In this document: piece after piece, positions 1 to 60,000 of the stretch | How positions within the stretch are numbered: position 1 is the first letter of the stretch | How the letters are laid out: the number at the start of each line of letters is the position of its first letter | Assembly (NCBI RefSeq): GCF_026151205.1 | Contig: NC_087078.1 | Coordinates: forward strand, 14,279,118-14,339,117 | From: Bolinopsis microptera | Taxonomy: Eukaryota > Ctenophora > Tentaculata > Lobata > Bolinopsidae | Length of the DNA stretch: 60,000 bases | Direction of reading: 5' to 3' | Translations under genes and position numbers: made by a program | The notes under the pieces: model-generated | What the model was told of the DNA's origin: nothing | Seen by the model: the letters and a program-made list of their open reading frames with translations, nothing else | Database searches by the model: none

Positions 1-3000
1 TTATTATATTTATTAATAGGAACGGACTGAGACCTTTCTGGTAGCGAGTTTTCTCTGGGGATTGAAGTGGAGGCGTCCGAAGTTAAACTACCAGATTGTT
101 TGTTGTTAGACCCGGTTCCTACTGACATCGAGGAGTGAAGGGAAGGGCGAGTGTTGTTATCGTAATTATAAGCGCTATTCGAAGTACTGGACTCCCCTGA
201 CGTACCTTCAACATCAAGACTGCCCTGTCTTATCCTCCTGCGTTTTGGTCCCTTCATGAAGAGAGCCAGTCTGCCAAACATGCCGAGTCCCTTATTTCTA
301 TGTCTGGAGCTAGTGGAAGGGTCAGTGGATAGGGCGCTGGAGCTGGCCTCATCCGAGGTACATTCCTTGTTCTGCTTTACTATAGTGCCTTCTGGAGACA
401 GCACGTTGTCATGATGTGGAGGGAAAGTATCCTCACAACTATCATCATAATACACTCCATTCTCCATGCTCTCCTGACCCTCCTCGATTGTCGGGTGTCT
501 CAAATCAAACTCTACGATCACCCGCTCCATTTCATGAACCGTCATGTCTTTTCCGTTCTCCAAACAGTCCCTTTCAATAGTTTCGCGGGACTGATCAGGT
601 TCACAAGCCGGACTTGTAGTAGAGGGTACAGTATCTACAGGAGTCGGTTGTGGGAACTCCTGTGGTGCTGGGGACACCACAGGAGATGGGGACTCCGGTG
701 GTGGCGTTAATTTCGGTTTGGGCGGGGACTTCGATGGTGGGGGCTGTGAATTTGGTGGAGACGGTGACTTTGGTGGAGGTGAAGACTTCGGTGGAGGCGG
801 AGTTTTCGGTGGGGGTAGTGACTTTGGTGGGGGCGGGGACTCTGGTGCCTCCGTCAACGGGGCAACCTCAGTTTTAACAACAATATTCTCTGCTGGTTCC
901 TCTTTCCTTAAGAAGACACTAAATACACTGCCGAACATAGAACCACTTGTGCTGGCTCCGTTTCTGCTCGCATTAGCTGCCGCGATCTTGGCTGCTTCCT
1001 CTTTAGCATCACCAGCATCCTCATCACCTGCTTCACACGCGCCGCTCGAACTTGCTTCTGAAAATTAGAATATTTGCTCGACTTTTGACTAATCACTTTA
1101 AGCGATTCATTGTGTAGTTAGTGTCTCGCCATGCTTACTGTTCAGTTAGTAACAAACCATGCCAGCACTAAAATGCGCTTAAATATAGTTTGAATAAAAA
1201 GATCAGCACTTTTGGTCCACCAAGCGCAGCGAAAAATGTGGGGTTAACTAGTTTTATGTTTACATTTTGTTAATAATATTGAACAAGGCAGGATGCAAAC
1301 CATACGATGTGTAGTATCTCCACTCAATAATTTATGGGAGTAGGGTCACTCGGATCTAATCAGCAAAATTCCAGCGCGAAATTAGCATGCGTGCTAGACA
1401 ACCAGCTGAATTCGAGCATTCAAAACATTTTAACTATATAAAAATTAGAATAAGATCGTTTGCATTGACGCAACTGATACCCTAGCTAGACAGCACGTGT
1501 CGTCTAGACTCTAGCTAGACGGCACTGTCTGGGTACTTGATGCGGTCGTCGTTCTAGCTAGAAGGCACATGCTGAGATCTTATTCTAATTTCCATTTAGT
1601 TAGGTATATGGATAGAGTTGGTTGAGGCTGGAAGATAAATAGATATTCAGGTCCGCTAGATGGTAGTTTAATTAACGGTAGTTTATTAAAGAGTGTATTT
1701 TCTCTCTGAGTATACGAGGGATAACCGGTGCTGGAAAAGTAGTGTTCGGGCTGATTTTATAACAACTGGTCACCTCGCTACTTATTAGGGTCTAGAAATT
1801 CTGAGACCCCGTTTCTTTGGAGAAGTAGTTTTGATGGTGTAGCTCTTATAGTACATTTGGCCAGGAGTAGTGGATCCCACTTGTTTTACTGACAAGAACT
1901 CAGCAGGTCCCACCCCTAAATAAGTTACAGTAAAAAGGGGGGAAATGTAGGCCTGAGTTCAGCGTTCTGAGAAGTTTAGCAGGAAAATCCTTGCATTCTA
2001 TAGTTGGAGAATGGAGATGGAAGGGGGAGAGGGGGGTTACATATACCAGCACAGTCACATCTCAGAACGCTGAAATCAGGATCAGAGACAACACGAACAT
2101 AGTGTTAGCTGTAATCTTACCTCCATGTGGAGCAGCTCAGCAGTCAGCAGGGTAGCAGATACCAACTAACCTTTACCAGCCCCTCCCTCCTCCTCCTCAT
2201 CCTCCTCGTTTGTAACCCCCGCGCTTCCCATACTCCCGCGCTTTGTTTCTCGGGGCGATCTCACTTCCGCTCTGCGTTCCAGGTCTCTGTTCACGTGATA
2301 CAACTCTGTGGGTGAACAATTCTTAGAATTAAAGCAAGCAGATGGGAGAATGTCCCCTAATATATAATCCTAGTCCGGATAAAAGATAACCCTAATGCAT
2401 TACCCTGGTCGGGGTGGAAGATGGTAGGTACATTAATCCTCTCCAGGACAGTGCTCTCGTCCTCCTCCCCCAGGTAGCCATGCCACACGTTTAGAAGAGT
2501 GGGAGGTTCCCGGGTGCCCCGACTCTCGTGTTTCTCCTTCCAGTCAGTCTGGAACACGTCCATATCTGAAACAGAGATAATACTGTTGCCATGGCAACAG
2601 AAGACATGCCGTTACCATGACAACAGAGATAATACTGTTACCATGACAACAGAAAACATACTGAAACCATGAAAACAGGAGACAGACCGTTACTATGACA
2701 AGAGGAGACAAACTGTTACCATGAAAATACCAAACATTATTACAGACAGTTCTTTGTTCTTTCGCCAACTTTCCTCAGAACTTTCAATAACTCAAAAGGA
2801 GTAAATAAATATTTAAATTTCTTGAGAAATCGTCTACCAAGTTAATACGTTTGCTCCCAGATGGTAAACAGATGAGTGATCACAGATATTTTTCCACATC
2901 CCTAAGGACCAATTTTCTACATCCGAGACGGGAGAGATAAACGGAGAAAATGCAAAACATCAGGTCAAGATCTGAATATTAGACATGCTTTAAATAAGTC

Positions 3001-6000
3001 ACGTGACAAAGACATCTTACTGAGCAATTAAAGATGTTTATGTGCTGTTGTCCAATAATCAAGAAAAATTGTTCAATTTATAAAATTTGTGAAGATAATT
3101 TTGTTCTAGAAAGGTTTTACAATTTACCAAATTCGTGAAGATAAATTTGTTAGATATACGTTTATATTCTTTTATATTCTATCCTAAATATTCTGAGGAT
3201 TTTAATGGGGTATTTACTAATTTACTGTACAATTTATCAAATGTAGAAAATTTAATTCCTTTAGGTGGGGGGATGGGGGCTAGATTCTAAAAATCAATTC
3301 AGAACAAGAGTATCTTGCACCACTCCTACCACTACTACTACTACGACTACTCAAAAATTACTGCTTTGTAAAAATTTTAAGATGTATAAAAGGAGGATAG
3401 TGAACTTTTTCCATAACTGACTGGACAAAAACAATTATTTTTATCGGTTATGAATAGAACGATACTGTTATATTAACAAAGATAATTAATATTACTTTAC
3501 TTATATTAAACACCTTTTTACAGATAATGACAACAATGCAACTTACTGGACATTGTTGATGTGAACTAATTTGAGGAGGAGCAGTGCTGAGTGCAAACGA
3601 TTCCTCCAGTTTCCTACTCCAACACTAATTATAATTATTATTATTAACACTGTTCTAAATATCCGCATGACACGCAAAAGACAAGCAGTTTTGTAATTAT
3701 AATTAGTTTTTTCTTCACGCTCCAAGATAAAAACCCACTATAAGTATACCAGATAATAAACAATCACATATCACAAGTATATACTAGCATGCTATTATTA
3801 CACATATATATTTACTAATATTTACTATAATTACATAAATTTACCTAACGTTTGTCTATATAATCATCTGTAAGTGTATGATTATACTATCGAGGTGCCG
3901 TGAACTCTAGCAGAAGAAACATTTGAGCTCTTTGTTTTACACTGAGCAGGCGAGCGCCGTTGTGATCAGAGATTTATAATCATTTTGGCATTTTTATAGT
4001 AGAATCACAATTTGAACAATCGACATCAACAAAATATTCTAGCAAAAACATGGAAATGAAGTTAGTAACTGAAGGAGACTTTGTAGCATTCCACAAAAAT
4101 CTTTTACAGTTTTATGCACGAGCTCAAATTTGATTTCAGAAACCAAGCCAGGCCACGCTGCTGTCAGCAACCTAGCAACGCCTCCAGACAACATCCCATG
4201 GTCCTGCAAACCCCTGGTCATGTCCTATAAACCCCCGACAACGTCCCCTAGCCCCCAACGTCCCCTCTAGGAGCTCTCTAGCAACACCCCTGTGAGGCTC
4301 ACCCAATGACTACGCCCCCAGAACAAATAGAACTATGAGTGTTACAGATAACTGAATGAGTTAGTGCGACTAATACACTCACTACCGTGTGGGTTGTGTC
4401 ATTATCGCTTATCTGGCTTAATACTCACGCCTCCTCCTCTCCGGTTAATAATAAGTATAATAATTTATGAAGGAGTAATAATAAGTAGTGCTTATGACTG
4501 TTGAAATTACCCGTAAAACGGCTTAAGAAATTAGGTAAATTTCCCGGATCTTGGCCAGTTACTGTTTTGCTGGAGTGAAATTAGCGAATAAAATCTGGTT
4601 TGTCGACAATTGCCTCATTATCATAAAGCGATGAGTAGTTGGTCACATGATTGTTGTAGCTATTCACGTGCTTTTTGTAGTTATTCACGTGATCTTTATA
4701 TCAAGTCACGTGTTGTGTTTATGGCAATATGAAACCATGATCGAAAGAAGTTTCAAAAGTGAGTCATTTTCTCTAAATAACTATTCTCTATATAATTATT
4801 TGAAATGCCTGAATGAAATGTCTCTACCCATGGTCATCCACACTTTGTGGGTGCGGTACTGCGGCTGCAGTGAGAGTGTACTTTTTAATTGTGAGACCTT
4901 TTTGATCTGAGAAAGAAATCTAATCTTGCCAGTCACGGCGATGCTCTTAAAATTCTATATAAAATGGCGCAGCAAATTCAGTACAAGTTAGTTATTGAAC
5001 CAAAGTTATTGTTACTAAAGTTACCGAATCTTACCATTCTTCTCCTCACACACAGCAGCTTTACCCCAGTTTGAGATCCCTTTTATACTAGACCAGCGCG
5101 CTGAGAGTAGAAGGTAAAAGTGAGATCAGTGCCGGACAAAGACAAATTCAGATTTGAGAACCTAGCTAAAAGCTATACAGAGAAAAATAGAGAAAAAGGA
5201 ATATTGCCTACCGCCCCATTTTGAAGACGGACCAGTTTCATTTTCAGCTCTATCTGAAATAGCCATCCTTTGACTGCTGAAAAAGTTGCTGAGCAAGTTT
5301 TTGGACTCGTTTGTGGATTCGAAGAGACTTTGAATCGCTGAATTGACAGGAGTCTTGTTGATGAGCCAGGTAATAGGGTTCTCTCCCTGAGTAATAACAC
5401 GCTTCACTTCGTTTATATTGGACCACATCATCGCTTGACTTTCCTCACCTAAAGCTGACTCTATCATTGAAATCTGCTCCTCTTCCTTCTCCTCTCCCGC
5501 CCTTTTCTCCTCGTATATTTTCTCCAAATAAGTCTCAAAGTCTGGACTATCTATATCAGTTACTGGACTTGGTTCGGTTACTTTAATCAAGTTATCGTAA
5601 TCATACTCCATATCCCCATCTTTACCTTCTCCTACAAATATCTTAGAGACTGTAAACCCATCAGAGGAGGAACTTGTCAGCTGAGCCTCCTCAATACTGT
5701 CCTGACTCCTGAACTCCACTACACTGTGGGCAGTGTTGTGGGGGTGAGTCAGGTGACAGGAAGCAGCTGGCAGACACACATCACTGCAACACTCACTTAG
5801 GGAGCTATGAGTGGATCCTGAGGAGGAGGTCCGCTTGTGTGACGAGCACACTTCCAGATACTTGCAGTTCGGCTCCGAGCAGGTTTCTTCTGGGGGTTGG
5901 TGAGTGGTACCTGCTAGAGGTAGAGTGGGGAGGTGAGTAGGGGAGGAGCTGGGAGGGAGATATCTGATATTTCCGGTTGGAGTACTGCTGCTGTGGGCCT

Positions 6001-8655
6001 GGTCACGCGATGGAGAAAAAGAGGCAGGTTTTCCAGTATCACTATAAGCATAAGACAGAGGGTCTTCTTCATCAGAGTATTCGTCGTCAGTTTCCTCAGA
6101 TAAAGAGGTAGGGGATAGACTGTCTAGCTGGACGGTGGTACCGGCGGCGTAGGAAGCATTAGACAGCTTAGCAACATCAGACAAGTCACCTCCAATAACC
6201 ACAGCAGGACTTCGTATCAGCTCGTACATTTTGTCTCCTCTGCTCAGGGGTACAGCAAGGTCAGGGGTAGCACTTTTAGCTTCACACAAGATGAAAGAGC
6301 CACCCTCCTCCTCCATGGGGGTAACTATAGTTAGCTCTGACCTGCTGCGTCCTAGTTCCCCGGAGACGAACTTCTCCCTGTAGTGCTTCATATACTGGTG
6401 CTGGGAGAAGTTCCTCCCTAGCGTGTTGGACGCCCCGAACATGGCCGGTATGGAGTTGGTGGATGAGCCAACTTCCTCTTTGGGAAAGAATTTCAGAGCA
6501 GTTCGCGGGTTCTTGGGGTTGGAGCTCTTGTCGGCACGTTTAGTGGATCCGGACCTTTCAGATTTGAGCCTTACTGATCCACCAGATTTAGTAAACTCTG
6601 AGGTCTTATGTCTGTTCTGAGCAGGGTTATCCTCAACATCTAAATCAGCTAATTTGGAAATGGAAACATTTGATAATTTATTAGGTAGAGAGGAGGGTTT
6701 AGTGACATCTTTCTGGTTTGCAGCTTCAATCGGGCAAGTAATCTTAGCGACAGAACACTCCTCTGCAAGCAACTGGTCTTCCGTGACCAGCTGTTCGAAG
6801 TTCCAGCCTAATGGAGCCATGCTGTACTGTGAAGTTTTAGTGGGGGTCTCTGACTCAGGGCGTTTTCCTAAAAGGTTCTTTCCTTTTTCCAAAAGTATGA
6901 GCGAGTGTCTCCTCAATTTCAGCGTAGTGGGTTTCGTCTCAGCTGAAGACTTTCTACTGCGCGAGGTGGTGGATTCTCGTGGCTTGGTTTCTGGTTTAGG
7001 TTTCCTGACGAAGAAATCATTCTCGTCCTCGTCTTCAGAGTCCAGATAGTCGAACTCGTGACTGTCCTCCTCCTCATCCTCTTCTTCTGGGGCATACTTG
7101 TCGAAGTCGTCCGCGTATCTCCGCCATTGAGTGAGCACGTTCTTCGAGGCACGCCGTTCCAAGAGATTTTTCATGTTACTCATCTAGCAAGACAAGTTAC
7201 GGAGTGCAAGCAACTGATAAAATAAAAACACGAGAGAAAAAGGAATGACAGCGATCCCACGAGAGGAGTGACTAATTGAGAGATTTTAGTATACTAACTA
7301 CTATAGTAGTGTTGGGTCTAATTCTATTAGTATATCCGCGCAGTCTGCAGTCTGCTTTCAGCACACCCAGCAGCAGAAATTACAGTTACAATTAGTAAAC
7401 ACACCATCACTAGCGATCATCCACAATTATAGTTGCGATCTATGAGAAAGTTAGATCAAGTAAAACTTGCTATCTGCTCATGATTAAATGAATTTTGCGA
7501 ATATCGTTAGAAAAAAAGAGATGTTGATTAAGTCAAAGTGACTACCCTAAACTTAACGTTCAAATTGAAAACTAGAGCAAGGTGCGCGCTGCAATTTGTA
7601 GCAACAGATTGTAGATTTGTAGCAACAATGGAGGTATAACCATCTGTATACAGTTAGTTGTATTATTACACTACTCACATCAGGGCTGGATATTAATGAC
7701 ATTGGAGAGGCTCTACGAAGTCTACAGTGTGACCGCCTCGTACATTGTCACCCAAGTGCTACAGTGCACTCTGACTCATACAGCACTCTGACAGCACTCT
7801 TCCATGATTAATATGCTGCTCACACTCCTCCCAAGTGTAAGCAGTGTGCAATTTTTAGCATAGAAAAATAAATTATATTCTGTGGACACTGGACAGTTAC
7901 CGCCATATGATACTGGGAACCAATATCCCAGGAGTTGGCAGTTGGCACTGTATTATTGGGTAAGTTAGTGCCAACACGCTCCCCAACCACCCTTTAAACG
8001 AACACTCGCATGTAAGATGTATTCCCTGTAATTCAAGGACACTGTAGTAAGTAGTTACATTACAAGATTACGACCCTGAGGGTTGAGCCACCTCAGGGCT
8101 ATTGAGTACTTACCTCGTACATATAGTTTGATCTGGAGCAATGAGGAGCTGGAACTGTTTTAAACTATTAAACTACGAGGTGCTAGACTCGGTCTAAAGT
8201 CTAATCTATATGACAATGTGGTCTAAAGTATCAGGATATACAACACGCAGCACAGAGAGCTACAGAAATGTACCCTGGTGTATATACAGATTATACACCT
8301 GTATTAAACCTAGCTTTAGCGTGATCCTTGTATTCATATAGTGTGATATTATAACCTAATGACACCCTGCCTCTGTTCATTTCACACAAAAGGAGCAGTT
8401 AATACAGTACTTTACCTCACTTTATATAGACTGAATATCATTCAGGGAATACCAAGTACTTATAAACCTCGCACGTGACACGAATATAGGGAGTGTTATT
8501 TGCTGATGTATAAGTTAATGGATTCATCAGCTCGGTAATCTTCCTCATAATCTCTATTGTATACTGAAATATAAACAACCACAACACTCACATTTGATGA
8601 TACCCAGGGACGCATTCCTGATCCCGCTAGTAAAGTTACTCCCGAAATTCTCCAT
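1..8655 (-). CDS. Large, mostly disordered protein of unrecognised family; 3' end off window
   Basis: Not recognised. Six exons read in phase on the minus strand: 8655-8592 (ATG), 8148-8114, 7183-5212, 2565-2404, 2305-2171, and 1057 to the window edge. Together they give about 1,141 codons without a stop. All junctions are GT-AG and codon phase agrees at each (1, 0, 1, 1, 1). The body is low complexity: an acidic run at residues 66-90, Ser/Thr-rich stretches, PPPK-type proline repeats at about 863-920 (possible SH3/WW ligands), and a basic KRRRIR patch near 1060. The segment around 692-745 (with WHGYLGEEDES) looks the most ordered. No membrane segment or signal peptide is seen. The two short 5' exons rest only on splice sites and phase; without them the start would be the Met at 7183. 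Exon 5 has a second in-phase donor six bases earlier (end 2177). Likely a cytosolic or nuclear scaffold, but that is inference. The four downstream exons are secure as a set; the first two are less so. Confidence 0.78.
1442..1591. mobile_element. Small inverted-repeat element (MITE-like)
   Basis: Ends are a perfect 16-bp inverted repeat, AAATTAGAATAAGATC and its complement. The 150-bp interior carries repeated CTAGCTAGAC-type motifs and no ORF. It lies in the 2170-1058 intron of the minus-strand gene. No clear target-site duplication is visible, so the superfamily is undecided. Confidence 0.55.
2566..2740. repeat. Degenerate minisatellite, unit about 26 bp
   Basis: Diverged tandem copies of a unit containing GTTACCATGACAACAGAGA lie immediately upstream, on the minus strand, of the 2565-2404 exon. 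The repeat therefore borders its 3' splice site. Confidence 0.6.
2741..5211. other. Intron of the large minus-strand gene
   Basis: AT-rich sequence without convincing exons. Small poly-purine and TAC/CTA triplet runs occur near 3320-3350. The only organised feature I see is the E-box cluster at 4644-4712. Confidence 0.5.
4644..4712. promoter_or_regulatory. Four E-box-like hexamers at exact 21-bp spacing
   Basis: CACATG at 4644, then CACGTG at 4665, 4686 and 4707. The flanks are related (TTGTAGCTATT, TTGTAGTTATT), so the array arose by tandem copying of a 21-bp unit, but the hexamer is kept. CACGTG is the core for bHLH and bHLH-Zip factors. Regulatory use is inference. Confidence 0.3.
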
Positions 8656-10212
8656 AGTAACCAACATCCAATCTATTTCGTCTCCATAGTAACCAACATC
8701 CAATCTATTAAGCGAACGTGCAGTCCGTGGGTAATTCACATTTCTGAGAGCGAAAATAAATAATACAAGGAATACAATGGAAAACAAAAAATACAAGGAA
8801 TACAAGGAATACAAGGAATACAAGGAATACAAGGAATACAAGGAAATGGAATACAAGGAATACAAGGAATACAAGGAACACAAGAAATACAAGGAATACT
8901 AGTAATTACTTAAGTAATAACAAGAGTACAAGTAATACAAGACATTTAAAAAATGTAAGGAATACAAGGAATACGACGATTGCAGGTATAAGTAATAATA
9001 AAAGGTATAAAAGGTATAAAAGTAATAATAAAAGTAATAATTTAATAATTTAATAATTTAATAATTTAAGTAATAAATTATAATAGGCGTACAGATAATT
9101 AAATACCGTAGAACCTTAAATACCTTAAATACCGTATTACCTTTGTTATTCTTTTATTACGAATACAATAGTTTACACAGTATTTGGCCCATAATGGCGA
9201 TAAATAATTGAGATTTTGTAAAATTGACTATCATCAATGTCGCCCCGATGACCGATTCATATATTATTATTAACTCTTTAAGTTTTGATAGTTTCAACAG
9301 TCAACACAGAAACTAAATTTTGTTCCTATTTTCCGTCTTTCGTCATTTTTTGATCATGTAAAAAATTATGTTTTTCACTTTTAATGTGTTTATGATCGAT
9401 CCTCAGTAAAATTGAAAAGGTAATTCAGTGATTAGGGTAAAGTCATGTTCGTGAAATTAACAATTAAGGTACGTATAAATCAACGACTATAAATTTTTGG
9501 TAAATCTGCCGGTTTGAGGTTCAGATCAATCCGCGAAAATACAAAAGGAAGAACTAAAAGAGGGGACAACTATAGTGGAGGCGGCTACAGAATGCTACTA
9601 CTACTATACTAATAACTAAGAATTTCGCAACAGCAAATGATTTATTTCTCGTTCTGTCCAATAATTATTATTTCATCATCGATATTCCGAATAATTAAAT
9701 TGAAAACGTCACACTACAACGTCACACTACAACGTCACGATACATAATGTCCACTTTAGGGTTCAGATAAATACCCAAATTAAAATATTCGCAAGGTATA
9801 AAAAAAGGTGGGAACTAATCACCAGAGGAGGGGAAGAGAAGAACAGAGGGAACTACAGCACTACAATAATACTATAACTAAGTAACTACGTATACATTTC
9901 GCAATGAAACAGCACATGCTTAAACCCTATATAACCGAACACCTGCAGGCCCCAGTGTACTTATAAAAGTATATACTAGATACTGCTGATACACGGAAAA
10001 GTGAAGGTTAACAATATATATATAGGGGACCCCTGGTGAGTCGTGTCGTTACCTTGACACCCTGTATATAATATATAACATAATATGGAAAGACAAACTA
10101 GCTGTAATATCTATTTGATATATTTTGGTGGCTGACCCCCACAATACGGACACTTCATAGCATGTCATTAGCTGGAGTCTTCTCTTTTAAATATACAGTC
10201 ATAATGGGGTAA
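8656..10212. other. Gene-poor AT-rich stretch with simple repeats
   Basis: Upstream of the large gene. A 10-bp AATACAAGGA minisatellite occupies about 8764-8965, followed by TAATAATTTA-type repeats to about 9080. A 33-bp duplication containing CCATAGTAACCAACATCC sits at 8651-8715, over the proposed start codon. Nothing else coding is seen. Confidence 0.5.
8764..8965. repeat. 10-bp minisatellite (AATACAAGGA)n
   Basis: About 14 near-perfect copies, then decaying copies. On the minus strand it reads as a repetitive YSLYSLYSL peptide, which is an artefact of the repeat. Confidence 0.85.
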
Positions 10213-10216
10213 TAAT

Positions 10217-10527
10217 TCGTCACTAAATTACACGTGTCGTTATCAAATTACACGTTACGTCATTATATTACACGTTACGTCACTACATTACACGTTACGT
10301 CACTACATTACACGTTACGTCATTATATTACACGTTTCGTCACTACATTACACGTTACGTCATTATATTACACGTTTCGTCACTACATTACACTGTCGTC
10401 ACTTCATTACACGTTTCGTTAGTACATTACACGTAACGTCATTATATTACACATGTCGTCACTACATAAAACGTTTCGTCACTACAATACACGTGTCGTG
10501 ATTAAATTACACGTGCCGTCACTACAG
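10217..10527. repeat. 20-bp minisatellite with ACACGTTACGTCA core
   Basis: About 15 copies of a unit CACTACATTACACGTTACGT, with CATTATATT and CACTACATT variants partly alternating. No gene is evident around it. Confidence 0.85.
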
Positions 10528-11110
10528 TTACAGTTATGGAGAGGGGTTCCAGGTTCAGCCAATTCATTTCTCAAAGAAACATCAGGAGCAGAACTTAGGA
10601 ACTCATTGACATTAATGAGAGAGAAATTGAATAACGAGTGAAATTAAATAACTGAACAGAATGAAAGACATGGTCACTGTTTCAATTTCACTGAACGAAC
10701 ACTTTTCCTTGACAAGGGAGACTATTATATTAAACTTACCGTGGTCTAAAATATAGGAGGCATAGTTCAAGAATGTAATTAAAATGAACTCGCTTGTTTA
10801 ACCAACAAGTCGCCTAAATAATTATAGCTCGCCACTTGTTTCTTTTCATGGCAAAATGTTTGAAAAGTTTCTTGAGAAGAATTAATAAAGTCACATACAT
10901 AATTACATGTTAGTAAGTTAAATAAATTATTCTTATCACTTATGTCGAACTTGTCAAAACAAGACAGACTGGGTAAATCCAACCAGTCTACTTTGTTAAT
11001 ACCCCTAAAACCCATAACCCCTATCTTATCCAGACGATACTACTGTGGGCTGGCTGACTATAGAGGGAACCATCCCAAGTTATCCGACCACTATTATAGG
11101 GAGTGTTATG
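10528..11110. other. No gene seen
   Basis: Unique-looking AT-rich sequence between the minisatellite and the 197-bp TIR element. The short open frames on both strands overlap each other and lack coding character. Confidence 0.4.
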
Positions 11111-11307
11111 GGACCTTTACCGATTGTTGAAATTCGACATCTAGCGTGAAATGACGCTAGATGATACTAGATGACGCTAGATACCGCCAGTTAGCGACAA
11201 TGCCGTCAATTGTCGTGTACCTTTTCAATGTCGCTATCTAGCGCTATCTAGCGCTAGATGACACTAAATGACACTAGATGTCGAATTTCAACAATCGGTA
11301 AAGGTCC
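11111..11307. mobile_element. Non-autonomous TIR element with 8-bp target duplication (hAT-type MITE)
   Basis: A perfect 34-bp terminal inverted repeat starts GGACCTTTACCGATTG. It is flanked on both sides by the exact 8-bp direct repeat GTGTTATG (11103-11110 and 11308-11315). The 197-bp interior has CTAGATGACACTAG-type repeats and no ORF. An 8-bp duplication is the hallmark of hAT transposases, though P and Merlin families are also possible. Perfect ends and duplication imply a recent insertion. Confidence 0.85.
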
Positions 11308-11315
11308 GTGTTATG

Positions 11316-11774
11316 CAGTACTTCAACTATATAAGTGTATATTCACCTTCAAACATAACTGCTTGGCGCGTTGACTGATAAGGTAAATCAAGTAATAATC
11401 ATGGAAACATGTTCAAACATTTAAGAACCAATTAAAAAGGATTATGCACAACTAAGAACCACAAAAGAACCACCAGAGAAGTAGCAATCTTTAAGTTTCC
11501 ATGTGTTGTGTGGAAGAGCGAGGTAGGATTGGTGATTTGCGCACTAAATCGTTAGACACCTCATAAAAATAATACACCATATTTCGCCGTGTTGTACTCT
11601 ATTTCGATAATTATAACTATTTTTATTAAATTTTCTTTCCTATGTTTATGTAGAAACATTATACAATTATTTCAAGATAATTATAACAATTAACTGTATA
11701 CAATATCATCAATATATTGATTCAAACAAGGGTGCTGTCACTACACGGAGGTAATTTGTTACTGTAGAGCTTTT
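11316..11774. other. No gene seen
   Basis: AT-rich unique sequence between the TIR element and the LINE 3' end. Confidence 0.4.
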
Positions 11775-13860
11775 AAAAAAAAAGTATTTATTTTTTAGAG
11801 AGGCTGGGCCTGGGTGGCCCACGAGAGGATAGCATGTGGATGCTTTGCCTACCTCTGGGGTATGGCAGTCCTATGGGAGGATGCCAGTGGAATCAGAATG
11901 TGTAATCAAGGATGATGGTAAGTGTTGTGGGATGTGTCATAGATGAACGCTTAAGTGGTAGCTGGGTGTGGAAAAGAGAGGCGAACTAAGACGACGTGTA
12001 TGGCGGCTGAGATGGCTCACCAAAATTTTCACTGAAAATTTTGAATTAAAAAATTAATTATACAATTAATCGCAAAATAAAAACGATTTTGAATTTGATT
12101 TGTAAAATGATTTTAAAATTTAAATAAAAAACGATTTTCATATTGAACTTGAAAACGATTCTCATTTTTAAAACGATTTTGAGTTTGATTTTGAAAACGA
12201 TGTTGATTTTGATTTTGATTTTGAAAACGATATCGGTTTTGATTTTAAAAACGATATTGATTTTGATTTTAAAAACGATATTGATTTTGATTTTAAAACG
12301 ATATTGATTTTGATTTCGAAAACGATATTGATTTTGATTTTGAAAACCATTTTGATTTTGATTTTGAAAACCATTTTGATTTTGAAAATGGGTTTTTTTT
12401 TTTTTTTTTTTTGGTGGCGGCCGAGATGGCTCAGCTAGCTAATTAGCCGCATGGGATTTATGTTCCGGGGTATTTGGAACAGGTTTAGGGGTTTAAATAG
12501 TTAGTACCTGTCCCAAACCATCAGAAAAATCAAGTTTCGACCTCCCAACCCACTCAGGCCACTCCCAGGGGCCACGCCCATCCCAAAATAGCTGAAATCC
12601 AGGTCGAATCAAGATAGTTAGATGGGCGTGGCCCCTGTGAGTGGCCTGAGTGGGTTGGGAGGTCGAAACTTGATTTTTCTGATGGTTTGGGACAGGTACT
12701 AACTATTTAAACCCCTAAACCTGTTCCAAATACCCCGGAACATAAATCCCATACGGCTAATTAGCTAGCCGTATGGTGGCTGAGCCATCTCGGCCGCCAC
12801 CAAAAAAAAAAAAAAAAAAAACCATTTTCAAAATCAAAATGGTTTTCAAAATCAAAATCAAAATTGTTTTCAAAATCAAAATCAATATCGTTTTAGAAAT
12901 CAAAATTAGTATCGTTTTCAAAATCAAAATCAATATCGTTTTTAAAATCAAAATCAATATCGTTTTTAAAATCAAAACCAATATCGTTTTCAAAATCAAA
13001 TCAAATCAAAATCAATATCGTTTTCAAAATCAAACTCAAAATCGTTTTCAAAATGAGAATCGTTTTCAATTTCAATATGAAAATCGTTTTTTATTTAAAT
13101 TTTAAAATCATTTTACAAATCAAATTCAAAATCGTTTTTATTTTGCGATTAATTGTATAATTAATTTTTTTATTCAAAATTTTCAGTGAAAATTTTGGTG
13201 AGCCATCTCGGCCGCCATAGACGTGTGAGTAGTCGCTATGTTACACCAGTCTGGTCCAGCTCCTCTGGCACTATTAAGCGTTTAGTGTGGTTTGCGAAGT
13301 TGAAGATGGTGGAGGTGTGTTGGTTGTCGGATATGTCATTGACGGAGAGTTAGTAGTCCCGGAAATGTTGCCCTCTTATTTGGGCAATAGCCGGGCACTG
13401 TCCGAGAAAGTGTGAGACAGTCTCCTCTCCGTCGCCGCACATAAGACAAGCACTTGTGCAGTGTGCTTGATTTGCGAATGGTATGGAGGTGTTTGTTCAG
13501 GCCACAATGTCCCGTGATGAGGTGCACTGCAGTTCTGTAATTTTGTCTGTTGTAACTGAGTGTAGTGTTAAGATTTTTGATGATGTTGATGATGTTGATG
13601 TGTTTGTGTCCGAGTGTCAGTTTGTTGTGTCTTAGTTATCCATGATTCTTGATTTAGTGTGGTGACTTTGTTGTCGATCAGGCGTTTGATGTAAGATTGT
13701 GGAATTGGGCACTTCAAAGTGGATCCGAGTACTGTAGAGCTGAACTCGCTGAAGCTCTTGATAATCCTCTGGGGTCTTTCGTCGTATCTCCTGCATTTCG
13801 CAGATCTTGGCTCAGCATCCTGTCGCATCCTCATCTTCGTGATCTTGACTTAAAAATGAG
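11775..13860 (-). pseudogene. Degenerate LINE 3' end (RNase H region), copy A, split by a foldback element
   Basis: Two shifted minus-strand frames at 13834-13568 and 13527-13336 contain SYIKRLIDNKVTTLNQE, then HLITGHCGLNKHLHTI and a Cys-bearing end. This layout is typical of the C-terminal RNase H part of non-LTR retrotransposon polyproteins. The same blocks recur in copy B. The foldback element at 12000-13218 interrupts it; beyond it (11999 to about 11775) the 3' untranslated part resumes and ends in an A-rich tail. It is 5'-truncated and frameshifted, so dead. Confidence 0.75.
12000..13218. mobile_element. 1.2-kb nested foldback element (near-perfect palindrome)
   Basis: Two arms of about 600 bp are reverse complements of each other around about 12605. 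The outer ends are TGGCGGCTGAGATGGCTCAC at 12001 and the complement (with one change) at 13217. Inner copies of the same end (12415 and 12801) flank a central palindrome, so one foldback sits inside another. Each arm holds about 350 bp of degenerate 24-bp repeats (AAAACGATATTGATTTTGAT type) and a 17-21-base homopolymer T or A tract. The flanks share GACGTGT, a probable 7-bp target duplication, and the LINE continues on both sides. It has no transposase. The open frames across it are translations of the repeat. Confidence 0.85.
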
Positions 13861-14529
13861 AAATTAAACACTCCAGGAACTTCCAGTTTCCCGGTTGGAA
13901 CAGGAAAGCATGCTGTTTAATCCGGGTATAGGACACGAGGGCGAAGGACAAAATGGTGTAGACACAATGGCGGAGGACACGAGGGCATATGACACAAGGA
14001 CAGTACTTAACTTAAAGAGTGGACACGAGGGCGGATCACATGATCATGATAATCACTTTAACATCGACACTAGGGCGGAACCGTCCCAAATGACGAACTA
14101 GTAATAAACTTGTTATATTACACAATTATATTTTAACTTACACAATTTTATTTCAACCTACTTTTATGCATATAAATTAATATATTTTCTCTGTTAAGAT
14201 ATAGACATATTCAACAATTTAATTACATCTGATAAGAATTTACTGGTAAAACATAGGATTATACGGGGTTTTAATGTTCTCAATTATGTTTAAGGATCAA
14301 ATCATCGAATCTAGTTACATCACCTTGAATAATATCACAAACCAACATGGGTGCTTTGTTGGTTAAACCAGTGTGCATGATTTCTTGTATGTGAGGACAT
14401 CAGAGATTGTCACGAGCGATAATATCCTGAAATCTGATCACCTGTGAAACGTAGACAACTTAAGGGACAAATAGACAATCAAAGCTCACGCCACCATTAA
14501 TAAACAATTCATGATAGACCTCGACATAC
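13861..14529. other. Spacer between inverted LINE copies with GGACACGAGGGCG repeats
   Basis: GGACACGAGGGCG-like motifs recur at about 13930, 13975, 14022 and 14068. The complementary motif recurs at 15729-15800 beyond copy B. The rest is AT-rich without coding character. Confidence 0.5.
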
Positions 14530-15640
14530 CATGTCAAGCAGAGAGAAATCTTTCAATATCAACCATGATTCCGGAACGTTGCTTTTGCCGTTACAACTAT
14601 TGGCGCAAATAACACTGAATACAAAGACCTACTGAAAAACGCCAATGCCAATATCCCCAGCCAGACGATCACCTGCTACATGGGTCACGCACAGACTCAG
14701 GGAGCAGAGCTATAATATCACCACTGACAATAAAAATACTACTCTAGAGGAAAAGTCATTCAAGATTTCTGCCTATTGCACTTTTCATCCGCCAGAACTC
14801 AGAGAGATGCTTGTTAACACCTCTCTACGCATACCAACATACATATCATAATATGGACTGATAGCCTCTCCTCTTTACAAGTTATCTCTTCATGCTGAAC
14901 GAGCTCAGATCCACGAACACTTTGGAGATCTGATGGATAATAACACACACCAGATTGTCGGGAAACGAAAAAGCAAATGAGCTTGCTAAGCTTGGCATAA
15001 TAAAACCAGCGAGTCCACTTTGAAGTGTCTCATTCCACAATTCTATATCAAACGCCTGATCGACGACAAAGTCACCAGACTGAATCAGGAAGATTGGTCC
15101 ACAAATGTTCCCAGAACACCAAGATAAGACAGGGTTCCAAAGATGCCACCAGCATTAAAAACCTTAACAGTGTTAATAACACTACACTTATAGTAACAGC
15201 AGACAGAACTATAGAAATAGAGAACTGAAGAAATATACCTTATCACGGGACACTGCGGTCTGAAAAAACACATCCACACCATTTGAAAATCATGCATCAA
15301 TGCCTCTCCTATGTGTGGCCACGAAGAAGAGACTGTCTCGCACCTTAAATTGGACAGTGCCCTTCTATTGTATTACTTTTATGGCAATACTTTCAGAATT
15401 ATTACCTCTCCGTCAACGTCATCTTCGATAACCAACATATTACTATAATTATTGTCAACTTTGCAACACACACTAAGCGTCTTATTGTGCCCGAGGAACT
15501 GGAATCTGGATCAAACCGAACTCCGGAATGAGCTAATGCCTACTCTCGTGCTGCTTTAGCTCTTTATCTCTGGTTATTTATTATCTTTTCGGCATTCTTG
15601 CATTTATCAGTTGCTCCTCATTTAAAAAAGTTTAAATTTA
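14530..15640 (+). pseudogene. Degenerate LINE 3' end (RNase H region), copy B
   Basis: Frames broken by stops and shifts carry IIWTDSLSSLQ near 14850 (the RNase H TDS motif), QFYIKRLIDDKVTRLNQE near 15040, and LITGHCGLKKHIHTI near 15240, colinear with copy A. A matching 3' region (CACTAAGCGTCTTATTGTGC near 15470) is followed by an A-rich end at about 15620-15640. It lies in inverted orientation to copy A. Not functional. Confidence 0.75.
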
Positions 15641-16024
15641 AAAAGAATTCCACTTGCCACTTTACCACCTTCATCTTCTCATAGATTTACCCGACATCCT
15701 CTTCCTGGAGAGTTGCCACACCCCAGAGGTGTCCTCCACCCTCGTGTCCACCACCCTTGTGCCCACCGCCCTTGTGTCCTTTCCCTTCGTGTCCTTGCAT
15801 GTCCAGTTCCCGATGAATCTGTGGTGCCATCCCTCTTATCTGCTATGTTGCTGGATCAGGAGAATAGCTGTAGCATGGTGCTATCTGTTGTATCGTGCTG
15901 ATCTGTTGTGTGCAATCATAGGACTTCGGGAGGAGGATCTAACCCAGGAGCAAATGAATTACACTGACAAGGGCTCGTGTGGTGCATCATAACAAGGATA
16001 ACATGGCGATACACAGTGCTGAGC
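15641..16024. other. LINE-flanking repeat remains
   Basis: Contains the complement of the GGACACGAGGGCG repeat (15729-15800). Two overlapping open frames here read through that repeat, so I do not call them genes. Confidence 0.4.
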
Positions 16025-16132
16025 GCTACCTACACTGTATATCGTCACGCACTGTATTTCGATTGACGAAATAGAGGTGTCGAGATTCGAGATACACCTG
16101 ATACAGAGTATGACGATATACAGTGTGGTTAG
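16025..16132. mobile_element. Short inverted-repeat element
   Basis: ACACTGTATATCGTCA at about 16031 pairs with TGACGATATACAGTGT at 16110, and the surrounding GCTACC and GGTTAGC also pair. The stem is about 22 bp around an AT-rich loop of about 65 bases. It resembles a MITE, but no target duplication was identified. Confidence 0.5.
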
Positions 16133-16401
16133 CGGTTACTATACTTGATTGTTGATAGAATACTACTGTCTTCCATCTTCTAATAATTATACCTAAGATG
16201 CCTTATAAGATACACGAATCGAACATAGAGATCATGTTTATTTCTTAATCTATAGCTACTATGTACAGAGTTATGATTGTCATGCGAACTCTACCTAGAT
16301 CTGACCCATTTCTAGGTCAATCAAATTCTATCCAAGGATCACATCACCAATTAATAGTCAAACGATCTGATCTCTCCGGGGCACAGATAAGTTTGGTTCA
16401 C

Positions 16402-17793
16402 TCAGGCGAAATAATCTGCAATAACATATTAACAAGGTAAACTCAATACCGTAACTTTAAATTACAACATAAACATATTATTTATATTAATATTATGAAT
16501 TATAACCTTTTCTGTTGTTTGCCGAGGTTTCGCCATCTACTCTTCCCCAAGTCTGTATCATACCGTGCAGCTCTGAATAACCAGACGAAGTGGGTGCAAG
16601 GTGAAGAGGAAACTATGATAAAACACGTACAGAGAAGACTATTCTGATGATATAGCAAATACCAGACACGAAATGTAAGGAGAGGAATCGCAATTTATAA
16701 CGACCAGTAGTAGTAGTATAAGTAGTAGCAGTAATAGTAGCACAATAGCGATCAACAATTACCAGGATATATAATCTTAGTTATTTTTATTTCTGACCAG
16801 TTTCTAACAACAAGACAATGCAACCAGCTACTTCATATGACTAGTGACCACATATATACTATTTGGTGGAAAATAGGTTTTCTATTTCAATTTTAAGACG
16901 AAAGTAAATTTTTAATGATAAATATTTATATAGACCGAATAAACCAATTTTGTATTTTACTTTAAAAGGACAGTAAAGATAGACTGTCGTTAAGTCGGGA
17001 AAATCGACAATATCAGTAATGTGGATTAAATAGTGTTATAATTCTATAGATAGGAAATTCTAGGAAATTTTAGGAAATTCTAAGACAGAAAATGTGTACT
17101 TTAAGCGCAAGAGAAACGCGTTATATCTTTCTCAAAACACACATAACATACCTGACCAATTACAAAACCGTAAGGGACGTAGGCGACGTTTCATTCTGAT
17201 AGCTTAGGCAAGTAATACAATTGCACTATTCAATTACGTAACAATACAATTACATTACAATATTACTATATTACAATTTCATTACAATTTCATTACAATA
17301 AAACTACGCTTTGTTGACATTTTTCTTTGTTATGTTATTTAAAAAGATCACCTTACCCTCATCTAGGTGCCAGTAATTTATAGTCATCTGTCCCGGGAAC
17401 ACAACAACAATCTTCGTACATAACACTTAATCAAAAACTAAGATTTCCAATATTTTATCGTTTTTATAAAATTATTTTGTTCTACTCCTATTTAATGCAT
17501 ACTTTGTAACATTTATCCAACTCGAGTCTCGAAAGAGCTGCATTAGGTTTTTAGTTTGCCAGGTACAGTAAAACCCCCATTAACCGCTGCTATTTTCTTC
17601 TCCAAATCAAAACCCCAATTTACTGTAAACCCCGATCTACCGCGGTTTTTCTTCTCCAAAATCCGCGGTATCACGAGTTTTACTTACTTTAGAGCTACTT
17701 TTGAGTGTGACATAATAAATAATAAATAATAAATAACAACTTACTTTTAACGAAGGCAGAGACCTTTTCAGGATCAACTTCAGGTTCGGACAT
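16402..17793 (-). CDS. Candidate three-exon gene for a 42-residue protein
   Basis: Minus-strand exons 17793-17745, 16572-16507 and 16415-16402 join in phase (1, 1) into 43 codons ending in TGA. The first exon encodes MSEPEVDPEKVSAFVK and ends at a strong GTAAGT donor. The second adds LHGMIQTWGRVDGETSANN and has a weaker GTTATA donor. The last adds only DYFA. AATAAA lies about 160 bases past the stop (complement of 16237-16242). The composition is soluble and charged, with no signal or membrane segment, and I recognise no family. The stop may instead reflect a wrong last exon, making this the N-terminus of a longer protein. The first exon is the best supported part. Confidence 0.35.
17560..17680. 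repeat. Possible pogo-like terminal repeat fragment
   Basis: TACAGTAAAACCCCCATTAA, then repeated AAACCCCGATCTACCGCGG-type sequence. Similar text occurs at 43024-43050 and 45436-45475. This resembles ends of pogo/Tigger-class elements, but no complete element is seen. Confidence 0.3.
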
Positions 17794-18086
17794 ATTGTGA
17801 CCGTGTTAATATGAGCTGCTCCTCCTCTCAAAATGTGACGTGCTGTTTACTTCTGCTTCTTCTTAGCACTTCCACTGTCATCCCTATCTCGTTTAGAGGA
17901 ACGGGTTAAAATAAGGAGTGCAATGTACATATAACGGAAATTTGAATTAAAAGTGTGTATCCAAATAGAAATCAAACTGAGGAGCGTATATTAAAACACG
18001 AATTAAACTTAGGGGCGTAGGCAAAAGGCCCGTTCATATAAAATAAGTTTGTAAAAGTATTGAATCCGATTTCCCGTTCTGATACT

Positions 18087-19685
18087 GGGCAATTCCACCG
18101 TGACAGGCACCACGATTTTGCTATTTTTTAAAGTTCAAACAAATGTTGTACTCGAGACGTTATTTATCTATCAGCTCCAGCTGTTAATTAGTCCACATTT
18201 AACCTTTCTACAGGTTTTGTGAAAATTTCAGACCCCTACCATTATTACTTTCTGATATAGCACCTCTGTGACGGACGCGACTTAAATATGATACTTTTTT
18301 TGGATGTCTACTCAGATGGTACCCAAATTTATCTCAAAAAGGTATCTATTGTCTCTAATTTGGAATTACAATGATAGAAGAAGGTTTAGGGATTTCTGAT
18401 ATGCCATTTTCTTGGAGATTGCTCAATTTTTGTTTGCGTGGCGCCATTTTCAAATTTTGACAGACGCGACTGTGACGGACACACGTTTTTTTTTCAATTT
18501 TTCCAAATCTTCCACTTGACACTTTTATCTTGTTCAGTGATATCTATTGTGTATTCATGCCAATTTTTAGGCCTCAAATACTTCCACGAGGTCTACAATA
18601 GCCAAAATCGTCCATTTTGGGCATACGCTAGGGTATCAGTCTAGGGGCAGCAATTATTTCTCTACTTGAACAAATTTATAACTCTGGTAAAACATTCATC
18701 ACTGTTCAACACATCATACTGTTGAGACCATCTCCCAAAAGTTTCATTACTTTAGTGTTTAAAATGTGGAAGATATTGAATTTTTACTTCAAAAATATGC
18801 GAAAATAGGGTAAAGTCCATTTCTTGTGCCTTTTACCTCAGAAAGAGTTTTAAGCAAATAAAATGGCAAAAACTCTGTAAATTTAATTATTGAATTGCAT
18901 ATTGTGTTATTTGATAGTCTAGTCAACATAGTCAAACTTTATTTGACTTCAATTTGTCTTGGTTTTAGTCAAAATAATGGAAATATGGATAAAAATGGCT
19001 GAAAGTGAGCCTTACGCCCATATATGGGCATATACAAAATTATACATAACTCAGTCATTTTCTGTCCAATTTTCGATTTGTTGAAATCGTTCTGTTTAGG
19101 ACGGCCTCAGCTTTGACAAAAATGCGTTTTAAGATTTTTTGGAGTATTTTCAAAAAAATGTGACAGACGCGACAAGTTGGGACCCCCCTTCCAAACATTT
19201 TTTCTTAAAAGATACAAGCCTGATAATTTCTACGGTACTCCATTACCTTCAGAAGAGATAGGTTACAGTGGTTTTTTGTATATAAATAGCACTATGTGGC
19301 TCTGAAAAAAACTTTTTTGCTTAATTTTGTGACGGACGCGACACCATCTTTGTGGAAATGTTTTAGATAAGAAAAAGCATTTGAGTAACGGTTTTGAAAC
19401 TTTGCATAGCTCTCATTCTTATGCCTATGCCTTAGTGTATGGAATTTCATAGATAAATATTGCTGCATACCCAAACTATGGCCCTTTGAAAATTTGAATG
19501 ATTTTTTTTCATTTCCGAGTAGTGTTCCTTTGAATGAGAAAAATCAAAAGTTAACGCAATATGAAACAAAAAACTTTTGTTGACCTGTAAGGTTAAGAGT
19601 CTAATGAACATATTTTAACCAAAATTAGGTGCCTATCTTAACATTTTCCATTTTCACCAAGTGGAACCTTACCGTGGAATTGCCC
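18087..19685. mobile_element. 1.6-kb TIR element with repeated subterminal motif
   Basis: The left end is GGGCAATTCCACCGTGAC. The right end, complemented, is GGGCAATTCCACGGTAAG. Both are flanked by the 4-bp direct repeat TACT (18083-18086 and 19686-19689). Inside, the motif TGTGACGGACGCGAC or TGACAGACGCGAC recurs near 18266, 18458, 18471 (diverged), 19159 and 19328. No ORF longer than about 70 codons is present, so it is non-autonomous. The recurring motif could be a transposase binding site. A 4-bp duplication would fit the Academ or Chapaev groups, but I cannot assign it. Confidence 0.65.
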
Positions 19686-19689
19686 TACT

Positions 19690-21930
19690 ATATTCAGGTA
19701 CTACTGAAATGATGTAGTGAAGTCTAGAGTCTGTTCAACCATAGTCTTGTGAAGTTGCCTCTTTTGTCCATTTGTGAAATATAGTTTGATATTAGAGAGC
19801 TGTTCAGATTTTTATAAAAACAAAGAGCTGGCTGAGGTCAGAGGAAAGGGCTGTTAGAAATGCCATTGAAATGGCTAAATTAACCGACTATTACCTGGCT
19901 GCTAGAGGGCTGTTAGGTATTTGTGAGCTCAAAATAGCTATAAGCTACCGACGCTATTAGCTGGTGAAGCTTACTTCAGTTTCGTTATGGCAATTAGCCA
20001 GCTATTAACCGGCTATTAACCGGCTGCAAGAGGGCTCTTACCGTAACCGGTAACAACCGGCTCATAGCCAGTCAGCATTGTACCAGTACCTATTTGCTGA
20101 TATTATTATTAAAGTAGTACATACCTATAGGTGACAGTACAAGCTTACTTGACAAAAGGACGATTATCGATAAAGACAGCAATACAAGCATAGGAAAATA
20201 AATCAGATTTCCGTCGACAAAAGGAGAATAATTTTTAAAGCGAGACGGTTCGTGATACCACTTAGTAAGCTGTGACCCAGCGCCCAATTGTGATAATCAC
20301 CAAGCAATTAGTCACATTACCAAGTGGAGCTGCTAATCACCTAGCAATTAGTCACATCACCAAGTGGAGCTGCAGAGTAGAGCTTTGAGCGGTAATTGGG
20401 TGGAGGATACCCTGGAGGAGGAGATGTAATGATTATCACGTGACCAATTGGTCACGTACAAAAACACGTCAATATCGTTAACACATGCAGCCACATGGAG
20501 GTCAGACAAGACAGCTGACAGATAGCATTACAGTGAGAGTTAGTGCGGAGCTAATTACAGAACTAGTTAATTAGTTAATTAGTTAAGTGTTTGCTTTCAC
20601 ACATAAGGAGAATTGTTCAATCTTTTCGCGCAGAGTGGACTGTGCACAAATCACTAGTTGTCGCTAATAATTGTTCGTTGTACAAGGCAGTGTGGTCACT
20701 GATTGATACGTTGAGTGGGACGCTGACTACTGAGGATCTTTAGGATCAATTTATCAGGTTATCAGTCGCAAATCTGGGATCTAAGATAATGGGAGCCGAG
20801 GACACTGAGGTCAAATATCAGGGACCTAAGATCACAAATCTAAGACGGGACGACTGTAAGAATACAAGATTTATTAAGAAGAGATAGACATACCACTAGA
20901 TAGTAATTAAAACTAATATATGCTAGCATGAACTATAAAGTAATTAGTTCTAATAAGGCTACTGATAGTCAGACCAAGTTCAGTGAACTAATACGTGAAG
21001 CCAAAGAAGGCGGCTACCTGGTGACAAAGTAAGCTTGGTCTGTTAATTACTTGTATAGTATGTGCTGTCTGAAATGAGAGACAACCATAATCAGTAATCA
21101 GAAGCACCACACGTATGATAAATGATAATCCTAGCATTGTAGTCGAAATGCGCAGGTTATCCAGCACAGGTAGTGGTATAGTGTGTCTCCACAATCCACA
21201 TTCCTCATGTGTACACGCTAACTGATAAAAAGCAAGTGTAAACTGATAGGAGAAGGTACGAGGAGTGAGGACGTGTTATAGGAACAGTGTTCTACCAGGA
21301 TCACTTGACTGTTCGTCTAGTTCTAGGTCAGAGACGAGGACCAGATGTAGGGGGAGTATTGTGTAGGATAATGTTATTTATAGTGTTCTCCTCATTGTCC
21401 TATCATTTGCCCCAAATTGCTGCTTTATTATTATTGGGCCGGGAGTTGTATGAGGAGAATAACAGCACTGATTTGTAGAAGAGTTCAAATCAGTACAATT
21501 TGGGAAGCACCTAAGTTAGTTTGTATCAGTGTAAGAGTAGTATCATTACTAATATCATTGTATAAGAGTCAGTAAGAGTAATGATCATTTAAGTGTTGAG
21601 GGTTAAACAAGAAACAATCTAAAAACCAATGGTAAGAACACTTACTTCCAGGAAAAGTGATAAGTGAAAGAAAGGGACTCGATAGCATGAGAGAGGGATC
21701 ATACTAAACGAGTATAACCCAGCTGGCAGAAGTAAATGGGTTCAATCAGACAGGAGCCTACAAATCTGAGGAGAGTAAGAGCCCAAATGAATATAAACAA
21801 CTTGTTCAACAAAGAAGTTAACTTCTTGTTAATTTACAGCGTAAGTTTGTTGCGCTATTGTATAAAGATGAGAGAGCGTCACACGGTTGGATTGGGCCGT
21901 GTACTTGCTCGGTGAGAACAAATCACGCCA
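19690..21930. other. No defensible gene; short tandem duplications
   Basis: Repeated CCGGCTATTAACCGGCTG-type text occurs near 19990-20060, and a 46-bp tandem duplication (CAATTAGTCACATCACCAAG core) at about 20289-20376. AGTTAATTAGTTAATT runs lie near 20566. The short open frames lack splice or family support. Confidence 0.4.
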
Positions 21931-21962
21931 TCACGTGACCAGTCACGTGACTGGTCACGTGA
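21931..21962. promoter_or_regulatory. 32-bp perfect palindrome containing three CACGTG boxes
   Basis: TCACGTGACCAGTCAC followed by its exact reverse complement. It can extrude a 16-bp stem or bind bHLH-type dimers at three sites spaced 12 bp. Function is not shown. Confidence 0.4.
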
Positions 21963-22050
21963 GTATTATCTCAATTAGAAGAGCCCCGCATAAAGCAGTG
22001 ATTATAGTGACACAGTGTTCAGAAGCAGTAAAAGATCCTGAAAAGACAGT

Positions 22051-22126
22051 TTTACTCTAGTTTCACTATAATTTCACTCTAGTTTCACTCTAGTTTCACT
22101 CTAGTTTCACTCTAGTTTCACTCTAG
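22051..22126. repeat. 11-bp minisatellite (TTTCACTCTAG)n
   Basis: About six near-perfect tandem copies, preceded by diverged ones. Confidence 0.85.
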
Positions 22127-22496
22127 ATATTCGTTATTATTGTCGTTACTATATATACATCGTTTAACCAATGAGCTTCCAGCAGTAGCCAATAAAAACA
22201 TTGAATCACTATCACGTGTAAAAACAAGTATGGTTCGTTTCCCCGACAGTATCCAGATTTATCGAGAGCAGTTATCGAAACAAAAATCGATCTATCATTA
22301 AACTTTTTCTATATGGCTGTTCAACTTCAGTCCGCCGTAGGCTACGACTACAGCAAAGAGAGACAGACATTTTAAAGATTAATACAATAATTGCAAATTA
22401 CAATTATTTCTTAGCTCCATGACCAGGTTCTACGAAATAGCAAAAAAGCTTTGGTCTACATAATAAGAAGAGTCGGCTCAACAAAAGACTATCATG

Positions 22497-22716
22497 ACTC
22501 AATACAACTTAAGATCCCAACCCAATGGGCCAATACAACTTAAGATCCCAACCCAATATGGGGCAATACAACTTAAGATCACAACACAATGGGCCAATAC
22601 AACTTAAGATCCCAACCTAATGGGCCAATACAACTTAAGAAATAAGATCCCAACCCAATATAATGAGGCAGTACAACTTAAGATCCCAACCCAATATGGG
22701 CCAATACAACTTAAGA
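22497..22716. repeat. 31-bp minisatellite with AATACAACTTAAGATCCCAA unit
   Basis: Seven copies, varying in the CCCAATGGGCC or CCCAATATGGG linker between them. No gene is evident nearby. Confidence 0.85.
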
Positions 22717-24965
22717 TCTCTGTTGGAGTCAATAAGTAGGTATCACAGTAATATCTAGCAGATATCAGGCCTGTAATGATGCTCCTTATCTTCTTGTTGT
22801 ACTATAAGTACTACAACTATATTATATCTCATCTCATACAGGAAATAATCATAGTTAGTGGACTAAAGATATCAGAGAAACAATGATAACTCCTAGTTGG
22901 ATGTACTAGAGTTCCTACCTAGAGTACACCTTGCCACCAGTCACCAGACTGGTCAGCATAATAGTATGGAGCTAATTCAGAGAGCTCTGTAGGATTATTG
23001 TCTAGCAGCACCAACAACCATCATACGCACCTCAATGGTTGAGTGCAGACTGCAGGTGCCACACCTTGTCGAATGCAAATAGCTCTTATACTAGGAACTA
23101 CAGCCGTCCTAACAGAATCTAATCGCGCTTGAATTTAATACGAACAAAGATACGAGAAAACAATTAAAATGTTAAGTTGTCTTCCTCAAAACGTATGTGT
23201 CCGCCAAAATAGCGAATCGAGAACTTGAAAGAAGAACTTTGATAAAATGGCTATTTAATTTGAACTAATTCTATGATCTATCGCCATTCGCCCGAGATTC
23301 CCTTTAGGACTAATTAGATATTGTAAAAATGGTAATTGTTTATCAGGAAAGATTAATTAGAATTCGGCGTTGCATCAAATTGGTCAGCGCGGTATTGAAC
23401 TTTGACGTGTAGTGCTATTATACCGATTGTGCTGCACAATTAATGGAATTTTTGAAACTCTTTCAGAAATTACACAGCTCTATTAATTTTGGTCACACTG
23501 ATCGCGAGTGGGTTAAAAATTTGACAACAGCTGACAACCAATAGACGTTAAAAATTAAAATTAAACAACATGAACACGAGTTCATATCATGGGAACACGA
23601 ATTACGATCATAATATAAACAATTACAAACTCGGAACTGGGATAACAAATATTCTATCATAACCACGTCCTACGCGCGCGGCACGGGTCACGTGACTTGA
23701 TGATATCATCACGTGACAAGACACCAATTCTCTGATTGAACGAATAAGTGTTGTATTGGGACCTACACGCGTGTTCTACGGCTCTAGTACGCACACTGAT
23801 AGTGATATGATACATCTCTTGTGTAGTTTCTGGTGGTTCTCCACAGCTATATCTATTCATCTCATTTCATTTCATTCCGTCGAAAGTGCACCACCTTTTA
23901 TTAGTCCTATTGTACCAGCTTTTGTACAGCAAAAATTACAAAGTTTAGGGATGCATACCTTACATGCAGGTTGCAGAAATGCTGACCCTTAACTGTAGCT
24001 ATGATTTGTCGTGAAACTTCAACCCAACTTTTTGAAATATTTCTTTCATAACTCCTCAGTCTTCATATTCTTTAGATTCTGCGTACCTATTATATTTGTA
24101 GCTCCTTCTAATCCCAGCTCCTGAGCGAAGTTTGACGTCTGTACCTGGTAACTAGTATAGTTACCATTTTAACATATTCTGTACACTTCTGGTTAGCATA
24201 TTAACGAAGTCTGTACACTACCGGTTACCATGGTAACGCAATCTGCACGCTACTGGTTACCATGATTACACAGTCGGTGCGTCCTACTGGTTAGTGGTTA
24301 CCATTGATACACAGAAACACCGACCGGAACAACGTTTTCCTTTCTCATTAATGTAACGTCTCATTATCTTGCATTATTATTTCCAATATCTAGTCTAAGT
24401 CAGTATATAAGTCGTGCAGCTTCCCGTTTCAAACTTGAGCAGTGCGCTCAACGATCACTACAAACATTTGCTTATTTAACATAAACATATATGCGCATAA
24501 TATACATACAATGATGATCTCAATAATAGTTTAATGATGCAACTTGTTAAATGTTAATTCCGTTATTTTAATTTCCATTGTCTGAATCATGTTTATTGTT
24601 TAATGGTTACACTTACACAATCTACAATATACATCCGACTACCTAGCTTACTGCAGTTGCCTGACTAAACCTCATGAAACCATGACTGTGCTCGAATGTT
24701 CTAATTGTAACTGTTCATGTTGTATAATTGTAGTATCGCTTATATTGCTCGTTCCTAGGTTAAGGTATACATACAGTAATTCTCGTTTTCTGACAGCCTT
24801 GTAAATTGTAACTTGTATTTTTACCCATCCTTTAAAGTTTAATTTTTAACAAATTTTGTGAGAAAATCTGGATTCTTAAATGGTCTCATAAACGTACATT
24901 TTTTGATAACCATCTGCAAGTAAATTTTCATTGCTTAAGATTAACAATTTCCCGGCCCCAGCCCC
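22717..24965. other. No gene seen
   Basis: AT-rich sequence. A near-palindrome with two CACGTG boxes (CACGTGACTTGATGATATCA) lies at 23690-23716, and GGTTACCATGGTAAC-type repeats near 24150-24310. Overlapping opposite-strand frames at 23657-23992 look like chance. Confidence 0.4.
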
Positions 24966-24975
24966 CACACTACGG

Positions 24976-25100
24976 GTAACACGAGGACCGCCGCCCCACT
25001 GCTAGTAATATGAGGACCGCCGCCCCACTGCTAGTAACACGAGGACCGCCGCCCCACTGCTAGTAACACGAGGACCGCCGCCCCACTGCTAGTAATATGA
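24976..25100. repeat. 29-bp GC-rich minisatellite
   Basis: Four to five copies of a unit containing ACGAGGACCGCCGCCCCACT in otherwise AT-rich DNA, with AACACGAGG and AATATGAGG variants. Confidence 0.85.
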
Positions 25101-28100
25101 TCGTATATTTCTCATACTTCACTCCCACCAGCGGACAGTATAACAATTATCGTTTAATCAGTGTTGTTGGACGTTCCTGCGAGTTTTGTGCAGATTTGAA
25201 CCTTGTAAACCTTAGTCCAGGTCGCAAGGAAGTGACACTGCCGCCGCACACTTAGCCATTATCTCCGTGTCTGCTTTGTGGTGGTGATATTTGTGTGTCT
25301 GATCACGTTCATCATATTGTTTGTTGCTATTTATAGAGCCTATCAGAAGTTCCACTACCGTTATTAAATTGCCAGCATCTGTGCCACTCGCATAGTGATG
25401 CCTAACCTTATAATGTAATCAACTTAATAACACCAGAATGTGTGTGTGTGTGTCTGTTCGTGTGTAATTTCCGAACGGTTATACAAAAAAAACGGTAATA
25501 GTTACGGGACTGGTTTTTTCGGTATAGTGCCGACAAAACTCTGATGAAGCCCATAAGCAAATTTTATAAAAATCGGCCGGTGGTAAGTGGTTTAATTGAT
25601 GGTTTTGTACCACAAAATATGTTACATAAAATGGCTTGAGAAGAACGGCAAGAGTTACGGGGCTAGCTCTCTCTCTCTCTCTCTCTGCATATGTAGCGTA
25701 TATATACATGGCGTATATATTACATGGTCATATGATACTATAAACTTATTAGGGGAGGGAGTGCTCAAACGGTCTGTTTGGACTGTAGAGAGAGTTCATA
25801 CTTTCATACGACAATGTAATGCATGTTGACAAATATGATAGGCTGGTGTGGTGCAGGGTTAATTTCTATTGATTATTGATTAAGAATTACAATTTTTTAA
25901 GCATACTATTGGATACGTGAGGGCACTCCGAATACAATTGCTCGCCTAATCCGGGTTTTGACTCAGCGGGTAATTACTCCTACCCTTTTTAACTGCGGCA
26001 GTGAAATCCCGGCCGTAGGCCGGGTTACACTAGTATACTTATAATTCAGTTCACTTTGTCATTGTTACCGACTACCTTAGATCATCGGAGAGTTGGGTAA
26101 TGGTGATACCTTGAGGGGCACGTAGTACTTACCTTTTAAGGTATGATCCCTTGGGGGTCACTGCATAATGCCATATTTGGTATATTATCAGAGAATTATA
26201 GCTAGTTGGATCACTTGGAGTTACTTCTATTTTGTTCCTTCTTGTTCAGTTTTAAAAACACAATCTTTTGTTGTTTTTGGTCTGTTGCCTATAATCCACT
26301 CCAATTGTTACTCTTTACTTATTGTTCAGCTGGACTGTTAAAAACCCCACCAGTTAGGTATTTACATGTAAATTGTAAGGTGATATTAATGTACCCTAAA
26401 TCCCATCTGCTGTCTTCTTTTTTAATTGTAGTTGTGTGTGGTCTACAGACTTCAGTCTTTCGTCACAAAACCACGGTGTACTTATTGACTACAAACTCTA
26501 ACTAGGTACTAAATAGTCAACAGTCTTGGTTGGTGTCAAGTTTCAGGTTACACTAAAAGAATAATAAAGCACTAAGAAGTAAGAGTCATAAAAGTTAAAC
26601 ATTTCTATTTTGCATTTACTGTAGCATATAATGTACAGAATGGAAGACACATTGGCAACACTTTGTTCACGCTCGCACTGCATAGTGCACACTGCACAGT
26701 GCACACAGCACGCACACTTGTTTATCATTGCCACCCCCGTGATAGCGTCAGAGCATGTTAACATCCATCCTACCTAATCGTTACTAATTACCATGTATAG
26801 CTATTGTAGCACCTAGACATGAAAAGGAACACACTTTAAAAGGTCTCACTCTGACGAGGCCCTCATACTGTGCTGTGTGGACGGGAAGTGCTAGTACCTT
26901 TCTGGAGGTGAGCCAGTGTCTTATTACCGGCTCACTTAGCTCGACTGGTATAGCTATTACACGTTCAGTGTTACTTTGCTGCTTTTTATGCTCCCTCTGT
27001 AAACTGATGATATTGATATCAATACATGTGATCCACTGTTTCAGTCTACTGATATAGTTGCTTAATTTTAATTACTTAATCCCCGGCTCCCAGGGTGTTC
27101 AAACACATGCTCTCTCTCTTTGTTTGCAGTTTATTAAAATGATTGATGTTGTGTTGCAAATAGAATTTACTATTTGTTTCATTTGACCATTTAAAAACAA
27201 ACTTCTTCTCATTCCTCTACAAGCCCTTTTAATTGTCTTCGCCCGTAGTGTGTGACACTAGGGGTAGTGTGTAGTTGGTGTGTAGTATCTGTGTAGTGTT
27301 GTAATATCTATTATTACCGCAGCAGTAGGTAGCATGACAAGTAAGACTGAACATTCCATGTGTTTGTGTGCTTTACTAGGTTCACATGGTCATCACTCCT
27401 TGCTCAGACTACATACACTACATACTAGAGCAGATCACAATGTGAGATACAGTGTATCTTGTTTGATAAAGTGTTTAGTATCCAGTTTGATACAGTATCT
27501 CTCTAATTCATTCATGACCACCTGGCACAACCTGGCACTATGTCAGGAAAGTGGAAACATATGACCACAATTTCCGCTTCATTTTCCGCTTCAGTTACCA
27601 CATCAGTTCCCTCGACTCGTCTTTAGTTTCTATGACAATACTTTTGTTTTAAAATGTCCTACATACCTTTAAAAGACATGTTTTGGTGCGGTAAATATTT
27701 AACCAGTCCACTTAAGAAGAAGGTTGGTCCAGGGGTTAGTAATTATCAGAAGTAAATAATGACTTATTTCCCTTGGCAGTGTCCGGTGTGTACCTATAGT
27801 GTGTGCCTGACAATTTATCTGATCAAGCTTCAAGTCTATTTATCATGTTTATATCTATTGTCTAGCAGCACTCACCAAACTAACACATCCAGGGCACGAC
27901 AACTGGCGAGCAAATAGGCCGCCGTAATCGGTGGAAATTAAGATTTATGGGGTACCCTCGTACATCGCAACGAATATATGGGATGATTATGAGTAAACCT
28001 AAAAGGTTTCGAGTGACACCATGGTCAGTGAGTCAGGGTAAGGTATAATTTTGGGAGCTGGGTAAAGGTAAGAGTTAGGGTTAATTAGGGTTAGGGTGGG

Positions 28101-28792
28101 GGTTATAGTCAACAAGTGGAGTCCGCGGCGGATCAGTTCTGAGTCCACCATTCAGTGAAAACCCGCGGTGAATTCGGCAGAGTAATTGATTTTTGTACTG
28201 ATCAGTGATGAGTAGTTCACCTCGACCTGATTTGGAGTCGAGTCCAAAAACCCACATACAGACCCAACAATAGTCTGATGAAAAATATGTCGTAAGACTC
28301 ACGGCGGACTCCCCTCAGACCCAGGCGGGTTCGAGCCGCGAGTCATACAAAATATATTTCATGATCTAACGTCCGCCAGTTGCACTGCCACAGTTGATGT
28401 GTATAGTCTATGAGTATGACTATGAGCTGGCGAATTAAACAATTATTTAACGTCATGTGTCTTCACAAGCTCAATGCTCGTTCTAATACTATCATATCTT
28501 ATCTTCATAATATGTAATCATTTCCAGTCGAATAACTCTCAATTTTCAACTGTTCCGGCATCCGAAAATTAAACAATGTTATGCTATCTTGTTTAATATT
28601 TTCTACTTGTCTTGTAAGCGTTGTCTAGTATTTCTGGATCGTAAGATTATTAAATTTAGAGTCACCTCAGGTCTTAACATCACATCCGCAATCATCCTCA
28701 TTTTACTGATTTATGATCACTATTTATAGTTCCAGGAAAAAGTCTTTATTTTGTTGATATATTGCCAAACGTACAATAGTAGATCCTGCAGA
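25101..28792. other. Gene-poor stretch with microsatellites and a telomere-like patch
   Basis: A (GT)n run at 25440-25454, a (CT)n run at 25664-25686, and a small GC-rich hairpin (CCCGGCCGTAGGCCGGG) near 26009. TTAGGG-like repeats lie at 28071-28100. A GGTTCGAGCC box occurs at 28327 without a paired A box. No convincing exon set was found. Confidence 0.4.
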
Positions 28793-31400
28793 TAAGTAAT
28801 TTATCAAAATTATCTAATTTAACCCTTTGTCTTACTATTAATATTATTAGAATATAACATGTTGCTCGGTGTTTAGTTTTATATCACGTAGTCGTTAACT
28901 TAGTGGATATAATAATACCCCACACACACCGACTATGTTAACAGCTGTTTCCTCTTAACTAGGGTAATGTTTACTTAGACCGCACTGAAATAGTTCACAA
29001 AACAGCCCTGCACACTGCACACTGTACACTGCACAGTGTTGCAGTGCCAGTATGCCAGTGCCAGTGTTACAGTGTTACAGTGCCAGTATTACAGTGCCAG
29101 TATTACAGTGCCAGCATTACAGTGCCAGTATTACAGTGCCAGTACAACTCCTGTCTAACGCTAATACCGCGTATATGTTTTGTTTTTAGTTCTGTTTTTA
29201 GTTCTGGTGCTATATCGCATTACAATTATTAGAACAACAATTATTCAAATGAGAGTTGGTCAGTGTCGTTGTATTCTGTGTAGTGGTCAGTACATCGTCC
29301 AGACATCGCCTCATTCCCCACGCCTGGTGTGATTGTAGTGTCGTGCTCTAATGAATCCACTTATATTTAACTCTACACTTCTACATCCTCTATCAAGTTA
29401 TAATTCCCTTAATATTGACACTTACTTCTACTCCTTCTATTAACTTATTCCGTTGCTGTTGACACGTTATACTACACGATATCACTTAACCCCTACAGCC
29501 CACTACATTCTATTAAGGATCGTCTTATAACACTCCTAGTTTCCAGCTTACTTGCCTGACACGCTTTTGTCGAATACATAATAATAGACTTATACTGCAG
29601 TAGTGTGTATTGTTAATGTTAGTTAGTTAGCGTCACTAGAATAATATATACAACACGTGTCATATGCCGTTAAAATGACCACAAAGTTCATTGTTATATC
29701 GCGTGTTATTGCACAACACGTATTGTTTAAACACTGTGTACTGTATAGTAAGAAATAATCTATCCCTATGCGGTGACCCTATATATATACATATCACCGG
29801 AGACTCGCGGGCGGAACAAAATATTGCACGCGCACGCGCGTGCAATATTTCATATGTCCCCGAGGGCGCTAGCCCGAGGAGGACATATTTTCGTATAGCA
29901 CGGAGGGCCCATCGGGCCCGAGTGCTATACGATTTTTCCGCCCGCGGGTCGAGGTGATGTGGATTATATCCACCAGCGTGAGCTTTTTCTTACAGATATT
30001 AGTTTTTTTTATATCGGGTATATCCATGAGCTTCTCAAGTGTAGTTGTTATGCCACTAATTAGATGATCATTTACTAAGTTTTATAAATGTAAATATATC
30101 GACAATGTAATATATCCACAAGTGGGCGTTTATCACGAAGCTTCAGTTTCCAACAATCACAGCAAATTAATGTACAAGATTTCAGAAATTTTACGAGAAA
30201 ATCATGTTGCTTTTAGTTTAAGATGTTATAGAACAGGCCAAAATGACTGACTATAGAACGAAAAACCGGCCGCTATCAAACAATGTTTCAGCTCATTGTT
30301 TCATGTACATATAATTTTATTGTAAACAATCAAAATATAGGCCCTTCCTCCCTCTCTCCCTCATCTCATTATCTCCCTCTCTCACTCTCTCACTCTCTCC
30401 CTATCTTCCTTTCTCTTTCTCCCACTCTCCTTACCTCCCTCTCTCCCTCTATCCCTCTCTCTTTATCTCCATCTCTCCTCATCTCCCTCTCTCCTCCTCT
30501 CCCTCTCTTTCTCTCCCTCTCTACTTTTCTACCTCTCTCCCCTCTCCCTCCCTGGAACCAGAACAAGCACCGCCAGTCGCCACAGAGCCTGCTACTACCA
30601 CGTGAGTTGTAATTATCAGTTACCAGGGTAACCAGGGTTACCCAGGTAACCAGTTACTAGAGTTTCTGTAGCAGCTACTGAGTGACTGGACAATCAAAAG
30701 TAGTGACCCAGAGAGCTCGAGATCACAGTCTGATTATGGACATTGAATATGAAAGTTAAAGATCAAATTTATAACATCAATTTAAATGGCAGTTTCAAAA
30801 CAAAAACAGGGCAAAATATCTTTTGGGAACACAATAGAATAACACGTAAAATGTCGGCCTAAATTTCAAGGTTTATCAACTGAAATAGTGAACTGAAAAT
30901 GGTAAACACAAAACAATTATCGATACTAATGGATATCACAGGCTTAGACTTAACGTCTCCACGAATTTGGTAACCATAGTAACAGTGTGTCACGTGTTAA
31001 TTATGAGCCAATCATGGCAATCTGCGAGAAAACTGATATAGCATCCGATATAACATAAGCTCAGAGTTCAGAGTTCAGAGTTGATACATTCTTTACATCC
31101 ACATATTGCCGTGGGAACTATTAAAGTGTACTGTGTAGTGTGTAAGTGTGGATCAATAACACTGTTCAGTGTTCAGATTTCATGTCATCTGCTCACGAGA
31201 TGTATCATCAGCGAGATGTATCATCAGGAGACGATACAGAAACTGAAAATATTTTAGAGAACTCCGGGCTATATTGCTACTGGTCAAATTAAATGTCACT
31301 TGTTAGCGGGCTATATCATGAGCGGGCTGTAGAGATATCGGGCCCTTTGACAGCGGGCTGGTGAGAGCCCGCTATGCGAAAAAGCGCACGCTGGTGGATA
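28793..31400. repeat. 2.6-kb tandem duplication, unit 1
   Basis: Runs from TAAGTAATTTATCAAAATTA to CGCACGCTGGTGGATA and is directly followed by a second copy. It contains a CCAGTATTACAGTG minisatellite (29041-29145), a cloverleaf inverted-repeat cluster (29806-29946), and a TIR-bounded segment (29966-31401) with a 200-bp CT-rich tract. The 109- and about 70-codon open frames are identical in both units, so the duplication is recent, but they are low complexity or pass through hairpins and are not called genes. Confidence 0.95.
29806..29946. other. Cloverleaf inverted-repeat cluster, copy 1
   Basis: An outer stem CGCGGGCGGAA/TTCCGCCCGCG encloses three consecutive hairpins. They are ATATTGCACGCGC...GCGTGCAATAT, ATATGTCC...GGACATAT with an inner GGGCGCTAGCCC, and CGTATAGCAC...GTGCTATACG with an inner GGGCCCATCGGGCCC. 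A further small hairpin (CGGTGA...TCACCG) precedes it at 29771-29799. The layout recalls a four-way junction. It is DNA-level symmetry, so it could act as DNA or RNA. Confidence 0.9.
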
Positions 31401-31401
31401 T
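29966..31401. mobile_element. TIR-bounded segment, copy 1
   Basis: Begins ATATCCACCAGCGTGAGC and ends with the complement of ATATCCACCAGCGTGCGC, giving ends of about 22 bp with one mismatch. Near the right end, AGCGGGCT recurs and AGCGGGCT...AGCCCGCT forms a hairpin about 30 bp before the terminus. It has no transposase frame. The left flank (GTGGATTATATCCAC) is itself palindromic. The element class is unknown. Confidence 0.55.
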
Positions 31402-33991
31402 AAGTAATTTATCAAAATTATCTAATTTAACCCTTTGTCTTACTATTAATATTATTAGAATATAACATGTTGCTCGGTGTTTAGTTTTATATCACGTAGT
31501 CGTTAACTTAGTGGATATAATAATACCCCACACACACCGACTATGTTAACAGCTGTTTCCTCTTAACTAGGGTAATGTTTACTTAGACCGCACTGAAATA
31601 GTTCACAAAACAGCCCTGCACACTGTACACTGCACAGTGTTGCAGTGCCAGTATGCCAGTGCCAGTGTTACAGTGTTACAGTGCCAGTATTACAGTGCCA
31701 GTGTTACAGTGCCAGTATGCCAGTGCCAGTACAACTCCTGTCTAACGCTAATACCGCGTATATGTTTTGTTTTTAGTTCTGTTTTTAGTTCTGGTGCTAT
31801 ATCGCATTACAATTATTAGAACAACAATTATTCAAATGAGAGTTGGTCAGTGTCGTTGTATTCTGTGTAGTGGTCAGTACATCGTCCAGACATCGCCTCA
31901 TTCCCCACGCCTGGTGTGATTGTAGTGTCGTGCTCTAATGAATCCACTTATATTTAACTCTACACTTCTACATCCTCTATCAAGTTATAATTCCCTTAAT
32001 ATTGACACTTACTTCTACTCCTTCTATTAACTTATTCCGTTGCTGTTGACACGTTATACTACACGATATCACTTAACCCCTACAGCCCACTACATTCTAT
32101 TAAGGATCGTCTTATAACACTCCTAGTTTCCAGCTTACTTGCCTGACACGCTTTTGTCGAATACATAATAATAGACTTATACTGCAGTAGTGTGTATTGT
32201 TAATGTTAGTTAGTTAGCGTCACTAGAATAATATATACAACACGTGTCATATGCCGTTAAAATGACCACAAAGTTCATTGTTATATCGCGTGTTATTGCA
32301 CAACACTAACGTATTGTTTAAACACTGTGTACTGTATAGTAAGAAATAATCTATCCCTATGCGGTGACCCTATATATATACATATCACCGGAGACTCGCG
32401 GGCGGAACAAAATATTGCACGCGCACGCGCGTGCAATATTTCATATGTCCCCGAGGGCGCTAGCCCGAGGAGGACATATTTTCGTATAGCACGGAGGGCC
32501 CATCGGGCCCGAGTGCTATACGATTTTTCCGCCCGCGGGTCGAGGTGATGTGGATTATATCCACCAGCGTGAGCTTTTTCTTACAGATATTAGTTTTTTT
32601 TATATCGGGTATATCCATGAGCTTCTCAAGTGTAGTTGTTATGCCACTAATTAGATGATCATTTACTAAGTTTTATAAATGTAAATATATCGACAATGTA
32701 ATATATCCACAAGTGGGCGTTTATCACGAAGCTTCAGTTTCCAACAATCACAGCAAATTAATGTACAAGATTTCAGAAATTTTACGAGAAAATCATGTTG
32801 CTTTTAGTTTAAGATGTTATAGAACAGGCCAAAATGACTGACTATAGAACGAAAAACCGGCCGCTATCAAACAATGTTTCAGCTCATTGTTTCATGTACA
32901 TATAATTTTATTGTAAACAATCAAAATATAGGCCCTTCCTCCCTCTCTCCCTCATCTCATTATCTCCCTCTCTCACTCTCTCACTCTCTCCCTATCTTCC
33001 TTTCTCTTTCTCCCACTCTCCTTACCTCCCTCTCTCCCTCTATCCCTCTCTCTTTATCTCCATCTCTCCTCATCTCCCTCTCTCCTCCTCTCCCTCTCTT
33101 TCTCTCCCTCTCTACTTTTCTACCTCTCTCCCCTCTCCCTCCCTGGAACCAGAACAAGCACCGCCAGTCGCCACAGAGCCTGCTACTACCACGTGAGTTG
33201 TAATTATCAGTTACCAGGGTAACCAGGGTTACCCAGGTAACCAGTTACTAGAGTTTCTGTAGCAGCTACTGAGTGACTGGACAATCAAAAGTAGTGACCC
33301 AGAGAGCTCGAGATCACAGTCTGATTATGGACATTGAATATGAAAGTTAAAGATCAAATTTATAACATCAATTTAAATGGCAGTTTCAAAACAAAAACAG
33401 GGCAAAATATCTTTTGGGAACACAATAGAATAACACGTAAAATGTCGGCCTAAATTTCAAGGTTTATCAACTGAAATAGTGAACTGAAAATGGTAAACAC
33501 AAAACAATTATCGATACTAATGGATATCACAGGCTTAGACTTAACGTCTCCACGAATTTGGTAACCATAGTAACAGTGTGTCACGTGTTAATTATGAGCC
33601 AATCATGGCAATCTGCGAGAAAACTGATATAGCATCCGATATAACATAAGCTCAGAGTTCAGAGTTCAGAGTTGATACATTCTTTACATCCACATATTGC
33701 CGTGGGAACTATTAAAGTGTACTGTGTAGTGTGTAAGTGTGGATCAATAACACTGTTCAGTGTTCAGATTTCATGTCATCTGCTCACGAGATGTATCATC
33801 AGCGAGATGTATCATCAGGAGACGATACAGAAACTGAAAATATTTTAGAGAACTCCGGGCTATATTGCTACTGGTCAAATTAAATGTCACTTGTTAGCGG
33901 GCTATATCATGAGCGGGCTGTAGAGATATCGGGCCCTTTGACAGCGGGCTGGTGAGAGCCCGCTATGCGAAAAAGCGCACGCTGGTGGATA
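31401..33991. repeat. 2.6-kb tandem duplication, unit 2
   Basis: Head-to-tail copy of unit 1, 17 bp shorter. The difference is accounted for by a 7-bp and a 14-bp loss in the minisatellite and a 4-bp gain (TAAC) near 32306. Its right end again stops at the CGCTGGTGGATAT terminus, after which different sequence begins. Confidence 0.95.
32397..32537. other. Cloverleaf inverted-repeat cluster, copy 2
   Basis: Same as the cluster at 29806-29946, shifted by 2,591 bp, with all stems preserved. Confidence 0.9.
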
Positions 33992-33992
33992 T
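32557..33992. mobile_element. TIR-bounded segment, copy 2
   Basis: Second copy of 29966-31401, carried by the tandem duplication. Confidence 0.55.
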
Positions 33993-35929
33993 ATAGATCT
34001 CTCCACAGATCACATCGGCATATTCGAGGCCTCGTGGTATCTCTATACCTACTCAGTACCTACTCATTACTACTAACATCTCGTCATATTTTGAGTTATT
34101 TCATTTGTTCTGTAGTGTTCTGTGATCTTACATTTCATTGTTACGTGCTTCTTTTGTCTTGCTTTTTTATTTTGATAGTTTTAATCCGTAGGAATGTATC
34201 GGATGCATGTCAAATAATTAACATGCTACAGTTAATTAATGTATTGTTGTATCCCAATACTTACATAATACGCTATGGTCAGTTCTCTTCTTCTTCTGAT
34301 TGGTCGGCGTCGACTGTAAGCCTTCCTTTCGGTGGCTTTCACAACGAGCCCCTATGTCTCCAACTCCTGCTGCTGGAGAGAGAGAGAGACTCCCAAATTA
34401 TATACCATTAATACCAAATTATATACTCACGCCTTACGGGCATCTTTTGTCTTGCTATTCTATTTTGATCACTTTTTAATCTCTAAGAATTTTATGTATC
34501 ATAAAAATGCTACAGCTCAGCTTAATGTTTTGTTTTATCTCGGAATTTGCCGGATTTATTTCCCATATTTCTCATATTTAACCCAGTGTACTTCTCATGT
34601 AGCTATGCCAAACGTTGTAGCAGAGCGAATAATAGATGTTTTCAGAATATTCAAACCTAAATGGAACAGTCTTCAGAAAGACACAAACAGAGAGGAACAG
34701 TGAGTAGCAAACTTTATTCTTAATAATTTACAGCGAGATAATATTGAGATTAGAAGAATGTCCAGAGCGATTGATTGAGTACACTCGGTAACCCGAGGGT
34801 GTCCATTATAAAGACCTTGTGGGCCAACTACACTATTCTAATTGTAATTGCAACTGTGTCAACGTTTTGTTTCTCTGTAACATTTTCTCTGCAACTCTTC
34901 TAGAGGTACACTACACATCACACCAGTGTTAGAAGCAGTGTATAACTTTATAGTGCAACAAGCAGACTTTAGTCTAGCCACCTCCTGCCACCTACGCAAC
35001 ATGTAAAGTTAAAGGACGACAAGGGGGGGGGGCCCCCCACGGGGGGGTACCAAGCCTTTTAGTTTGTATAGAGTCACCAGTCACCAACAAAACATAACGT
35101 AACGTCTGCCCTACTTAACTGATTCTCTTAATTTCACCAGTGGGGCAGCGAGGTGGTGCTGACTGCTGTACCCACAACCCGTGCGGTTTGGTGACTGATA
35201 TCAGTATAGCCGGAACTAGGAGTAGGTTCCACAGTTGAAAGTACAATTTTCTCGTAGTTTATTCACATCTCATAAGCTCATGTTATATACACCAACATAA
35301 TATTATATGTGAATTATGATATTCACTCTCCGGGTCGAACAACAGGAAAACACTGCGTCTAAATTCGTGAAGCACGTGCTCCTTCATAAACAGCTTGGTT
35401 GAACGGGGGAAATGTTAGCATATGTAACCGGTCTCGAAACAGCATTCTAAATGTCAGAGTCAGACTAAATGTCACGTGATCAGAACACGTGACTGGTTTC
35501 TGCTTAGTGATTGGTTGAGATGTTGCACTATCCGCTGTAGGATTGGTTGGGTAGCAAGACAAGAGATAGGAAATCCCCGGGGTATATTTGCCTGCTAGTT
35601 CTCTCAGTCCCTCAATTTTGCTTGCTTTGTCCCTTGACGGTTTGTCTGCAGTTGCTACCCCAAGTAGAAGATACTGCAGAACTTGTCGCTCCCCAAGAAG
35701 ATGCAACCGGAACAGAAACTTATATTGAAACTCATATTTCTTCACGACGCAAGGTTAGCTTTTATGTATGACCGAATGAATATATGAATGGGCGACTCTA
35801 GCAAGCTAGTGGTCCATCTCCTTTTCTTTCGCGGTACGGCCTCAGCGTTTTTCGATGTCACTGAACTACACTACACAATACACGTAAGCATTAGAGTCAT
35901 TTCAAATCTCTAACGAAAGCCTCTACCAT
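33993..35929. other. Gene-poor stretch with two exon-like islands
   Basis: An island at 34629-34700 encodes ERIIDVFRIFKPKWNSLQK before a GTGAGT donor. A second at 35649-35752 encodes VEDTAELVAPQEDATGTETY between a CTGCAG acceptor and a GTTAGC donor. They do not join in phase, so no gene is called. A G10C6...G7 run lies at 35023-35047. The opposite-strand 128-codon frame at 35359-35745 overlaps the second island and has no recognised family. Confidence 0.3.
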
Positions 35930-36079
35930 GGTTTAGTAAGAGACAGCTGCCCTCAGCTTGGAGATCTTGACCCAGCCCAGATTCGAACTCTCTACCTCAG
36001 GTCCACCTCCAGTAAACAGGCGGAATAATTACCCAAAACAGGCGGAATAACGGAGATTACCCAACTGAGCCACTGAGCC
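35930..36079 (-). mobile_element. tRNA-derived SINE
   Basis: The minus strand starts GGCTCAGTGGCTCAGTTGGG, containing a polymerase III A box (TGGCTCAGTTGG). About 75 bases on it has a B box (GAGTTCGAATC). The inter-box distance is long because GGTAAT...TTATTCCGCCTGTTT is present twice. It is not a functional tRNA: no cloverleaf fold with a 7-bp acceptor stem closes. The 3' limit is uncertain and may extend toward 35800. Confidence 0.65.
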
Positions 36080-36508
36080 ATATCACGTGATTAGCTGACT
36101 GACTTGCTGACTGGGCTTAGCACGCGCCGATAAGCCCGGTTAACATGTCTCCTCTCTTACTCTCTTATCTGTAGGTTAATTTCTAACGTGACCTAGCCCT
36201 ACTGGTATCATGTATGTTATTATGGTACTCAAATATACCAGTATTAATGAGACACTCTCTCTCTCTCTCGGTCCAGCTGTGTGTGTGTGCGTGTTATGAA
36301 CCTTGCTTTAACTGACACACTACACCACAATCTTTTTAATCCAGTTTAGATAAGCAAGGTCACGTTACGTAGCGCCGGTACTACTAAACCTTACATTGGT
36401 CCGGCTCTATTTACTTGTCACACTGGTACATTGCGCACCTCTCAATTGTTGGTTGTTACACTATATAGTTGTTACTAAAGTTACTTTGGTTGCTAAGTTA
36501 CTGTTGCT

Positions 36509-36612
36509 ATGGGTCTAGGACGGGTTAGGAGAAGAAGTTACAAGCTGCAGGAGGTAGAAGAAATGAGGAAATCTTTTCTTGAAGAAGAGGAGGAGGAGGA
36601 GGACGGTTCAGT
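36509..36612 (+). CDS. Candidate alternative first coding exon of the OATP gene
   Basis: ATG opens 34 codons (MGLGRVRRRSYKLQEVEEMR, then a Glu-rich run and DGS) and ends at a GTTAGT donor leaving two bases. That is exactly the phase accepted by the OATP exon at 39127. An ACTATATAG box lies about 50 bases upstream. The Glu run could simply be a GAG repeat. If used, the transporter would be 753 rather than 725 residues, with a longer cytosolic N-terminus. Confidence 0.35.
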
Positions 36613-38218
36613 GTTAGTTCTATCCTTTACTCGTCTGTTGATAGATACCGCTCCAACTTTATTTTGTTGATTCAGACAGTACTGTCGGTTCGAATGAACG
36701 AATATAATATATGTTTGTTTGTTTGTTTATAATACCGGTGCCCAATCTCGTATCAGATATGATCCAACTCAAGGGTTGCGTGTAATTACGGATGTTTCCT
36801 GCAAGGGTATTCATATCATTAAGCATTCATTTCTGGGTTCTGTAAAACTGCAGTAATTATAATTGTGCTAGAATGTTTAGTAATTTGGATCGATATCGGA
36901 CACACTGGACAGGGCAACCCTTGATCCAATTTCACGAATACTGGAAGATTCGTGTCACCAACCTCTGGGTGTCCTGCATGCCTCAAAATTTAAAATTTAT
37001 CCCTAATTTTGCACATTGTACTGGAATGTTACAAACAGAGTGATGTATTCGTTATATCCTAGATACAATTTTAGAAGATGAAAATTAACGATGTAATCCT
37101 GTGAAACGTGAGTTTATTTCCTGGTTGCTATAGTCAGCTATAAGGTCGGAAATGAAAAATGTATAACATTGATACCTGTACCTACCAAACCAATTATTCG
37201 GCGAAGGTAGCCTCGTGGGTTATATACATTATATAAATATAATATTTATATAATTAATACTGGATAAACCAAGGTGTCCCTTGGCCCTTACTGTACAAAC
37301 CCAAATTCTAAGAGTATGGACTTGAGTTTTTACTCTCCAACACGCGCATATCAAAACAAACCCAAAGACTTTTACTTTTTAGTCTTTATTTGAAATGATT
37401 TGTCGGTAATATCTCCCTCTCACAACGGTTTAACACTCACAAACGTTTCACGCAACTTATCTTTTTAAGTCTTTACACAAATTACCATATTTTTAAGTTT
37501 TATCAGCACCGCACAATTTTCCCTCCGTGATATAATACCGCTTCTTTCTGATTCAACTTGCTTTTTCTTTTTAACAGTTTAAGTTCGTTATCAAGTTAAT
37601 TTCGACTGAATTATAAGCTTTCATACGGTCATGTCATACGGTCATGTCATTATTGTACTTAGAAAAGACGAAATTGAGAATTTTTCCAGACATTAATCTA
37701 CAGCGTGAGACAGCTAATGATAAATAATTTGGTTATTTTATAATTAAAGGGAAAGTTGGGCGATTTTCTTAACCTTAAAAAAGACCGACAAAAATCCTAT
37801 AAAAAAGTCTGACTGAACTGAACCGAACACTACACAGCGTTATCTCTACACCGTAATCTGCACACAGTTTTCTGTACACGGTACACTAGCTCTGTACGCA
37901 AATGGAGCTGATACGAATAAAGTTATATCAAATTAGTGTATCATAATTATAATTTAGAATATTATATTAATATTGCATATTATCATTATAACATTATACA
38001 CGTTTAGCAGTCATGCATTTGGTCATTAAATCACTAATTCATGATGGTTTAGGCAAGGTAATTTGTTCGCGTGTATCTCATTTATAATGAAATACCTGAT
38101 GGCGTCGTCGTCAAACAACATTAGTGGTTGTGTTTGCTGGCCATGTGTTACGATAATACATTACCAAACTGTGTACATTCTCCAACATGATACAAATATT
38201 GTTTGAGTCTATTAAGAT

Positions 38219-41200
38219 ATGGTGATTGTTCAGAAAACGTGAGTTTCTCTTAGTTTATATCTCTGTGAAACCTACCCTACATAACTTGAATTTAGTATTC
38301 AATAAATTTTTCTGCCTTACGTAAGAAGTTATGCATTAAATTAGTGCACGTATTTTTAGTATTTGATTCCATTGTATGGTCTCAGCAACACGAGGCGGGA
38401 ATCTCTGTATCTTGCTCTAGGTTTTAATACTTCCTGAAACTCTACCTGTTCTGTCTGCATTCCTACCAACTTTTAATGAGACAAACAATTTAACCGGAAA
38501 AAACCGATTGGTCTCATGACTTTGCAGTTTGCGGTACCTTAGATTGTACATGACTTATATTATTTGTAAATGTTTAAACTTAAATTGTATAAACTCTGTA
38601 ACGTGCGGTTCCTATCTTTTGTTAAGTTTTACACTTTCTCTGACAGGATGCATTCCTGTCACGCCAAATTCCTATCTAGTTATAATCAGACAAATTAGTA
38701 AAACCTCAAGAAGTGAACAATGTCCCAATCCCATGACTCTGCCGGGCTTTAAGTTTCATATGACTGATAATGCAGTACGTGATTGGAACTGGCACTTCTA
38801 GCTCCGCGTATTAAATTTGACATATGAGACTTGTAGACGGTAGTTTTGAGAGGTTTCTTTTAATTTCAGAGACACCTGATAATCCTTCTGTGATATCAAT
38901 AATGGGGAGAAATATAGTGGAGATCTTAACTTCTGTGTTGATGAAGCAACATGGATGTTATATTCTCCTGTAATATTCTGCAGAGAAATATGTTCATAGT
39001 ATTCTGCACAGTCAAGATAGACAACAAGACGGGATCTAAATTTAATCTAAATTGAATTTATCTACCCGACATCTTTTTTACCTAAATTGTTCCCCTAACT
39101 ATTTCATTAACTATACTTAATTTCAGAACCTCAGTGGACAAAGAAAAGCGGTCCCTGAGATGTGGTCTCCTGAACCTCCGACCCCACTTTCTTCAGAAAT
39201 TCAATTCCGCCAGATGGTTCTTTGCATTCTTCTGTCTAGCTTTCCTTGTACATCACATGACTAATACTATGGTGGGTTTAAGCTACTTTTAGTGAGAGTA
39301 ATATACTTTATAACTTAATTATAATAATAAATTGAAGTTTAGTTAAAGAAAACTTCTTGGCCACCTTGTATGTGCTATTGTGGATTAAGGATAGCACCTG
39401 GAAGTGCCTGTTCCACAGATAGAATCACGCCAGGCCATGGACTTTAAAGTGACTTTAACACTTTAATTAAACTGCTGTCATGTTTAATGAGCACAAGTCG
39501 CTTATCTTATCCGACCAATTATCAGCCACTCCTTGAGTCATTGAAGCATACTAAAATATTACTAAAATATTACTTGAATATTACTAAAATATTGCTACAG
39601 TGCCACTTCCAATGCCAAACCAATTTTAGGTTTCACTGTAAGATATTACTAACAGTAACATCATGAAGTTAGCTGTGAAATAACCTCTAAATAGTTTACC
39701 TACAAACGTGTAATGCTTGATTTGAAACAAAATGAAATATCAAACCTCTTTTTTTTTTTCAGATATCAGTCAACTTATCCACTATTGAGAAAAGATTTGA
39801 TCTCTCTTCCACCAAAAGCTCTTTTATAATAAACGCCTACGATATATCCTGTGCAGCGACGGTGATGTTTATATCTCACTTCTGTAAAAATAGCAAACCT
39901 AAATGGATTGGGATAGGCATTGTTGTCATGGGAATCGGAGCTCTCATCTTCACTATTCCTCACGTCGCTGAAACGTAAGTTCTTCTTTCTTTTATTCTTT
40001 GTGATGTGCTTGCTTTTATCTCTACAATCAAGTGATCAATCAGTATTTCCGGTTTAAAAAGTGATATGCCTTAAAATAGTTTATGTAATTAATTTTTATT
40101 TTGTTTTATAGATAAGTTAAAGGTTTTCTATTTCTGATTGTGATAATTTTGCAGAAACTTTTTCACCATAAAAGACGACATGAGGTAGTTATCTGAAAGG
40201 GTGGATACTTGATATCGCATGTTGAACTCTCATTTAACGCATGTTCTACTTCTATGCATGCTGAATTATCTTCTTAAAGCATGTTCTGCGACAAATAACT
40301 CTAAAAATATGTGAAGGACCTTAGGTATTAGATTCAGAGCAAATCTCTTTCCATTCGGGAGGGAGACTATCGACGTACATTTTCAAAACGCAAAAAATGC
40401 TATAATCGACAAAGTCAAGTCTCTCGACATTCTACTTCTATTCCTTTCCATTTTCCACATAGAAGCGAGGAAATCGACCGATATTAAATTTACGGCACAG
40501 TTCTTTGAACTTCATGTTTTTTTCGAGACAAAAATGAAAATGATTTTCTTTCTACTCACAGTGATGCAATAACACAGAAATAATGACCCCCGTTTGAAAT
40601 TGTACTGAGTAAACTATGAACTGAATATAGCATTGCTGAACTTGAAATGTCTGAAGTATGATTGTGAAGCATAAGTAATTCTTCTAACCAACCGAAAGCT
40701 GTGTTTTTCTTCCGCTGGAAATGATATCCGACTAGCTTTTATTATTTTACGCAAATTTTATCTAACAAATTGCAGTTAAACTAAATATAAAACTTGATTA
40801 CAGGGTGACACTAACAGATACGGGGTTGGCTCCAATAGACCATGGTAGATTAATACCTGGTTCTGACAGTGCTATCTGCAGTGCATCAAACGTGCACCCT
40901 AACTCAACAACGTGCCCTTCTGAAGGTACGGGCATTTCACATATGTTTCATGCACATTTCACTATCTTATTTTATGTTAATTTCATATTTGTTTCATTGA
41001 ACGTACATTGCACTCACTTTTATTTCAATTTTATTGCACGTTTATTTCTAATTTATTTCACACTGTGTCTTGTTTCAGGTGTTGAATCCTCTTCAAAATG
41101 GTACTTTATATTTGTGATAGGAGCCTTGCTCTTTGGTCTTGGGGGAACGCCTATAAACACTCTTGGGCCCCCATTTCTTGACGAGATATTTCCACCAACT

Positions 41201-44200
41201 AAAGTCACAGCTTTTTACGGAGTTATGGGCAGTATGTCATGTCTGGGTCCTATCTTCGGGTTCGCATTTGGAGGTTTTATGTTGAAATACTATGTGGACT
41301 TCTCCGAGCCTGAAGGACTGACTCCCAGTGACAGTGAGTGGATTGGAGCCTGGTGGACTGGGTTCATACTGTCCGGAATAATGGCAGTTCTCTCAGCCAT
41401 CCCTCTTATCATGTTCCCTCGCAAACTTCCTGAGGCTGACGAGGTCCTTACTATGAAGATAGCTGCGGGTGAGTTTACCTACCATAAAATAACTATCCTC
41501 CTATAATTTAGTTACACTTTTTTACAGCACCATATTACACTTAATAGTATTACGATTGATTTAGTTATCCAATATTGAAAGAACCGCCCTTGCTCAGGTA
41601 TCGCGTCACCTGAGACCAACAGAGAGTCGGAGAACTCGAAGGAGAAGATGACGGTACTGGAGATGGCACTGGAGTTCTGGCCCACTATAAAGACCCTCTT
41701 CAGTAACGGACCCTACATGTGCTGTACACTCTCACAAGCCTTTACTGGTTTCCTCATAGGGGCCTGTTCCTTCCTTCCTAAACTAGTACAGATAGGACTA
41801 AAGTGAGTGTTAAATTTATCAGTTTTTTTTTCGTCTCTTTCCCTTAAACATTCAGTCACGAGTATTAATTTGTTAGTCATCGGCTATCTCCAGAATAAGT
41901 TTCACCCAAATTTCAGCCTTAAGCACCTGGATTAATACCCGAAGAAAAAATTCCCAAAATTAGATTCGCAAACGGATGTTTTTCGGCCACAATTTGCTCT
42001 TCTGAGTTCGTATTTAGAGCTACAACTTGAGCAGATAAATGGTATGTGACCCACTGTAACGGTACTACTAAAGGTGCTACATAAGTAACGTAACTTCACA
42101 AGTCGGTATTGAATGTGCATCATGCACCAAACCTAACCTAGAGTAGAAAAATACCCTGGAAATGAGAAGTGCTTGTTCCAGTTTTCCTGGCGTGAGTCAG
42201 CTCACCATGGTAAGGTCACTGCCAATAATGAATTAAGTTCCATTTGTAATGTCAATATTATCACGATAACAATGTAAGAATTCTCGTACGAGTAATGCAG
42301 ATATGAGCGTTGAATGTTGATATAAGTCTCTTAACAATATCAGGCGGTGTAATAAACATTTATCCATTTTATAACCAGCGTTAAAAATGAACAAATTCTG
42401 ACTGTCCCCGTTAAGAAGGTGACTGGAATTTAATAATTTTGGGGTAACCGATTAGTTTGCACGCTTCACGCTTTGAATTGATTAATCTGGTGAATTATCT
42501 CTCATGCTTGTATATTGCATATTTACAGTATTGTAAAGTTATAAGATAACCGGACAGGTTAAAATTAGGGTACCTGGTATTCCTTACCTTCTCTAAAACA
42601 ATTCATCTTGCAATATTTCCAGCCGTGTAAGCTTCCTCAAAAATACTAAAGTAAAGGTATATAGTTCAGGTTCTAAAGTAACGGTATATTGTTCAGGTTT
42701 CTAAAGTAACGGTATATTGTTCAGGTTTGAGCCCTCTCAAGCTAGTTTTTACCTGGGCACAGTGTTGGTATCGGCTGCAGGAGGTGGTTACCTCATCGGC
42801 GGTTATCTCTCACAGAAACTCAAAATGGACGGAAAGTCTGCAGCTAAGTACGGCTTTATATTCTCTATATTCGGAGCAATACCTTCCTTTGGTATGTTGA
42901 TGCACTGTCCGGGAGTGGTTATGGGAGAAGCTTCCTTATCTTCCGGGTAAGTTTCTAGCTTATTGATCTCTTATAGTAATAGCCATTTTACTTGAATAGC
43001 ACAAATCGAATTTATTACTGTCGTGAAACCCCGATTTACTGCTAACCCCGGCCATTTCCTTTTCCTCAATGTCAATATACATGATTTAAACATACAGTAA
43101 AATGATAACTCATATCCCAGGGTTAGCCTAGCCTCAATGCATCCTCTGGACCCAGGATATGCAATGAACATGTGCGCGGATAGCTGCAAGTGTCCCACAG
43201 ACTATGACCCAGTTTGTGGACAAGACATGACTTTCTCTTCGCCCTGTCACGCGGGGTGCACTGTTAAGGAGCTGATAGACGAAAAATACTATGTAAGTTA
43301 GAACAGTTGTTTTACACGTTATAGATGTGGATTCTGGTGGGGAGGTGAGGCATATTTGTTTACATGAAAGTTGACACGACGTGATAAATCCATGCAATAA
43401 TCCCATATATGGAATAATTGCATGGATTGATCACGTGTCAACTTTTAGGTAAACAAATATGCCTCACCTCCCCACCATAATCCACATCTATTACTCTATT
43501 AGTCTTATAATGCTCACTTCCAAATCTTTTAAGTAATGTAATATTACAAACTAGCACACAATATTATGGCGGAGTAAAATGACTGAAATGGCAAATAAAA
43601 TGGCAAACGAAAGAACTGAATACTGATCAGTATAATGCATGGCCTAAAAGCAATTGATAAGATAAGAGTGTCCCTGTGCGAGCTGATAAGACAGTATTCT
43701 CACATTTTACTTTCTTCAGACTCTAGAACATTCTCTCTGAATCAAGATTAGTTAGTCATGTCTTAGGAATCTTTAATTTAAAATACGATAACAATAACAC
43801 TACCCCTATTCAGAAATTCTCAAACTGCTCATGTCTGATGACGGATGAGATCATTGTGGGACTAGATAACGCATCATACCACGCTACCAGCGGTAAATGC
43901 GAGACTGACTGCCCTACCTACGTGCCTGTCATGTACCTTGGCTCAGCTTTTCTAACCCTCTTCTTCTGCTTCCTGGCCCAGCCCGCTAGTATGCTGGCTC
44001 TGAACAGGTCAGTTACTTAACAGGTTTCAAGTCTGGTAACTAATCTAGGTAAACTATAGGTAAAAATATAATATTAATCATAAGCTAAAATGTACTAATC
44101 TTTGTATTCTAAATTATATTATTATTTATACAGTTTAGTCCCTGCCTAGGTACTACCTAGTACTTAGTAAGTTAGTACTTTACCCCCCTTTGCTCGACTA

Positions 44201-44984
44201 TTATTATGAACCCTCCTCAGGTCTGTTTCTCACCAGCACCTGTCCATGGCGTATGGTATCAGGAACCTGTTATTCCGGACCCTGGGGACCATTCCAGGCC
44301 CGGTTCTGTTCGGTATTATCATAGATTCAGCCTGTGCAGTGTGGCAGAGAGGATGTGATGGGAGTTACGGTAGCTGCTGGGAACACGACACAACTAAGTA
44401 AGTAAACTTCCTTTTTTCCTTCCCTAAACCTCCCGACCCCTAAACCTCCCGACCCGAAACCTCCCGACCCCCAGACCTCATTTTTGTCCCAACCCCTTTC
44501 CCCCCCCCCCCATCTCGTTTACTCTCGAGATAGTTTGTCACGAGGGTAACCCCATACACAATTACTCTCAAACCAGTGTAAGTAAAGTATCAACTGTAAA
44601 GTATCAACTGTAAAGTATCAACTGTAAAGTATGAATTGTAGAATGTTAACTGTAACTCTCTCCAGACTGGTATACTCAGTATCAGCAGCGTTTATTGTTG
44701 TGAAGATTTTATCGGACGTCTTCCTCTTCCTAACGTGGCGTCTTTACCCTGAAAGTTCAATGTACAGCCCAACTCCCACTCCAGAGGACAACCCTGACGC
44801 CCCGCCCGACTATGTTGTCAAGGTAACGGATGACAGTGAGCTGCTTGAGATCACGTACAGGAACCAGGAGAGGAGGGGCTCCGCCCATACCTCCAATAGA
44901 AAGAGACTCAGTGATTATTTAAAAAGCGGCCTTGAAAATGGCGGGAAGATTTTTGTTTCCATGGCTCATGAGACCATTGTGTAG
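38219..44984 (+). CDS. SLCO-like: Organic anion transporting polypeptide (SLCO/OATP family), complete
   Basis: Predicted plasma-membrane, sodium-independent carrier of large organic anions. Exons: 38219-38238, 39127-39271, 39763-39974, 40804-40925, 41079-41468, 41598-41802, 42725-42946, 43121-43292, 43814-44007, 44221-44397, 44666-44984. All are GT-AG and in phase, giving 725 codons plus stop, normal for the family. TM1-3 lie at about 37-122. The family signature appears as DSEWIGAWWTGF at 251-262 before TM6. TM7-9 lie at about 340-435. The Kazal-type loop 457-485 (CKCPTDYDPVCG) sits between TM9 and TM10, with further paired Cys in exon 9. TM11 contains GTIPGPVLFGIIIDS. The protein ends ETIV, a class I PDZ ligand. 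NST and NCS sequons lie in extracellular loops. The six-codon first exon is the weakest part; 36509-36612 is a rival start. The rest is certain. Confidence 0.95.
42644..42728. repeat. 28-bp triplication across an OATP 3' splice site
   Basis: Three tandem units of CTAAAGTAACGGTATATTGT followed by TCAGGTTT (the first diverged). Each carries a TTCAG/GTTT acceptor. Only the third keeps the reading frame of exon 42725-42946; use of either earlier AG would add 28 or 56 bases and shift the frame. Confidence 0.85.
43322..43490. mobile_element. Foldback MITE in an OATP intron (PIF/Harbinger-like)
   Basis: The 169-bp element is one near-perfect palindrome: TAGATGTGGATTCTGGTGGG at the left pairs with its complement at the right, with few mismatches over arms of about 83 bp. 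It is flanked by TTA on both sides (43319-43321, 43491-43493), the target duplication typical of PIF/Harbinger elements. It lies in the intron between the Kazal exon and the next exon, with no effect on coding. Confidence 0.7.
44577..44640. repeat. 15-bp tandem repeat before the last OATP exon
   Basis: Four copies of GTAAAGTATCAACT(G) lie just upstream of the final 3' splice site. A CCTCCCGACCCC(TAAA) repeat and a C13 run lie at 44425-44510. Confidence 0.75.
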
Positions 44985-46929
44985 CGAAACACAATAAGGA
45001 TTTATTTTAAAAACAGTTTTTATTCAGACTTTTTAATGGGTGGATTGCTACAGCACTTACTTGTTTACTGTGTGATTGCGGGGCAATTATTGAAATTATT
45101 GGATCCAGTCTCTACACCTAATTACCATGGTTACCTTGGTTACTACGGTTACTATGGTCAATAGGTCGACCTGGATTTGTGAGATACATTGTTGGTGATA
45201 ATTTGGAAGTAAAAAATTTCAAAAATATGTGATGTGATTGTTGTAACAAAAGTTGAGCCTCTGATATGATTTTAGTTAGAATTTAGAATTCCAAATTATT
45301 GCCGATGATAAAATACTCATTATTTTTGTTTTGTATTTGTGTTGTGTTCAAATTGAATACAATTCTTCGTTTTATTGGCACTCCTTATGTGAGCTGAGCT
45401 ACCTGGTTACTACGGCAACAAATGCGGAGTTTACCGTGGTACAGTTAAACCACGATTTACCGTGACGGATATATACACGGAAACCTCGATATACGTTTTT
45501 ACAAACCGTAGTTAAGTCTATTTAAGTGTAAATCAAACATCATCTTTATACCGATGTTTTGATTTATAATGAAGTTTAGGATGAAGACTCGGCAAATCGT
45601 GGTATAACTATAACAGGAGCTGGCCAATAGACCGGAGGGTTCTATTGTGGGTAAGATATTGATCATTTAATTTTTAGTTTTTGATAAGTTGATTGGAGTT
45701 GCACTATTAATAATAGTAACTATTATAATAGTGACTATTATATTAATACATCTGTAAGTGGTGAAAGCTGGTCTTCAGATCCACTGTTTATTTCAACTGC
45801 CAAAAATAGAAGAAAATTGAAAATTGCGAATAAATCATCGGAATGTTCAGATTACGTTATCGTATTGTTAAATAGTGGCCAACAAGATGAAACCTTGGAA
45901 AATCCAAAATATGCACAAAAGTTTAAAAGGCGGCCATTTATAAGCAGTGCACCAGAAGAACAGCTTTCATGAGTGGTAATTTCTAATTATAATTTTACTG
46001 GGAGTGGGATAAACTACTTCTAATTCTACGTGTTTTTGTTAACTTACTGATCGATACAGTTAAATTAGTGCACAAACTGTTACCCTGGTGATTGTTTACC
46101 AGGTGACTGTTACCCAGGTGGTTGTTACCCAGGTGGTTGTTACCCAGGTGACTGTTACCAAGGTAACCTGGTGACTTTTACCCAGGTGGTTGTTACCCAG
46201 GTGACCTGGTGACTTTTACTCAGGCAGCTGTAATTGTATATTATGGTTATCAGATCTAGAATTCTGTTTTCTTGTGATTCAATTTCTGTACCCGATAATT
46301 AAGTAACGCAGGAATCTTATCGAAAAGTACTTATCATGATAAGTAAAGTTGGATAATTTATTTGACTGATGATACATTTTATTTATACAAAATTTCAGCT
46401 CATAGTTTTATTTGACTTGTGAATTGTTCTCGCGATAAATTTATATAATAATAAATAAATTCTAACATTTATTACACGCTACAAGCGCAGCGATACTTAT
46501 GGAAATAATAAAATTATATGCAATTTTAATATCAGGAATATCATCAAAAGCTAGGTGAAAATAAATAGTTTTCCGTTTCGAGGAACGTTTAAAACATTCT
46601 ATATTTGATCATGATGCTCTAATGGAGTAGGGTAGTTTGGTCCAATAAACATAAATGCAGCATTTGTTCGTCTGGCACGTGGTGCAGTTGTCTCACGACC
46701 TAAACTATTTGTCGCGGCCCAGGATAGGAGGGAACACACACTGGGCACGTGTCATACCAGGCAACGTCTGGCAATGCAGGTGCAAGAAGAGCTTCGTCAT
46801 CGTGTATCTCTTAAGTACTCTCTGTGAGTATCGAGGAGCTATGTTGTTTTGACATTTAAAAACCAGAAGAGCTATATTCTGAACTTAACAGGACAACAGG
46901 TATGAGGTTGAAAATAGAGCTTTGATATA
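44985..46929. other. Intergenic, 3' of the OATP gene
   Basis: A pogo-end-like fragment (ACAGTTAAACCACGATTTAC) lies at 45436-45475. GTTACCCAGGTGGTT minisatellite copies lie at about 46071-46225. No clear AATAAA follows the OATP stop closely; AATAAG occurs 8 bases after it and AATAAA only near 45829. Confidence 0.4.
46071..46225. repeat. 16-18-bp minisatellite (GTTACCCAGGTGGTT)n
   Basis: About eight diverged copies, alternating GTGACT and GTGGTT endings. Confidence 0.8.
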
Positions 46930-47400
46930 ATTATAAAGCATGATATGATAGGTTCATGTATCCTCTTTCCGTAAAAACCAAAAATAAATCGAACAGCATT
47001 GTTCTGGATCTTTTGTAAGTTAAACCATAAAAAACTGAGTTACAGTAGTCTGTATAGAAAAAATGAATGTGGACTAACTGAAATGTTATGTTATGGGAAA
47101 ACTTCGAACCAATTCCTTTTGGTTTAAATAAAATTCTTGGGAGACAGTGCAGCATTTATTTTAGGATCAAGGTTCATTTGGTGATCAAAAAGGAATCCCA
47201 GGTTTTTGGCATTACTAACGGGACTGATAAGATAATATTAAAATGACATCCTCAGAATATTTGGTGCGTTCCCATTTCAAGGGTTGAATCGATGAAATTC
47301 TATCACGTTGGAACATTTTATGGTGCAGCTCGATTCGTTTTTATAAAGCTATGGTAAAAAATTTGTAAGGAAATTTTGTCGTGTTTTCAGACTTTGTTGA
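46930..47400 (-). pseudogene. LINE reverse transcriptase C-terminal fragment
   Basis: Minus-strand frames broken by stops and at least one shift read VSNAKNLGFLFDHQMN, then YTDYCNSVFYGLTYK, then (shifted) IQNNAVRFIFGFYGKRIHEP. This order matches the end of the reverse transcriptase and following region in CR1/Jockey-type elements (LGV.FD, LDYCNSLLYGLP, IQNxAARL). Non-functional. Confidence 0.65.
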
Positions 47401-48392
47401 CTCATAAACTTCCGGTTTCTGAATTCGTTTACTAATTCAGGTTTAGTATTGAAAATAAAGTATGGGTTAACTACAAAACAAATAAAAACATCATACAATA
47501 GTAAAAACATGGTCCTCAGGCCAAATTACAAATGTGACGTATGCTATTTATTATGCCATGTATTAACCAAATATTTTACCTCAGGTATAATGCTACATAA
47601 TAACCAGGAGCAGCCTCCCTAATCCCTAACTTTCAATACCCTTAAATTTCATGTTTTGAAGTTATAACTTAATGTCAGTAACTTTGATTACAGCCCCATA
47701 AGCAGAGTTTCTTCAAGCAAGTATGTTTGTGACCCAGTTCGTAGTAACAAGATATTAAGCAACACTTTGACGGTTATCAACCAAGTATAAAAATAAAACA
47801 TTGTAGAAAACCACTCGCAGAGTTTACATACAAAAATTCTAATTGTAGTTACTATAGTAACCTCTCGTACAGTGTATATAAAACTATAACTGTAAAAATC
47901 AGTTAAATCATTAAAAAACTTGTAAAAATCAAACATTCAACAATTCCTAGTCTTGGTGACCAAGTTAACAGCTAAGAGCACCAGTTACATTGGTAACGGT
48001 GCCAGTAACCATGGTTATCCTAGTTATCTTTTCTAATTTCTAACCGTACTTGAAAAGTATGAAGAAATTAATCGGAGTCGGCAGTGGTATAGGGCCTAAT
48101 ATTAGAACGTAGAGCGATTTACATTTTTAATAAATTAATTGAGTTTATTTACATGGTTCAGTTCTGCTTTAATAAACTTTTAAAATGTACAAATAAACCT
48201 GTGATAAATCTCAGATTAAATTTATAAAAAGTTTTTAGTAAAAACTCCGTTATATCACCAATTCATAATTTCATAGCGGTTAAAATCATCCTATCGATAA
48301 ATGATATTTACAAGGGTAAAATTAGAAGACTATAACACACCCAATCCAAATAAAAAAAATTAAAAATAATTTAGAAATGTACACAAATACCA
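47401..48392. other. Intergenic, 3' flank of the ABHD gene
   Basis: AT-rich sequence. AATAAA on the minus strand (complement of 48144-48149) lies about 245 bases past the hydrolase stop and may be its polyadenylation signal. Confidence 0.4.
48144..48149 (-). terminator. Candidate polyadenylation signal for the ABHD-like gene
   Basis: AATAAA on the minus strand, about 245 bases past the TAA at 48393. It is the nearest canonical hexamer. Confidence 0.3.
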
Positions 48393-51300
48393 TTACGTCA
48401 TCAGCTGACGATGAATCATGGATATGACTTGGGAAATTAATGTATCCGTGAAAGTAGTCCGATGGAAAGGCCAGCCTAGACCAGCAAACCCGTAATGCCC
48501 TCCAGCTGCAGTACTGACGAGGCAAACGTTGGGATTCTCCTTTACAACGTCAATCGGAAATAGCTGAAATATTTCTGTTGGTCATCGACGCTACAAGTTT
48601 CATAGCAACAAATTTGAAACCCTTCCTCAAAAAATGTCAAACAGCTTTTTAGTTTGCAAGCTTTCAAAACTGAACGATTTATATCAAAACTCACTTCTTT
48701 TGAATAGCAAGGATCGTCATCAGCGTTCACGCAAATGGTGAAAATTGTGGTCTCCTTAAGACATCGACTAAGACATACGTCTTTGTAATACTCGGTAGAA
48801 CTGCTATACCCAAACATTGGGGCTATGAACCTGGAATTAAAGATATATAAATAATTAAATAAGGAATGTAGACCAGTAACCCAGGAAAAAGCTGCACCAG
48901 CAACAAAAAAGAACGAAATATGTGATCACCACGAAATACAAGTATACTCTATAGAGTCCTTTTTACTTACACATCATCAATATCAGTGAGAGATACACTT
49001 TCTGATCGAGATATGCTTCTGAAGAGCTTCTTTTGAGCTTTAGTTTTAAAAACACTACCGTTATTGCTTATCAGCCTTTTTATCCTGAAATAATATTTGT
49101 TATATATTCGGATATTTTTCGGTGTCCAAGCCCAGTAGTGAATATTTTGTAATTTCATTTAGCTACTTAAGGATATGCGATGAGAAGCAACAGGCTAGAA
49201 AATGAACAACTTCCTAAATTTTCGCAGGATTGCTGACTTAAAAGTCAGCGCAGTTTCTTTAAACTTACAATTGAATTAATAATTCACATAATTCATACGT
49301 ACAATTTAAAACTAGAGCGCGCGCTCTCTGCGCGTGGTTGCACTGAATGAAAAACTTGAACTTTTCTATACAAAATTGTTTTGGCGCGCTCACACTAGAT
49401 GAACCAGTTGTAAGTGGTGCCAGTTGGTACCAGCTGATGGGTTTCACTCTCATTTTCATGAAATGTCGCCTAAACTACGTGTAAACTTTGTGTCGAATCA
49501 AACAATCGTCCAATTAGTATTCTAATTGTGAACCATATAATAGGATTGAGACATCGTTGCTGTAATTGTCAGTTGAAATGTTTAGCAACAGTCGCCGCTG
49601 TGTCTGATTTCTAAATTGGATATTTTGAGGCAGATAATTTGGACAATGTTGCAGTTAGATACACATAGATAAATGGAAGGAACAATACGAATTTTAGTTT
49701 TCGTGTCATGCAATGAATGGAGAAACCAACATTTTCCCGCCCTTTCCGTCTCTATAGATTCTGAAGATACGTTGAGTATTTGTCACCATTTGGGGATTCT
49801 AGTGACGTCCATCACTGGTGTAGTGGTGTAGTGGACTCTAAACCCTAGATCTATAACATGTCTAATGTCTATTCACAAGCCCTTTAGACAATTGCTATTC
49901 TGATTAATGACATTTTGTTGGTTCATACTTCTTGACAAATTGCGATACATTATATTGCAGTAGAAACTTAGAAAATCAAATTAGATTTGAATATTCATTT
50001 TTTGTGCCTCATAATTGTTGTTACTTGCACAGCTAATAAAGCAGTTGAAGCAGACTTTTCAACTGAAGCAGACTTTTCAGGGCCGATCTTTAGCGTTAGA
50101 TTTCTATGAGTATGAATATTGTTTTAAATATGCCGAAAGCCATAAAATATATTTAGAATATATTCAAATTTTCGGCACTTTGTCTTGTTACACCTCCTAT
50201 TCAGACACTTTCCGCCCAAATCTGTCCCAAGTGCGAATATAAAGAGGAATCTGGGACAATGCCAAGCCAACTCTCAACTTGCAGGAGATTATTTTAACAG
50301 CGTAATCTCTGGATCAACACTATCTTTAACTCTGCTACGGACACCAGACGCAACCTTGAGACATACACACGGGCCAGCCTAGCTTCTCAGCTGTCGCAGA
50401 CTCACTTCAAACTAAGGGCTCATGCTTTATAACTAACTGGTACCACAATCCAAATCCTTACTTATTTAACACCGTATTTCTTTGCTGATAACACTTTTGG
50501 TTTTAACCTAAGTGGTAAGGATACAATCTCCATGTGTCTATCCTAAAGATAGGCAATGCACTAGTATACTTCCGAGGGACTACCCACTACAGGCTACAAG
50601 GCCAGACTTTCTTAAAATAAAGCTACTGAGAATCCTGGGTAAGCTGTCTATATTTGGTATTTAATAAATATACAGACTTTAGATCACCTACTTTTCTTTA
50701 CCATATAACGATAAAAATTGGTCGAACAGGGTCTCCCAAAAGTCCGTATACAAACGTTCAGTACATAAAAATACATTTCAGTAAATAAATGTAGCGTTTT
50801 ATGACAGATCTACACACTGACGAGCCTGCTTTCTCGTAATGTCTCTTTTTTACCTCTTTTTAAAACATGTTTGTTTTCATCACCCCTGTCTAGTGCTCGG
50901 CAGACTTTGAAACTATATAATTATACACCGTTTCGTTGCACACATACTTTCTGACAACAGGACGCATACTTTCTGATTTCTTTTAAAACAGGAGATTCTG
51001 TTACATTTTTGTGGTATAATAAAGCCTTTTTCGAGTGTCAGCAATTTTTTCATACATTCTGCCATCTAGAATTAATACGGTACATCTTCCTAAATTAATT
51101 CAAATGTTAGGAATACATTAATACAACAGTAGCGAGGTATGTAGCGAGGTATGTTAATAATCACAACTTGTACAACTTTGCCAACTCCTTAGCTATTCAT
51201 TGCAGACAAAACAATGACAACATGAACCTCACAACTTATCAATAGATCCTACATTTTAACACCACGAACCTAAAACGTGTCTCCACACTCACTAAAGTAT

Positions 51301-54300
51301 ACACACAAAGTTTTCCAACTCCGAACATGAACAGGAGAAGTGACAATGAACCAACTACACAACAATCAACACTGTCTCCCCGACTACCCTTTCAATACTC
51401 CAGGTATTTAGCTAATTTCCAGTCAATTAGAAGGTGGTTAGTTATTAAGTACTGATGAGTACATACCAAAGGCAGAGTGCTAACTTCATATTGTTAAATA
51501 TATCTACTATTTGTTTCTCTCAAGGTGTAAACTGTAACTGGCCTTGTCATCGGCTATTCTTTTCTCGCAACTTTGTCTTATATATATCATTGGAATTCTG
51601 ATATCTATTCATAGAAAACTCTAGTTAAAAATTACTTGATCATTGAAAAAATTACATGAATATTTTGTCTGACAAATAGTTGATGCGTGAAGAATAATAA
51701 TTTGTCAGAACATTGCACTCGGAACATGTACCATCTATCATCATCACTGTACGAGCCTTTTATTAAACAGCATTGAACGATATTTCTCAGACCAGCCTGT
51801 CAAAATCCCTGGCTTCCCATTGGTCCATCCAATGTCACGTGATTTAAGGAAGATCAGGGATTGGTCGGTGGAAGTCGGGGAGAGGCACAATGCAGACATC
51901 TTATTGTTTCAAATTTACGGACTATTTGGTCACACTGAACAGATCCCTAGCTTACATTATCCAGCTATTGTGAGACTATTATAATAACCAATTAGAGTCA
52001 TTGTCACAGAACCATGAACTAATATTCTCAATTGTTAAACATAAGGTGTAAACCATGCAACTCATTGGTCTAGACAACTTATTAAAAACTAATGGTAAAA
52101 CAAAACAATACCAATAATACTAATCATGATCCAGCTCACGTGTTAAAAATACCAGATGTAAAATACTTACTTTTTACCAAAAGGCACGCTGTATAAGAAT
52201 TTAGCTCGGAGAGCGTTTAGTCGGGTTATTGTCTTCAGGGAGTCGAGAGGAGAGGACAAAATTAACTGTACCATTATTTCTTCTTTCCTACCGGGAGAAA
52301 AAACATTTATATTTTAGTACGAATTGTAAAATAATTACAGTACTGTCCTCCACCGCAATGTCCCAAACCCGATAATCCTAGCTGTGATATGCTCATAGAC
52401 AGAGTGATTACGTATCAATTCTGGACAAATTGAACTACAACTTTCTGCCACTTGTCTCAAGTTAGCCCCCCCCCCCCTCAAGTTAACGCTCATCACCACG
52501 ACGCTTGCAAAAACTATATCATTCTAAATTTGGAACAAAAATTACATTCTTTGTCCAAAATAAATCTAGAGAGGCTTGAGGTTACCTGTCATATTGATGG
52601 AGAGTGTTGCAAGCCACCATTCCTCCAAATGAGATTCCAATTAATCCGTACTGAAATGAATTAATTAGTTCCTAATTACCAACATTAATAACTAATGAAA
52701 CTTCAATGACATAGCTAAACCTTTTATGTATTATGATCAAGTAACAGCAACTAACGTTAGAGTTAGGATTATTCTCTATAACAGTATCCAGTAACGCTGC
52801 TAGACCGTCGTTATATCCCGCACTGAAGAATTTAGCTGTCTTCATACTCATACCACCTTTACCTCTGTCAGTGAATATTATCGGCCTGAAATATTTAACA
52901 ATAATTAGTTAATTGGATAATCACGATACTAAAGATAGTTAGATTGTTGACACATTCAAGATCTTAATGATAGTATTCCTGAGCGCTGTGCAGTGTGTTC
53001 AACAATTTACTTTTGCAATAACTGCAGTGTCACTGACTACTGAATCACAAATCAATTTACAAATCATTTTTAGACACCTTTAATTTCGTCCGATCAAATC
53101 AAGTCAAAATACAGGTTTTTTTATAAACGTGATTATAGAGAATATGGGTTAACGAATGAACATTTCATATCACAAGTTTTCGATTAATAATTAATCAAAG
53201 CTATTGTTAGATCATATCTCTATAATATGTATCTGATCTCATATTTACAGTGAAGGTAGAGACTCATTGGCAATTAAACCGAGTCAAAAGGTGCCCTAGA
53301 AAAAGTCTGTCCCTATTGAATGACATTTTTTACGAATCAGCGCAGCTAAATTTGTTGAAGTATTTGTAGAGAGTAGGTCACACGATCGATAATACATTCT
53401 TCTCACTTATTCAATAATTTTCCGATAATTAGGAGATAAGACTTTAAGTCTAGATTACTACATTATAGCCTCAATTGGATTATGTCTGGCTAAAACCATC
53501 TCCTGACACTCGCTAGGAATATTAGTTGATAATATGAAGCTTTATCAAAATTCAAAACCAACCGAGGTAGCTGGTTGAATGACTATATGATTATGATTTA
53601 CAAGAAATTTAATCGCAATTTTAATGTGAAACCCTTGTGAAATGCACGAGTCCAACACCTGAACATTAGGTCTAAACATTAAAATTGAAATGCCAAATCT
53701 AGATTCGACGGGGGATAATCTGATTACAAAATTGTGTCCCCCATATAAATTTGGTTATGACAGAACATTCATAACAAATCGTTAGTCCGTGAAGAAAAGT
53801 AGGTTCCTCAAGAATTACTGATCCCCAGCTAGATAATCACGTGGTTCCCAATTATTCCTTATTAGGCATTCACGTGGCCACGGCTAAATAACATTCTTTA
53901 CTCGAATTTGGTCAAATTTTCGTAAGAATTACTGAAATATAAAAATTTAAGATGTGTAAGTCAGTGGACTGTTAAACGGTGAAATGTAATGGAATTTGGC
54001 AGGAAGTGGTTTGACAATTCATTAGATTATCAGTCCCATTATTAATAACTCTCTAATTAAATGGTGCGGTTCAAATTTCGTTATTTGAGATTCCAGTTAG
54101 ATACACAGATTTGTATCCGGAAATATGGGTCGTGAACAGCCACTATGTGACAACCACTATTATACAGCCATTATATGTCTTAAAGAAACTGTATCTGCAC
54201 AATACAGCCTTTTTGCGAAATTATTTTTTGTAGCAAAAGAATCATCACGAGGTTTTATGGAAGTTGTAAAAGAAAGCCTGTAAAATAAAGCCTGTAAAAG

Positions 54301-54575
54301 TGTTTACTCCTAATTTATAAGGTATCGCTAGCTCAACTCCACAACGTCAGGTCAAGTAAGTCAAATAAAATAAAACGTCCGATTTGTTGTGTTAAAATTA
54401 ATGGGATTTTAACAAAGCGTCCTAAAATAAAGACTTACCAAACATTACACTTTGCTAGAGTCTCTGCCAGGTGTAATACGTATGGACTTTTGTGGTCCCC
54501 TGTGTATCCAGGAACAATGACGAAGATCAACTTCTTATCTATCCCACAATCTTCCGTAGGCTCACTGTACGATAC
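48393..54575 (-). CDS. ABHD3-like: ABHD1/ABHD3-like alpha/beta hydrolase, N-terminus not found
   Basis: Serine hydrolase; the ABHD1/3 group acts on membrane phospholipids. Minus-strand exons: 54575-54439, 52885-52756, 52650-52586, 52287-52171, 49084-48971, 48830-48695, 48563-48393, all in phase, giving 289 residues and a TAA stop. Seen in order: oxyanion region FVIVPGYTGDH at 18-28; FTDRGKGG replacing the family FNNRG; nucleophile elbow GISFGG with Ser96; FIAPMFGYSSSTEYYKD at 189-205 matching the family FxxxMFGYxxxxxYY block; acid VNADDDP with Asp226/227; and ENPNV...AAGGHYGF with His256. About 100 N-terminal residues, including the usual membrane anchor, are missing. The upstream exon lies beyond 54575 or outside the window. 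Reading exon 48830 through without its last intron gives a false Cys-rich tail lacking the catalytic His. Confidence 0.92.
49085..52170. other. 3.1-kb intron of the ABHD-like gene
   Basis: Mostly unrecognised AT-rich sequence. A GTAAGT donor at about 49269 (minus) closes an open frame that would also splice in phase to exon 49084. An open plus-strand patch at 50015-50400 has no family signature. No nested gene is supported. Confidence 0.4.
53190..53560 (+). pseudogene. Degenerate LINE reverse transcriptase C-terminal fragment
   Basis: Broken plus-strand frames read KAIVRSYLYNMYLISYL, then VKRCPRKSLSLLNDIFYESA and QLNLLKYL. This resembles the RT thumb region of CR1/RTE-like elements (VRPxLEYAxxVWxP ... 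VQRRxTKxIxxLxxLxYEERLxxLxLxxLE). It has stops throughout. It lies in the ABHD-like gene's intron, antisense to the gene. Confidence 0.45.
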
Positions 54576-57520
54576 CTGAGAGTAAAGTTATTTGTTTATT
54601 ATAATAAACTTAATAATAAGAAACTGAATAATTTCGTAACCTAGCAGCTTAGTAATTTAGTAACTTGGTAACTTAGTTACGCAATATGTTTGTAGTCGAT
54701 GAAGATACCGCGGTTATTGCAATGGATATGAAGCCTTTACATTGTAGACAGTCGAATGGAATCGGGAACGACTTATATCAAACTTGTAACTTCTTGGTCA
54801 CCATCTCAGTAAGCGACGTAGCGACCGCTACTAAACAAATTATCTAGTAAACTGCACACGCACCACACTATGGCTCTATTGGTGAAGACTTTCAATAATA
54901 AAGAATATACAGATTTTGTTAACCATAATTAACTTAGGGAACTGTAATCACAGACATATTGAGAAAAATTTTGGTTAGTTGACTAGAATTGTGGTAAGTA
55001 AGATTTTACTGTAGCAAATATTTTAAAAGCCACGATAGTTTTTACAAGTTCAAGTTAGGCTCATTTACAGTTGTCAGCATTAGACAACTTGGCATATAAA
55101 AGTTAAAACGAAGATTTTAAAATTTGATTCGAAATCTTGATATGAAACCTGATAGGAAACCTCTTCGTTATACGACAAAAACTTTTTATCGCACGACAAT
55201 TATTTTTCATAATTAAATAACATTTGAGATAACAACAATTTATTCTCGAAGGTTTTTTGTGGCATATCTACTTCCAATAACTCGTTTCCCCATCTTCTTA
55301 GTATCCACAAATTTAAAATATATTTCACAGTAAAAGAAGTCCCCGCACACTTAGGCAAGACCCATACACCAAGATGGTATTTCTATTTTGAAATTTTCAG
55401 CATTCGGGAATAATTTTTAACAAAATTTAAATATCCAATATAGCTGGGTAGAATAATAAGTTGTCGGCATATTATCAAAGTCAAGTGCTGAGTACGTGAC
55501 AGGAATTTCCCCAGCAGAAAGGATGAAGCCACAAGAAAGTTAAACTGGATAGATACGCTTCATTACCCTCGACCTTATGTGGGTTTAAGTTATATTAATA
55601 TACCGCATAGTTAGTTTTATTAGGTATCCCACACTGCGACTTCTTATCAATTAACCTCAAACCGAAAGTATCGCACCGAAAGTCTAGGCTTTGATCTTTT
55701 ATGCGTCACAAAAATGCATGTATCAATCTCGTGACAGATAAATGTGCTTCTGCAAATTTTGCCACTTACGTACTTTTAGGAAAGTATCACTTTATTAAGA
55801 GAAAAGCCCATCTCTTGTGACAAATTGTAAGATGACGTCAGCGATTATTGATGACTGCACCCATTACAACCTCACTGGAATAATATGTTGAAACTATTTA
55901 CCTTCCCACATATTTACTTTCATTAACATGCACTCAGAAGAACGTTCGTGTAATTCAAACTTGTGGTTTATGACGTCACTGTGACAGAAACATCATGCAG
56001 TCAATTGTAACATCTCGTCCCACACCCCCAAATTCTTTACAAAGTTAAACCCCGCAGAACTGTGACGTCACTCCGGAATCTAGCACGAACTTGTCCACAA
56101 ATGTGCTGCACGTGTATTATCAAGTAGAGTTAGACCCTTACGTAATAAGGTCTATAATTATCAGCAGGAAGTTGTATTATTAACTTTTTGATGGGCAGGA
56201 AGTTATATTATTAACTTTTAACCAAGGTTATCCCGATGTACCCATATTCTACCAGGATCCTATATATAGACCGGAAGGATAATATCCGGGATTGCACGTG
56301 ATCTAATAATTACCAATAAATGCACGTGCAGCAATGTAGTGATCATGCTTACAGCCGGTACCACAATTTCCGCGAGTTGTTAAAGTTTTCTGAATCTAGA
56401 CGAGGCGGACGGAGAGAGAGACACAATAAAGCGTATGTGAGAAGAGTGAGACTAGAAGAGGGGTGGCAAGACACTTGAAGTAGGGTGGAAGTAAGGACGT
56501 AATGGGTTACTGTCATTATTATATGACGAGTCCATTAAAGAGGTGAAGATTAAAGTTCCGGTCTTATTTCCGTTCAAGCAGTACCTGACGTCATGTCGCA
56601 AATGTTAAAGTCAAGAAATGTTTCTTCAAGACAGGATCAAAGAGACCGATTTGGTAAAACATTAGTAAGGCAAGAGTAAGGCAAGAGTGTATGACTGTAT
56701 TGCAAAGTGTAGATATACACGAACGTGCAGAAATATATGGAAATATACACTAACCGCAGAAATTTCTCCTTGATTTGCTCATATTTTCGTTTTTTGGGAG
56801 CTGGCAAAGTTTTTCAGGTTCAGTTTTTCAAGCACTAAGAAGAGATGGAACTGGGTGTTGCTCTGGAAACCCGGATGGAACACTCGTTAATTATTATCTA
56901 GATTTAGACGGGCACCCTCATACTCTAATTTTGGTATACTGTCCTCCCAGTAAAAGGTTTGTAAGATGATAAGTGGTCGGTTAACAATAATTATTACATA
57001 ACCTGGTTGTCCCCTATCAAATGCCGCCCGGATCAGGTGACGTATTCTTGGAGCACCTCCTAGATCTTGATCCAGGAGAATTCCCGAAATTAATCTTAGT
57101 TACTGTAACGAAATTAAATATGGGGTACTGTCCACACTGATCTAGATTTAGCAGGCACCTATCGACATTGCAATTTACCATTCTAGTTTTACATCCAACA
57201 CAACAAATAATAATGATTGTAGCGCTTATAAACAGTCGGTGTATCTTGATCCAGATTAGATTAGGATAAGTGGTAAGGTTACAAAACAGCTTATGATTTG
57301 AGGGGGGTTCAGTTGTTACAGACTGTGTTTTACACCGAGTCATTGCTATATTAGATTACACTAACACCCCAGTAGTATTATAACATCACCCGGGGTATGT
57401 TAGGAAGCCACACTCGACACACTACGAGCCCCAAATAGCAACAAGTTAGTGTAACATTAGTTTTAAGACTAGATTCTCCAAATCTACATTATTATAGAGA
57501 GACTAGGCAGTAGGCAGGGA
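54576..57520. other. 5' flank of the ABHD-like gene; no gene assigned
   Basis: The missing N-terminal exon should lie here or further right, but I found no block with the expected DGG...LDW motif and a phase-0 donor. CACGTG boxes lie near 56297 and 56322. The opposing frames at 56775-56969 (+) and 57017-57343 (-) lack family or splice support. Confidence 0.35.
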
Positions 57521-58345
57521 GGGTTACTGTTAGTGAGGAGCAGGTTACTGTTAGTGGGGAGCAGGTTACTGTTAGTGGGGAGCAGGTTACTGTTAGTGGG
57601 GAGCAGGTTACTGTTGGTGGGGAGCAGGTTACTGTTAGTGGGGAGCAGGTTACTGTTAGTGGGGAGCAGGTTACTGTTAGTGGGGAGCAGGTTACTGTTG
57701 GTGGGGAGCAGGTTACTGTTAGTGGGGAGCAGGTTACTGTTGGTGGGGAGCAGGTTATTGTTAGTGGGGAGCAGGTTACTGTTGGTGGGGAGCAGGTTAT
57801 TGTTAGTGGGGAGCAGGTTACTGTTGGTGGGGAGCAGGTTACTGTTAGTGGGGAGCAGGTTACTGTTGGTGGGGAGCAGGTTATTGTTAGTGGGGAGCAG
57901 GTTACTGTTGGTGGGGAGCAGGTTATTGTTAGTGGGGAGCAGGTTACTGTTGGTGGGGAGCAGGTTATTGTTAGTGGGGAGCAGGTTACTGTTGGTGGGG
58001 AGCAGGTTACTGTTAGTGGGGAGCAGGTTACTGTTAGTGGGGAGCAGGTTACTGTTAGTGGGGAGCAGGTTACTGTTGGTGGGGAGCAGGTTATTGTTAG
58101 TGGGGAGCAGGTTACTGTTGGTGGGGAGCAGGTTATTGTTAGTGGGGAGCAGGTTACTGTTGGTGGGGAGCAGGTTACTGTTGGTGGGGAGCAGGTTACT
58201 GTTAGTGGGGAGCAGGTTACTGTTAGTGGGGAGCAGGTTACTGTTAGTGGGGAGCAGGTTACTGTGAGTGGGGAGCAGGTTACTGTTAGTGGGGAGCAGG
58301 TTACTGTTAGTTGAGAGCAGGTTACTGTTAGTGGGGAGCAGGTTA
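57521..58345. repeat. 0.8-kb minisatellite, 21-bp unit
   Basis: About 39 copies of GTTACTGTTAGTGGGGAGCAG. Three main variants occur: A (as given), B (GTTGGTGGGG) and C (GTTATTGTTAG). C follows only B, so B-C is a 42-bp dimer amplified many times. The unit is a multiple of three and free of stops in one frame, giving a VGSRLLL heptad frame with no ATG. I treat it as non-coding. Confidence 0.95.
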
Positions 58346-59397
58346 GTGGGGACGTGTAGAATAGCAGTGTGTAAGGTAACCTGATTAGCGTCCCCCTAAA
58401 GTTAGAGGCACCCTCTGGTCTACCGGACTACAAACTTTCAATTTACATCTGATTAGAGCTGGTAATTCTAGAAGATATTATCGGATCACGGATCTTATAT
58501 TTACCATTACTGACTACTTTCAGGATGACGCAAGTTCTACGAGAATTAAACATGAAATTTGGACATTCTTAGGGTTTTCACGATTTGAAGAAGTTAAGTC
58601 ACAATGATTACCGAGGTTAATAAAATATTGGCGTGCAATTGATTTGACTGGGATGCTCAAAAAATTGCGTTGTTTTAGACCCTAGCTAAACGGTACGTGA
58701 CCCTATAATTTCTCGGCTCCCAAATCTCTAATTTGGATCGCCAGATCCTTGATTTCGTTTTTCTGACGTGGCGGTTCACGGGTTCATGTGATCCCAACAG
58801 TAAATCAAACTACGTATTAAGCAGATATAAACGGGCGTGAAGTCTGGATTACTTCAATCGAGATCAAAGTGAAGTCGGCACAAAGTAGGGAAATACCGAC
58901 AGATCAAAGTAGTGAACAAGTGTGACACAAGAAGGGTGGAATTCGGAACAAGCCGCACACTTGACAATTTGTCAGGATTTGTCAGGGCTTTATACAGATA
59001 AGCCACACTTTTATTATATAAAGATGTAACAATGTCAATATTCTGGTCTCAAAGTGGAATTTCAGGGGCCTCAAAATGGAATTTTGGAACACGGCTTTAG
59101 TCCGAACACTGGTTTAGTCCGAATTTAGTTACGAAAAATAAGACTATTGTTCGAGCTGGAAATCAGATCCGAATAACCACTGTTGTCTGAATACGAATCT
59201 TATCCGAATTTTTACTTGCTTATTGTGACCCGGTATATTTTTATTGATCCTTATAAATAAGATACTTATTTGATAAAAAGAATCGACTTGAAAATTTTAG
59301 AATACCAAGTTGGCCGGCAAATAATTCTTGCAATATTTTCTAGACAAACCCCCACATCCCCTACACCCCAATCACTATCTTATATTATATATTAATA
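58346..59397. other. No gene seen
   Basis: AT-rich sequence between the minisatellite and the terminal 313-bp repeat. Near 59090-59215, TCCGAA-type motifs recur (TTTAGTCCGAA, ATCCGAATAA). Confidence 0.4.
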
Positions 59398-60000
59398 GAA
59401 AGCCCGTGGTAACAGGGACGAAGCTAGTAGTATTCTTTGAAAGAAAGTTTTAATTGCATCAAAAATATCCATCCCAACCGAAGATACAGCCGATTTAAAT
59501 ATAAAACACTTTAAACACAACGTAATTAACACAAAACCGATCAAAATGACGTTAAAACAATCTTTGCACGTGCATGTGTGCATTAAAACACCGTTGCTAT
59601 GGAACGTTTTGGTTGTTACCTAAATTTCTATTTTTCGTCTAATTTGCACGTGGGCGGTCGTACATAAATACATTCTACAAAAACAATTCTCTGAATTGTA
59701 ATAGAGACTAGAAAGCCCGTGGTAACAGGGACGAAGCTAGTAGTATTCTTTGAAAGAAATTTTTAATCGCATCAAAAAATATCTATCCCAACCGAAGATA
59801 CAGCCGATTTAAATATAAAACACTTTAAACACAACGTAATTACCACAAAACCGATCAAAATGACGTTAAAACAATCTTTGCACGTGCATGTGTGCATTAA
59901 AACACCGTTGCTATGGAACGTTTTGGTTGTTACCTAAATTTCTATTTTTCGTCTAATTTGCACGTGGGCGGTCGTACATACATACATTCTACAAAAACAA
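59398..60000. repeat. 313-bp tandem repeat, almost two copies, cut by the window edge
   Basis: GAAAGCCCGTGGTAACAGGG starts at 59398 and again at 59711. The copies differ by a few substitutions and a one-base A-run change. GCACGTGCATGTGTGCA lies inside each. The array may continue to the right. Confidence 0.9.

Follow-up and report, generated by a model that had tools for sequence, protein, structure and literature searches.

The window, a stretch of 60,000 nucleotides of the Bolinopsis microptera genome, contains a cloverleaf of three hairpins enclosed by an outer stem, in an element that is present twice (Table 1). The cloverleaf is real and its folding is far beyond chance: folded as DNA, positions 29800-29955 reach -62.6 kcal/mol, compared to -27.65 ± 3.11 kcal/mol for 200 dinucleotide shuffles, none of which was as low (z = -11.24). 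This confirms the three hairpins of the preliminary description. The outer stem, put there at 11 bp, is present, but is longer, with an inner part of 15 bp and a further part of 6 bp. The terminal inverted repeat noted nearby also exists, as 26 nt of 96% complementarity (29964-29989 and 31378-31403). An open frame of 88 amino acids runs through the block (29691-29957), and is not generally in register because related ends have 2- and 6-nt indels there.

A loose filter for three hairpins in a stem, applied to 996 segments of the 60 kb, found 12 places. Among these, only the cloverleaf locus and its duplicate are very stable (-70 to -75 kcal/mol per 260 nt); the remaining 10 lie between -16 and -32 kcal/mol per 260 nt. 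Other very stable folds in the window, at 12421-12800 (to -132.6) and 43261-43580 (to -80.3 kcal/mol per 260 nt), are probably long inverted repeats.

Table 1. Positions of the element, its copy and the parts of the folded end within the window
Feature	Position	Strand	Remarks
Non-autonomous Crypton element, copy 1	29781-31402	+	Ends common to loci with other interior and flanks
L'' arm ATATCACC	29791-29798	+	At terminus; first strand of outer stem
Cloverleaf	29793-29958	+	Outer stem 29793-29798/29953-29958 (6 bp) and 29802-29816/29936-29950 (15 bp)
Hairpin 1	29819-29850	+	Tip inverted in family B and L035
Hairpin 2 (middle)	29852-29888	+	CGAG/CGAG internal loop at 29861-29864 and 29875-29878
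Hairpin 3	29891-29932	+	
L' arm GGTGATGT	29953-29960	+	
R', inverted copy of opposite terminus	29965-29989	+	
Conserved opposite end	31221-31402	+	Ends in R'' CGCTGGTGGATATA, 31389-31402
Copy 2 of element	32372-33993	+	Within 2.6 kb tandem segmental duplication

As judged by comparison of loci, the cloverleaf is one end of a non-autonomous transposon of about 1.6 kb, whose limits are good only to a few bases because both ends sit in TATA-rich sequence. The conserved ends are about 200 and 180 bp long, and the interiors vary in length and content. The genome holds at least 42 cloverleaf ends, full or nearly full and 95-100% identical, both window copies counted (40 of 222 candidates were scored; 41 further rows were short self-palindromic matches), so the block, known to the preliminary description only from the window, is not confined to one locus. 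The opposite terminus, CGCTGGTGGATATA, occurs 397 times, against once for the reversed control. The opposite end also carries repeated GCGGGCT boxes and a hairpin at 31352-31373, which could be arm-type binding sites.

The second copy of the block, at 32397-32537, had been taken as evidence that every stem survives. It is present, but it lies in a tandem segmental duplication whose units (28792-31402 and 31400-33993) are 99.0% identical, and it is not independent support because the repeated unit includes about 970-990 bp from outside the element. The flank starts CAGATAAGTAATT before unit 1 and GGATATAAGTAATT after the right end of the element, and the duplication therefore joins the right end to an upstream GATA-like site. 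At the joint (28780-33993), CAGATA/AGTAATT is found versus GGATATA/AGTAATT, which one-ended recombination with a look-alike site might give.

Recombinase genes and insertion sites

Six long candidate end pairs were fetched, and exons of a tyrosine recombinase (YR) were found in only one of them (L010, family A), which has about 4.1 kb between its outer ends and stop codons just before its last exon. Among the other pairs, L013 has no A-type end, L009 and L014 have no long open reading frame that we recognised, and L011 and L012 have long frames which, by motif, resemble LINE reverse transcriptases. Two further loci (L015 and L016) have ends approximately 82% identical to those of L010 and define family B, of which there are at least 34 ends at 91-100% identity (from 40 scored among 230 candidates). 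The L015 gene has four exons, joined at GT-AG splice sites, and encodes a protein of 534 amino acids that matches both DUF3504 (PF12012, 9.4e-11) and Phage_integrase (PF00589, 1.6e-6) above the Pfam cut-offs. PF12012 is also found above cut-off in families C, D, E and F; the family A exon of L010, which is 60-73% identical to B, scores below it at 0.0035. Of the R-H-R-Y tetrad, read by eye, the first R, the second R and Y are present in A to E wherever the exon was read, and the position of the catalytic histidine (HxxR) is taken by R in families A to C and by K in D, with H only in E.

Further YR genes occur in the genome at about 30-37% identity. There were 31 exon-level YR matches, and the loci fetched do not include those at C1:22197473, C4:8198641, C12:12375743, C6:5988048 and the family B gene at C11:19843188. 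A sequence search of the PDB gave one weak match, to QRICH1 (E 0.054), and an AlphaFold prediction of the L040 open reading frame, made without an alignment, had a mean pLDDT of 40.5, too low to be of use.

DUF3504 derives from the Crypton YR, and DNA elements with YR only are described as Cryptons in the available text of the main survey (PMC3212892). The same text reports animal Cryptons (CryptonA; Kojima and Jurka, 2011) to carry a DUF3504 YR gene and to have non-autonomous derivatives that outnumber the coding copies, as here. According to it, animal Cryptons have neither direct nor inverted terminal repeats, and the terms "hairpin" and "palindrom-" are absent from it; how these elements mark their ends has so far been unclear. 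By contrast with the elements described in that text, those found here have an asymmetric inverted copy of one terminus and a large fold. Membership of the Cryptons nevertheless rests on the YR, because the absence of terminal repeats is a reported trait rather than a required one. It is close to certain that the cloverleaf is a Crypton end. The earlier suggestion of an undescribed mobile element thus holds as to the mobile element, and fails as to its kind, since the coding relatives are Cryptons.

Flanks were compared for 21 pairs from families A and B, including both window copies (one left flank is missing). They diverge outside ATATACATATCACC in A or ATAGATATCACC in B, and outside GCTGGTGGATATA at the other end. 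The two ends have a TATA-type core in common, which is present in 20 of the 21 pairs, namely those read on both sides. Fungal Cryptons likewise have a short direct repeat of the target at their ends (PMC3212892). In one locus (L003) the element has inserted into a further copy of its own kind, and another (L005) has that site unoccupied (TTTGATATAAATCAAAG). Head-to-tail junctions occur twice in L005 and once in L018 (both family A), with no spacer, and also in L072 (family C), and are consistent with a circular intermediate. Ends also abut head to head at C7:12134007-12134016, C3:20199444-20199453 and C4:9140257-9140264; in two of these three an A-type end meets a B-type end, which would fit insertion of one family at the end of the other.

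Element ends in families A to F

An alignment of 26 ends was made from families A (8 ends) and B (18 ends), omitting the A ends of L001-L008, L011, L012 and L038 and the second end of L016. Pairing holds in 95.0% of its cells, and covariation scores 0.057, compared to 0.024 ± 0.003 in shuffled alignments (0 of 500) and 0.004-0.025 in slid controls. The preliminary description had named compensating changes between copies as support for selection on structure, and uncorrelated stem mutations as a refutation. The stem changes are not simply uncorrelated: paired changes between A and B are present at 29803/29949, 29806/29946, 29808/29944, 29856/29884 and the outermost pair (columns 7/198, RNAalifold), with one extra double change in L010 at 29828/29841. 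However, these five pairs with double changes are not in excess of shuffles (4.1 ± 0.6; 104 of 500), nor are the 13 further pair types (12.0 ± 0.5; 72 of 500), and three pairs of the outer or middle stem (29805/29947, 29815/29937 and 29860/29879) are lost in most B copies. Most of the double changes between A and B are single events common to many copies. No clear strand bias of wobble changes was seen by eye in the A and B stems.

The tip of hairpin 1 (29829-29840) is inverted between most A ends and the B ends, CGCGCACGCGCG versus CGCGCGTGCGCG; one A end (L035) has the B-type tip, which amounts to a hairpin-tip flip. In two family B ends (L033 and L034) the right arm of the outer stem is of A type; these ends are likely chimeras arising from recombination or gene conversion.

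Stronger support for selection on structure than this covariation comes from families C (L039, L040) and D (L041), where three hairpins within an outer stem again lie 3' of the recombinase gene, and where blastn of the A and B ends against L039-L046 gave no match at E 0.01. Family D is a single locus. For family C, 40 of 236 candidates were scored, and the copies (20 fetched plus L040) are by eye too alike for a covariation test. We looked for the three-hairpin arrangement in 16 fetched loci, requiring 8 bp or more both in each hairpin and in the enclosing stem. At a threshold of -50 kcal/mol or lower, matches were found only at element ends: in L009, L010, L011, L015, L016 (two), L039 (two), L040 and L041. 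At -30 kcal/mol two places were added, one in L043 and one in L009. There was no match in L012, L013, L017, L042 or L044-L046; these include two loci with partial A/B-like genes (L045 and L017) and one (L042) that matches L041 over 1,383 bp only, in none of which was a cloverleaf found.

Family E has no cloverleaf and has instead a single long hairpin 3' of the YR gene. In an alignment of 20 of its ends (L057 dropped as nearly identical to L056, and L044 not included), 92.2% of cells pair and the covariation score is 0.061, compared to 0.037 ± 0.006 in shuffles (1 of 500). Three pairs have double changes, which is not in excess of the 2.3 ± 0.9 in shuffles (196 of 500); a change from C-G to G-C is seen in 5 of the 20 ends. 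The 3' side of family F (L046) consists of nested inverted repeats: in this sixth DUF3504 element, a 5' region (gene-sense 1822-2010) is repeated inversely, nested on the 3' side (4699-5231).

The middle hairpin of families A to D and the sole hairpin of family E have in common the order CTCG-stem-loop-stem-CTCG on the gene-sense strand (CGAG/CGAG on the other). The two CTCG are non-complementary, yet they persist in hairpins that are paired elsewhere, which is what recognition of the folded form would predict. Tandem G-A loops, and GNA sequences at hairpin tips, are known for their unusual stability in DNA. In A, B and E the antisense (CGAG) strand folds better, the margin being about 3 to 7 kcal/mol; the difference between strands is 0.2 kcal/mol in D, and in C it is 1.3 kcal/mol in favour of the gene-sense strand. 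That several distantly related Crypton families keep a similar folded end suggests, without proving it, that the enzyme recognises folded DNA in the manner of integrons.

A proposed folded recombination site

In all five of families A to E, the opposite (5') terminus has an inverted copy directly upstream of the fold. The copy extends over 17 to 32 aligned positions and was matched by none of 1000 shuffles per family, in search windows chosen by eye. In the joined termini, a TATA-type core lies between GGTGGATAT and ATATCACC; the site cores are TATA-type in A and B and TGTT-type in C. The usual YR site consists of a pair of inverted arms, each 11-13 bp long and separated by 6-8 bp, according to the available text of PMC3212892.

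We propose, with belief and doubt evenly weighed, that Cryptons have a recombination site at their 3' end (in gene sense) of which the cloverleaf forms the folded half, and that the YR recognises the fold, probably as one strand. The replacement of the catalytic histidine in A to D, the single hairpin of E and the loci in which no such end was found weigh against this proposal. Read in gene sense, the element would run from R'' (the 5' terminus) through the YR gene, absent from the window copies, to R'-L'-folded insert-L'' (the 3' terminus). On joining of the ends, L'' and R'' would form a core site of YR type, with inverted arms around the TATA-type core, and the near-inverted copy R'-L' would sit across the fold from it. 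With this near-copy beyond the cloverleaf, the joined site can therefore fold as one long branched hairpin, like attC; the predicted folds of the joined site reach -82.8 kcal/mol in L018 and -80.3 kcal/mol in L011. The YR would recognise the folded form, probably of one strand (the + strand of the window), and the folded site would then recombine with a double-stranded TATA-type target.

The attC core has the consensus GTTRRRY, and the core here is TATA-type; because an attC-type core is lacking, the Crypton ends are attC-like and not attC, and they are eukaryotic. As far as can be taken from the available text of PMC2727003, attC shares with the Crypton ends the order R''-L''-terminal structure-L'-R', palindromic overall, a structure kept while its sequence varies, a terminal structure that may branch, and recombination by a YR. 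In Cryptons this order is found only where ends are joined (L005, L018 and L072), since in the integrated element R'' is at the far end. Integron cassettes have been published to recombine as one folded strand, attC being the folded bottom strand, whereas for Cryptons we infer single-strand use. More tentatively, and as a possibility we rate below an even chance, animal-type Cryptons may be the eukaryotic counterpart of integron cassettes, their YR recombining one folded strand, with the cloverleaf and its tandem G-A loop as a recognition signal kept as the sequence changed. Some bacterial integrative elements, including SE-6945, are reported to make their circle from one strand with YR-type recombinases; these differ in being bacterial, and for SE-6945 the authors state that no attC-like inverted repeats were detected in attB, attL or attR.

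The fold might instead act in double-stranded DNA, as palindromes extruded into cruciforms in a supercoiled circle, or as dyads to which the recombinase or a protein of the host binds and which shape the complex; YR recombination would then be of the ordinary double-strand type. All the covariation observed would fit duplex palindromes as well as a folded strand; moreover, the two strands fold equally well in D, and in C the order is slightly reversed. However, whereas repeated binding sites would resemble one another, the sequences of the hairpins differ, and the non-complementary CTCG/CTCG loop is kept within them; on balance we think this explanation unlikely.

We consider it distinctly improbable that the inverted terminus and hairpins serve in replication or in defining the end, as in Helitron2 or DIRS elements, the latter of which have an internal complementary region. 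The available text of PMC3627910 describes Helitron2 with asymmetric inverted repeats, the 5' repeat at the terminus and the 3' repeat just upstream of a hairpin, and this order is matched in families A to E. The genes between the ends, however, are YR (DUF3504) and not RepHel, the flanks have a common TATA-type core, and families A to D have a cloverleaf of three hairpins. The genome has 41 matches to Helitron_like_N, and by eye none of the matches listed is within 50 kb of the element ends listed; with a YR gene instead of RepHel, we reject identification of these elements as Helitrons. The Helitron_like_N matches have uninterrupted frames of up to 3388 amino acids, and three copies on C11 are about 10-12 kb apart (C11:3834408-3857170 and others).

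That the fold is a structured RNA, as the preliminary description also allowed, for example a 3' UTR element of the recombinase mRNA or the precursor of a small RNA cut from it, is very improbable indeed: the fold does sit 3' of the YR gene in families A to E, but elements that lack the gene retain it, with identities of up to 100%, along with the far end, the outer stem takes in the terminal arm, and a wobble bias for one strand is not clear by eye. A known structured RNA family is rejected, Rfam giving no match at gathering score in five loci (L010, L016, L040, L041 and L043).

No published account of such Crypton ends was found in the open literature, including the available text of PMC3627910 and PMC7175516 (subscription journals, preprints and Repbase were outside its scope). 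The fold and the inverted opposite terminus, seen in five families of one genome, constitute a testable Crypton end structure, offer a way to delimit Cryptons elsewhere, and may connect the YR transposons of eukaryotes with the recombination of folded strands in integrons. DUF3504 domains that descend from Crypton recombinases are found in human genes, among them ZMYM2, QRICH1 and KIAA1958, according to the available text of PMC3212892, and the ancestral DNA target therefore bears on what these domains might bind. As a minor observation on the recombinases themselves, in families A and B they terminate with hydrophobic residues, for example MLTIALILIVILVTFILTRMLN, a stretch which resembles a membrane anchor (L015:4530-4890; L010:676-993, reverse strand).
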